A stretch of DNA of 64,000 nucleotides from Melieria omissa (taxonomy: Eukaryota; Arthropoda; Insecta; Diptera; Ulidiidae), in the NCBI GenBank assembly GCA_963971225.1, contig OZ020269.1, positions 90,044,783 through 90,108,782 on the forward strand, read 5' to 3'. Position 1 is the first letter of the stretch. Every line of letters starts with the position of its first letter. This document shows, piece by piece, positions 1 to 64,000 of this stretch. The position numbers and the translations under genes are program-made. Under the pieces are notes generated by a model. It was not told the origin of the DNA and did no database searches. It was given only the letters and a program-made list of their open reading frames with translations.

Positions 1-26
1 TTTAGTTGTGACTTTTTTGATGATAT

Positions 27-453
27 TGTAACGATGAGCCAGTCTGTCGCGGTGCAAAGCAACCCTGCCGCTACGTGCCGTGCCATAACCCAATCTGGCA
101 ACGACGGCCGCGATAGTAACTTTTAGCCCAACCTGGCAACGATGGTCGCGGTCATCAGGGAAACTTCTAGTCCAATCTGGCAACGTGCGAGAACGATCTG
201 CGCGACGGCCGGACAGAGTATAAAAGGTGGCCAGATGCGGTACAGCGAGCCAGTCTGGTTTTGACAAGTGAAGTTGCCACACGGAATAATCAAGCAAATA
301 CTTAAGTGTACGAACAGTAAAGTGTAAACTGTGAATAATAAAGTGACTGTTGGTGTATTTTATTGTCTGCGTTTAAGAAACTGACTGTGTTTTATTTTCA
401 AATCACACAATCCAGAGATACGTGACAGCCCACTAGGCTTAATATTCGTAACA
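27..453 (+). mobile_element. Solo LTR of a retrotransposon
   Basis: The block starts TGTAACG and ends CGTAACA and is flanked on both sides by ATAT (23-26 and 454-457), a 4-base target duplication typical of Gypsy-type LTR elements. It contains a TATA box (TATAAAAG, 219-226), an initiator-like CAGTCTGG about 30 bases downstream (251-258) and a polyadenylation signal AATAAA (337-342), the expected U3-R-U5 order. The U3 part has repeated units containing CTGGCAACG. No internal coding region follows, so it is a solo LTR. The exact family is not recognised. Confidence 0.72.
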
Positions 454-1983
454 ATATTTTAATTCAATAATTTCCGAATTATTTCAAGTTATGTCACTTT
501 TGCTGAATTGAATAATTATAAATGACAATTAAAAAGTTGAAAGAAAAATTTTGAAAATTCAAAATTAATTTTTTTATTTGGAAATAAATATAAAATATGT
601 ACTAAAATTGTCACAACTTCACATACAATTAACTTCAACAAACATTTATTTCATCAAAAGTGTCACAATTTGAATTGGGACTCTTTTGCATTGAGCTGCA
701 GCGATCAGATATCATCAGACTTATCGACATGAAGAGAACCCTAACTGGCAACAGTTAACCACAACAAAATATACTAAGCTTATGCTTATTGGTAGATAGA
801 TGCATAGTGCACAGTATTAAAACATAAACACGAAAATTAAAAATGTTGAGTTGTGTCACTTTTGAAGTGGGAGTGAGATATATTTGTTTTCGAAAAATAT
901 AAATGTAGACAAATTACACTGTACAACATAAAAACAAAAAAAATAACAAGATTCTGACAACGGATTCTGGTAGAGGGGGCCAAAAAAATCATATGTGTGT
1001 CGGCGTTTTGAAAGTTTACGTCTGAATGTTTTTTAGGGCGAGTCAAAATTTTCCCCTCTTTTTGCACATTCTTATAGTGAATCGGCATACGAAAACCATG
1101 TACGCTTACATTTGAGGTACCTGATGTGTTCAGTAATTTGATGTAAAATACTAAAACCACATTTTTGTGGAACATTTTAACCCTCTATCTCCCATGTTTA
1201 TGGGTCAATTGGACCCTTTTTTCTAAAATGCCAAAAATGTCCCGTAAAACAGGGCTTTTTAAGGACAAAATGTGCCACAAAAATATTCACCATCAAATTC
1301 TACTATAGGTCTCTGAATACACTAAAGCTCAGAAATGAACTTGTATGCCAGAATTAAGCCCAAACTGAAAATGAATTAGTGTTTATTTCGTACTTATTTA
1401 AAATTGGTACTAAAAAAACAGATATAAAAACGCTGCCATCGTCAAAGGAATTCCGTTCTAAATATTGGAAATTTTCTATATAATCCATAACCTCTTCTCA
1501 AAATATACTTTACTACAAAGAACTCCTCGAGGATTAATTGGGAAAATTCTGAGATAACAAAGGAAGCCTTCAATATGTTTACCTTCGTTGCGAATGGTTC
1601 AAAGATGAACGACAGAGTAGGTAGCAGTTTAAGCTGCAGGAATCCAAACGTTTGACTGTCTTTTAGACTACCAGACCACTGCAGTGGCTTTCAAGATGAA
1701 CTTACATTCAAAGTAAATGCAATACAAACTCTTATTAGTGCTAATGCCTTTCGAAAACAGCTCTCCACATCCGCAAGTCTCTAGGTAAGGTTAGGTTATG
1801 GTGGATGAGGCCCATTGTGATATCACATATCACATATCTATTTCACCCGTTCTATGAAATGTGTATGGTTTTTCCACTGTTTTTTTCAACATGTATTACA
1901 GCACACATTTTAAGCGGTTAGGGAGAGAGGGGAGGGTACCTACAGTTTAGCGCCGAATCCGAACTACGATCGGCAGTTTTACT
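454..1983. other. AT-rich intergenic stretch
   Basis: No convincing gene is seen. A TTAACCC motif followed by a short inverted repeat near 1177-1220 resembles one end of the TTAA-flanked MITEs found further right, but no matching right end was found. A GGTTAGGTTA-type motif lies near 1790. Confidence 0.5.
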
Positions 1984-2055
1984 AGCCCGAGCTAGGACTC
2001 GAACCTAGGGCCTCTGTATGAGAAGTCAGCGCGCTACCCACTGGACTATCGAGGC
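1984..2055 (-). tRNA. tRNA-Glu-like pseudogene or SINE head
   Basis: On the minus strand the 72 bases have an A box (TAGTCCAGTGGGTAG), a B box (GGTTCGAGTCC) and a perfect 5-bp T-stem (CTAGG/CCTAG). The acceptor stem has mismatches and the anticodon stem pairs poorly, so a functional tRNA is unlikely. The T-arm half most resembles tRNA-Glu. It is either a decayed tRNA gene or the 5' head of a tRNA-derived SINE. Confidence 0.45.
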
Positions 2056-2219
2056 CGGACACCGTAAATTTCTTAATTGGTGTCTGCTGGGCTGTCTGGT
2101 CACAAAGACCTAGAGGGCAAACTGTATAGCCGACGAGCTGGCAACAGCTGGCACTACAACAGCTCCACACGTAGATTACATCTTCAAACTGTTTACCTAA
2201 CCAAAGCTCAATTAGCTCA

Positions 2220-2485
2220 AACTAGATGGCTCAATGAACAAACATGCACGACGACAAGATGGATCGGGCCTACGACCAATCAGAGCCTACGACCAATCAG
2301 AGCAGTTCATTGGATCTGATTCTACTAAGCAAACTCTCCATAGGGATTGTGGTGGAATCATCATTGGCCTTATGGGTCTGCACGCTAACAGATTTCTGCG
2401 GAAGTTGCAGCGATGTAGACTGCAAGGAAACTGTTGAGGAACTACCTCTGCACATTTCCAGCACTTGCCAGAACTCACCCTAGAG
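2220..2485 (+). mobile_element. LINE ORF2 C-terminal relic
   Basis: Broken frames read like the region after RNase H in I-type non-LTR retrotransposons: LHRDCGGIIIGLMGLHANRF, then in a shifted frame a Cys-rich piece (CGSCSDVDCKETVEEL) like the terminal zinc knuckle. Frameshifts show it is dead. The 18-base stretch CCTACGACCAATCAGAGC is repeated in tandem at about 2269-2304. Confidence 0.5.
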
Positions 2486-2645
2486 GTGGCCATTTAATCT
2501 ACCCATATGTGTACTTGTGTCCACTGGGACGGATTTAGGATCTAGTAAGACTATTCTGCAAAAAGGTTTTGTCATTAAGCGTGTCGAAGCTTTATAATTT
2601 TAAAATTACAAAAAAAAAATTTTAATAAATTTCATAATTTGTTTT

Positions 2646-2724
2646 GCCAGCGGAGCTGAAATTTGAACTCCATACCCCCGAACTGGCATTTGAAAGCATG
2701 AATCACTAACTACTGACCAATGAT
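2646..2724 (-). repeat. Possible tRNA-derived SINE head
   Basis: Read on the minus strand, an A-box-like stretch (TGGTCAGTAGTTAG) is followed by a B-box-like GAGTTCAAATTTC at plausible spacing. The arms are degenerate. This is weak evidence for a decayed tRNA-like or SINE sequence. Confidence 0.25.
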
Positions 2725-2799
2725 TCGTCGCGGACTATTGAACTCCAAATTTAATTATTGACATACATACATATGTATATCATGCAACAATATACAAAA

Positions 2800-3835
2800 T
2801 TGTGCTTCTTCTTCCACAATTTTTATGTTTTTTTTGGTCCACATTTTTTGCTCCGCCTTTCACTCACAGACTGGGTGAAAATGCAGCAACATTAATGCTC
2901 AGCAAATCACACACACACACACACATAACATTTTTACCCACCCACTCACACACACACACACATATACTTAACACACATACACTTTGACACGGCTGCGGCG
3001 AAACGTGCAGCATGTGTCGCTGACAGGCGAACAGCAGCCAGCAACGCAGATTTCCTTCAATTGCTGCTGTTGTTGTGTTGCTGCTGGCAGCATTTGTTGT
3101 GTTGTGATGCCTGGCTGCTGCCATTGTTCTTGTTTGTAATCTTGCTGTTCTTGTTGTTGTTGTAGCCTTTGTCGTTGTCGCTGTTGCTGTCGCTGTCGGT
3201 GCTGTTGCTGTCATTCTTGTGCTTGAGTAATTAAATAATTTAATTCCATTTCATTGAAAATGCGAAAATGCTGAAAATGCGTTGATGCTGCCGTTGCTAT
3301 TGTTTTCTTGTTGTTGTTGTTGTTATGTTTTTGCGTTGTGCGTTGGCTACTGTCACCAACAGCGACAGCTGGCTGCGCTGCTGTTGCCACAGCTTCCACT
3401 GTCTCAGCTATCATTCGCCAATATTGCTGATAAAATGCCATTTACGGCTGTTGTTGTTGTGTATGTTGCTTGCAACAATTGTCGATGCCATCAGCGCATT
3501 GGGCCGGCAAGTGACGATGATGCAGCAGCAACAGCCAACAACAACAAAAAACTCGTGCAATTCTTATGGCAACAGCAGCAGCAGTGTTGCTGGCTGTCAA
3601 AAAGCAAACGCCAACAGTTGTTGCATTTCAGTGTTAACGTTGTTGTTGCTGTTGTTGTTATTGCCCGTGGTGACGCTTTTGACAACAACAGTAAATTCAA
3701 TTAAAAAATTCATACTGCCTGTTGTTATGGTTGTTGTTGTTACTATTGCTGTTGACAGCCAACGTTTTCGTTGGGTTGTTGTCATTGTTGTTGTTGTTGG
3801 TAATTTGCTTTCAGTTACATTAAAATTATGTAAGC
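2800..3835. repeat. CA and GTT/GCT-rich simple-sequence region
   Basis: Two (CA)n tracts (about 2908-2926 and 2945-2965) are followed by about 750 bases dense in interrupted GTT, GCT and CAA/CAG triplets. Open frames across it are homopolymer-like (Leu/Val/Cys on plus, Thr/Ala/Asn on minus) with no domain, so they are treated as composition artefacts. Such triplet-rich DNA is common around fly neural and regulatory loci, but no exon can be defined. Confidence 0.6.
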
Positions 3836-4880
3836 ACACTTAATGCATTGCGCCGATTAATTGCAGTTCGACTGATGATCCATGAAAATCTTCCAGAATG
3901 GCAAAGTGTATAAAGTGATGAAGTGAATGAAGTGAAGTGTGAAGGTGAAGAAGCGTAAGTTGTGCCAATCAAAAAGGTTGGTGGAAAGGTTGGTGGGTTG
4001 GTTACAAAAAGGTTGGTGGAATTTTTACTTGAGTTACATTCGATCTTCTGTGAAAAAAACTGCAAGGAAAACACAAATTCAACTCAATATTTATGGACCG
4101 AAAGAATGGAGTTCACATTTTTAAGTACTTTGTCTTCTTGAAGTATGGAACTTAAAAATTAAAGATCAATAAGAGAGTTGTAAATTGTAGAGTTATGTTC
4201 AATTAAGTTAGGTTAAGACTTGCTTGTGTGCGAAAGAGTTGCAGTCATTGAGAGAACAAAGAGAGAGTTTACTGCTAAACATTCTATGGCGACAATTCCC
4301 AACACCCGACCTTTCGAGACCTCGAGAAAGTTACAGTATTTGTGAACTTCTGTAAATGCCTGAATTCTGGGCTCAAAGTTTGCTTCAGTTTCGGAAAATT
4401 AGATCCCATGAATGTTAAAAAAAACCCCAATATGACTTTCAAGATTTTGTACTTCAAAGTTCAATGTAAATGAATGTTAGTTATGCCAATTTTCTTTGCG
4501 TGAGCTACTACTCTGAAGTAAGAAATATTAGCAGGAAATCACACCTCAAATTCCTTATTACATTTTAAAATTGTTTGTCCTAATCATTTGGATTATGTTG
4601 TAGTGACAGGTTTCTCATGAAAACTCACATAAGCATCTAAGGGACGATTTAGTGTGTTACCACATTAGGATGGGACAGCTCATTTATGGCACTGGGAACC
4701 ATGAGGGTTCAAATATAGACTTTGCTATTTCTGATAGGCTTAGATAAGTTAACTCAGTAACATAAATAATGAGCCTGGAAGTCTACTCTACTTAAAAACA
4801 AAATAACTATGTATACGCTCAAAAACTTTTTCTATAATACTTTTGTCCAGAAGAATGGGAGGCATCAAGTCACGTGTGCT
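3836..4880. other. Intergenic, nothing recognised
   Basis: AT-rich single-copy sequence with no coding or repeat signature I can support. Confidence 0.4.
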
Positions 4881-4889
4881 GGGAAGGTA

Positions 4890-5255
4890 AATATCCGATA
4901 GATCAGTACATAATATCATGGTACACGGATGGCTCCTTAACAGAGAAAGTTACCGGAAGTGGTGTATATGGGCCGAGGTTCAGATACTTGGAACCTACAG
5001 GTAAGCACACTGCTATTTTCCAGGCGGAAATTCAGAGGTGTGCTTACTTTAATTTAGCGATGACATACCAGAACCGGAGGATAGCGAATCTTTCTGATAG
5101 CCAAGTGGCAATCAAGGCATTAAGATTATACCAGGTATCCTTGAAACTGGTATCGGAATGACTTGAGAGACTAAACGAACTTGGCCCATACAATCAGGTA
5201 TGGGTCCTCTGAGTTCCGGGTCACGCTGGAATTGAAGGAAATGAACAGGACCTTC
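4890..5255 (+). mobile_element. I-type LINE RNase H relic
   Basis: A frame starting upstream of 4900 reads WYTDGSLTEKVTGSGVYGP, then QAEIQRCAYF, then LSDSQVAIKAL, the three acidic motifs of an RNase H domain in I/Jockey-like LINEs. After a stop at 5161 another frame continues with VPGHAGIEGNEQ, the fourth RNase H motif. The rest of the element is missing and the frame is broken, so this is a fossil. Confidence 0.7.
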
Positions 5256-5329
5256 GTTGGCCCAGGACCCTTCTATGGTTTGGGAAAGAGAGCTTTATCG
5301 AGATAATCAGCAGGAATCAATACTGAGAA

Positions 5330-6210
5330 AACCAGTTTGTCCCACCAAGTTGGGCGCCCTCAACTTGGTACTTCCACCGGAGACACCGCCTTCCTCTTCA
5401 TATTCCATCTCCAACTATCGCATCGAACACCATTTTCGCCGGAGCTTCATTGTCCATATGGGAGATATGCCAAAGCTAACGTAGCCGCTGGATGTTAATT
5501 CGCTGTGCTACGTCCATGTTTTTATACAGCTCGTTGTGGGTTCGTATATGATAGTCGTCGCCAATAGGAGGAGGGCCAACGATTTTGCAAAGTACCTTCC
5601 TCTCGAACACCGCAGGGGCCACTTTGTGATTACGAATCAGTGTCCCTGCCCCAGCACACGGGCAGAATAAGCGTCCTATTGAGTGCAAGTTTTGTCGGTG
5701 GAGAGAAATTGTTGCTACTCAGTTGCCTACCGAGACCTTAGTAGCACCTATTTTCACGAGTAATCCTTCGCTTTATCTCCGGGCCGACATCATTGTTGCT
5801 GTTTATGGCGGTGCCAAGGAAGCCAAGTTCCTTGACAACTTCAAAAGTATACCTGGCACATTTTATGTACTGAGGTTCCTTATTGCATTCGATAGGGAAC
5901 CTCAGTCCATGGTGACATTGAAGAGGTCGCATAACAACGGATCGCTCTGTCTGAAGCCTCGAACGGTATCGAATGGCTTGGAGAGGTCACTTCCCAACTT
6001 GCCGGAGCTAGGTGGGAAGTGCAAGTGGGCAGGTATGGTGTTTAACATATGGGAGCTAGGGGCACATAACTTCTTTTTCCTTCTCAGAAAAAATCCCTGG
6101 GCACATTTTATGTACTGAGGTTCCTTATTGCATTTGATAAGGGACCTCAGTCCATGGTGAAGTTGAAGAGGTCGCATGACGACGGATCGCCCTGTGTGAA
6201 GCCTTTTTTG
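5330..6210 (-). mobile_element. RTE-like LINE relic with internal duplication
   Basis: Minus-strand frames match the 3' end of the RTE-like LINE at 50480-53248: RTHNELYKNMDVAQRINIQR (5476-5688), FEVVKELGFLGTAINSNNDV and a C-terminal piece of the reverse transcriptase (5738-5932). A segment containing the GAGGTTCC...GGAACCTC inverted repeat occurs twice (about 5852-5948 and 6091-6200), showing a local duplication after insertion. All frames are broken. Confidence 0.75.
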
Positions 6211-6347
6211 TTTGAAGTATCGTATAAAGAATCGTATAAGTCCATTGAATCTTCGGGTAAAATAGCCTTTCTAGAACCATTTAGATGGATTTGTGGAATA
6301 AGCTGCCTACAGTCGGATGTGGCATGAAGACACACATAAGAAAGTAA

Positions 6348-6477
6348 CAGAGGCGGATTCAGAAAAATATTTCGGGGGTTTCAAAATGTAATTCTTTAAT
6401 ATTTATAAAATGTCTTTTTGCAATCCTAATATTTCGGGGGTTCAACCCCCAACCCCTCCCCCCTGAGTCCGCCACTG
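6348..6477. mobile_element. hAT-like MITE, 130 bp
   Basis: The ends are inverted repeats (CAGAGGCGGATTCAG and CTGAGTCCGCCACTG). The flanks GAAAGTAA (6340-6347) and GAATGTAA (6478-6485) are an 8-base target duplication with one mismatch, as expected for hAT. The inside has C/G runs but no coding capacity. Confidence 0.72.
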
Positions 6478-6805
6478 GAATGTAAGCATCAATACTAAAG
6501 ATTTTCATCAAAGTTTTCTTCATAAGAGAGTAGAGTTTTACTTTGTTTAAAATAATTTTACCAACTTAAATCAAAGGCTTGAAGGGTCTCAGTTTTTTTT
6601 TAGAAAAGAGCATTAAAAGCTACTGAAACTGACACATTTTAAAATTGAGAAATTCTGAAAAATTTTCCCAAAATATTTTCTGTATTCTCTTTTCTCACAC
6701 TTGCAGATAATATAAGAAAATTGATATCCATTTAATTTTAGAAAACAAAATCCTCAACTTGTGTAAACTGACAACACAATCATGAAATTAATATTTTTTT
6801 AAATT
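6478..6805. other. Intergenic, nothing recognised
   Basis: AT-rich with no gene or repeat I can support. Confidence 0.4.
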
Positions 6806-7645
6806 GCTTAAAAATCACGCAAAGTCTTTTCCCTGAGGCGCATAGCGTCAACTCGTAACGGAAATGCAGCAATACGAAAATGGAAGGTAAAGCAAAAATA
6901 ATACGTTAACTGAGCAACTCTGCATGTGACAGCACCGGCAGGCAGTAAACAATTGCACGGCGCCTTAAAGGCGAACAAACGACTGGTTAGCGCCACAAAG
7001 CAGCAACAGAAAACACAACAGCAACTGCACAGGACCTTACAACAAAACAACAAACAAAAACAACAACAACAATAATAATAATAATAATAACAACAAAAAT
7101 CAGAAACAACAAGTGCGCACACAACGTGGGAATCGTACTTTAAGGATAAGAGAAAGTAAGAGGGAGAGAAGCAGTATGCGAAGTTACATCGACGCCACCC
7201 AAACGAACTGAACACCAACCGACAACCGAAAGACTCATAGTTTGGAAAATGGAGTGAAATAAATGCACATGGCATGGACAACACTGGCGAGCAGCCGGCG
7301 AAGGAGGAGCAGCACGGAGCAAGGATCAGAGCACTGCACATTATACACAAACAGAATGCGGCAGCAGCCACAACAGTCGGAGCCATGGAGCATAGTGGAA
7401 TTTTTGTTATTAAAGATTTTGAATACGTAATTATGAAACTGTCAGTTGCAAAAGTTTTTCGGCAAAAGACTCTACCACTCGGCACAATCATTATTAACAA
7501 GTTTTTATTGTTGTTGTAGCGGTTGTTGTTGGCTACTGCTGTTGTGAGCACTGCAAAAGAAACGTTAACTAAACTCGTAGTTGCTGCGGTAGCAGTTCCG
7601 CAAGTGTCGAATAAATACAGGTTGCGTACAATATCGGCCAAGCGT
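6806..7645. repeat. CAA/ATA triplet-rich region
   Basis: Interrupted CAA, CAG and ATA triplets, densest at 7010-7110. A 277-codon minus-strand frame crosses it, but its protein is dominated by Cys/Tyr/Phe runs from the repeats and shows no domain, so I do not call a gene. Confidence 0.5.
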
Positions 7646-8129
7646 CGGCTGTGGCAAAGTTTTCACAAACTATTAGCAGCTCATCATTAGGTTAATTTTT
7701 AGCAGCTTAACAAAAATATTTGCAGTTGGTCAAAAGACCTTAGCTAACTTGGCTTATTAGCAAAGAAAAAAATATTAATAGAAAACCGAAAGATACGTCT
7801 AATGTGAGGACTTCGGCGGCGAAAAGGCGAGAGTAAGACAGAGGTAGTAAGTCAGTCAGAAACTACTATTCTATATGGCACGATATCTAGTTATTTTCAA
7901 GATCTGACTTGTATTGATTTGTATAATACTCGCCCTTAGCAAGAAGTATTAGTCTCCAAACATTTAGAGCCTCATTAAGAATTCAAAATACATCAACATC
8001 AAAGACAAATCATCAAACCATCTTAAAAGGAGGAGCTTTAATATGCTTCGAGATGCACAAAGATTACAGTATGGGAAATACTGAATCATCAAGAATCTGA
8101 TGCAATCCTAATACGTCCCTGAGAATTGC
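7646..8129. other. Intergenic, nothing recognised
   Basis: AT-rich sequence with no recognised feature. Confidence 0.4.
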
Positions 8130-8290
8130 TGAATCAGTAGCTTTTCGTGTTCTGGGCATGCTTGTCCATAAAGATGAATTCGATGGAACAGTCATTATTT
8201 CTGCGTATCGAAAAACGACACCAAGTGCCTCGGCATTCTGCAGCGGTGCAAAATAGCGAAGAGGGTCGATTTTAATCCTCGCAAAACCCA
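8130..8290 (+). mobile_element. LINE reverse-transcriptase thumb relic
   Basis: The stretch around GGCATGCTTGTCCATAAAG to CAGCGGTGCAAAATAG parallels the better-preserved copy at 9155-9260 (LGMSIKNDLRWNDHIFG, AKCLGFLKRCKK), the region just after the reverse-transcriptase palm in Jockey/CR1-type LINEs. It is very decayed. Confidence 0.45.
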
Positions 8291-9010
8291 ATGTTGCCTG
8301 TTATCCCACAAACGAGTCTCCCCACATCCCAACACAACACATCCGCTTACAGGCTCAGCTCGCTGAGAGTCTGCTGCGCCTTTAGATCTGTCTCGGGCAA
8401 AGCAGCAAACGTGATTGCCAGCACTTGGCTAATCGATATACTGGCCAGAGAGGTTGCAATAATCTGGCGAGAGTGCAGAGACACTTCGATCCTAAACAAA
8501 GAAGCGTGGTGCAACAGAAAAAACGGCGAGGTCAATTACTTCTTGACTCAAATGCTCTCAGGACATGGATGCTTCCAGGAGTATCTGCACAAATGTCAGC
8601 ACGCAGACGACCTGTTCTGCCCTGCATGCGCCGGGAAAGCAGAAAACGCAGAGCACGTGTTGCTGGAACGCAGCCGCTTTGTCGACGAGAGACAGTCCTT
8701 AGAATCCCTTCTCAATGAGCCGATCTTTCCTTCAGCAGTTACACACTGCATGCTGAGCTCGCCCGATGCATGGGAGGCCTGCAGCCGAATCATAACACTT
8801 ATGATGTTTCGAGTGAGAAGTGAACGCCCGGCATCAAACGACGACAGCACTGCTTCAACACCCGAATGCGGCAACGATAGCTGCGCCGTGCACATCGCAA
8901 AATTAGCGCGGTTATTCTGCACCGCCATGGCAACACTTGCCATAACACGGACGAAAGACTGACAAACGAACGATAGAGCGACAACGCTCACGACGGTCTC
9001 CTGACGTAAT
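8291..9010 (+). mobile_element. R1-type LINE C-terminal fragment
   Basis: An open frame (8291-8962, 223 codons) encodes the end of ORF2 of an R1/LOA-type non-LTR retrotransposon: YRLSSLRVCCAFRSVSG, then NRKNGEVNYFLTQMLSGHG, YLHKCQHAD, then the terminal zinc motif CPAC...EHVLLERSRF. In the zinc motif the last expected cysteine is replaced (ERSRF). The reverse-transcriptase core and 5' end are missing, so it is a truncated copy, although this piece is still open. Confidence 0.72.
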
Positions 9011-9139
9011 ACCTCACGGTGGTCCCAGGAGGGCAAACCGTCTGGACAAGAGGACGGTTTAGCGGTCCCGCAAGTCCCGCACTACCTGAGGCTTTCCATG
9101 CTTCCCTCCCTGGTTACGGGTGGTGTAGGTATTACGAAA

Positions 9140-9862
9140 TCGGCAGCTCTTGGTGTTTGGGCATGTCCATTAAGAACGATCTTCGTTGGAACGATCATAT
9201 TTTTGGCGTGTCGAGAAAAGCAGCTAAGTGCCTCGGCTTCCTAAAACGGTGCAAAAAATAGTCTGATATATAGTAAAAATACTCCGTCTGAACTCCGCAT
9301 TATTTACACCACTCATATCCCACCTAAAATGGAGTTTAACTCGCACCTATGGGCAGGGGCTCCGAAAACCCATTTGGAGCTCCTGGATCGGGTGTAAAAC
9401 AGTCCGATTAAACTTATAGGGGACAGTAGGGCATCCAGCTCTATTGACTCCTTGGAACATCGTCGAAACGTGGCACTTGTGATGTTTTATGTTACCGATA
9501 CTTTTTCGGTAGATGCTCAGTGGAGATGAGCAGCTTGATGCCATCACTCCGGGTATTCCCCCGGACGACCCGTTTGAACACTGGCGCTCATGCATTCCAC
9601 GTTGAAACGATATTCCAGCGCATTACGTACTAAAGAGAAAGTTCGTTTCTGGCCCGTACAGCGCGGTTGTGGAATGGGCTCCCTGCGGATATTTTCCGCA
9701 GCACTTATGATCTTAATGGATTCAAGGCAGAAGTCCATAACCACTTCACTCTTTATCCTATTTCCCAACCTTTATATCATTCCTGAACCAACGCAATGTC
9801 TCGCATTAATAGGGGTCATCCCCTGCGCGTTTGTTCGAGTTAAAAAAAATATATATCGTGAA
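9140..9862 (+). mobile_element. CR1/Jockey-like LINE 3' end
   Basis: Broken plus-strand frames read as the end of LINE ORF2: LGMSIKNDLRWNDHIFG, then LRIIYTTHIRPKMEYNSHLW, then WNGLPADIFP and PRINRG-type motifs. A second copy of this C-terminus lies on the minus strand at 16746-16945. The fragment ends in an A-rich tail (about 9841-9856). Several stops and frameshifts make it non-functional. Confidence 0.65.
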
Positions 9863-10289
9863 TACCTTCAATATTAGCTTTTTGTTCTTTACCAGAAACA
9901 TACTGTCACTTCAGACCTAATAACTCCGATTATATTTATTCAAATATCATGACATTTTATTACTAAATCACTGAAAGATCCTCCTTTCCAAGGCTTGTAA
10001 TTGTCCATAGATGATCTCACCTATTTTTAAGAAGCCCTGCTTTCTTAGAGCACAACATGTAGTTATCACCCATTGGATCGTCAGTCTGATCGAAAGTGTA
10101 ACAAACAAAAATGCTTAAGAGAAACCATAAAAAAGTAAACCAGAAGCTTACAGACACACAATGGATATTGTGAGCACTTTTTTATTGGAGATCTTATTCA
10201 AATGTGTATCCATTGGATCAACAGAAAAGTAATCAAAGAAGTAGTGAGCAGTGAGACCCATAATAGTTTATTTGTTGGTTTATCCATTA
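9863..10289. other. Intergenic, nothing recognised
   Basis: AT-rich, no feature supported. Confidence 0.4.
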
Positions 10290-10530
10290 AAACCAGTGAC
10301 CGGACTCTCACCAGGTGTCTCTGCTCGTCACACCAAGAAATGTTTGTGTGTTTTCAACTCACTCCTTCCACCTCTTCGTCGTCGAACTCCAACTACTTCT
10401 TCAAACACCTTTTTGGCCGGGAATTCATCATTCATACGCCAGAGGCCAGGCGCTACGTCCATGTCTTTAAATAGCTAATGCAGCTCGTTGTTCGTTCGTA
10501 TTCGATAGTCGTCAGCAAATAATTATCATA
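10290..10530 (-). mobile_element. RTE-like LINE 3' relic
   Basis: The plus-strand text CACCAAGAAATG...CTCCTTCCACCTC...CGTCGTCGAACTCC...GGCGCTACGTCCATGTC...GTTCGTATTCGATAGTCGTC matches the complement of the 3' part of the RTE-like element at 50580-50780, including the region encoding the NNELY..KDMDVAQ motif. It is a short decayed fragment. Confidence 0.65.
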
Positions 10531-12370
10531 CGATCTTTATAGTAATAATTCCTATTTATCATAGAATCCTATTTTCCTATACCTATTTTTGAGTTCCTTT
10601 TTCAACGTAAAAACGGTGAAGTCTAATTTGTAATTGTTTTATTTTGGGCACAATTTACTGAAACAAATATGGCTGCATTGGCCAGTTGAACTGATTAAAC
10701 GTTGCAATACATTGTCTCAACGAATCGTATGTGAAAACAATCAGTTGCTTAAGCACACAAAAGCGCATTCAAATTTTTGTAAAACATACTCGTACCAATC
10801 CTCTCAACCCTATTACAGCCAACCCGCCCCTCCCCCTTTTTGGTTATACTCAGCCGATACAAGCGATCTGAGTGCACCGCAACCTTCGTTTATTTACCTC
10901 GTTAACAACACTGTGCAGTGGTGTCGTTCCACGCCTCGTGTGTGTTTTTGTGTATCGGTGTGTTGGACATGTTGTGTTATTGTGTTGTCGTTGTTGTTGT
11001 TAATAATGTGGTTGTTCCATTGTTGTTCTTACTTCTGTGACATCTGTAATTGTCATTGCTGCTGGATGCATGTGTGCCGTTGCTTTTCGAGTAAAGTAAA
11101 TTTTATATCAAGCACTACAACAACAACCATTCAACAACAACAACTACCACACTAAGAAGAGCTGAAGGGCTCTGAGTGTTTGTGAATTTTCATTTTCCTG
11201 TCATTCAATGCAAAATGGAATTTCTGCAAGTGAACACACATGCGCCAACGTCAGCAGCACGAAACTAACACACACAGAGGCACGCACACACACACACACA
11301 CACACTAGAACAAGCACGCAAATTAATTTGCCAATGGCAGACAAATTCAAAATTGTGAAATTTTTTTTATATTATTGTCGACACTGTCCGGCAACATGGG
11401 TGAAATTTTACACGCACCAAACGATTGATTGTGGGAATTGGAAAGCAGCAACACTGGCCGCAGACGCAGGTGCACAAGGCCGGCACAAAGTGTTGATTAG
11501 ACGTGCGAGCAATTGATTGCCTTTTCGGTGCATTTGTTTGCGGCCGAAGGACGAGGGGCAGCTGCACAAACAAACACCAAAGCGAAGATGGATGTGTGAA
11601 TGGCGGACAACTGCAAAGGGTTAACGACTAAGATGGATGGACGCAGCGCAGGAAATGAAACTAAGAGGGTGAGTAGTGAAAGTAACGAGAGCACAGATGC
11701 GCAAACAAGTAAATAAGTACTAAAATAAATAAAAACCAATTAGAAAAGTCATTGGTTATTCACTGATGCACATTGTGGTCACAAGGACATTTAAATAAAA
11801 CTGCCGTGGGACCAACTGCCTTGATTTCAGCAGTTCAACTGTTGAAACGATGGTCAGCAAGTGGATAGATTGAGGTATCTGAAAAGATGAAAGAACACAG
11901 CTAATAGCATATTTTGTAGGATTAATCTGAAAAAGATTCTTAAGTTATACCAGAAAAGGCTGCGATGGCTGACTGCAATTATAAGAGGATAAGGGGCTTG
12001 GAGGCGTCATCTCACATACCGAAATCTTATTGAGAATGAAACTTGAAGGTTATAGTTCAATACTGCTGAGACAGTGGCAGAGTTGTAGTTTGTCTTTGTC
12101 CAGTCTTGGTGATCATGTCGGATAGTAATGGCATAAGTTGTGGAACTTCCAGCGCCTAAGTATCTACTTGAGTTTTTTGAGGATACATTCACCAAGTGTG
12201 AGGTTTAATGATAACGTCAAACCTCTGAATAATCCTCGTCCCTTTGAGAACGATAACTGGTGCGATTAAGAGACCTGTTTTGGCAAATTTCCAACCAGAG
12301 AGAGAGATGGGGGTTTTTTAGCCGACAGGAATCTGATTACACTAGCAATGCTAGTAGGTCCCTTGAAAGA
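10531..12370. other. Intergenic with simple repeats
   Basis: GT/TTG-rich tracts (about 10920-11050), CAA triplets (11115-11150) and a (CA)n tract at 11285-11306. No gene is recognised; open frames here follow the repeats. Confidence 0.45.
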
Positions 12371-12690
12371 CTTTCTTCTTCTTGATTGGCACGACAGCCC
12401 GATTACGAGACTAAGGCCTACCTACCCACAACCAACCGTGTTGTGCGTGCGAATGTTTTTTACAAGGTTGGAAAAGACCTACAGTTTTATGTCGATTCCG
12501 AACGGCGAGTTGGGAGCTTTTTCATAGGCAATTTTACTCTCAGAGGTTTGCCATTTCCTGCTGAGAGGACATCCGCCGAATGAAAAATTGTTGTTTTCTT
12601 TTTTTTCGGTATTAACGCAACGGAGTATTGAACTCACGGAGTCTTGACTCGCGGCCCAATGCACTAGCCAGCTGAGCTGAAGGCTGAAGG
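12371..12690 (-). mobile_element. tRNA-derived SINE, copy 1
   Basis: About 300 bases match a second copy at 22194-22530 nearly throughout (TTGGCACGACAGCCCG, TTGGGAGCTTTTTCATAGGC, CTCAGAGGTTTGCCATTTCC). On the minus strand the element begins with a tRNA-like head (CAGCTGGCTAGTGC A-box region) and ends with an AAG-repeat tail at 12371-12381. No coding capacity is present. Such two-box, tailed elements are moved by LINE enzymes. Confidence 0.7.
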
Positions 12691-12840
12691 ACTTTACTTC
12701 CCCTAAATAAAACTAAAGAACCTAGAAGGTAAATTCTACGACATACGAAATGGAAAGCTTGGAAATATACAGCGAGAAAAAGTAGAACATATTAACTACA
12801 CAAAAACTGGGAACAAACTACAAAAAAAGGGACGTGCAAT
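12691..12840. other. Short spacer
   Basis: Nothing recognised. Confidence 0.3.
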
Positions 12841-12849
12841 ATACAGTAA

Positions 12850-14240
12850 AATCTGCTTAAGTACCTCACCTATACAATCTTTTTGAGGTCCTTAAGAGAG
12901 GAGGTCACCATTAAACAAACGCGACTGAATAGGGATCATACTACCTACAGACTAAGAGATATGTTATACTACAGGAAAATCCTAGGGATCTACTATTGAA
13001 TAAGGTTACCGATAGACTATGGGACAAGCTTAAAAACATAGTAGGGTACATTTTATGAACATTGTAATGGAAATGCTTGTAATACACTTGCTTGTAATCC
13101 CTATATGAAGGATCAGGTTACGGGGATTTTACTGGGCATGCTTATACAAATAGTAGGGAAAGCATGATTAGGAACATATTTAGTAAGGATAAGTTATGAA
13201 CACAGTACTTAGAAGATATGCTTTGAAGGATACCCATTAGGAATGAGGAATAGGTACATACTACCGAACTAGAAGTATGCAAAAAAGCTTAGGAATATAG
13301 TAGGCGGAAAAAGTTGGAACAAAGTAGGGGACTTGAAATGTTATAAACATAGTAGGTAACTTTCCTTGAAGGATACCCATTAGGGATCAGGAATAGGGAC
13401 ATACTACGGAAGTTGTAGTGGGGAAAAAAGCTTAGGAACATAGTAGGAGGAAAAGTTATGATCATAGTACTGGACTTGCTTTGACGGATATTCATTAGGA
13501 ATCAGGAATAGGGGCGTACTACGTAAGTAGAAGTAGGTTAAAAAGCTTAGGAACAAAGTAAGGGAAAAGTTATAAACATAGTAGGTGACATCTTTTAGAG
13601 AATACCCAGTAGGGATCTGGATAGGGGCATATTAACGAACAAGCTTTGGAGTATACTACGCGACAAGCTTAGAAACATTGTAGGGCACAAGAAACCGGAA
13701 ACTTAGCAGAACAAGAAACTTAGGAACATTACTAAGGAATATTCATATTTACTACGAAACAACTGGGGAATAAACTACAAGGAAAAAGAACATACCATGT
13801 ACTTGCAAAAGAAGTTACTACGAGGCAAATGTGTTAAGCTGAAGAACATACTACATGACAAGCTTGGGGGAATACTATGGGATGAGATTAGCGATATGCT
13901 ACGCGATAAGCTTCGAAATAGAGTCGGAGACAAACTTAGATGCACAATAAGGGAGATGCTTAGGAACATACCCGCTATAGGGAGTGGAAGTGGAAGTGGA
14001 AGTGGAGTTCAGAGTGGAAATGATTAGGAACACACTCGATCCCCCATAGTGGAGAAAAATCTTGGGAACATATTTAGAAAAGAAAAAAGTTATAAACACA
14101 GTACTTAGGAGACAGGCTTTGAAGGATACCGAATAAGTATCAAGAATGGGTATATACTACGGAGGTAGTAGTGGGGGGAAAAAGCTTAGAAACACAGTAG
14201 AAGAAAATTTGTAGACATAGTAGAGATGCTTGGAAATATT
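12850..14240. repeat. Degenerate minisatellite
   Basis: Phrases such as AAGCTTAGGAACATAGTAGG and CATTAGGAATCAGGAATAGG recur with spacing of roughly 115-150 bases (for example near 13228, 13377, 13492, 13607 and 14130). Copies are diverged and mixed with shorter sub-repeats. A GGAAGT hexamer run lies at 13983-14008. Confidence 0.65.
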
Positions 14241-16435
14241 TAAAGGGAAGATATACTTGAGATCTTTTTCGATACACAGATCAGGATTAGATAGCTACTA
14301 CACCGATGGCCAGGTCTATGGACATACCCGGGTATGTGTGGATCCGAATTCTTAATAGAAAGTGGTGGGCCTTTAGATTATTTTGAATACAGATATGGAA
14401 AATATGTACACAGATCTAAAAAGAAAAAGTTAAAGTTAAGATATCTGAAACGTAATTAATGGTAGACCATCCATACCCATTTTTGAACAGCCGAGAAGTA
14501 GTAAGGACCTTGGCTCTACATTTTAGAAAATTTTACTGCAAACAAGAAAAGTGAATAATTCTGTATTGCCAAACATTTTTGGCAACCAACAGACTATTTT
14601 TACCATCAACAAATACAACAACAAAAATACAATATTAGCATTTTTTTCAACATTTGTTTTGTTCAAAATTTTTACCCACCTGCCATCACATGGCAAGAGA
14701 ACATTTTGCACAAAATGTTGTTCAAGTTGTTGTTATCGAGTTGGTTGACGTTGTCGAAAATTGTTGTAGCGGCGTTGGTGGTGTTGGTGTTGTTGTTGCA
14801 CCTATAAATAGTGTGTGTCACATGTGCGGCAGCCACAATTTGTCGAACATGTTGGCAACACATTAACGAAACGAGCAATTGCCAACGCCACAAGCACCTC
14901 TCGCTACCCCCCTGCCACGTACCAGACGCCGAGCCAAACCAGTAGCCAAACTGAAATGTGGTGTGTTATAGAAGGGGCTGAGGGGAAAAGGGTGGAGGGA
15001 GGGGCACAAGTGTGGCTGAGCTGCAAACATGCAAAAACACGATAATTTTTGCGCTTATGCCGCACACGCACGCACGCACACACACATACATATACACCTC
15101 AATGGCCACCGACCGCATCACGTGCGCCATGTTGACATGCGCGCCATGTCAGCGGCGGGCGCTGGCAGCGAGGTGTGTGTGTGTATGTGTGTGTGTGCGT
15201 GCGCGAGGTAAACGCTGACAAAACCACCAAAACCAACAACACGAGGAGCCAGCAGTATGTAGCAACAGCGGTGGCAGCGTGTCAGCAACAACAAACACAA
15301 CACTAGTGGTGGCAGGAGTTGGTCGCATAAGCGGCTGGCAACATGTTGCAACAACAAAAACAACAACGACATTGCCAAATACTATAACGTAAAACAAGCA
15401 CAAGTGCACGAGCGACAACAACAACAAATGAAAAAAAATCCCAGCAAAAACAAATGCGAAAACTTGGCAGCAGTTGTGCGGCAATTATTGAAAGTTGTTA
15501 AAATTCCATAAACGCACACAAACACACAGACACACATACTAACAGTGATGTCATTTGCGCCACCATTGGCCATCAAAGTGTTGTTGTTATTGTTATTGTT
15601 GTGCCTTGAGCATTTCATGCCAACACCACAGCAACATGCACTGCGCATCTTGGTGGGTGGATGGTTGGTCCCGCGGCCGGCTCAAAAAATCCACAAAACA
15701 AATAGCAATAAAAACAACAACAGCCATGGCAACAAAAATTCCCAATCATCGTCGCACCTCATGTGCTCAATTGCTGTAAAAATGTGATCAATTATCCTTG
15801 AAACAATTCGCACAGACGGTTCGCACATGTTGTGGTGAGAGAATGGTGCGAACGTGGGCCGAGCGTGGGCTGCATTCACACAGCAGAGGGGAGAACGCAG
15901 CAGAGCGGGTAATGAAAACATTATCGAAGTGGCCGAATAAGGAAAATATCACCAAGAATTGGATAATTTAGAAATTAATAGGTATATCAGAGATACCAGG
16001 GCCATGGGGGCTGAAAGAAAAGAAGAGAAGAGAAAGGACTGGGAAAAGGGAAAAGAAAACGAGGCTAACAATGGAAAGTACAAACGAAGTCAAGAGTCAG
16101 CAGAAAAGATAAAAAGGCTTCAAAAAAGTAAAGCAAAACTATTAAACAAAATAAAGGAAAGGGAAACGGAAACGGAAACTGTAGGGAGAAAGAGAAATAC
16201 GTAAAGTATAGAAGGAGAAGAATGCAAACTAAACCAATAGCGATATTCTCACCGGGCTCGTTACTACCAAAGTGACAAGCTGGCAGGCCCGACAATTCGT
16301 TCCTTTCTGTGCACTTTTTACAACAAATTTGTACAAAATCGGCTGTTGTAAACGAGACTATAGAAAAAAACTCACAGTTAACAGCTTTACCGAGTTAAAG
16401 CTTCATTACACGTAACGAGTAGAGTGAGAAGACAC
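14241..16435. other. Intergenic with CA and CAA repeats
   Basis: Contains CA/CG-alternating tracts (about 15060-15095 and 15175-15205), CAA-rich stretches (15280-15430, 15570-15605) and a purine-rich tract (16010-16200). No gene is recognised. Confidence 0.45.
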
Positions 16436-16470
16436 CTCGCCTTACCGTTTCGTCTAAACGGTAAGGCGAG
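16436..16470. other. Perfect 15-bp hairpin
   Basis: CTCGCCTTACCGTTT (16436-16450) and its exact complement AAACGGTAAGGCGAG (16456-16470) are separated by the 5-base loop CGTCT. There is no following T-run or gene context. It may be the centre of a fold-back element; function unknown. Confidence 0.7.
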
Positions 16471-16745
16471 TTCTTGATTGAGTCAGTGACCGATGAAAGT
16501 GGCGAGAGAGCCACTGGAATCACTACTTTACCGTTATATTTTTCTCTTTTCGCAGCGATTCGCGCAATCGCTCGTCAGTTGCTTTGTAAAACCGAACTGA
16601 CTCGCCGCGTGTCGAAATACATTTGAACAACTCGTCGCTTTTGCTCGCTATCCCAATTCTTTCGGCCCAGTACCATTTTGATGTCTCGTCACTCTTAAAC
16701 AAAATAACAAGCAAAAAAAGAAGAGAGAGAGAGATGAAAACTAAC

Positions 16746-16945
16746 CTTTAAAGCAGGTCAGGTTAGATTACATTGGTGAACGAGCCAACGCGCAGGGGAT
16801 ACCCCTATCAATGCGAGGCATTGCGCTGGTTCCGGAAGGCGATATAGGTTGGGAGAAAGGATGTTGGGTGAAGAAATTATGGACTCTTGCCTTGAATCCA
16901 TCAAGATCATAGGTGCTGGGGAAAATATCTGCAGGGAGACCATTA
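16746..16945 (-). mobile_element. CR1/Jockey-like LINE C-terminal relic
   Basis: The minus strand reads VNGLPADIFPSTYDLDGFK, then FFTQHPFSQPIS, then SAMPRIDRGIPCALARSPM and a stop. This is the same ORF2 C-terminus as the broken copy at 9675-9840. A CAA-repeat tract (16943-16963) and the pentanucleotide arrays abut it on the upstream side. Confidence 0.7.
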
Positions 16946-16975
16946 ACAACAACAACAACAACAAAATAAAATAAG

Positions 16976-17045
16976 TAAAATAAAATAAAATAAAATAAAA
17001 TAAAATAAAATAAAATAAAATAAAATAAAATAAAATAAAATAAAA
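16976..17045. repeat. (TAAAA)14 microsatellite
   Basis: Fourteen perfect TAAAA units that pass without a break into the GGAAA array. Confidence 0.97.
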
Positions 17046-17610
17046 GGAAAGGAAAGGAAAGGAAAGGAAAGGAAAGGAAAGGAAAGGAAAGGAAAGGAAA
17101 GGAAAGGAAAGGAAAGGAAAGGAAAGGAAAGGAAAGGAAAGGAAAGGAAAGGAAAGGAAAGGAAAGGAAAGGAAAGGAAAGGAAAGGAAAGGAAAGGAAA
17201 GGAAAGGAAAGGAAAGGAAAGGAAAGGAAAGGAAAGGAAAGGAAAGGAAAGGAAAGGAAAGGAAAGGAAAGGAAAGGAAAGGAAAGGAAAGGAAAGGAAA
17301 GGAAAGGAAAGGAAAGGAAAGGAAAGGAAAGGAAAGGAAAGGAAAGGAAAGGAAAGGAAAGGAAAGGAAAGGAAAGGAAAGGAAAGGAAAGGAAAGGAAA
17401 GGAAAGGAAAGGAAAGGAAAGGAAAGGAAAGGAAAGGAAAGGAAAGGAAAGGAAAGGAAAGGAAAGGAAAGGAAAGGAAAGGAAAGGAAAGGAAAGGAAA
17501 GGAAAGGAAAGGAAAGGAAAGGAAAGGAAAGGAAAGGAAAGGAAAGGAAAGGAAAGGAAAGGAAAGGAAAGGAAAGGAAAGGAAAGGAAAGGAAAGGAAA
17601 GGAAAGGAAA
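17046..17610. repeat. (GGAAA)113 microsatellite
   Basis: 565 bases of perfect GGAAA, 113 units with no interruption seen. The strand is all purine, so it can form triplex-type DNA and is probably very unstable in length. The long minus-strand frames (FLSFP repeats) across it are artefacts. Confidence 0.98.
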
Positions 17611-17644
17611 GAAGAGAAAAGAAATGTGAGTGATTGGCTCTCCA

Positions 17645-17735
17645 TCCTTACTTGAGCGCATTTCTTTTTATATTCCTAAAAGAAGTATTCGGAATAATGA
17701 ATTCTTTTAATTATTTTTTCTTGAATGTGTCAGAA
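17645..17735 (+). mobile_element. CR1/Jockey-like LINE fragment
   Basis: CTTGAGCGCATTTC...ATTCCT...AGAAGT.TTCGGA.TAATGA matches 38608-38690 inside ORF2 of the large LINE at 34459-38901. It is a short decayed relic next to the GGAAA array. Confidence 0.6.
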
Positions 17736-17739
17736 AGAA

Positions 17740-19555
17740 AAAAAGCAAAAAGAAGAAAAATAAAAGAAAAAAAACAAAAAGAAAAAATAAAATAAAGGAA
17801 ACGAAACAAAAGGAACGAAAATTAAATCGTTGAGCATTAGAAAAGTTGAAGGTGAGTGAAAGCGAAATAAAGGTACAAGCTAAAGAAGGGATAATGGGAA
17901 TTTAACTGAACCAATTAACTTGTAGTTAACGAGTTAACTTAAAGGTCAAAATTAAAAAAAATACATAGGAATAATATTACATAAGAAAAATAGAAAAAAT
18001 ATAGTAAATAACATACATAAATTAAATAGAGGAACAGTTGAAGAAAAAATAAGAATGTCGAATCTACATACTAAGCATTAAAATCGATTAAGTTTCAATA
18101 AATATTTAATAAACAAATGAACCGCAGCAGGTCCAGACAGATACCGATAATCATTGTCAATATTAGCAACAATGGCGGCAATCATCCACAATATTGTCAT
18201 CAACCACTTCAAACTTCATTTTTCATTGTCGACACCCCACACCGCTGGAATTCCGCGCCCATCAGCGCAACGACAACAGCATCGCCAAAGTGCCACTATG
18301 TGAGACTTTTGCCACGTTATCACAGCTGCAGTTGCTACGCTCGCTTGCGTCCCAGTGGCCCCCACTCTCACACACAGGCACACAAACGCACGCACGCACA
18401 ATGCCGGCAAGTCTGTGTGCGGTGGCAACAATCCGTGCCACACGTTGCGGCGTCACTGCCATTATGTGGCATTAACCCCTTGTGAGAAGTGCGGCAAAAC
18501 GTTTCGGCCCCTCTCGCCCCCGTACACAGTCGCACCCCACCCGAGCGTCAGCTGTTTCTTGCCGCAAAGCCGTGCAAAGCGTTCTATGAATATATATGTG
18601 TGTGTGTGTATGTGCATGTGTGCGTTGGTTCGAGAATGTGTGCGAATTAATTACGCACACATGGTTACAAAAATAAACACACTTTATGCGCTGTGAGCGA
18701 GAGCACGTGCCGGCGTGCCGTCTGCAATGAGTGCGCGAATCTATGTGTTTGTGTGTGTGTGTGTGTGCCTGTTGTCTCAAGGAAACCCCTTCATCTTTTA
18801 TGCATTGAATTGCATTTTTTGTGTCTTTTTTTAGGTATGCGGCTTTTTTCAGTTTGCTATTCAAAAACACCAACAGGCCTGAATGGATTCTCGTCCAGTC
18901 TGGCGCTTTGAACATTCCGCGCTGAGAAAATTGGCCGCGCACGATGTTGCGTTTCCCAACGCGTTCGCATTGATGGCTTCGCTGATAAGTTGAGCGCATG
19001 GGGAGAGTTGCTGACGCGCTTAATTGCGTTGATGGATTGGTTTTGGTTGGTATGAATAAATATGGTTGGGAGAGAGAGTGAGTCAATACAGATGGTCGAG
19101 TGGGTGGGCCAAGGAAAAGCAACAGTTAATTAGCTAATTAGTGGAAGCTGTTGTGATGATTTTTCTTCTTCTTGACAAACTTTGCTATGGAAATACTGAT
19201 ATTTTTATCCAATAAAAATAAACAAACTAAACCAAAAGGCTTAAGTAGGTTCTGCTCACATCGACGCAATCGTGTGGCGACATGTGGCCAGACATCAACA
19301 GGCGGCAGTAATGCTACACCGAAATGCGTATCACAAACGCCGCCATCAAGCAATGCGAAGCAAATAATCAACAGAAGCATTCGCATGCGATTGAATGTGG
19401 TATGAATGTGTGTGTGTGTGTTTGTTGGTGTCTGTGTATGTGAAGGTCACAGCTGTGAGTAAAACGAATGCTAGCAAAATGTAAGCTGGATGTCTAAGGT
19501 TGCCAAGCTGTGCCTAGAAAATGCACAAACCTGTTATTTGTGGGTATGGATGATT
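17740..19555. other. Intergenic with GT/CA repeats
   Basis: A-rich (17740-18110), then mixed sequence with (CA)n near 18365-18400 and (GT)n near 18597-18612, 18747-18768 and 19405-19425. No gene recognised. Confidence 0.45.
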
Positions 19556-19559
19556 GATG

Positions 19560-20810
19560 TCAAATATTGATGACCAATGAAAGTTATATACAACGTGATT
19601 GTTATAAACAACGTGTTAATAATCATTTAAGTTGTAATCAAATTTAACGACAATTATAGGCGAATTAGTAGCATTGATGATGATTGACCTTGACTTGGCA
19701 TTCTATGCTCATGATTGAGCATTACATAAGATATAGTTTAAAAAAATCTATTACTTTTTCAATAAGTATACTTGATTGTTATAAACAACGTAAGATTGAT
19801 GATGATTGACCATGACTAAGCGTTATTCTCTTCAGATTGAGCAATATATAAGATATAGTAAAATGGAATCCTTTGCATTTCTAACGTGTGAGTAATCAAG
19901 TTGAACTACAATGATTGACGAATTAGTAAGATTGATGATGATTGGGCATGACTTAGCGTTATTGTCTTATGATTGAGCATTATATAAGATATAGTAAAAT
20001 GGAATCCATTAAATTTTCAACTTGTGAGTAATCAAATTGAACTACAATGATTGACAAACTAGTAAGATTGATGATAATTGACCATGACTGAGCGTTATTC
20101 TCTTATGATTGAGTATTATATAAGCTATAGTAAAAATAAATCCATTGCATTTCTAACGTGTGAGTAATCAAATTTAACTAGAATGATTGACGAACTAATA
20201 GGATTGATGATGATTGACCATGACTGAGCGTTATTCTCTTATGATTGAGTATTATTATATAAGCTGTAGTAAAAGGAAATTACAATGATTGACGAACTAG
20301 TAAGATTGATGATGATTGATCATGGCTAGACGTTATTCTCTTATGATTGAGCATTATATAAGATATAGTAAAATGGAATCCATTACATTTCCAACGTGTG
20401 AGTCAAAATCAACTACAATGATTGATGAAGTAGTAAGACTGATTATGATTCACCATGATTGAGCGTTATTCTCTCATGATTGAGTATTATATAAGATATA
20501 GTTAAATAGAATCCATTACATTTCTAACGTGTGAGTAATCAAATTGAACTACAATTATTGATGAACTAGTGAGATTGATGCTGATTGACATAGCTAAGCG
20601 TTATTCTTTTATGATTGCGCATTCTATAAGATATAGTAAAATGGAATCCATTACATTTCTAACGTGTGAGTAATCAAATTTAACTACAGCGATTAACGAA
20701 CTAGTAAGATTGATGATGATTGACCATGGCTGAGCGTTATTCTCTTATGATTAGCATTATATAGGATAAAATACAATTAAATCCATTAACTTTCCAATAA
20801 ATGCCTTTAG
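19560..20810. repeat. Minisatellite, unit about 135 bp
   Basis: About nine head-to-tail copies of a unit containing GATTGACGAACTAGTAAGA, GATTGACCATGACTGAGCG, ATTATATAAGATATAGT and CATTTCTAACGTGTGAGTAA. Unit starts lie near 19914, 20050, 20185, 20286, 20417, 20551 and 20690; one unit is shortened. Copies near the left edge are more diverged. Confidence 0.88.
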
Positions 20811-20829
20811 TATTCAAGATTTCATACTA

Positions 20830-21600
20830 AAAAAACTTCACAGACGGTTTGGTTGAGCGCTCGTCAAAATTGAATAAATACGCTGTATTTTGCAGATTTT
20901 CTTCAAGTCGGACCGGTAAAAAAGTGAAAAAATTGTATGGTCCTGAGACTCTAATCACTGCAATTTTGATTTCGTCGAACCCATTCTGGTCAAAGATGTA
21001 CCAAGCTCTGTTGGACCAATATGTAGACAAAATTGGAAAAAAAATCATGGAAGCCATCGAGTCCGACAATCATTCAAGCACTGACTGTCCAAAAATTAAA
21101 CATTGCACCAAAAACTGGTTGAAACCACTTGAATAAGGCTGGATACCAAAAGAAGCTCAGTGTATGGGTGCCACACGAGTTCAGGCAAAAATCGTATAGA
21201 CTGGATTTTCGTTTACGAATCGCTACTGAATCACAAATATATCAACCCATTTCTGAAGCGGATAGTGAATGGTAATGAAAAAAGTATCACCTACAGCAAA
21301 GTCAAGCGAAAACAGTTGTAGTTAATTCGCGGTAAGGCACCACAAACAGTGTCCAAGCCAGGATTGACGGTGAGACTTTGCTGTGTGTTTAGTGGGATTG
21401 ACCGGGAACCAATTACTTTGAGCTTTTTACCTGCATTCAAACTCCTAATTCGGGCCTGTACTCTCAAGAGCTGGATCGTCTGAAGAAAGCAATCGTCCAG
21501 AAGCGGCCAGCTTTGGTCCATAGAAGAGGAATTGTGTTTCATCAGAACATCGCCAAGCCATACACATCGATAGTGACTCGCTAGAAGCTTCAGAAGTTTT
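20830..21600 (+). pseudogene. Decayed mariner transposase
   Basis: Broken plus-strand frames read like a mariner transposase: LNKAGYQKKLSVWVPHEF (21137-21190), then remnants of the catalytic region, then LDRLKKAIVQKRPALVHRRG and FHQNIAKPYTSIVTR, where the usual HxDNARPH motif has lost its aspartate. Many stops and indels; terminal repeats not found. Confidence 0.65.
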
Positions 21601-22193
21601 GTTAAGGGGTTTTAAGGTTAGGTTAGGTTAAAGTAGCTGCCTGGGCAAAGAGACATATGCACTTAGGGCTCAAAATGGGGTCGAAGTGATACTACAAGGA
21701 GAGAGTGATATGGCTTACTGCAAATCAAAGAGCCTAAACCAGCCAAAATGTTTTGTAAATAAACCCTAGCAAGCCTCTGATGTTGACTGAACTGAGATCA
21801 TCCTAGTTGTCGAAGAAGGAATAATCTAGTGATTTCCATTTTCGTCTAGAAAGAGCCGGGCAGAAGCATCCATCTTTCAGACCTTACCTCACACCAAGTG
21901 TGCCAGCTGTTCCTGTCTATTGTGAATGATTTCGCAAGAGAAAAGTTTGACTCCAGAGAAACATGTAAAAATCGACTGACCTTGTTTTTTGACGAATAGG
22001 GATAATGCTTTCCATAGGAGACTTACTTTCAAAATGAAAACAAGTTAACGAACAAAACGGTACATATTTGACCTAAATTGGATTAACTATTCCAATTATG
22101 CTCAATCAAACATTTTATTTCATGAAAAACTAATTGATTACGGGTTTTCAAAAATCAATACAAAATCAAAAGTCATCACATGTACTAATTTTA
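21601..22193. other. Intergenic, possible repeat
   Basis: Starts with GGTTAGGTTAGGTTA (21616-21630), often seen at insect repeat ends. Nothing else recognised. Confidence 0.35.
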
Positions 22194-22530
22194 ATAATTG
22201 ATTGGCACGACAGCCCGCTTACGCGAGACTAAGGCCTAGCTTCCCGCAACCACCCGTGTTGTGCGTGTGAATTTTGTACGCGGGTGGAAGGGACCTACAG
22301 TTTTATGCCGGTTCCGAACGGCAGGTTGGGAGCTTTTTCATAGGCAATTTTTACTCTCAGAGGTTTGCCATTTCCAGCTGAGAGGACAGCCACCGAAAGA
22401 GAAAACGAGTTTCCCGTTATTTTTTTAGGTGTTACTACATGCAGTATTCGATCTTGCGTCGCTCTGCATGCGACTCGTTGGACCGCGCACTAACCAACTG
22501 AGCCACGGCGGCTGAGCCACGGCGGCATCA
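22194..22530 (-). mobile_element. tRNA-derived SINE, copy 2
   Basis: Same family as 12371-12690 and better preserved. On the minus strand it begins GCCGCCGTGGCTCAGTTGG with a clear A box, followed by a weaker B-box region (GATCGAATACTGC), a unique body and an A/T-rich tail at 22190-22200. Confidence 0.75.
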
Positions 22531-22614
22531 CATGTACTAGTTAGGTAAATTCAGGCATCTGGCAACCCTGTTTATAATGGTGATGTTGTCTACTATGAAT
22601 AGAGAATGTTGATT

Positions 22615-23010
22615 TTAGTTATTTTTTATGATGAGTGATGAGGAAGCTTTGATTGACAAATAAATTAGTGAATAATGACAAATTGCATACAAATTCTTTT
22701 TCCAAATGAATGAAAAACTTCATCATGCAAGAATGAGGAATGATTTTATTGATTTTTTTATGATGAGTGATGAGAAAGCTTTGATTGATAAAAAAGTGAG
22801 AGACTAAAGACAAATTGCATGAAAAATCCTATTTTCAAATGGATGAACAAATTCACCATGCAAGAATGAATGATTCTATTGATTTTTTATGATGTGTGAT
22901 GAGGAAGCTTTGATTGATAAATAAGTGAGTGACTAAAGACAAATTGCATGCAAAATACTATTTTCAAATAAATGAAAAAATGCGTCATGCAAGAATGATG
23001 ATTTTTTATT
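22615..23010. repeat. Minisatellite, unit about 125 bp
   Basis: Just over three tandem copies of a unit containing GATGAGTGATGAGGAAGC, TTTGATTGAYAAA, GACAAATTGCATG and CATGCAAGAATGA, starting near 22627, 22757 and 22885, with a partial fourth copy. Confidence 0.85.
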
Positions 23011-23539
23011 TTTTCTATGGATCTCATATTCATATTCTTATTTTATATCACTCATGTCAGCTTCAAATTCTATTCACATTCACACCGCTAACCTTTTCTT
23101 TGCATTTCTACTTAATTGACAGTTGGCAACCCATCACCCACCAAGTTCGACACCCACAACGCATTTAATGCCGCTCTGCAAGATTCCAGTGTAAACAGCA
23201 ATCTTGAAGGCGTTCGTTACCATTTCCGCCCACTGACCTCCTTCCCACCCGACTACAGCTGCTCGTACCGTTATTTGGTTTTCCGCTTTATTGGGATGGG
23301 GGATATTTGTGCTTGAACAGCGCCGCGTCGCCAAATGGTGCCAACGATGACGAGAAGAAATTGTCTCAAGCTTTTGTTGTTTTTGTTTTTCTCAAATTTT
23401 TCCTGCTTTCTTTGTTTTCAATTTTCGTTTTGTTTTGTCGCTTGTTGTGTTTTATTTTTTTTTTGTGTGCTGATTTTGTTGTTGTTGTACTTTCCGTTTG
23501 CATTGGTTAAGCTCGAGCGCCCGCATTGCCCGAAATGAC
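23011..23539. other. Intergenic, T-rich
   Basis: AT-rich, ending in a GTT/T-rich tract (23360-23490). No gene recognised. Confidence 0.35.
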
Positions 23540-24260
23540 ACCACCCGCCCTGCCCTGCCCTGCTACCCGAAAAGCAAACACAATTTGCAGCAGCTGACGC
23601 TGACCCCACGCTTACTAAATGCCAACAACGCCAGCACCCGAGCGCCCACACGCCCAGCGACCCAGCGCTCAGCGGCTCGGCTCGGTCGGTCGGTGGCAGC
23701 AATGCCACAGTCTGACAATGCGGCGCGCGGAAGACGGTGCAACCTTCGGCAGCGGTGCCACATAAAAAATTGGAAAGTACGACAGCACACACCGCCATTG
23801 CCGCCGACACTCTGGCACTGGGTGGCACCGGCATCGGCGCTGGCGCTGACGCTGGCAGTAACCTTTTTCTGGCAATTCAAAGTTTGAACAGCTGCAACAG
23901 TTCGCACAAACGACACCGAATCGCATCAAACAAGAAACCGGCAATTGTGCCAAAATGCTCAGCCCAATTCGGTGCGTTGCGTTGCGTCGTTCGGATGCGA
24001 TGCGGGCGGGGCGGGCGCGCGGCATGCCGTCATAAGCTCCAATGCAAGCAGGCGAGCCAAATGGCTCATATGTGGGGGGTAATTGAGTGCGGCAGGGGTC
24101 AGCTGGGTGGACACACAGAGTGCTGTGACAACCCCGGACGGCGGCAGGTGGCCGCGCCACCGATCACCGCCGCACAGTTAGAGTGCAGTGGGGGCTCAAC
24201 TGGCGCTTGGGGTGTCGCCAACGATTGGCAATCTTTACGGGAATGGCGAATTTTATAGAT
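23540..24260. other. GC-rich island
   Basis: About 700 bases clearly richer in G+C and CpG than anything nearby (for example 23620-23720 and 23990-24030). Several frames are open, the longest being 23737-24258 (+, 173 codons), but none shows a domain. It could be a conserved exon or UTR, a regulatory region, or foreign DNA. Confidence 0.45.
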
Positions 24261-25528
24261 TTCGGTGGCTGCAAATTTTTGACAATACACATTCAAGTTA
24301 ACGAGCTGCACTGCTGTCACAGCAAACTTACTCGCCGGCAGAGTTGCCAAGTGCAGTAGTGATGGCAAAGAATTACTAACACCTTGTCAGAGTTGAAGGC
24401 CAGACTGAGTTGGGGGCGGGGACAACAATTGTATGGGTTGAAGAATTGCCTTAAAATTTGAACTTTCAATGCAATTTTCAATGCCGTTCGATATAGAAAG
24501 GACATCTCTACTAACTATAGCAGTGTTTTTTTAAGTGTTCGAATAAAACCAAATAAAATAATAACAATAAACACAAACGAACAACTAAATTTTCTGGTAT
24601 TTTTGACAAAAATCCAAACGACTTTTCAATTGAATATAAAGTCCCAGAGTGCAATGCATGAAAGTCTGTTGACTGTACAAGCCGGTGTTACCTTCTCTTC
24701 GCGCATCTACTCGCCCCGAATTCAGATTCAGTGTACCTATTCTCATAACTCGCATGAATCATAGCAGTAGCCGCCACTCTGACTCCGTCTCTGTGCACTA
24801 AAGCTGTCTTCCATAAAATCTTGACCAACTGTTGGCATTCAGCAGAAACGTTGTTATCGCCAATTGTTGACTTGGTCCGAATATGCAAATGAACTTTGAA
24901 TGCTGCAAACACATACACAAATACACCAACACACACACACAGTCATACGCAAGTGGCAATTGTTTTCTTTTCTTTATTATTTGAAGAATCAGCAAGTAGT
25001 ACGTCTGAGGTGGCCAACGTTATGAAAAACTCGTAACAATTTTAATATAAAATACATAGAGAAAAAATAAAACAGAATGAAAATGAATGATAAAAATTAA
25101 TTCAATAATACTTAAATAATATTAAGGAAACATGTGGTGATACATTTCTGAAAAATCTACATTTTTATTCACAATGTCAATGTTCCAAGTCTTGAAGGTC
25201 TTTTCTCTTATCCTACTCAATATCTCAATTCCAAATGATTCAATTCTTGTTCAGAATATCGCACCAAACTTTTAATCCTTCTTTTTGGAACAGCTTTTTT
25301 TAGCTTTTATTCTCGATTGTGAAAGAACGAATTGATCGATTTGGGGTTTTCTCTTATCGTATTTTTTGTTAAGACTATTCTTGAACAGAGCTTTAACAAT
25401 TTTTTTTCAAGATGTGACAACCAGTTGTAGACCGTCAAAAATACTGTTTTCAGAATGGTCGCTTTTGAGTCGATTTAGTTATTTGTATTTACGTTAGTCA
25501 ATGGTTTACTGAAGTTTGACTCAATACA
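24261..25528. other. Intergenic, nothing recognised
   Basis: AT-rich; a short (CA)n tract at 24928-24943. No gene supported. Confidence 0.35.
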
Positions 25529-26770
25529 TTAGGTGCGCAACTAAGTTCTCGCTGTCAATAGATGGCTTCAGCAGTAACAGCTCATCGATTTTAATATATC
25601 TAAAGAAACATGAATCAAGCTTAGACATATGGAAAACAAACCTCTTTGGCGCATTAGTGATATTATTTTTACGTTATATACTTTTATTTATGCAAAAATG
25701 TCTCATTTTTTCCGAATAATTGTCATGTGCAGCAAGTTTTGATTTTCTTCTTTCATTCGAAGAAAACGGCGGCTGAAGCGCATCGAGAGCTTCAATAAGT
25801 ATACAGAAATGCTGTTCTGAGTGAAACAACGTGCCGTTATTGGTTCCGTCGCTTCAAAGAAGCTGATTTCGATGTTGATGACCGTTTGGGTGAAGGAAGG
25901 TCAAAAACCTTCAAAGACGCTGAATTGGAGGCATTGCTCAATTAGGATTCGTGCCAAATGCAAGAAGAGCTTGCTTCAGCTTTAGGCGTTACCAGTCAAA
26001 CAATTTTCAAGCAACTGAATGCGTTCGGAATGATTCAAAACCAAGGAACTTGGGTTCCTTATGATTTGAAGCCAAGAGACGTTGAATGTAGTTTTTCCGC
26101 CTGTGAACAACTGATCCAGAGGCAAAAAAAGCAGTTTTCTTCGTCGCATTGTGACTGGCAATAAAAAATGGATTCATTGCAGCAACCGAAAGAGCAAAAA
26201 GTCTTGGGTCACGCTTCTACATCGTCGGATCGACCGAATATTCACGCTCTGAAGGTTATGATGTGTATTTGGTGGGACCAGGTGTGTATTATTTATTATG
26301 AGCTGTAGAAGCCAAACGAAACCATCACTGGGAAACGGTATCGAACTAAATTGATGCGATAAAAAGGCACGAAAAATTGATTCTACTGCATGACTACGTT
26401 GCCAAACCTGTTAAAACCTACTTGGAAACAATCAAATGGGGAGTCCTACCCCACCCGCCAGATTCAACAGATTTTGCGACGTCTGATTGGTACTTGTTCC
26501 GTTCGATTTCACATGGTCTGGCTGATCAGCAGTTCTGCTCATACGAAGACATCACAAAATGGCTTAGTTCGTAAATAGCCCCAAAAGACGAACACTCAAG
26601 AAAGACGAACCTTTAAGTTATTCGAGCTCTGCCAGAATTATGGGAAAATAAATATGGGAACAAATTTTAGCTAACGAAAGGTATGAATGAATGATTCAAT
26701 TCTAATCATATTTTCAAAATAAAGTTGAATTTTCATCACAAAAACAGCAAGAACTTAGTTACGCACCTAA
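25529..26770 (+). mobile_element. Decayed full-length mariner
   Basis: The ends are imperfect inverted repeats: TTAGGTGCGCAACTAAG at the left and the complement of TTAGGTGCGTAACTAAG at the right. TA dinucleotides are present at both edges. Between them, plus-strand frames read FFHSKKTAAEAHRELQ, CRYWFRRFKEADFDVDD, LASALGVTSQTIFKQLNAFG, MCIWWDQ, YVAKPVKTYLETIKWG and LPHPPDSTDFATSDWYLF, the standard order of a mariner transposase. Stops and shifts (for example 25797, 25944, 26163) make it inactive. Confidence 0.85.
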
Positions 26771-28736
26771 TAGCATATTTTGGTTTCTTCAGTTGGAAAA
26801 GTCTGGAAGGATCATAGTTACGGTAGGTAACAATTTTGATAATAGGTTGAGATTATCGGAAGAAAAGTTTAAAAGAGTAATATACTTAGATAGATATCTT
26901 TGGGTTTTCGAGAAGAACTAATGGGAACCCATGAATCCAAAAGCCGGATAAGAAGGGGCAAAGTGCCCCGGCCAATTTTTTATATTTTATTTTTTTAATA
27001 CTAGTATTACTATACATAGGTAACCATAATAGTTAATCCCCGATTTGCCAGAATTAATATAGTAAATAAAAAACAAAAGTAATGACTTTGTAAGTAGTCA
27101 TCCGAATCAGATGAGATTTAGATATATTATTGATATCCCTTAGGCGTATTACCAGAAAAATCGGTGGAACTCAAAAGTGAATACATATAACCTCAACAAT
27201 TTTTTTTTTTTTTTATCTAAAAAATTTTTTTTTTAATTTGTACAATTTTTTTATCTAAAAAAAATGTTTTTATTTACAAAATTTATATATTTATTTTTAT
27301 ATATTTCTCACATAATGTTTACCAACATATGTATATTGGTTCCCCATTTTTTCCACCTTCGTGAAATCTTTAAAAACATTTTTTTTAGGTTATGTGTGCA
27401 GTAATACTGATACCAAGTTGCGATTAAGTTATGTGGCAATTACAGAAATTGACACATTTTGCGGCCATCACTAAGCTAAGCACAAGTTTCTCTAAAAATT
27501 CTACTTGGCCATAAGTCAGAGCAGGATTTGTTCAATATGTGTGCATGTGTCTGATTAATTGACCCGAAATAACCCGTAAAGTACCCGTTTGACTAAATCG
27601 GCGACTTCACAACTGCCTGCAGAATCGCTGTGTTCAGGAACTCTCAGTGCCAACTAGTGGAATGTCTTTCATAATCCTAATTAAGGCGCATCCATATTGA
27701 ATCTGAACCATCTCCAAAAGACAACTTTTTCTGGGATATTATGGCCACTTAAAAAGGTTAATAATCTCCACATCACTCACAGCGTATGGTCACCTCATAC
27801 CCATAGTCGAATCGAAGCTTAGAAATTGTGAACAATTCGACTCTTCCATTTATGCTGCATTAGAACAACAAAAACAACATCAAACAATAACAAAAAGCAC
27901 AATAAACACAACGTTTCGTATAAGAAAAATAAAAGCCATGGCCAAAAATTATAACAAAAACATTCATAAAATATGTGAAAAGTTTCGTCGGTGTGTATTG
28001 GTGTATGTGTGTGTGTGGATGTTGATTAGGTTGTAGGTGTAGCTGGCTTGGGGTGGGTGACCGTTTGGGGAACGCTGTGGCACGTGAGCACAGTTGGCAG
28101 CGAATTCTCGGAAACAAAAGTCACAAGTTAAAGGCAAAAAATTTCTACATGCAAAAAGGCTTTAAAGCAGCAGAACTCGAGAACGCAGAGATTGCAGGAT
28201 TGAAATATTCCTTAGTTTCTCATATTTTCCCATCGAAAAAACAATTCTTTCTGCTGTCATCAAAGAAACTTTCCCCCCAGAAGAACTTCTTCAAAGCATA
28301 AACAACCAACAATGCGGGTCCTGCCCAGTAATCGGTACAATTGTTTAGTACAAAAACAAAACTTGGTCTCCTAACCACTGGGCAAAATTTCACGCTGCCA
28401 CGTGTGTCACAGCGCCTTTGTGGCCCAAAAGTAAATTTTTTTGTGCTTGCAACAGCAAAGGAAAACAAGCCAGAAGCGAAATAGGGGGCCAGAAGAACGA
28501 CGGCAAGAAATTAGCTTTAATGAAAAGTGTGGCTGGCAGTGGCCACCAATCGATGGCGGCTGCTGGCCCGTGCGCGCTCGGCAAGCGTGCAAATGACATG
28601 AACATTTGAATAACGTGCAAAGTTCTTTCAATAAAATCACAACAACAAAAAACACGCGCATATAGTAGAGTGAAGTAAGCCGAAGCGTGACAAAGAAAAT
28701 CAAACTTAAAGCCGAAATTGCGCAGCAAAAGCGGCT
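26771..28736. other. Intergenic
   Basis: AT-rich with T-runs (27197-27300) and a GT tract (27990-28015). From about 28050 the composition is more mixed and a few frames stay open, but no domain is recognised. Confidence 0.35.
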
Positions 28737-29016
28737 GGCGCTGGGTGTTGCTGTTAATGTCAGCGACAACAGCGCCACCTGGTATTGGCATTAAAAAATG
28801 TAATTGCCACGAGCGAAAAATTTCTGTAATTAAAAAATCTCAAAGCCATTGGCACTGGATGCGTTTGGCGTAAAATTGAATTTTCTGAAATCAGCCACCA
28901 GCCGACGAGTACGAAAAATTCTGTTTGATTTCTTGGAAGCGGGGAATTTCAGTATTCAATTTCTTGAAGCCAAATTGATGGTTTTTGTTAAAAACAAGAA
29001 ATACTAGGTAGCTCTT

Positions 29017-29694
29017 AGGGGGTATTCTAGTCTAGAGATGATTTTGAGGTGATAAAAAATAATAAAAAAACTAAAAAAATAATAAAATTAAAAAAAAAAC
29101 TAATAATTTGTACCATCCATGTTTTTATCAGTTTTTTACTGATACTTGAAAAATATAAAATGTAAAAATATTGAAAAAAAATTCAAAATTCGAAGTCGGT
29201 AGACGCCGGCAAAGTGGGGATTAAAAAAAGGGGGTCTCCTGGTTGACGTGATTCCAATTCTCCTGGTGATTTGAAACATAAAAATAAAGTTAATTCTTAT
29301 TAAACAAGGATGAAGAATTGTCTGGACATAGCCGATTTAAAAAAATAATAATTTTTGCATAAAATGGCGAGACAACTTTGATAGTATTAAGAAATAAATC
29401 GGTGCATTAGAACTTGATATATCATCTCAACCGTATCGAAAAATGTAGTTTCGAGAAAAACTTGTTTCAAGTTTACAGTCTCAGTTCGGGCAGCCTGAGT
29501 GGCGCGTCCCTAAATTTAACTCTAACTCCGAAAATAATTCGAATTTCCGTAAATCTTCTTAGAGGCTTATTCTTAAAGGTCTAAACTTTGAAAATATGAA
29601 ATTAAAAAAAAAATCAATTTTTTCGAATTTTTTTTCACGAAAAATGAAATTTAAAAAAGTCTACTTTTTCAAATTTCCAAACTAGAATACCCCT
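29017..29694. mobile_element. MITE older than the duplication
   Basis: Bounded by AGGGGGTATTCTAGT and ACTAGAATACCCCT, an inverted pair. The equivalent element in unit 2 (42334-46783) holds a stack of younger insertions. Internal phrases such as GTTTCGAGAAAAAC resemble those of the nested element at 47061-47781, suggesting related families. No coding capacity. Confidence 0.65.
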
Positions 29695-30064
29695 TTAAGA
29701 TGTATGTAGAAGTAATATTTGCTTGAAAATAAAAGTATTAAAGGACAGTACTAATTTATAAAGTCACTCGAACAGTGTTGCCAGATACCTGAAATGACTT
29801 ACTGAATTGAAACTGAAAATTTAAAAATCTCCTAAACATTTTTGTTTATAATTTTTGTCACTATAAGCTAAGAAATTAAACTTCTTATAAAAAATTATAA
29901 AACAAAAATTATTATTATTAAAAATTATAAAATAAAAAATTATAAATTAATATAAATATAATATAAATATAAATATTTATAAAAAATAAGTACATATAAA
30001 AATAATATTAATATATATTTAGTTATTTAATGGCAGCCTTTTTATTGATTCAGCTACAGTTTAA
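29695..30064. other. AT-rich part of the unit
   Basis: Shared with unit 2 (46784-47000 and 48231-48410); contains ATA/ATAAA low-complexity sequence and no gene. Confidence 0.5.
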
Positions 30065-30193
30065 CCCTTAAATGCATGGCGTACCATATATGGTACAGTT
30101 CCTAAATCCTTCGTTAATCTGTTAAATCAATTTAAATCATGTTTGTGCTTACTCTAGATTGATTCGAAAATAATTGCCCCATGCATTTAAGGG
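30065..30193. mobile_element. piggyBac-like MITE, 129 bp
   Basis: TTAA (30061-30064) and TTAA (30194-30197) flank a block starting CCCTTAAATGCATGG and ending CCATGCATTTAAGGG, perfect 15-bp inverted repeats. Unit 2 has the empty site near 48408 (one TTAA). Inside is the palindrome GTACCATATATGGTAC. Confidence 0.85.
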
Positions 30194-32090
30194 TTAAGGA
30201 CACAAGCAACCCGTATCAAAAATTTTATGGGTAAGAAATGGGCTTTTGTAAACTTTCTTCATTTATTGAAAAATTATACACTTTAAAGCACTAAATGTTA
30301 TTTAATTAAATTAGACATTTTAGCTTTCAATATTCAAGGCTTCAGTGCACAAATGATGTCACATTTCTGACCATCAAAATCTCCTTAAACATTCTGCCTT
30401 CTAAATATTCTCCTAAAAAAAAGCCAAGAATCTTCTAAATCTAGAAGGAAATCTTCTGATCTGGCAATACTGCACTGGAAGAATTTTCTTTGATAAATTT
30501 TAAGTTTAAGAACACACTTAAAAAAAGGATCTTCATCTAATATCACTAAAGACCGAAAAGGGGTCTAGATGAAATCTGCCCAATTGGTCATTTCTAACCA
30601 TGTAATGATATATGCATGCACAATGTACGTGCATACTTTTTTGATTGATTTACTGAGCCTATTTCTCTTTGTTTGTAATAGCAATTAGCTCGAACGACTA
30701 CAATTTGTGATTTATCTATGTTTTCAAAATTAGATTGTTTTAGTAGCTATAGGGTTAACATAATAAAGACATTATTTTTCCCAACTTTTTTGTCAAAACA
30801 ACTTGTGAATTCATATTCAACAATCGATAGCATTTTGTTGTGTTAATGGATTCGCGGAAATTTGCGGAGATAACGCAACTAAAATGTTTGAATTCACCTT
30901 TACCCTAACACCAATTTTTATATACGCAGACTGACACTATTTACATACATACATATGTAAATATTTTTGCTTTCATAAAATTTTTCGAGGAAAGTTTTGA
31001 TTTTTTAGATTTGAGGCAGAACGCCAGCAACTCTCTTTCCAATGCGAACAAATTTAATCTCTTGAAGGAGATTCGAAGAAAATAAGAAAGTTGAACTACG
31101 GTTGCGTTTGTGAGGCTCGTCAGGACGTTTGCCATGCTAATGGCGGTATTCACATGTCGCTGACCGATCGAAGCTCTTACTTGCCCAGTTTAAGCATTCA
31201 AGATAATTAACTGCTTGGACAGCAGTTTAATTTAATTGCTTACTTATGTAATTGTCTAATATAAGGTTGAACAGCATCAAATCTTTCTCAAAGCGTTCTT
31301 AAATGATGTCGGTTATATGAGTGCTATATTTTTTTACTCCAGCAGAGTTGACCATACCAACAAAACGACATCAAAATGACAGTCAAGTGTTGTTTAGTGC
31401 TCAAGTGCTGCTTTTTATACTTTAGAGTTTTTTCGAAGGACGCTAGCTTATGCGTTGTTCCGTGAGTGGGGAGTGTTCGAACCCAGAACTATCTAAATTA
31501 GATCTGGCGAGTTCCACCATTGGGTGATCTGGTAGCCTTCAATCAGGCAACGCTTGTCATTAAGGGCCCCAAATACTCTGCATCTTTTTATCCAATCTGT
31601 TGCTATTGTCAACCCAAGAATGTTCGATTGTTCAAGATCCATTAGATCATTCTTTGTGAGAGTAATTTTGCCAATTTTTGTCACATGCATTTGGGGCCCG
31701 GAAAACTGGGCACTCATCCACATTTTTTAGTATTCAAGTGCTAATTACATTAAATTTATTAAAAATATATGAGGTAAGGAAAACATACATGTTTGGATCT
31801 CAGTCTGTAGATTCATACAACTAAATTTTATTCTATATTCCTCCTTCATTAAAAATTTGGCACTTTGAACTTGTAATGTGTCTAAGACAGTGAAAAGTTG
31901 AGAAAACCCATATAGAAATTATTTTGCAGCTTGTTTTTAATAAACAAAAATTACACTCATTCAATTCTGCGTTGAATTATGCCAGAAAACTCAATTTCAA
32001 ACAATAAATAGGAACTTTATTTCTCATTGTGCTAATCATTACACCAGCAAAAACAATTTCTTCAAATCAATTTTCAGGTAATATACAAGC
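30194..32090. other. Shared unit sequence between MITE and gene A
   Basis: Matches unit 2 (48410-50475 and 53254-54600) with indels. It holds the empty site GCCCCAAATACT (31566-31577) for the RTE-like insertion of unit 2. A minus-strand frame (31493-31723, with KIGKITLTKNDLMDL and NILGLTIATDWIK) is partly conserved at 53096-53386; no family is recognised. Confidence 0.5.
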
Positions 32091-32094
32091 AAAT

Positions 32095-32100
32095 TTTATT
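32095..32100 (-). terminator. Polyadenylation signal of gene A
   Basis: AATAAA on the minus strand about 150 bases after the stop codon. The same signal is conserved after gene B (54620-54625). Confidence 0.6.
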
Positions 32101-32246
32101 TAGTAGACATTTGATGGTTAAAAGTTGTTAGTATAAATGTATTTTAGTGGAAGGGGAGGAGGAGTAGGGCAAACCACAACCGAACTTGTTCATAATGCGT
32201 CTCTGGCTTTCAAAACAAATCTGCCTTAGTTAATCTCGCCTCGGTT

Positions 32247-33391
32247 CTACTTGCGTGGACACGAGACAGCAGTCCAATGGCAGTACTCGTTCGATTTCGA
32301 GTGCTCTTTGTCGTCGTAGCCGTAGATATAGCGTCGCTCTTTGTACTGGTACAGCTTCGGCGAGGCGCACACCAGATACCCGTCCTCCTCGAGCACCAGA
32401 GCGCCCTCGACGAGCTGCACCGAGAACAGAGCGCCGTCCGGCTGATGGGCCGGCTCCCACGCAGCCACCAACCGGTCGTTCACGCTGTCCATGAACATGT
32501 ACTTGCCGAACCTTCTGCCCTTGAACGCCACCCGGAACGGCAAGTCGCCCGCGGCGGTGGCATTTTCGACCACTTGGAAGTTCTTTAGCCAGGCACCCTG
32601 CGTCATGTCGCCACCCGCCGGCACCCAGTTGAAGATGAAGCGGCGATTTTGATCGTAGAACATGCCGTCCGCCATGTACATGTACTCGCCGTAGCCCTTG
32701 TTGTACAGACAGAACTCGGGCTCGAAGTAGAAGTAGCGCAGCGTGCTGGGCAGCCGATCGATGGCGGTGTCCAGGTCCACACGAAGTCGGCTGTCCAGCT
32801 GCGCGTAGAGCTGATCCTGCTTGGCTCTGTAGAAGTAGTAGCCGACGTTGAGCAGATACTGTTCGTTGATGCCGCCGCGATTGTTGAACTTCGAGTAGAG
32901 ATACAGCTGCGCCTCCAGCATCGATCGGAAGCTGTCCATGTTGCCTTTGCGATAGAACTGCCACAGATAGGCGGCCAGTTTTTCGTGGCTTGTGCGCATG
33001 TAGAGCGCATCGGCGGCCTCCGCGATGATGGCCTTCACCAGGTCCACATTGTACATGGTCATCAGGAATTCGTGAAATGATAACACTTCCTCAATCTTTG
33101 GATGGCACTCGCCAGCAAGCAGTTTGATCAAGATTTTCGAATTTTTCGAAATGACACGCTCGCGCAGCAAATGTAAAGTGTTGCCGTCACTGTCCGCGTG
33201 GCCGATACAGGAACTGCCAAAGTGAGAGAACGATTTTTATTTGAATAAAATTTTTTTTTTAAACTGTACAATACGCACGCTGTATGGTCTTTGGATGGAA
33301 CCACTTCATCCATAAGTGGCAAATGAAAATCCTTTGCCAATGTTGGCGCCAGCAAAGCCAGCAATACAAAGCCCCAAGTTGAAGTGTACAT
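32247..33391 (-). CDS. Secreted two-domain protein, copy A
   Basis: Two exons: exon 1 is 33279-33391 and exon 2 is 32247-33213, joined in phase 2 across a 65-base GT/AG intron (33214-33278). The 359-residue product begins with a hydrophobic signal peptide (residues 1-19, cut probably after TLA), so secretion is expected. About 54-180 looks helical (LRERVISKN, AAYLWQFYRKG, YLLNVGYYFYRAKQD); the rest is strand-rich with related motifs (GEYMYMADG, GKYMFMDS, GYLVCASP), as in a beta-trefoil. Helical domain plus trefoil is the layout of lepidopteran 30K storage lipoproteins; that link is by eye and unproven. Six cysteines (40, 74, then FCLYN, VCASP, YCHW, SCP) are shared with gene C. It is about 94% identical to copy B. 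The start is the only ATG that gives a signal peptide. A hemolymph, reproductive-tract or storage role would be a guess. Confidence 0.88.
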
Positions 33392-33406
33392 GTTGCGCGT
33401 CGTCGT

Positions 33407-33446
33407 GAGACTGTCATCGCAACGCCGTGTAATTGGTTATTATTGG
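33407..33446 (-). promoter_or_regulatory. Putative core promoter of gene A
   Basis: An initiator-like CAGTCTC (complement of 33407-33413) lies 16 bases before the start codon and an AATAATAA stretch (33437-33444) about 25-30 bases further upstream. Both are conserved at gene B. Further upstream are an E-box CACATGTG (33532-33539) and a CRE-like GACGTCA (33552-33558). Confidence 0.4.
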
Positions 33447-33559
33447 AAAAAATCGACAACAAAAAGTCAATCCATGTATGAATTGACTACTTGGAAGTAT
33501 TGAGTGCTGAGAAGCTGGTTCGCTTCTAAGCCACATGTGGAAGCTTATGCAGACGTCAC

Positions 33560-34450
33560 TTCTCGGCGGCGGCAAGCTGGAATTCCCAGCGCAACAACAA
33601 ACCCTAATTGATTACAAACGTGTAAACAATGCGCTCTCGCGTATGTAGTAAAATAATGATTTGCCCAAGTCGAGAACATTTGAGACAGACTTGCCAGACA
33701 GCCGGTATGTGTACGCTACAATCTGTCGCTGAAGACTGGAGGCTGATAATGTTCTAAGGATTTTCTATTAAATTTCATTGATTAAAAATTTCATAGTCGT
33801 TTTTATTGCTTACAAGATGAACTTTGTTTCAATATATGGAATTTTTAAACTCAGTTTTTAAAGAAATTTATAAAAAACAAAACCTCAAGATCTTTTAAAG
33901 ATCTCTGCATTAATAGACTTTTCTTAAATTTCTTCAGACAAGAGAAAATTGGGAAACTCAATATTTTATGGTGCATTCTTCATCAAATCTTCTTTACAGG
34001 AATCTTCTTTACAGGATTTTTTAGCCGGTATGAGTACGCTATAATCTGTCGTTGAAAACTGGAGGCTGATAATGTTCTAAGGATTTTCTACAAAATTTGT
34101 TTGCTAAAAATTTCATTAATTCAATTTTATTGCTTACAAGATGAACTTTGAAGTGATGAACTTTAAAGTTTTTAAATGCAGTATTTTACAAAATTTTATA
34201 AACAAAACAAGACTCCAAGATTTATTAAAGATCTCTGCATTAATAGATTTTTCTTAAAGAAAAAACTTTGAAAAATCCAGAAAAATTTGGGGTTTGATGC
34301 TGTAAACTAGATCCAAATATCATCCAACAGGTCAGAATCGGGAGCCTAATTTCTATGGCTTTCAAAAGGCTTTCAATGTATTCTCGGTAGTCGGATATTT
34401 TACTGATGAAGTGGGTAATTTAATAACTTCATTTGATAATTCGATTATCT
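33560..34450. other. Shared upstream flank of gene A
   Basis: Aligns with 56020-57830 of unit 2. It contains two diverged copies of a sequence around ATAATGTTCTAAGGATTTTCTA (33748, 34069) followed by TTGCTTACAAGATGAACTTTG, so it is itself an older local repeat. No gene. Confidence 0.55.
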
Positions 34451-34623
34451 AAATCTATTGTACGTGAGCTTTGGTCGAGAGCGGACGTGTTTTTACTGCG
34501 CTCCGTGTTATTTTTAGTTTCTCCATTCCCATATGGCCTCATGTTAAATAAAGTGATTATCATAGTTCTGTGCTCGAGACAGTGACTCTTTTACTTAATA
34601 ATCGTTAAAAGCATACTCGCTTT

Positions 34624-35931
34624 ATGCAGAAAATGCCTTGTGAGTGCGGGCAAAAAGTGGATCGGAACCAAGCTAAAGTGCAGTGGGGCAAATGTAAAGA
34701 TTTGTTCCACTTGAATTGTGTTGGTCTTTTGCCTGCTGATTTTGAATTTTTGCTTAATTCTGGCAAACAATTTTTTTGCAAAAACTGTGTTACTGTTCGC
34801 CGTAAATCCATCTGTTCTCCCCCTCCTCCCGTGATTCGGGAAGAGAGAGGAACATCTATAAACGTAGCTTCAACTGACTCGCCAATTCCAACCCAACAGC
34901 GAAGTGGAAACAAAAACGCAACTGCTCAATCGCAAAAACAATTGCTTAAACCTGAGGCCGCTCAAAAGCGTTGCGACAATAAAAATGAGTCTAACTCTCC
35001 GGTCTCTTTACTAACTGTTCTTAATGAAATTGATGTTCTTAAATCCGTACATGCTAGTGCTATTTCCGCGATTACTGCTCTTCGTACTGATAAGCAGCTT
35101 CTGATCGGCAAAATTGAAGAGTTGCGTGTGGAGGTTAAAGCCATTGCATAAACTCCACACCGAGGAAGCCTCTGCCATTGCGCTGCTAACTGCTGAGATC
35201 AAAGATCTTCGTGCCAGCGCAGTTACATGTGGGTGTCACAACAAAAACAACAAAAGTGAAAACAACAACACGATGCGTCAAACTATCTCTTCGCTGCCTG
35301 CACCTGGTATAACTGCAGTCTCGCCTCCCCTGCTGTTTTTGATGCTAATCGCTCTTGCTCAACTGGTAATGATCATTGCTTCTCCTCCCATCATTCGCCT
35401 GGTGCTCGTCTGGTACGTACAACCGACCCACGGAACTCTGCTGCTGCAACGAACACTGTTACGTCGGTTGTTACCTCCGCTTCGAATGCTGTTGTTGCTT
35501 CGCCTGCTTCCTACGCTAATGTCGCTCGCTTGCTTGTTCCGGCTGAGAAAAATAACAATCCAGACGAGCCTGCTGCCTCAGTTTCTGTTGCTTCGATTAC
35601 TAGCAAACCCAGCAAGAAATTGAGAGCCCAAAGTATTGTCGGCTGTAATACGAGTGACGAATTAGATGTCGTACATAGAGTGAAGTGGCTACACCTATCA
35701 TCCTTTAAGCCCTCAGTCACCGCGGAAAACATCGTGGCGTACGTCTCGAAACACTCCTCCATTGAGGCAAAAATGATCTCCTGCTACAGGCTTGTCAAAA
35801 AGGATGTGGAAATAGGTTCTCTGAAAAGTGTGACGAAACCCTACTTAACTCATCGATCTGGCCTGCTGATGTACGAGTTCGCCCGTTTAAGTTTTTTCAG
35901 CAACCAGCGAACGAGGAAGGAACCACTTGAG
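34624..35931 (+). pseudogene. LINE ORF1, broken (PHD finger and RRM-like)
   Basis: The first 175 codons encode a PHD-type zinc finger (CECGQ, GKCKDLFHLNCVGL, FFCKNCV), then a charged linker with a coiled-coil-like end. After a frameshift near 35150 the frame goes on with LHTEEASAIALLTAEIKDL; after another near 35500 it reads VKWLHLSSFKPSVTAENIV and CYRLVKKDVE, a domain usual in such ORF1 proteins. A third shift near 35840 leads to the natural stop at 35929. ORF1 proteins bind element RNA; this copy is non-functional. Confidence 0.75.
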
Positions 35932-38813
35932 TGCCGTTCCTCATGCCGCCGGTCCTCCTCAGACTAAGTGTCTAAAAATCTATTTTCAAAATGTTTCTGG
36001 CTTGCGTACTAAGTCCAAATCTCTCTTCGATATGAGTTCACACTTGGACCATGACATTTTTGTACTGATTGAGACGTGGCTGAATTCGGATTTCTATGAC
36101 AGTGAATTTTTCGACGGCAAATTATACAACGTTTATCGGAAGGACCGCGACGCTGAGAAAACGGGTTACTTGAGAGGTGGTGGAGTGCTAATCGCTGTGC
36201 AGCGTCGCAACCGCTCATCATTAGTGCACTTGGTTACCGAAGACTCCCTTCTGGATCAACTATGCTTCCTGGTGCATGGAATCTCTAAAATTTATATATC
36301 TGCTTCGTACATTCCTCCGGCCAGTACCGATGCATTGTACAAGGCGCACGTTGATAATATTCAGGCTTTAGTCTCCCCTCATGATGGCTGCAACTTCTGT
36401 ATTCTTGGCGACTTCAACCTATGCAATGTAGAATGGTCATACTTAGATAATAAGTTTGCTTTATTTCCTAAAAACATTAATAGTTTCGCCGAATCCTACT
36501 TAGTTGACAGCTTTCTAAGTCTGGATCTTATACAAATTAATTGCTTAAAAAATAATTTACTTAGAATTCTCGATCTTGTCTTCATAAATGATATCATGAA
36601 TTTTGTATTGAACGAATGCCTCGACCCATTGTCAGGGTCTGGCTTACACCACGTACCGCTTGTTATTCTATTAGAGTTCTACGACTTCAAAGGTCTTAGT
36701 GGTAACAATCAATCTAATAACTTTTGCTTTAAACGCTGCAATTTTGATGTTGTTAATGAGGAAATTTCTGCTTAAGATTGGGATTCGTTATTTGCTCATG
36801 CTAGTGTTGCCAAATGTTTTGATATTTTTAAATTTAAGATTAGTGATATATGCATTAGGAATATACCACGTACAATTAAGAAATGCTATAGTATTCCGTG
36901 GTACACCAAAGAGTTAAAAAAGCTAAAGAATTTGAGAAATAAATTTTATAAAAAGTTCAAATCTTCAAACTCTCTACTTTATAGAAATTCCGTCGCTATT
37001 CGATGGAGTTTAAATCCTTGAGTAAAGTCCTTCAACGTAATTATGCTCGTAAATTCGAGTCAGATATTAAATCAAATCCGAAGGCATTCTGGCATTATGT
37101 CAAGTCAAAAAAGTCGTGCTCAAGTATTCCGTCTGAAGTGTTTTACAATGGTAAGCATGCTTCTTCCCCCCTGGAAGCAGCTAATCTCTTTGCGGATTTT
37201 TTCCGAGCTAATTTTGAACCTGCCAGAACTAATTCAGTGGATGTCAAACCGAACGTTAATTCCCCCATTAACTTTGGTTCGCTCTCTCTATCCCTTGACG
37301 ATGTTTTGGATGGTATTCGGTTTATCAAAAACTCTTCTAATATGTATAATGATGGTCTGTCTCCTTAACTCCTTAGGAATTGCTCTGCTTTTGCCTATCC
37401 ACTTCTTTTAATTTTCAGTAAATCCCTCCAAACAGGTGAATTTATTGATGCTTGGAAGGTTACTTTTATTACGCCCATTTTCAAAAGTGGCAATAAGAAC
37501 GACATTTCGAACTATAGGCCTATTTCAAAACTGACGGTGGTCTCAAAGTTATTTGAATACATTGTCAAACAAAAATTGTCTTTTACAGTAAAGCGTTTCG
37601 TTTGCATTAACCAACATGGCTTTATGACCGGCAGATCAACAGTCACAAACCTGGCGGTTTTCTCGGAATTTTGTATGTCCGCTTTTAATGATCGTCTTCA
37701 AGTTGATACTGTATATACTGACTTCTCGAAAGCTTTCGACAAAGTGAGTCACTCTATCTTAGTTTCAAAACTGGCTAGTTCGGGATTTCATTCCACTTTC
37801 TTACAGTGGGTTAAATCGTACCTCTCCCTCCGTAACTGTGCAGTTGTTGTTGACAACACTTACTCCCAATCCTTTGTTGCCTCATCCGGTGTCCCCCAAG
37901 GAAGTATACTTGGTCCCTTGCTCTTTGTCATTTTTATCAATGACATCTCTGAATGCTTTAAGTTTTCGAAATTCCTCCTGTATGCGGATGATTTGAAAAT
38001 CTTTAATCGTGTTGCGAGCCCTTCTGACTCGGCTAAGCTCCAATCTGATCTCAACAATGCAGTTGCCTGGTGTCATCAAAATCAATTGCTCCTACCATAA
38101 ATATTAGTAAGTGTTCTCATGTGTCCTTCTCCAAATCCCGTTCCGTAATTCCTACTTTGTATTTCATTCATGGTTCGCGATTAAAAACTTCCTATGAAAT
38201 CTCTGATCTTGGTGTAGTTTTTGACTCCAAATTTTTATTTCATAGTCACTTAAATTACACAATTTCTAAGTCCTATTCTTTACTAGCCTTCATTCGGCGC
38301 TTTGGTTCTGATTTCACTGACCCATATACTCTGAAATTACTTTACAATTCTCTGGTACGGTGTAAGTTGGAATACGACGTCTTTATTTGGAGACCGTATC
38401 ATGTTTGTCATATCAATAGACTCGAACGCATTCAGAAATCGTTTGTACGATTTGCATTGAGATCGTTGAATTTTGTCGATCCTATTCCATCTTATGATGC
38501 ACGATGTATGCTAATCAACTTCAAATCGCTACACAGTAGCAGGGTTATCCTTTCACTTTCCTTTGTTTTCGACATTATTAGTGGAGTGATTGATTCCCCA
38601 TGCCTGCTTGAGCGCATTTCCTTTCATATTCCTGCTAGAAGTCTTCGGAGTAATGATATATTCTTACTTGATTGCGTCAGAACTGTGTACGCTTCCCATG
38701 CTCCCATATATAGAGCTTTGAAAGAACTGAATTCGCTCTCAAATTCTTTGGCAATTGACTTTTCAATTTCTAAAAATAGCTTTAAGCTAATATTAAATGA
38801 ATTAATTACATAG
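35927..38813 (+). pseudogene. LINE ORF2, broken endonuclease-RT
   Basis: The start overlaps the end of ORF1. The APE-type endonuclease is clear (IYFQNVSGLRTKSK, IETWLNSDF, RGGGVLIAV, LGDFNLCNVEW). Stops at 36773 and 37366 and frameshifts near 37010 and 38100 break the frame. The reverse transcriptase is easy to follow: ITPIFKSGNKNDISNYRPIS, QHGFMTGRST, YTDFSKAFDKVSH, SSGVPQGSILGPLLF and the catalytic YADD (37981-37992). The C-terminus (38070-38813) is one open frame. The few disruptions point to a moderately old insertion. Confidence 0.85.
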
Positions 38814-38984
38814 TAAACAGTAATGGTCTCACTAGTTCTACATAATCTGTAAGGAATACTGTATTTCTAGATTATTTAATTAAATACATTAAATAAATAA
38901 ATAAATCTATCGGTTATAAAATTAAAATCTTGCATATTTACGTTAATTAGTGCTCTAAGTGAAGGACGAACGTAATGAACATTA

Positions 38985-39310
38985 AAGAAAATGGACCATG
39001 GCATTGTAGTTAAATTCTTCACAAAACAGGGAAAAATTACACAAATTTTTATGAAGAGATAATGGCAGCTTATCTCGAATCGGCACTTTAATTATGTATG
39101 AAAGTGCTCAAATGAATTTAAAGAGTCTTTGAGAGTATTAAAGGTAATCCATGCTCGGGCGGCCTCCTTGCTGCCACTGCAAAAGAAAGTGTAAAAAGGT
39201 AAACAACTTGTAATTGAGAATGCTTGAAAAAAGGCTAACAGAAATGGCCAATCTACCCGTAGGAAGCATTCACACTATTCTCCATGATAATTTTAACATC
39301 TCAAAGGTCA
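38985..39310 (+). pseudogene. Decayed mariner transposase N-terminus
   Basis: Plus-strand frames read GIVVKFFTKQGKNYTNFYEE, a SGGLLAATAKESVKKV-like link, then LTEMANLPVGSIHTILHDNF and NISKVS, matching the two helix-turn-helix parts of a mariner transposase. The first half also occurs in unit 2 (57905-58075), so it predates the duplication; the second half was lost there. Confidence 0.6.
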
Positions 39311-40026
39311 GTGACTCTAAAAATAGATTTTCACATATTTGAAACTTAAGTTATAAAGAACTGTTTGGCGCCTTGAACTCTACTTATAAGAATAAATAAA
39401 GCTCAACATTACTCTTCTGTTCATATCCATCCATTAGATCAATTTAAAAAAATAAGCAAGAATTGAACAGCAGATGATAGATGGTACAGTCTGCAGTGGA
39501 CAGGAATGGGGTACAGGTAAATATGAAAATATTACATCCTAATTAGATACAAACAAACCGATCAACCATATCAAAGAACTTATGGTGAATTTAAAGTCAC
39601 AAATCACTTTTAATTGCCTACAAATGATATCATAATTAAATCCGAAACCGAAACAAAACATCTCAACAACTATAGAAGCGCAGTTCTTAAAAAAACATCA
39701 TGAAGACTTTGATAACGTAACTATCCACCTAATACGTACGACAACCGGTTCTCTAAAGTTATATATGAAAATATCTTCTTTGTTAGAGGTACTCATGCAG
39801 ACAAATCTGACTAAACCAAGTAACTTAACTAAGATACAATTTGAACAAAACCAACAAACTTTACTATTAATCAAACATCTTCAATGCGAACCCTATATTA
39901 AATCATCTAATCTCTAATATCATCTTCAGACAATTTAAATGAACTAAAAATGCCTTACAATTTCTGTATAGATTATAAAAATGTTTTTATTTTACTATGT
40001 ATTATTTTTACCGCGATGACACTGAT
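39311..40026. other. Unit-1 sequence missing from unit 2
   Basis: About 39133-39945 is absent from unit 2, where the flanks join near 58075. No further coding signal is recognised beyond the mariner relic. Confidence 0.5.
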
Positions 40027-41585
40027 AGAATAGAATAGAATAGATACGGGAGCCGAGCACCAACTGCCCAAGACACTGCGTCCAAAGAGAACTATTGTGC
40101 CGTATCCCTTATTCATTATTGGAGGAGTTCATCTCCCCCAATACTGTCCAGGAACTCCTTGATCTTTCCCAGATTAATTCCAGACAGCTCATTCGTCTGA
40201 ATTAGTTCCCTTCCCAGTATACGCTTCCTTGCGTGTAGGAGGGCGGGACACTCGGTTATTATGTGCACGGATGTTTCGTCATCTTCCATGCAGAACCTGC
40301 ATAGTTCGCTAACTGTCAATCCCAGTCGCGCTTTATGCATATTTAGCAGGCAGTGCCCACTCAGGACTCCCGTCATGAACTTAAGCTCCCTTCTGCTTAG
40401 GTCCAGTAGGTATTTAGATTTAACTTCCGAATAGGCCGGAAAGAATAGCTTGGAACAGCGCTGTCCCCCCGTATTGGACCATTTCTGGTTGGCCCGATTT
40501 TTGAATTCCTGTTTGACACAATGCCTGAAATGAGCTCTGCTGACACCTATGATCGGCTCAGGTCCATAGGGTCGTTTTGCCGCCCCTTCCTTTGCCAATC
40601 TGTCCGCCTCCTCATTTCCATCGTGCCCACAGTGCGCAGGAACCCAGTGTACTATCACCCGGTTATCCTGTGAAATGTCTTGGAGAACATTTGCTGTCTC
40701 CCAGACCAGTTTGGAAACAAACGTCGTCGAGCCCAGAGCTTTTATCGCAGCCTGGCTGTCGGACATTATGATTATCCTCTTTCTCCTGACATTGAGAGTC
40801 AGTATCTTTCTGGCACACTCATTTATGGCAAAGACCTCAGCCTGGAAGACCGTGGCCGTGTCACCCAGACTGACTGCTGATTGGAAGCTAGTATTAAATA
40901 TTCCAGCTCCCGTTCCGCCTTCCGTCTTTGAGCCATCGGTGAACCAGACAATGTCATCGCTCGTGAGACTGATTCTATGAACAGCCCAGTCTTCCCTGTG
41001 CGGTATGTACGTAACGTAGTTTTTCCTGAAGAGGTATCTCGGTGGCATCAGATCCAGAGGCATCCAGAAGCCTCCGTCTCGCCTCCTATCCTTCAGCAGC
41101 GATAGGTGACCGATTGCATGTGCATCCCTATATATGGATCCATTATGCATTAGTCTGTGTGCGCTAATGGTTGCAGCCATTTGCACATTTAGTTCCAGCG
41201 GAAGTATCCCTAGTATAACATTAAGGGCTGCCGTTGGTGTAGTACTGAGACATCCTGTTATACAGGTATTCGCTAGTCTTTGAAGTTTTCCCAGCTTAGT
41301 CATAGTTATTATTTCCGTGGTTTTCCTCCACCACACTATCGCCCCGTAGGTGATAGTCGGCAGAACTATTAGGGAGTATAAACTCTGAAGCCACTTCGGT
41401 CTCAGTCCCCAATTTTTGCCACAGATTCTTTTGCAACTCCAGAGAGCATTACCTGCCCTCTTAATGATGCGATCAACTTGAGGTTTCCCGTTCAATTTGC
41501 TGTCCAGGATTACCCCTAGATACTTAACTTCCTTCGAGAAGTTCAGTTCCTTTCTAAAGATCATAATCTGTCTTAGTCTGTCTGT
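40027..41585 (-). mobile_element. 5'-truncated I-type LINE insertion
   Basis: ACTGAT flanks both ends (40021-40026 and 41586-41591), and unit 2 has the empty site near 58150-58165. The 3' tail, at the left edge, is a short repeat of TTCTA units (40027-40043) rather than poly-A. The 5' end is truncated inside the reverse transcriptase. Confidence 0.88.
40116..41585 (-). pseudogene. I-type LINE ORF2 C-terminal part, open frame
   Basis: One uninterrupted frame of about 489 codons encodes the RT thumb (VKYLGVILDSKLNGKPQVDR, GAIVWWRKT), a complete RNase H domain (WFTDGSKTEGGTGAG, VFQAEVFAI, IIMSDSQAAIKAL, HWVPAHCGHDGNEEADRLAK) with all four acidic motifs visible, and a terminal zinc motif (CRFCMEDDETSVHIITECP). 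The first residues of the annotated frame come from flanking DNA. The palm and endonuclease are missing, so it cannot move itself, but the absence of stops suggests a young insertion. Confidence 0.85.
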
Positions 41586-43731
41586 ACTGATAACTTTCAT
41601 TCGCGTCAATTCAAGAATTTCCGAAACATTTAGTGATCAGTTGTTTATAAAATGTAAATGACATTTTTTTGGGCTTATCAAATAATGATTTATCATATTT
41701 ACTACGTAAATATGAACGCTCAATTTTGTTCTCTCTACAAATGAAAACCAAGACGATTATGTTAAAGAGCTAGAATCTCAATTCCATTCAAACAATACAT
41801 TGATATAATGTTAAAGTTAAATAGTTATCTGTCATTACGCTCTCCGCAACAACTCAGCTCAACTCATTGAGCTGAATTTCACTATTCAACCAGATTTTTC
41901 TTTTTTCGAAAAAAATACAAAATTTATTAAGTGATGAAAATTATTCTATACGTATAAGTATTATTGTTTCGATTCGATTACTCCATCTGTACGTTTGTTA
42001 ATAGATATAACTTTTGAAAAAGTTGAGAAATTGCAATAAAGTTGGGTGTTGGGCGCTGGGTGTTGCTGTTAATGTCAGCGACAACAGCGCCACCTGGTAT
42101 TGGCATTAAAAAATGTAATTGCCACGAGCGAAAATCTTCTGTAATTAAAAAAATCTCAAAGCCATTGGCACTGGATGCGTTTGACGTAAAATTGAATTTT
42201 CTGAAATCAGCCACCAGCCGAGGAAGGCGAAAAATTTCGTTTGATTTCTTGGAAGCGGGGAATTTTCAGAATTCAACTTCTTGAAGCCAAATTGATGGTT
42301 TTTGTTAAAAACAAGAAATACTAGGTAGCTCTAAGGGGGTATTCTAGTCTAGAGGCTCGATGTTGATGTGATAAAAAATATTAAAAAAAATAAAAATAAA
42401 ATTAAAAAAAAAACTAATAATTTTTACCATCCATCTTTTTATCAGCTTTTTACTAATACTTGAAAAATATAAAAATGTATAATACTGGAAAAAATTCAAA
42501 ATTGAAGTCGGTAGAGGCCCCAAAGTGGGGACTCAAAAACCAATTCTCCTGGTGATTTTTAACATACAAATTAGGTTAATTCTTATTAAACAAGCATGTA
42601 GAATTGTCTGGACATAGCCGATTTGAAAAAACAAATTTACACAAAATGGCGTCTTTTTGAAAATAAAGGTACAGTGCACTCGCGAATAGAGTCCGACCGA
42701 TTAATCGGCATCGGCATCGGCTAGTATCGGCCAATAAAATTGGTATCGGCATCGGCTAGTATCGGCATCGGCCAAAAAAAAAAGAATCGGCATCGGCTTC
42801 GGCCTTTTTTGGCCGATGCCACATCGGCTTTTTTTGGCCGATGCCACATCGGTTTTTTTTGGTCGATTTTCCTGCTTTCATTTCTTGTTTGTTTTTATTT
42901 GCAGCTGAATCGCACTGTCTTTTTCATATCTCGCTTTGTATATTTATTACATTTTTATTATACGTTACAACCCAGTGTTGCCTGATTAGGGGGTTTCTCC
43001 TTAGATTTGTTTGGATTTTATGACAAATACTTAAGGGGACAATATTTTACAGATATTTTTAACCCGGCATCGGTGTGGTGGGGTATACCATACCCCAGAG
43101 GTTGTATTTTTGTAAATATTACGCCTATCAGTTTTTTGTGGGCACTATCGCTTCTAGTAGCTATTTATAACAGTCCAACCTTACAGATTTGCTATCCAAA
43201 AACAACTTGAGTTTTACCAGATTTCAGTCACATCCCGCTAAAGTTCATTGGGGTATGACATACCCCACCACACCAATAACGTAACTTTTTGTGTAAATGA
43301 TTTTGAATTCAAATTGATACTTTTGATGGTCTAGTAGTCATCGATTTATTCAAAAACTCACCGTACGGAAACATAAGACGCAAATACGAACTGTCCAACT
43401 GCTACGTGCAAGAAAAGCTCCCAGTTCAGTATTCGCATTATATCGCCGTAGAAAACGAATGTCGTATGTTCCATTGAACTTAATAGCACATACGACAACC
43501 GTTTTCATCGTATCATATATTACAAAAAATATCATTATTTTTGTACATCATCATGATTCTGTCATTCCTTGAAATAATGCGAAGCTATACCAAAACGTCA
43601 TCAGTACAGCACACAATGTTCGGTTTGCCTGAGAGCAAAAACCTTATACATCTTGCAAAAAATGCGCTAATTTGGAGACCCTGTATTTCGCTTCTCTTTC
43701 ACCGTAGCTACCGAAAATTTTATGTCACATA

Positions 43732-45035
43732 AGGCTTGTCCACGAAATAATTTTTACATTTTCTATTATTAATAGCTACTAAATAAAATATTGAACTAAT
43801 GTTTGTGTGAGTATTTATTATCTCTTATAACTCAAAGTTTGTGATAATGTACAAATATTTTAAAGTTCAATTGGATTTCTTACAAATCTACGTATTTTTG
43901 CTTTCAATCCCCTCATCAAATGTTGCACACCAGATTTTCCAATTTTTTTGGCCATACTGTTCCACTTTTTTATAAAATCAGTCTTTCCCTTAGCACGTTT
44001 TTTATATTTCAGTAAGTTTCGTTTCATTATTGCCCAAAATCGTTCGACTGGCCGAAGCTGTGGGCAATTTGGGGGATTGTGATTTTTCTCAACAACACGG
44101 ATCGTATTCCTTTGGTACCACTCTTTGACAATTTCTGCATAGTGGACTGTTGCTAAGTCTGGCCAAAATAAAGGTGGAACAGCGTGCTCTCTGTACAATG
44201 GCAGAAGTCGTTTGTTGAGACATTCCTTCAAGTAAATTTTACTGTTAAGACTGCCAGTTGTAACAAAAGGACGAGTGTATTTGCCACAGCTGCATATGGC
44301 CTGCCAAACCATATACTTTTTACCATATTTGTCCATCCGTTTATACTTGAACCTTTTCATAACGCTACCCTTCAGGTATGCTGTGTAATATCCTCGACCT
44401 GGAAGCTGTTTGAAATCTTCTTTGACATACGTTTCGTCATCCATTAACACGCAGCCTTTAAAACGACACAGATCATTCGATAAACGTTTTCGGGCTCGAT
44501 TTCTGGCACGCTTTTCCACTTCGGAGTTACGATTTGGCACTTTTTGAACAACGAAAGATTTGAGCTCGTAGTGTCTTTTAATTTTCGCAATGTATGATTT
44601 CGAAACTTCGAATTTTCGTGGCAAATCTCGTAAAGATTGGTTTGGATTTTTTTCCAGAGAAACTTTCACCTTACGAGCTATATCTTTATAGACGAAACCT
44701 TTTTTTCGTCCGGCTCCGAGGATACGGGATATGGACAGGTCCTTCTTGTATTTAATTACCACATTTCTAGCTGTTGCCCTGGAAACTTTGGCTAGTCTTC
44801 CCAACAATGCGTACGAAGCCGTTGGATTTTCGAAAAAGTGGGCAATTATTTTTTGTCGAATTTTCTCTTCTTTAGATGCCATTTTGATTGAATCACTTTG
44901 AATTTCAAAATACAATTGACCACTAATAGCTGAAATTTTACAGATTCTGAAAAGCGAATTTTTTTTTTAGAAATTTCGGTGCTTACTATACTTTTTTTCG
45001 TTTTACATTGTAAAAGTTATTTCGTGGACAAGCCT
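43732..45035 (-). mobile_element. ITm (DD37E-type) mariner, intact
   Basis: Innermost layer. Inverted repeats of about 27 bases starting AGGCTTGTCCACGAAATAA with one mismatch, flanked by TA (43730-43731 and 45036-45037). The 1304-bp element has one open transposase gene. It is the only transposon here that looks complete. Confidence 0.93.
43860..44882 (-). CDS. DD37E-type Tc1/mariner transposase
   Basis: 340 residues from the ATG at 44882, which has a good AAAATGG context; the frame upstream of it starts only at a TTG. The N-terminus (about 18-110) has two helix-turn-helix parts (ALLGRLAKVSRATARNVV, DLPRKFEVSKSYIAKIK) separated by a basic hook-like GRKKG. The catalytic domain has D149 (MDDETYV), D242 (FWPDLATVHYA) and E280 (PQLRPVERFWAIMK) by hand count, leaving 37 residues between the last two. 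That spacing is the mark of the ITmD37E group first described in mosquitoes. The enzyme cuts and pastes DNA at TA sites in the nucleus. No stop or frameshift is seen, so it could be active or only recently silent. Confidence 0.92.
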   Translation of the reverse strand: MASKEEKIRQKIIAHFFENPTASYALLGRLAKVSRATARNVVIKYKKDLSISRILGAGRKKGFVYKDIARKVKVSLEKNPNQSLRDLPRKFEVSKSYIAKIKRHYELKSFVVQKVPNRNSEVEKRARNRARKRLSNDLCRFKGCVLMDDETYVKEDFKQLPGRGYYTAYLKGSVMKRFKYKRMDKYGKKYMVWQAICSCGKYTRPFVTTGSLNSKIYLKECLNKRLLPLYREHAVPPLFWPDLATVHYAEIVKEWYQRNTIRVVEKNHNPPNCPQLRPVERFWAIMKRNLLKYKKRAKGKTDFIKKWNSMAKKIGKSGVQHLMRGLKAKIRRFVRNPIEL

Positions 45036-46254
45036 TAACTACATGTATGTCGTTTTTAAAACAGACTATGGTTTTTGGAAAATTATACAATGTAATTTTT
45101 TTAAACCCCATTTTATGAAGTCAACCTATAAATCTCAGTATTTTTCGTTTATTTTTCTTATATTTGTTATTTTCTTTTACAAATTGCTTGCACATTAAAT
45201 TTTTTTGCATTTTCTTACGTAAAATTAAATGAGGAATAATATGTAATTGCTATCTTTTATATTTGTGTTGTTTCGTGGGGTTGGTGCTATATAAAGTTTT
45301 GGGATATGTCATACCCCACCACACCAATAACGTAATTTTTTTTCACCACACCAACGCCGGGTTAATCTATTTTTGCTACATCAACACCTTGTTCAGCTAT
45401 ATTGGCTATTGGGTCTTTTGTTAATTGCTTGTGCCAAATAGAATGAGCAATTTTCATGAAATATTAATTTTATATGTTATAAATTTGGGGGAAATTTTAG
45501 TTTAATGTATTTAAATTCTGAATTTTCTTGTAATTTTATTTAGTTTTTAGTTGTTTATTTTCTCGTTTTTGTTTGTTAATTTGCGATGAATGTGATGAAA
45601 TGTACTATATACGTAATAGTTCCTTTTGTTGTTTTATAAAATAAGCTGTGTTTTTGATTGAATTCATTTGTGTTTTTTTTCTATGGAATCGGCATCGGCA
45701 TCGGCATCGGCATCGGCCGATTTTCGGCCTTTTGACCGATTAATCGGCATCGGCTGAGAATTGGCCGATGCCGATTAATCGGCATCGGCATCGGCCAAAA
45801 AATTTGGAATCGGTCGGACTCTACTCGCGAAAACGTGAACTAATAAAAACCAAGGCTGTTCACGTTTACGAGATTGTTCAAGTTTACGATTGTTGAAAAA
45901 TACGTTTCTTTTGTGTAAAACTACTTATAAAAAAGTTAATTGAATTAAGTTTTATAACAAAAAGTTAAAAAGGGACGAGTATATAAACATTTAAGGTTGT
46001 GGGCGATGAAGTATTTGCGAAAAAGATACACAACAGGGTGTACACATTTTTGGAGCCTTCAAGCATTGTTCACGTTTTAGATTATTCAATAGGAAAAAAA
46101 GTGTTTACGCAATCGAGTGTTCACGTATTCGAATGTTCACGTTTTCGCGAGTGCACTGTAATTTTTTGCCTTCTTTTTTCAAGTTTGGAAATTTTTTAAA
46201 AACAGCAAAAAAAAAAATTGAAAAACCCCCAACGTCGAGACAATTTTGATAGTA

Positions 46255-46491
46255 CAGTCGTGTCTGGGTATAGTGAACCCCTATATAGTGAACACTTCGC
46301 TATATTGAACACCCAAATTCTGACATCGAGCCTCTAAATATGGAACAACATTTTCAAGCAAAAAACAAAGAGTGTTTTTTAAGCAAATAAATCGAGTTTT
46401 TGAACAAAAATGTTAACCTCGATATAGTGAACAACCTCAATATTGTGAACAGCCCTTGCAATAATTAGTTCACTATATCCAGATACCACTG
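46255..46491. mobile_element. pogo-like MITE, 237 bp
   Basis: TA on both sides (46253-46254 and 46492-46493), ends CAGTCGTGTCTGGGTATAG and its near-complement CTATATCCAGATACCACTG. Unit 1 has the empty TA at about 29388. TATAGTGAAC-type repeats continue inside. Confidence 0.88.
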
Positions 46492-47004
46492 TATTAAGAG
46501 AGTCTGTTACAAATTTCAAGTAAACCGGCATTAGAACTTGAGATACCATATCAACTATATCGAAAAAAATAGTTTCGAGAAAAACGTGTTTAAATTTACA
46601 GTCTCTTTTCTGGGTGTGGTGAGTCTGTCTGAGTGGTGCGTCACAAAATTAACTATAACTCCTAAAATAATTCGAATTTCCGTAAATCTTCTTAGAAGCT
46701 TATTCTCAAAGGTTTGAACTTTGAACATATGAAATTTTTAAAGTATGATTTTTCGAATTTCTAGACTAGACCGCCTACCGCCTAAAAATTTATGTAGAAG
46801 TAATGTTTGCTTGAAAATAAAAGTATTAAAATCAATAGAAATCGTGCGACCTGTTGCACAGTAATAATCTGAAAAGTCACTGGAACAGTGTTGCCAGATA
46901 CCTGAAATGACTTACTGAACTGAAACTGAAAATTCCTCCAAAACTTTCCTAAACATCAAAACAAAAATCTCCTAAACATCTTTGTTTATAATTTTTGACA
47001 TTAA

Positions 47005-48226
47005 CCCATTAAGCCCTGAGCGTTGCGTTTGCGCAACGTTTGGGAATTTCGCTACATTAAGGGGGTGTTCTGTAGTAACAGCTCGTTTTCTTAGGTGTTT
47101 TTTGAAATTCTACTGTGAAGTAACTATTCAATTTTTTTTATGCGGTTTTTTTTCAATGCTTTATTATACTTTTAACTACAAAATTCAGTATAAGGTTTGA
47201 AAAAATATTGATTCGTTGCTGCACTGCAGCGCCGCAAAGTGATGCCCTCCAAAAAAACATGCGTTGACGGTTCAGACGATTGCTCCAGTCTGAAACATGG
47301 AAATCGGAAAACTTTTTTTTTGTTGTAATCTATATGAGTGCGATTATCGTCCGACGGGAGCTTTTTTTGTTTTTCATCAAAATTCTCAAAATGGCGCGAC
47401 TTGAAAGTAAAAAATTTTTTTTGTCCCATTTTTTCAAATGAAAAAACATTTATTTAACACTAACTAATAACAAAATCGAAAAAAACGCTCGTCGGACGAT
47501 AGCGACAACTTTTAGAAACATTTAAAAAAAAAAATTATCAAAATCCGTCTACTCAATCATTTGTAATCGTGTGAACCAGTTCGAAAAACATGGTTTCGGG
47601 AAAAACGCGTTTAAAGTTTTTTGTTCTGTGGAAATTCGGCGCGTGACGAAACCTCCTTTACAAATGACTTTCCGGTCCGAATTCATCAAAGACCTTTTTT
47701 TATACGATAGATAACAACATTACCTGTTGAAAAATGCAAAAAAAAATCGATTTTTTGACAATTTTACTACAGAACACCCCCTTAAGTCATTCATAAAGAT
47801 ATAAGACTTGAAAATGGGTAGAATTGGATTCGAATTGATCATTTTAGATTCTGCCATACTCAAATTTCAAAATTTTTTAAATATTCATATCTTTTTTTCG
47901 ATCCAAAGTCAAAGGTTTTTTTGGGGAATTTTTTAAATTCAATTAAAAATACTTATTCTTCAAACCTATCAAAATCCCTTTGTGGGCTGCATTTTGCAAT
48001 GCTAAACTATTTAAAAATACATTTTGAAAACAATTTTTTTTTTTGAAATTTTAAGTTTTGTATGTGACTAAGGCCCAATATTGCGTTGCGCAACGTACCC
48101 TCCTGGTTCAGGGGGTGGGGGTATGAATTATTTGCTTGATTTTTTTTCTTGATTAGGTCTATTACTAAGATTGTGTAAAATTTTATGGAAATCGCACAAG
48201 CCTTTCTGGGGTCAGGTTTTAATGGG
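47005..48226. mobile_element. piggyBac-like MITE with nested element
   Basis: TTAA on both sides (47001-47004 and 48227-48230), ends CCCATTAAGCCCTGA and TCAGGTTTTAATGGG. Absent from unit 1 (near 29862). The phrase TTGCGCAACGT occurs near both ends (about 47029 and 48085). Confidence 0.83.
47061..47781. mobile_element. TTAA-flanked MITE nested in another
   Basis: Ends GGGGGTGTTCTGTAGTAA and TTACTACAGAACACCCCC are perfect 18-bp inverted repeats, flanked by TTAA (47057-47060 and 47782-47785). The inside contains GTTTCGGGAAAAACGCG, like the MITE at 29017-29694. Confidence 0.85.
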
Positions 48227-48887
48227 TTAAACTAAGGATTGAAACTTTTTATAAAAAATATAAAAAAAATATATATATTTTTTAATATTAAATAAATAAT
48301 ACAAATAAATATAAAAAATAAATATATATAAAAATAATATAAAAAATATAAATATATATTGAGCAGTTTTAATTGCAGCCTTTTTATTGATTCAGCTTCA
48401 GCTTAACAACACAAGGAAAACGTATACAAAATTATATCGGTAAGAAATTGGTTCTTGTAAGCTTCCTTCATTTATTTCAAAATAATACACTTTAAAGCAT
48501 CAAATGTAATTTAATTAAATCAGACATTTTAGCTTTCAATATTCAAGGCTTCAGTGCACAAATGATGTCACATTTCTGACCATCAAAATCCCCTAAACAT
48601 TCTGCCTTCTAAAAATTCTCCCAAAAAAGCCAAGAATATCCTAAATCTAGAAGGAAATCTGCTGACCTGGCAACACTACAACACGAAAGAATTTTCGTTG
48701 ATAAATTTGAAGTTCGTTGAAAACACACATAAAAAACGTAACACTTGTAACTCGGAAATAAAGGGATATCGCTAAGGGCCCAAAAGGAGCAACAATGAGA
48801 TCTGCCCAATTGGTCATTTATCGTGCAATAATATATGCAAAGACAAACAAACTATAGTGTTACTGTCAAAGACAATGTATGTACAAT

Positions 48888-49313
48888 CATAGTGAAATTA
48901 ATAAAGTGTGCCAGATAGCAGGAACTCTCTCTTCATCGTACACTTATTTTTTGACAGTGAATGTCATTTTGCTGCCAAATATCATAATTCATAACCCGTC
49001 TGTGCTGTATGAAAAAATTTCAAAATAAATTGTTGTTTGAAAATACTTTCTGCACCAAAACCGACAACAAAAACGCATCTAGATGCCAGGAAAAACGTGC
49101 TGTATCTGAAAAAAACGCACGGCAATGCAGTTCCTATGTTTTTCTAACATCAAATATATATATTTCTGGAGTACTGAAAGGAAATTTTAAATTTAACGAC
49201 AACAAAAATAAAGGTTAATCGAACTGACACAAATAAATTGACACATTGACAATTGCTACTCAGAGAAATAAGTGTACGTCATCTACCTGGTACACTTTAT
49301 TGATTTCACTATG
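48888..49313. mobile_element. Non-autonomous element with 8-bp target duplication
   Basis: Inverted ends CATAGTGAAATYAATAAAG (27 bases, two mismatches) and exact flanks TGTACAAT (48880-48887 and 49314-49321). Unit 1 has the empty site near 30620. The 8-base duplication suggests hAT, although the first bases differ from the hAT end consensus. Confidence 0.78.
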
Positions 49314-49419
49314 TGTACAATGTACTTACTTTTTTGATTGATTTGCTGGGCCTATTTCTCTTTATTTGTAATAGAATTTAGCTTGAACTACTGCAACTTA
49401 TGATTTATCTATGTTTGTG

Positions 49420-49803
49420 TGTTTATATAAGCAGACATTGGCCACTGCATTGCAATACGATACTATTGCAAGTTAGGCAGCAAAAGTGGTTCAGTGTCCG
49501 AGACATTGACCGCTGTCATATTTATGCAAGTTAGGCATTTTTACCTTTTTGTTATTATTCTTAGCATATTGTGCATTTATGCAATTTTGGTATTTTGGGT
49601 TTTGTATTTATGTATATTTTAGCATGCAAGCAATATTGTCAATATAAATAAGGGTTCGATAATCAATAAAGAGTGCAGTGGTAACACAACTTCACAGCGT
49701 TTCACTACCATTGTTCTTCAAGGCGACACAGTTCAAGTACTGTTTTCGCACTGTGCTTACACTCTGGTGATATGACCAGAAGTGATATTTACTTATATAA
49801 ACA
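49420..49803 (+). mobile_element. Probable solo LTR
   Basis: Absent from unit 1, where TTTATCTATG runs straight into TTTTCAAAATTAG. Starts TGTTTATATAAG and ends CTTATATAAACA, a perfect inverted pair. TATAAATAAGGG (about 49643) and AATAAAG (about 49664) could be TATA box and polyadenylation signal. No clear target duplication was found. Confidence 0.5.
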
Positions 49804-50482
49804 ATTTATGTTTCCAAAATTAGATTGTCTTGGTGGCTATAGGGTTAACTGATAACCTTAGCACGTGCGCTTATGATTTCAACATAATAAATACATTATT
49901 TCTCCCATCTTTTTTGTCAAAACAACTTGGGATTACATAGTCAACAATCGGAAGCATTTTGTTGTGGTAATGGGTTCGCGGAAATTTGCGGAGATAACGT
50001 TTGAATTCAACTTTACCCTGGCCCCAATTTTTATATACGCAGACTGACACTTTTTACTTACATATGTAAATATATTTGCTTTCATAAAATTTACGAGAAA
50101 AGTTTTGATTTTTTTAGATTTGAGGCAGAACGCCAGCAACCCTCTTTACAATGCGAACAAATTTAATCGCTTGAAGGAGATTCGAAGAAAATAAGAAAGT
50201 TGAACTACCGTTGCGTTTGTGAGGCTCGTCAAGACGTTTGCCATGCTAATGGCGGTATTCACCTGTCGCTGATCGATCGAATCTCTTACTTGCCCAGTTT
50301 TAGCACTGAAGATAATTAACTCCTTGGACAACAGTTTCATTTAACTTATTTTATTGTATAATATTAGGTTGAACAGCATCAAATCCTTCTCAAAGCGTTC
50401 TTAAAAGATGTTTCACCACCATTGGGTGATCTTGTGGCCTTCAACCAGGCAGCGCTAGTCATAAAGGGCCCCAAATACTTAC

Positions 50483-51445
50483 TTACTTACTTAACTGGCC
50501 ATAACAACCCGTTATCGGGTTACGGCCTGCCGCAAAACTTCTCTCCAGGCGCCTCTGCTTCGCGCGCGCCTTCTCCAGTTGGTCACACCAAGAGATACCA
50601 GGGCCTCTTCCACTTGGTCCTTCCACCTGAGACACGGCCTCGCTCTTCGCCGTCGACCTCCAACCATCGCATCGAATACCTTTTTCGCCGGAGCTTCGTC
50701 GTCCATGCGGCTGCGCTACGTCCATGTCCTTATACAGCTCATACAGCTCGTTATTGGTTCGTATGCGATAGTCGTCACCAACCCGAACAGGGCCGAAGAT
50801 TTTGCGAAGCACCTTCCTCTCGAACACTCCAAGGGCCGCTATGTCGTTTCGTGTCATTGTCCATGCTTCAGCGCCATAGAGGAGCACGGGCAAGATAAGC
50901 GTCCTATAGAGTGAAAGTTTGGTCGGTCGAGAGAGGTCTCTACTTCTCAATTGCCTACCGAGACCGTAGTAGCACCTGTTGGCAAGAGTTATCCTTCGCT
51001 TTATCTCCAGACTGACATTATTGCTGCTGTTGATGGCGGTGCCAAGGTAGACGAATTCCTTGACAACTTCAAAAGCATACCTGTCGGCCTCGACGTGAGA
51101 CCCTAGCCGCTGCAAGTCCCTGCGTGTAGACAGCATATACTTCGTTTTGCCCTCATTTACCACCAGACCAATTTTGGCAGATTCTCTTTCGATAGCCGCA
51201 AAGGCAGCGGTGACATCTCGCTTGTTACGTCCGATGACATCAATATCATCAGCGTAAGCAAGGAGCTGGACACTTTTGTTGAAAATTGTGCCATTACGAT
51301 GTACACCGGCCTTGCGCAGAACACTCTCCATGGTAAAGTTGAAGAGGTCGCAGGACAAAGGATCGCCCTGTCTGAAACCTCGAACGGTATCAAAGGGGTC
51401 GGAGAGGTCACTTCCAACCTTGACGGAGCTGCGCGTATTGCTCAA
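50483..51445 (-). pseudogene. RTE-like reverse transcriptase, C-terminal part
   Basis: Contains SVKVGSDLSDPFDTVRGFRQ, GDPLSCDLFN, the catalytic YADD (LLAYADDIDVIG, near 51245-51256), EGKTKYMLS, EFVYLGTAINSSNNV and EIKRRITLANRCYYGL. After KDMDVAQ a small deletion shifts the frame; the true end (MDDEAPAKKVFDAMVGG to AWREVLRQAV) continues in the frame at 50512-50706. Confidence 0.85.
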
Positions 51446-51488
51446 CGTCGCTCTGCAAAGTCTAACGAGCTTTACAGGGATACCAAGT

Positions 51489-52592
51489 TCAAGTTATCGG
51501 GCTATCGAATGCTGCCTTGTAATCGATGAAGAGATGGTGTGTATCGATTTGGTTCTCATGGGTCTTCTCCAGGATTTGGCGTAGAGTGAATATCTGGTCG
51601 ATGGTGGACTTACCAGGTCTAAAGCCACACTGATAAGGTCCAATCAGCGCCTTGGCGAGTGGCTTTAGTCTTTCACATAATACGCTCGTCAGGACCTTGT
51701 ATGCAATGGGAAGTAGGCTGATACCCCTGTAGTTGGCGCATATTGTTGGGTCGCCTTTCTTCAGCACAGGACAAAGGGCACTGAGGTTCCAATCGTTGGG
51801 CATTCGTTCCTCCAGCCATATTTTGCAAATGAGCTGATGCATGCACCCAATCAGCTCACCGCCGCCGGCCTTGAACAATTCAGCTGGTAGCCCATCCGGC
51901 CCTGCAGCTTTGTTGTTCTTGAGTCGCTGGATAGCGACCCGGACCTCGTCATGGCTGGGCGGTGGCACATCCACACCGTCGTCGTCGATTTGTGCCATCT
52001 GGACATCTTCACCACTGGCGGTATTGTTCCCTTCGTCGCCTGCGAGCAGCTTGGTGAAGTGCTCCTTCCACAACATCAGCACACCCTGCGCATCCGTAAC
52101 CAGATCCCCGTTTTCGTCTCTGCAAGAAGATGCCCCAGACTTAAATCCTTCCGTGAGACGCTTAACTTTTTGGAAGAATTTTCGGGCGTCATTCCTGCTC
52201 CTGCACTCCTCGATTTCCTCACGCTCGCGCCTTTCTTGCTCCCGTTTCTTGCGTCTAAAAAGGCACCTCTCTTTCTTCCTCTCCTCCCGGTATTTTTCTG
52301 TAACGGCTCGCAGGGCAGCCGACTGCAGGGTCTTCTTGTAGGCAGCATTCTTCGCTGCAGTGGCTGCGCGACACCCTTCATCGTACCATTGGTTTTTTGG
52401 TGGTGGGCGTCGAAAACCAAGGACATTTTCTGCGGCGGCGCGCATAGAGTGGGATAAGTGAGCCCATAATCCGCCGATGTCATCAGGTGGAGAGGGGGAG
52501 CGACCGAGCTGGTTGGAGAGTTGAGCGGAGTAGGCTTCGGCTACCGTCGTATACGTCCTCGAGGTTCGCATAGAAGGCATCCTTGGCCGCAT
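51489..52592 (-). pseudogene. RTE-like linker and RT N-terminal part
   Basis: Reads AVTEKYREERKKERCLF, RNDARKFFQKVKRLTEGFK, LWKEHFTKLLAGDEG, AIQRLKNNKAAGPDGLPAEL, CPVLKKGDPTICANYRGISL, YQCGFRPGKSTIDQIF and HHLFIDYKAAFDS, the fingers and first palm motif of the reverse transcriptase. It stops at 51489 because of a short deletion before the next segment. Confidence 0.85.
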
Positions 52593-53004
52593 CGTCCTTC
52601 TCTTCCGTCGGGGCGTGCGCGCAAATTAGGCTGATGCTAAAGTATTTAGCCTTGATGCGGATCGAAGCCAGTCGTTCGTTCACCGGAGTGAACCGAGAGA
52701 CGTGGTGGCGAAGTCTCTTACTGACCACAAATCCGCAGCCAAATTCGCGCTTCTCCGCATGGCAGCTGTAGTAGATGTCGCAGTCTGCTCGCTTGGAGCA
52801 ACCTTGTCCTGTCCATCGCATTTCCTGGATGGCGGTGATGTCAGCCTTACATTTCGTGAGGGCTTCCGCCATTTGGATAGAGGCACCTTCCCTATAGAGG
52901 GTCCGGACATTCCAGGTGCATATCCTCAAATCATGGTCCTTGAATAGTTTGCTGTGGTCGTCAACATTGTGGGTTCCTTCCGAGGCTTGCTTTTTGGCTT
53001 TCAT
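52483..53004 (-). pseudogene. RTE-like APE endonuclease, first half
   Basis: Starts at the ATG at 53004 and reads LRICTWNVRTLYREGAS, DITAIQEMRWTGQG, CGFVVSKRLRHHVSRFTPVN and ISLICAHAPTEEKDDAAKD, the first motifs of an APE-type endonuclease. After FYANLEDVYD the GDFNAK motif and the histidine-containing end are missing, because about 0.3-0.5 kb is deleted. Confidence 0.82.
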
Positions 53005-53260
53005 TGGTATTTAGTTTTCCGTGGCGGGCACCAAACCCTGCGCACAACCCAAATTTTAAGTCCTGGGGATTGGACTCGCTGCACACATTAGTTCACTATT
53101 CAGCGGGTGCCAAATAGCTATCCAGAAGGGCCGCGCGAAGGCTGTGCATCAGCTTGGATTGGACAGGGACAAGGATCGTTCTGGCGTTCGCCAAGTTGAA
53201 CGCAATCAGAGACTTTACCTTGTATGTCCGCTCCCTTCCTTCCCCCCTGCCCCAAATACT

Positions 53261-54615
53261 CTGGGTATTTTTTATCCAATCTGTCGCTATTGCGAAGCCA
53301 AGAATGTTCGCTAGTGCGAGGTCCATTAGCTCATCCTTTGTAAGAGTAATTTTGCCAATTTTTTTCACATGTGGAAAGCTGGGCACTCACCAATATTTTT
53401 TAGTTTTCAAGTGCTAATTAAATGAAATTAATTAAAAATATGTCAGTTAAGGAAAACACAAATATTTTGGATCTCAGTCTGTAGATTCATACATCTAAAT
53501 TGTATTCTATTTTGGCCCTGCAAGTTCAAAATGGAAAATTTAGTAAAAAGGAGACAATATTCCTATTTCATGGGTCTCGACAGAAATGGTTTTTTCTTTG
53601 TCGCACGGTGTAAAAAATGTAAAGTTGGTATTTTCACTCAATGCTTCAAAACTTTGTAATTTGTCTTTCAATTTTATTTATGTAAGGCCTAATATTAGCA
53701 CAAATAATATATCTCTCATCTTAGATTTCAAAACCAGAGGAGACGGTTTATTTTATGTATAAAAAATCATTCGATAGAGCCACAAAGTTTGACTTTTTAT
53801 TGGCTTTTATGGTTTTGACATCAGTTCTAGGGTAACTATGGACCGCTGGTTGCGAATCCGCAAGCCGTTTTTAAATTTAGTTTACATTTTCGCCGAAAAT
53901 GAGCGTGTCACTTTTTTGGATTTTCCCTGACTTTTTTCCCGTTTTCGATTGTAATTTCTAAACCAATCAACCGGTTGACATGATTTTCACTTTGTGTAAT
54001 TTACAACACCTCACGGTTTCTCAAAGTTTTAAAATTTCGCGGTAATTGGACCTCAAAGTCGGAAAATATGGAATTTCATGACGTTTTCTTTAATGTTGAA
54101 AAACATGCACATTTTTGGTAAATCAATTAACGAGTTAAGTGTTAAATGGAAACGAAATCATCAAGTAATACAGCACAGCCAAATTATTTGGTGTGATTCC
54201 CAATCTCATCGAAATAATAGCAAAAATGTTCCATAGTCATTTTCATGACTTTTCATACTTTTTCCTTAAAAAATTAGGGGCCTCAAAATATGCTTTTTTA
54301 TGTGTCCGATTTATAGTCTGGAATACAAGCAAAAAACAAAATCATTTAAATTGCTCAAAACAAAAAAAAAATAAAAACTTTGCATGTAATGCGTGTAATG
54401 TGTCTAAGACAGTGAAAAGTTGAGATGTGTTTTCTCATAGAGATTATTTTGCAGCCTGTTTTTAATAAACCAAAATTACACTCATTCAATTCTGCGTTGT
54501 ATTATGCCAGAAAACTCAATTTCAAACAATAAATAGGAACTTTATTTCTCATTGTGCTAATCATTAAACGAGCAAAAACAATTTCTTCAAATAAATTTTC
54601 AGTTAATATACAACC
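53261..54615. other. Unit-2 flank between LINE and gene B
   Basis: 53261-53505 and 54394-54615 align with unit 1. About 53508-54393 is absent from unit 1 and is AT-rich with no recognised ends or coding, so it is either an insertion here or a deletion in unit 1. Confidence 0.5.
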
Positions 54616-54771
54616 AAATTTTATTTAGTAGACATTTGACGGTTAAAAGTTGTTAGTATAAATGTATTTTAGTGGAAGGGGAGGAGGAGGAGGGCAAACC
54701 ACAACCGAACTTGTTTATAATGCGTCTTTGGCTTTCAAATCAAATCTGCCTTAGTTAATCTCGCCTCGGTT

Positions 54772-55914
54772 CTACCTGCGTGGACACGAGACAGCAGTCC
54801 ACTGGCAGTACTCGTTCGATTTCGAGTACTCTTCGTCGTCGTAGCCGTAGATGTAGCGTCGCTCTTTGTACTGGTACAGCTTCGGCGAGGCGCACACCAG
54901 ATACCCGCCCTCCTCGAGCACCAGAGCGCCCTCGACGAGCTGCACCGAGAACAGAGCGCCGTCCGGCTGATGGGCCGGCTCCCACGCAGCCACCAACCGG
55001 TCGTTCTCGCTGTCCATGAACATGTACTTGCCGAACTGTCTGCCCTTGAACGCCACCCGGAACGGCAAGTCGCCCGCGGCGGTGGCATTTTCGACCATTT
55101 GGAAGTTCTTTAGCCAGGCACCCTGCGTCATGTCGCCACCCGCCGGCACCCAGTTGAAGATGAAGCGGCGATTTTGATCGAAGAACATGCCGTCCGCCAT
55201 GTACATGTACTCGCCGTAGCCCTTGTTGTACAGACAGAACTCGGGCTCGAAGTAGAAGTAGCGCAGCGTGCTGGGCAGCCGATCGATGGCGGTGTCCAGG
55301 TCCACACGCAGCCGCCCGTCCAGCTGCGCGTAGAGCTGATCCTGCTTGGCTTTGTAGAAGTAGTAGCCAACGTTGAGCAGATACTGTTCGTTGATGCCGC
55401 CGCGATTGTTGAACTTCGAGTAGAGATACAGTTGCACCTCCAGCATCGACCGGAAGCTGTCCATGTTGCCTTTGCGATAGAGCTGCCACAGATAGGCGGC
55501 CAGTTTTTCGTGGCTTGTGCACATGTAGAGCGCATCGGCGGCCTCCGCGATGATGGCCTTCACCAGGTCCGCATTGTACATGGTCATCAGGAATTGGTGA
55601 AATGATAACACTTCCTCAATCTTTGGGTCGCCCTCGCCAGCGAGCAGGTTGATCAAGATTTTCGAATTTTTCGAAATGACACGCTCGCGCAGCAAATGTA
55701 AAGTGTTGCCGTCACTGTCCGCGTGGCCGATACAGGAACTGCAAAAGTGAGAGAAAGATTTTTAGTTGAATAAAATTTTGTTTAAACTGTACAATACGCA
55801 CGCTGCATGGTCTTTGGATGGAACCACTTCATCCAAAAGTGGCAAATAAAAATCCGTTGCCAATGTTGGCGCCAGCAAAGCCAGCAATACAAAGCCCCAA
55901 GTTGAAGTGTACAT
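54772..55914 (-). CDS. Secreted two-domain protein, copy B
   Basis: Exon 1 is 55802-55914 and exon 2 is 54772-55738, joined in phase 2 across a 63-base GT/AG intron (55739-55801). The 359-residue product has the same signal peptide core as copy A and the same helical plus strand-rich layout. By hand count it differs from A at 23 residues, 4 of them in exon 1, with only about eight silent changes in the coding region. Cysteine 74 of A and C is glycine here, while residue 111 is cysteine (R in A), so the total stays even. At several sites (for example DGRLR, LYRKG/LYHKG region, CQWTAV) B keeps the gene C state, so A has changed more there. Function unknown; probably secreted into hemolymph or a gland lumen. 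AATAAA is at 54620-54625. Confidence 0.88.
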
Positions 55915-55929
55915 GTTGCGCGTCGTCGT

Positions 55930-55967
55930 GAGACTGTCATCGCCACGCCGTGTAATTGGTTATTATT
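55930..55967 (-). promoter_or_regulatory. Putative core promoter of gene B
   Basis: Initiator-like CAGTCTC (complement of 55930-55936) and AATAATAA (55960-55967) as in gene A. The E-box and CRE-like motif follow within 40 bases here, 57 bases closer than at gene A. Confidence 0.4.
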
Positions 55968-56009
55968 GGAAAAAATCGACAGCGATCGCGATTAAGCCAC
56001 ATGTGGAAG

Positions 56010-56673
56010 CTTATGCAGACGTCACTTCTCGGCGGCGGCAAGCTTGAATTCCCAGCGCAACAACAAACCCTAATTGATTACAAACGTGTAGGCAATGCGC
56101 TGTCGCGTATATAGTAAAAGAATGATTTGCCCAAGTCGAGAACGTTTGAGACAGACTTGCCAGACAGCCGGTATGTGTACGCTACAATCTGTCGTTGAAG
56201 ACTGGAGACTGATAATGTTCTAAGGATTTTCTATTAAATTTCATTGATTAAAAATTTCATAGTCATTTTTATTGCTTACAAGATGAACTTTGTTTCAGTA
56301 TATGGATTTTTGAAATTCAGTATTTTAAGAAATTTTATAAAAAAAACAAGACCTTAAGATCTATTAAAGATCTTTGCATGAACAGATTTTTTTTTAATTT
56401 CTTCAGACAAGAGAAACACTTTGTTCTTTCATAATTATGGTTTATTATATAAATTAGGGAACTCAATATTTAAAGGTGCATTCTTTATCAAAGCTTCTAT
56501 ACAGAAAAATAATTTTGGAAAATCTCGAAAAATTGGAGACTGATAATGGTACTAGAGATTTTATTGTTTACAAGATGAACTTTGTTTCAATATATGGAAT
56601 TTTTAAATTCAGTATCTTAATCAATTTTATTTCATCAATTTATATTAAAAAACAAGACCAAGAACAAGATCAA
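56010..56673. other. Shared upstream flank of gene B
   Basis: Counterpart of 33560-34200 in unit 1. No gene. Confidence 0.5.
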
Positions 56674-56677
56674 TTAA

Positions 56678-57602
56678 CCCTTATGTGTGTGATAGGGTAC
56701 CCGGGTACCCAAATCACTTTTATATCGACATTTTATACACTTGCGGATAACCTAGAAAGATGAATCTTCATGACAACTCCCAAAATAGTATTCTGTCTTT
56801 ATTTTTCGGGGGTTTAATTCCATTAATTTTATTTTGGAGGGTGTGGCACAACATTTTACTTTTTACACCCTTACCCGTGTGCTGGGGTACCCGGGTACCC
56901 CAATACATTTTATATGGAGTTGCATAGATTTTTCCTGTAAGTGAAACTTTCAACGAGAACAATCACTCAATCGATTTTGAGGAAATTAAAAAAAATGATT
57001 TTGGTTACATAAATTCTGAGATGGTCAGTTTCTATGCAACCCGCAGGCTCGGCGTCAGAAGCTTCTATTGCTGCGTCGTTAACTGATGGAATATGTTCAT
57101 CTTCGCCTTCGGAAATGGAAAATTCTTCATCACTTTTACTCTCGCACATTATTTCTTGAACTTCAGCTGAGATAAATCTTTCACAACGAGCTCTTGCTGA
57201 ATAAGAACTCATTTCCGAAGTGGTTTAGCTCTTTCACACTACAATTGAAACTAATTACTAATGATTAATTCATTTGTTACAAAGTTCAAATATAAAAAAT
57301 TTCCGCGGGGAATGACCTTCCATTGAAATTTACAGCAGCGTATGAATGGTATTCCCCTTTTTATGAAAGCGGGATCCAAAATTGCACAAAAATTCATTAC
57401 TGGAAATTAAAAAACAAGTTTACAAGTCATTTTTTGTAACAAGGGAAATCCCAAAATGTACTTTTGTATTACTGAGAGCTTTAAAACCAGTAAAATTTCT
57501 TACAGTGCGAACAAAAAGTGAGACATTTTCATACAATTTGTACTGGGGTACCCGGGTACCCTATCACACGGATAAGGGTGTTTTTTTCAGCACACACTAG
57601 GG
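56678..57602 (-). mobile_element. Internally deleted piggyBac-like element
   Basis: TTAA on both sides (56674-56677 and 57603-57606), with CCC/GGG at the ends; unit 1 has the empty site near 34226. The palindromic phrase GGGTACCCGGGTACCC occurs near 56696, 56886 and 57545, linked to CACACGG/CTATCACAC repeats. A remnant of transposase start is inside. Confidence 0.82.
56967..57212 (-). pseudogene. Possible piggyBac transposase N-terminal stub
   Basis: An 81-codon frame starting MSSYSARARCERFISAE and rich in Asp/Glu/Ser (SKSDEEFSISEGEDEHIPS) resembles the acidic, disordered N-terminus of piggyBac transposases. The catalytic domain is absent. The assignment rests on composition and on the surrounding TTAA ends. 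Confidence 0.5.
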
Positions 57603-57606
57603 TTAA

Positions 57607-58607
57607 AGACCTCTGCAAAAGACTGAAAGTCTATAATATCTTTACAGAACGAACAACTTGGAAAAATCCAGAAAAATATGCTGTAAACCAGATCCAAATA
57701 TCATCCAGCAGGTCAAAATCGGAAGCCTAATTTCAATGGCCTTCAAAAGGCTTTCAACGTATTCTCGGTATTCGGTTATTTTGCTGATGAAGTGGGTAAT
57801 TTAATAACTTCATTAAATAATCAGATTACCAACGGATATAAAAATAAAATCTTGCATATTTACGTTAATTAGTTCTCTAATCGAAAGACGATCGTAATGA
57901 CCATTAACGAAAATGGAACATGACATTCTAGTTAAATTCCTCACAAAACAGGGAAAATTTACAAAAATTTGTATGAAGTGACAATGACTGCTTATTTAGA
58001 ATTGTCACTTTCATTATCTATAGTTCAAATAATTTAAAATCATGATCAAATTAATTTTAAGACTTTTTGAGAGTATGAACTAAAAATGCCTAACAATTTC
58101 TGTATAGATTATAAAAATGTTTTTATTTTACTTTGTATTATTTTTACCGCGATGACACTGATTACTTTCATTCGCGTCAATTCAAGAATTTCCGAAACAT
58201 TTAGTGATCAGTTGTTTATAAAATGTAAATGACATTTTTTTGGGCTTATCAAATAATGATTTATCATATTTACTACGTAAATATGAACGCTCAATTTTGT
58301 TCTCTCTACAAATGAAAACCAAGACGTTTATGTTAAAGAGCTAGAATCTCAATTCCATTCAAACAATACATTGATATAATGTTAAAGTTAAATAGTTATC
58401 TGTCATTACGCTCTCCGCAACAACTCAGCTCAACTCATTGAGTTGAATTTCACTATTTAACCAGATTTTTCATTTGTCGAAAAAATTACAAAATTTATTG
58501 AGTGATGAAAATTATTTCAATTCGATTACTCCATTTGTATGTTTGTCAACCCATATATAAGATATATGTAAGTTTTGGAAAAGTTGGGATATTGCAATAA
58601 AGTTTGG
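57607..58607. other. Right end of unit 2
   Basis: Aligns with 34230-34450, 38926-39130, 39946-40026 and 41592-42046 of unit 1. It provides the empty sites for the two unit-1 LINEs and holds the first part of the mariner relic (57905-58075). Confidence 0.75.
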
Positions 58608-59627
58608 TAAGATTTGTAGTGAGGGTTCACTGCCTCAATGCCAAGGATCTTCCTTAAAGGTTATAGCTCCAAATGGAGTAAGGAATGCGACAGACTGAGG
58701 TAAAATTAATCACCGAGCTTCTAAGTGGTCACTGCAGGTTGAGAAAACACATGATTTCGAATAGGTTAGAGTCTAGACGTTAGACTTATGTTAGTGAAAC
58801 CATAAAGTAAATTCCTGAGTACATCACACTAACATATATACATTGTGATGCAGTATGTTGCAGGCCATATCTGTGATAGCACTGAATTGTAGTAGGGTCA
58901 AAATTTCTCAAGGGGGCCACTTTAAAATCGATGGTCTCAGTTTTCGTTGATCAATACGATTTTCGAATTTTGAAAAAAAATGTTTTTTTCATCAGTTATT
59001 TACAGTTAAAGTTTTTGTTCATGTTTTTTTTCAAAAATTCATAACTCACGAACGGTTTATCGAAACTCAACGTTTTCTACATCAAAATTTTTGTCAATTA
59101 ATATACTTTGCAATGAAAAAATCTTTCTTCACAAAAAAATTATTATTTAGCTGAAAATCCTATTTGTTGTAAATAATTGAAAATGAATGAAACTTCTCCG
59201 CCAGCGAGAAAATTTTGACACACTTTGAAGCTGAATCTGAGTATCAATGAAAATCAAATAATATTCATGAAGATTTTTTGTTTACTTGAAATTATTGTGT
59301 GAATTGTCTAATCAGAGAAAAGACAAAATTTGTTAAATGGTATAAAAATATAAGTGTGTGTGTGTATATGTGTGTCTTTTATTACTTGAAGCTTCTCTCA
59401 CTTGGCATTAAATGCTGTCTGTAAAGTGCTCTCCGCTCAGTTAAACCAGCAACTACTGATTTTTGTTTTTTTTTAGTTAGCTCAGCTCATCAAGCAGGTT
59501 TTTGATGCATTCTAAGAAATTGAATATAATTTTTTTTGAATTAAATAAAATTTGAATGAATTATGTTAATTTTGGTTTTATTTTGATTTGCTTAACTTTT
59601 GTTGTTTTGTTTTTGGTCATTGTTAAA
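58608..59627. other. Intergenic, possible LINE scrap
   Basis: Near 58700-58790 a plus frame reads LITELLSGHCRLRKHMISNR, like the LSGHC region after RNase H in I-type LINEs (compare FMTGVLSGHCLLNMHK at 40116-41585). The rest is AT-rich and unrecognised. Confidence 0.4.
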
Positions 59628-60122
59628 AATAAAAGGCAATGAAATTATGTTTGATTTTTAAGACAATTTATTGTGCTTTTTTAGCTAAAATTTGGTACAA
59701 ATTCTACAAATAAAAAAGCTAAGGTAGTAAAAAAGCTTGTAATAAAAGAGTTAAAGTGCTTAATCTGCAAAGAGTGAATACCGACAATGACGCTGGAATT
59801 GTTAATAAATAAAAGACAATGAAATGTTATTAGATTTTTAAAGAAAATTGTTTGTGTATTTTTATGGTTTTGGCTATAATTTGGTAAAAATTGTACAAAT
59901 AAAAAGATAAAGTTATAAAAAAGCTTGTAATAAAAAAGCTATAGTTTTAAATCTGCGAAGAGCGAATACCGTCAATGAAGCTTAAATTATTTAAAAAAAA
60001 TAAAAGACAATGAAATGTCGTTAGAAATTTGTTTGTGTTGTTTTTTTAGCTAAAATTTGGTACAAATTGTACAAATAAAAAAGCTAAAGTTATAAAAAAG
60101 CTTGTAATAAAAGCTTGTAAAA
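59628..60122. repeat. Tandem repeat, unit about 185 bp
   Basis: About 2.7 diverged copies starting near 59628, 59810 and 60001. Each holds GACAATGAAATG, GCTAAAATTTGGTACAAATT, ACAAATAAAAAAGCTAAAG and AAAAAGCTTGTAATAAAA. It lies 0.4 kb beyond the 3' end of gene C. Confidence 0.85.
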
Positions 60123-60527
60123 GCCACAATGAGGCTAAACATTACAGCTCATGTGATAGATTTGTCTCTGTTTGTCCCGTTTCATTGGGGTTAAGATCCG
60201 AGCGCAACACAATGGATGCTTTTTGAAAATCCTTATACTAGACTATTTATAAATAAGTATGCAAAATTTTAATTATAAACCAATACATTACAACTTATGT
60301 TAACTATACAATCGTTTTTTTATATAATCAATTGTTTTTTTTTCTTTTTTACAATCAATTCACTGCATCAATGAGAATCACTTGTTCACACAGTATTTTA
60401 AAAACGAAATTCTTTGCAAACAAATTTACAAAATGTAACAAATGTAATTCACAACTCATTTCATCACAAGTACATCAATCATCACATTTCTTCCAAAATC
60501 TAACGCCTCGGCTATGAGTTTCCCATT
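60123..60527. other. 3' flank of gene C
   Basis: AT-rich, presumably 3' UTR and beyond. No strong AATAAA is seen on the minus strand; ATTAAA-type variants are present near 60270. Confidence 0.35.
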
Positions 60528-61660
60528 TTACAGTGGACACTCGACCGCTGTCCACTGGCAGAACTTATTCGAGGCCGTGTGCTCTTTGTCGTTGTAGCCG
60601 TTGATGTAGCGCCGCTCATGGTTCTGATCCAGCCTGGGTGAGGCGCACATCAGGTACCCGTTCTGTTCCAACACCAGTGCGCCCTCCACGTACTGCAGCG
60701 TCCACAAGGCGCCAGCCGGCTGGTAGCCGGACTCCCAGGCCAGCAGCAGATTGTCGTTGTCGCTGTCCATGTACAAATATTTGCCATACTTTTTGCCCTT
60801 CAGCGTCACCGTGTAGGGCAGTCCGCCCCTATGCGCATTGCTTGCGTTCGTTGGCAGCTCGAAGAGCCTGAGCCAGGCGCCCTGCGACATTTCGCCGCCC
60901 GGTGGCACCCACGTGAACATGTAGCGCCGATTGCTGTCGAAGAAGATGCCCTCAGCCATGTACAGGTACTCGTCGTAGCCCTTGTTGAACAGGCAAAAGT
61001 TGCTCTTGAAGTAGAAGAAGTGCAGTGTGCTGGGCAGCCGATCGATGGCTGCGTTTAGGTCCTCACGCAGCCGCCCGTCCAGCTGCGCGTAGAGCAGATC
61101 CTGCTTGGCTTTGTAGAAGTAGTAGCCCACGTTGAGCAGGTAGGCATTGTTGATGGTGCCGCGCTTGGTGAATTTCGCATACAGATACAGCTGCGCCTCC
61201 AGCATCAGCTTGAAGCTGACCATATCGCCTTTGTGATAGAGCTGCCACAGGTAGGCGGCCACTGCTTCGGTGCTCTGAATCGTGTAGAGCATGTCGATTG
61301 CCTCGCAGTAGATGGCCTTGGACAGCGCCTCGTCGTAGACGGTGGTCAGGAAGTTGGCAAACTGCAGAATTTCCGTGTCCTTGGGAAAGCAGTCGCTATT
61401 GAGGAATTTCACCAGCACTTTGGCGTTCTTCGAAACGAGCCGCTCGCGCAGCTTGTTGAGTATGCCGACGCCTACTTCGTCGCTGCCCGAGCATGTGCTG
61501 CAAGAAAATATTTGCAGCCATGATTGCAGCATTCGAGCAGAGAGTGCACCACTTACCTGGAGCTGCCCATAATTTGATGTTCGAGTATATCGTCCAGAGA
61601 CGCAATGGAGAGCGTGAGCAATGCCAAGAACACAACACACATGCCCGACGTGTTCATCAT
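60528..61660 (-). CDS. Secreted two-domain protein, gene C
   Basis: Exon 1 is 61557-61660 and exon 2 is 60528-61497, joined in phase 2 across a 59-base GTAAGT...TTGCAG intron (61498-61556). The 357-residue product starts with a signal peptide (MMNTSGM then VVFLALLTLSIA). It shares the layout of A and B, with about 60% identity by eye: LRERLVSKNAKVLVKFL, AAYLWQLYHKG, LEAQLYLYAKF, YLLNVGYYFYKAKQD, IDRLPSTL, FCLFNKGYDEYLYM, GKYLYMDSDND, GYLMCASP, FCQWTAVECP. The same intron position and phase show common descent. It lies outside the duplicated units, so it probably represents an older split. The long frame running upstream through the intron to 61742 is an artefact of read-through. Confidence 0.9.
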
Positions 61661-61674
61661 GCGAGCCAAAGCAA

Positions 61675-61707
61675 GACTGGTCAGCGCAGCGACTCTGGAT
61701 TTTTATT
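61675..61707 (-). promoter_or_regulatory. Putative core promoter of gene C
   Basis: AATAAAAAT on the minus strand (61699-61707) is followed about 25 bases later by an initiator-like CAGTC (complement of 61675-61679), giving a 5' UTR of only about 18 bases. Confidence 0.45.
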
Positions 61708-61744
61708 GAATCGTAATAAGAAATGTATCCCCTAAAAGACATAG

Positions 61745-63490
61745 CAGCAAACTGATCAACTCAACTGATATGGTTTTAAAGAGGTTAAGAGAGCGCGCCA
61801 AGAGCGTAAGAGAGCTCAAAGATTAAGCCAAGATTCACTATTGATCTCATTGTAATCGCGACCGGCTTTGGTGAATGCAAATCTTGTAAGCGGCAAAACA
61901 AGAAATAAGACACTGCTTTCTGAGTATTGGGTCGGTTTCGAGTTAGCAATAATAACAAATAACAAAGAAGTAAACAAATGTGAAATGTCTATAAACAAAG
62001 AAGCGCGGCTTGACTGCGATTTCTTACTGCAGCTGCTCGATGGGCAGAAACGCTATGAAAGATATGCTCGCGAAGAAAGAGAGCCGCAACCTGATTAAGC
62101 TCCGAATCGTTCTGAGAATCACAATCGGTGGGAGTTGCGAGAGAGCATGATTTATAAATAAATTACTTTAATTCAAAACATTCTATCATAATGAAATTTT
62201 AAATGCTATTAAAAACTTCATTTGCATAGTCGATAAGACAATAATTGCTATTCACAGGGGAACTTTTTACAATTCTATGCTAATTTTTGAATGCTAATTT
62301 CTGGAGGCTTGGTCTCACTTCAAGACCATCGAGTCTGTTAGAAAATACAAAAATATATTTGCAAAGTTGTCAAAATATTTCATTTATTAGACTGCAGTTA
62401 AAACGCGGGATTAATGATTTATATTATCACTAGAAAGACCGAAAATTTTCCATACCTAGAAAGACCGCAACAATCAGTTCATCACTGGAGCTTTTTATCA
62501 CTGGACATTTTTTTTGGTATTTTAAAGGTTACTTTGTACATAATTTTAACATTTCAATACTAGAATATATATTTTTTAGATCACTTTTACCTATATAAAA
62601 TAAAAAAGGAAAATAAGAGCAATTGTCTCGTATTTTTATTCAAATTGCAGTATTTTCAAAAGTTTTTTTTGGTCGGTTCTTTCATTTGCCTATTTTATCT
62701 TCCAACCATTTTCTACTGTTGTGCTTCATCTGAATTTTATTTTCTGATCTATTAATTATGTATAAAACTGTATAAAACTCAATGTTTTGTATTTGTTTGT
62801 TTGCTTGTCCTTTACAAACTTATGTACTTCTGGGCCGATTGAGCTGAAACTTTAACAAAATATGCGTTTTGTGCACATTTAACGGGATCACCATAAACAT
62901 ATGTTAAAAAATGTATTTGTTGATTGAATACCGATTTTCCGGGATCAAATTCTTCAATCTAAAAATCCCGCCATTTGAAAAATAACCAAAATGTGACATC
63001 CCTAGAAAAAGAATTCAGCGACGACACTGGTTTCAACACGTCAGTCGTATGACCGATGAAGCTTCTGGGAAGAAAGTGTTCGGAAACTCTGAAAACTCTC
63101 TTAATCATCACATGTTATAATGAATTCAAGATGGTATGTGCGGAGCTGACGCGCCTGACGAGAGGTTTTGTATTAAGCTATGGAATTTGGTTAGGGGGTT
63201 CTTATGGCCAGGTGGGTAAGTAACGATATTAATTAGTAGACTGGTATACTGTTTGTGAGTTTTTTCTTGTAGTCAATTGTTTTTCACTCCACATTTTATT
63301 CAAGAGAATTTCGCCGCCCGTTCCTGAAATTCATATTTCTGTAGTCTTTTTCTTCATCTTGCGCTCACAGATCTCAATGGACTGACAACAATTAAATTTT
63401 TTTTAATCGTTGAAATATTTTCCAGGGTTTAATTACATACTTGGCAAATAAAAAAACGCTAAATTACGATAGTGAAAACTTGGTATAAGG
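61745..63490. other. Intergenic upstream of gene C
   Basis: AT-rich with no gene recognised. A short motif TAGAAAGACCG occurs twice (62432, 62457). Confidence 0.4.
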
Positions 63491-63499
63491 AAATAATCT

Positions 63500-64000
63500 G
63501 AGGTTAGGAAAGCAATCGCTGTGCCTCCATCTTTCCTTTCGTCCTTTTTTCAGCCTTTTTCCATCTTTACTTCTGTTCTTCTTTTTTAGTTTTTTCTTCC
63601 TTTTTTTCTTTATTTGTCTATTTCTCGTTTATTCTTTTTCTCGCTTTCCTTCTTTTTACTTCTTTTTCTTTTTTGCTTTCTTTTATTCTTTAATTCCTTT
63701 TTTCTGTTTTTACTTCTTTATTCTTTATTTCCATTTTCTCTTTAGTTTTTTTCGCCACCTTGCTTTACATCCTTACTTTTGACTCTTTCTTTACACGTTT
63801 TTTTACTTCGTTATTCTCTACTTATTTCTTTTTTTTTTCTCTATTTCCTTCTATCTTTCCTTCTTTCTATCTTTATTTCTTAAATTGTTTCTTTCTTTTT
63901 TGCTTTCTTTCCTTTTTTGATTTTTTCTATATGGCTTTGCTTTTTTTCTTTTTTATTTTTGCTTTCTTCATTTCTTTCTTTCTATCTTTCTTTGTTTAAT
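63500..64000. repeat. Pyrimidine-rich low-complexity tract
   Basis: Nearly all T and C, with TTTC/TTCTT runs. The open frame at 63760-63999 (Phe/Leu/Ser only) is an artefact of composition. The tract runs off the window. Confidence 0.85.

What the first reader, a model, noticed from the sequence alone, without database searches (positions are those of the whole stretch)
42672..46158. Four transposons nested like Russian dolls
A DD37E mariner (43732-45035, TA) lies in a piggyBac-like element (43063-45361, TTAA), in a hAT-like element (42687-45823, 8-base CTCGCGAA), in a pogo-like MITE (42672-46158, TA); all of this is inside an older MITE shared with unit 1. Each layer shows its own family-specific target duplication, so the order of events is fixed by the sequence.
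Basis: seen in the sequence. Interest (0 to 1): 0.8.

Follow-up and report, generated by a model that had tools for sequence, protein, structure and literature searches.

The report
A nest of transposons jumping together
Four mobile DNA elements really are stacked inside one another here, and the inner three have fused into one vehicle that has jumped as a unit to several places in the genome with a transposase gene on board.

Summary
All four layers lie at the stated coordinates, with inverted ends and exact target duplications (TA, TTAA, CTCGCGAA, TA). Each inner layer also occurs alone in this genome: 32 of 40 scored mariner copies, 21 of 30 piggyBac-like loci examined and 8 of 8 fetched non-composite hAT-like copies. 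The solo piggyBac- and hAT-like copies run unbroken across the predicted joins.

The interpretation needs a correction. Eight sites, this window included, hold the same three inner layers nested at the same bases: hAT-like(piggyBac-like(mariner)), about 3.1 kb. Each has its own exact 8-base duplication around the hAT ends, and their flanks share nothing (56 comparisons, 0 matches). The eight differ by 0.285% on average, and their mariners form one clade (99/95). So the nest was built once and then spread as one hAT-type unit; only its landing in the pogo-like MITE is private to this window. A ninth copy is a 1,330-bp deletion derivative with its own duplication.

All eight keep an open 340-codon DD37E mariner frame. 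The hAT transposase source was not sought, and outer-MITE copies could not be searched because the tool stayed busy.

The parts
43732..45035 (-). DD37E mariner, 1304 bp, TA duplication at 43730-43731 and 45036-45037; innermost layer
   Evidence: 40 scored full-length or near full-length genome copies, 8 composite and 32 solo
43860..44882 (-). mariner transposase frame, 340 aa, D149-D242-E280 (37 residues between the last two)
   Evidence: Pfam DDE_3 E 5.2e-7; predicted fold closest to Mos1
43063..45361 (.). piggyBac-like non-autonomous element, 993 bp of its own, TTAA at 43059-43062 and 45362-45365
   Evidence: 21 of 30 loci examined are solo copies, 21 of 21 span the join, 18 of 21 with TTAA on both sides
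42687..45823 (.). hAT-like element carrying the two inner layers: the 3.1-kb mobile composite; 834 bp of its own; duplication CTCGCGAA at 42679-42686 and 45824-45831
   Evidence: same composite at 8 sites with 8 different exact 8-base duplications
42672..46158 (.). outer pogo-like MITE, 342 bp of its own, TA at 42670-42671 and 46159-46160, struck by the composite 15 bases inside its left end
   Evidence: absent from the other 7 composite loci
42335..46776 (.). older TTAA-type MITE around everything, shared with tandem unit 1 (29018-29694); right end diverged, boundary approximate
46255..46491 (.). sibling pogo-like MITE, 237 bp, TA duplication, beside the nest and absent from unit 1
28737..29839 (.). 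unit 1 counterpart without the nest
   Evidence: 772 of 876 aligned bases identical once the two pogo-like MITEs are taken out

Best explanation
A mariner inserted in a piggyBac-like MITE that itself lay in a non-autonomous hAT-like element. This happened once. From then on the hAT ends carried all three as one ~3.1-kb cargo-bearing element: a hAT-type transposase supplied in trans (inferred, not found) cut at the TAGAGTCCGACCGATT ends and pasted the whole nest at new sites, making an 8-base duplication each time. At least eight full copies and one internally deleted copy exist. One of them landed 15 bases inside the left end of a pogo-like MITE, which had already entered unit 2 of a tandem gene duplication inside an older TTAA-type MITE. 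Shown: the layers, duplications, solo families, identical nesting points, distinct composite duplications, unrelated flanks. Inferred: the hAT transposase, how copy number rose, and that this window was not the birthplace.
For: 40 of 40 scored mariner copies were classified: 8 lie at the same base of the piggyBac-like layer in the same place of the hAT-like layer, 32 are solo (31 with TA on both sides, the last has its left end outside the stretch fetched). All 8 composites have an exact private 8-base duplication: CTCGCGAA, GAAAATGT, CTGATATC, TGCTGCAT, GTCATATG, ATTATCAT, AAATTTTT, AAAGTGCA. 56 flank comparisons among the 8 gave 0 matches at E 1e-5. Pairwise mismatch is small in every layer: 0.27, 0.29, 0.16, 0.49, 0.48% from left to right, 0.285% overall. 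Mariners of the composites are one clade, 99/95, against 21 solo copies; within composites 99.84% identical, between 98.7%. The deletion derivative in L033 has its own duplication CATCGTGC. Solo piggyBac-like and hAT-like copies prove the joins.
Against: No hAT transposase with these ends was searched for or found. Only 40 of 148, 1411 and 961 first-look candidates were scored, so composite numbers are lower bounds and composites with a damaged mariner could be missed. The duplications do not follow the Hermes-type nTnnnnAn consensus (4 of 15 by eye). One solo hAT-like copy (L075) has unequal flanking octamers, another (L076) lacks a clear left end. In the global alignment the deletion derivative differs by 2.95-3.25% from the others; I take this for misalignment at the deletion, since BLAST pieces are 96.9-100%, but did not test it. 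The IQ-TREE bootstrap had not settled.
Confidence: 0.93

Rival explanations
1. One reading: four successive independent insertions at this very place, outermost first.
For: Nesting and duplications in the window alone fit it. If this site was the birthplace, the outer MITE was hit by a plain hAT, then by the other two, and the composite later left for seven other sites.
Against: The same three-layer nest sits at 7 other places. The window's mariner is nested inside the composite clade with L009 rather than at its base, weakly (86/81).
Confidence: 0.06
2. The eight composites are segmental or tandem duplicates of one locus.
For: Such duplication does occur for some solo copies here: L030 twice, L061-L063, L045/L046, L048/L053/L054, L051/L052 have the same flanks.
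Against: The eight have different octamers and flanks of 435-763 bp with no match in 56 comparisons.
Confidence: 0.01
3. Hotspot nesting: mariner and piggyBac-like elements hit the same bases in hAT-like copies independently.
For: TTAA and TA targets are site-restricted.
Against: Identical points in both layers in 8 of 8, one mariner clade, and low divergence in all layers.
Confidence: 0.01

Closest known systems
Transposed TE nests proposed in Drosophila melanogaster (PMC1794594; passages and section 16 read)
   Same: The authors argue that some repeated nests (four jockey2->Cr1a copies) moved as pre-formed nests and note that DNA elements can transpose with extra sequence between their ends.
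   Different: There the case rests on absence of tandem-duplication signs and concerns two retroelement layers; here three DNA-transposon superfamilies are nested and eight private hAT-type duplications mark the jumps.
Three nested transposons in the pink bollworm cadherin allele r15 (PMC6522560; passages read)
   Same: Three-layer nest with target duplications in an insect.
   Different: A single site with a MITE, an RTE and a SINE; the passages I read do not report the nest itself moving.
DD37E/Mosquito (MS) family of Tc1/mariner (PMC10379824; abstract and passages read)
   Same: About 1.3 kb, about 340-aa transposase, DD37E, short TIRs, TA; reported only in invertebrates, mostly arthropods.
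   Different: Placement against DD37E/TRT and DD37E/L18 was not tested here.
Use of nested insertions to order TE activity (TinT PMC3014933, TRANScendence PMC5657132; search listing only)
   Different: This locus shows a trap for that logic: a travelling nest repeats one nesting event at many sites.

Membership tests
Tc1/mariner, DD37E (MS-like) | TA duplication | tested here: met
   window, and 31 of 32 solo copies
Tc1/mariner, DD37E (MS-like) | DD37E triad in a ~340-aa transposase | tested here: met
   340 aa, 37 residues between D242 and E280; closest solved fold Mos1
Tc1/mariner, DD37E (MS-like) | length ~1.3 kb, TIR 19-51 bp in most | tested here: met
   1304 bp; 27 bp without the TA, one mismatch
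Tc1/mariner, DD37E (MS-like) | falls in the MS clade, not TRT or L18 | not tested
   no reference sequences were at hand
piggyBac superfamily | TTAA target | tested here: met
   window and 18 of 21 solo loci
piggyBac superfamily | ends 5'-CC (recalled), not the RR ends of Kolobok (PMC6004289, passages) | tested here: met
   CCCGGC...GCCGGG
piggyBac superfamily | piggyBac transposase | not testable with these tools
   993-bp element, longest stop-to-stop frame 81 aa; no autonomous partner was sought
hAT superfamily | 8-bp duplication | tested here: met
   8 of 8 full composites, the derivative, and 6 of 7 solo copies with both ends
hAT superfamily | short TIR of the YARNG type (recalled) | tested here: met
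   TAGAG...
hAT superfamily | nTnnnnAn target (Hermes-type, PMC2803484, passages) | tested here: not met
   4 of 15 octamers by eye; a trait of some hAT families only, so 'hAT-like' is used
hAT superfamily | hAT transposase | not tested
   834-bp element without it; partner not searched
pogo-like MITE (outer layer) | TA duplication and CAGT ends (CAGT recalled) | tested here: met
pogo-like MITE (outer layer) | shared ends with a pogo transposase-bearing element, other genome copies | not tested
   genome search did not complete

The most novel reading that the evidence does not exclude
The composite works as a carrier: a non-autonomous hAT moves an open mariner transposase gene to sites its own ends did not choose, while three sets of intact ends (TA, TTAA, 8-base) leave it open to three different transposases. 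It would be a new element family born from a nest, already budding off a deletion derivative that keeps only the hAT ends, that is, a route by which new MITEs form from nests.
Probability: 0.3. Interest if true: 0.6.

Novelty: new variant of a known kind. Interest (0 to 1): 0.45.

Why it matters
Nested transposons are routinely read as a local stack of separate events and used to date families. This case shows, with target duplications at eight unrelated sites, that a three-superfamily nest can itself become a mobile element. Counting each copy as independent nesting would repeat one event many times. It also gives a concrete system for asking whether a mariner gene carried by another element is still under selection, and how MITEs arise from larger cargo-bearing elements.

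Tried and rejected
Independent hotspot nesting and segmental duplication were considered and rejected. Kolobok was considered for the TTAA layer and set aside for its CC ends. Looking for un-nested copies outside the genome led nowhere: viral-contig scans for the hAT end and the outer end gave 0; the piggyBac-like end gave one 21-base chance match in a 57% GC contig; the outer end in prokaryote genomes gave one 19-base chance match in a Mycobacterium; the mariner alignment gave 41 pattern matches and 0 relatives in viral contigs. A PDB sequence search with the transposase gave 0. The outer MITE and its sibling 46255-46491 look alike in orientation sis- (Smith-Waterman 32 against a shuffle maximum of 30 in 300; the other orientation 27 against a maximum of 34): suggestive only. 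A statement that this is unpublished is not made; nothing describing this composite turned up in the search listings, in an open-access library.

Full report
What was claimed and checked. All ends and duplications are where stated, and the TA and 8-base cases exceed simulated windows (the 4-base test missed the TTAA element because of its 7-base seed). The layers' own lengths are 1304, 993, 834 and 342 bp. Only the mariner carries a transposase-sized frame; the longest stop-to-stop frames in the other three are 81, 87 and 57 aa.

Empty site. The window holds a tandem repeat: 28737 onward (unit 1) and 42052 onward (unit 2). With the two pogo-like MITEs taken out, 772 of 876 aligned bases agree. 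The nest and the sibling MITE 46255-46491 are absent from unit 1. The older MITE is in both. About 97 bp next to the outer MITE are also missing from unit 1, without an evident duplication; whether unit 1 lost them or unit 2 gained them cannot be told here.

Genome copies. The own genome is 490,334,835 bases in 164 contigs. Mariner query: 148 candidates, 40 scored, all 40 classified: 8 composite, 32 solo. piggyBac-like left half: 1411 candidates, 40 scored, 30 loci fetched: 9 with hAT and mariner sequence (8 full composites and one deletion derivative) and 21 solo, of which 21 span the join, 19 match 1-993, 18 have TTAA on both sides, with 17 distinct flank pairs. hAT-like right arm: 961 candidates, 40 scored; 8 are the composites by position, 32 are others at 88-98%; I fetched 8 of these 32, and 8 of 8 run straight across the piggyBac join with one TTAA and no piggyBac match; 6 of 7 with both ends have exact octamers.

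The composite moves as a unit. Each of the eight full composites (3084-3157 bp) is bounded by hAT ends and a different exact octamer. Left-left and right-right flank comparisons gave 0 matches in 56. Mean pairwise mismatch is 0.16-0.49% per layer and 0.285% overall. The composites' mariners are one clade in a tree of 29 copies (8 composite, 21 solo; 99/95; bootstrap not settled). A ninth copy, 1330 bp, keeps hAT left end, piggyBac left half and mariner bases 1-222, fused to the last 54 bases of the hAT right end, with octamer CATCGTGC on both sides; it lies near L010 on contig C3 in the opposite orientation.

State of the cargo. The mariner frame is open over 340 codons in 8 of 8 composites, against 14 of 21 solo copies tested. 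Relative to the solo majority the composite majority differs in 13 codons, 11 of them changing the residue, which is what drift without selection would give. One of the changed residues stands in a column where 14 of 14 compared relatives agree. So the gene is open but may be impaired; I call it a transposase gene on board, not an active one. The catalytic triad and fold are kept (mean pLDDT 84.8, pTM 0.58; best match Mos1, E 1.9e-10, TM 0.52).

Reading. The nest was assembled once, in the order hAT-like, then piggyBac-like, then mariner, and then spread as one hAT-type element. One copy hit the left terminal repeat of a pogo-like MITE here. The hAT transposase is inferred. The octamers do not follow nTnnnnAn (4 of 15 by eye), so the hAT subfamily stays open.

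What is new. Moving nests had been proposed for Drosophila melanogaster (PMC1794594, section 16 read). Here private target duplications at eight sites document it for a three-superfamily nest. I file it as a new variant of a known kind.

Noticed in passing
window 47005-48226: Second nest: a TTAA element (CCCATTAA ends) holds a TTAA element 47061-47781 (GGGGGTGTTCTGTAGT ends), which holds a TA-flanked inverted-repeat stretch 47347-47499. Unit 1 has a matching empty site near 29850 (66 of 74 aligned bases).
   Followed up: partly
window 48888-49313: hAT-like MITE with exact octamer TGTACAAT; no counterpart between the flanking stretches of unit 1.
   Followed up: partly
window 29018-29694 and 47061-47781: The older MITE and the 47061 element have similar ends (GGGGGTATTCTAG / GGGGGTGTTCTGTAG) beside TTAA; possibly one TTAA-type family, Kolobok-like or piggyBac-like. 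Overall alignment is weak (321 of 627).
   Followed up: partly
L010 and L033 (G000 C3:75472568-75476770): A full composite and its deletion derivative lie within about 4 kb in opposite orientation.
   Followed up: partly
L061-L063 (C4:67343185-67352762), L030 (C162): Solo mariners in tandem arrays: three copies 4137 bp apart and two copies 4717 bp apart with the same flanks.
   Followed up: no
window 32247-33170, 54772-55695, 60528-61742 (-): Tandem gene copies; two of the three (32247, 60528) tested gave no Pfam match, and 60528 no PDB sequence match.
   Followed up: no
window 35927-36775 and 51489-52592: Endonuclease-like and reverse-transcriptase frames of LINE-type elements (Pfam).
   Followed up: no
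window 56694-57562: Long near-palindromic ends AGGGTACCCGGGTACCC.
   Followed up: no
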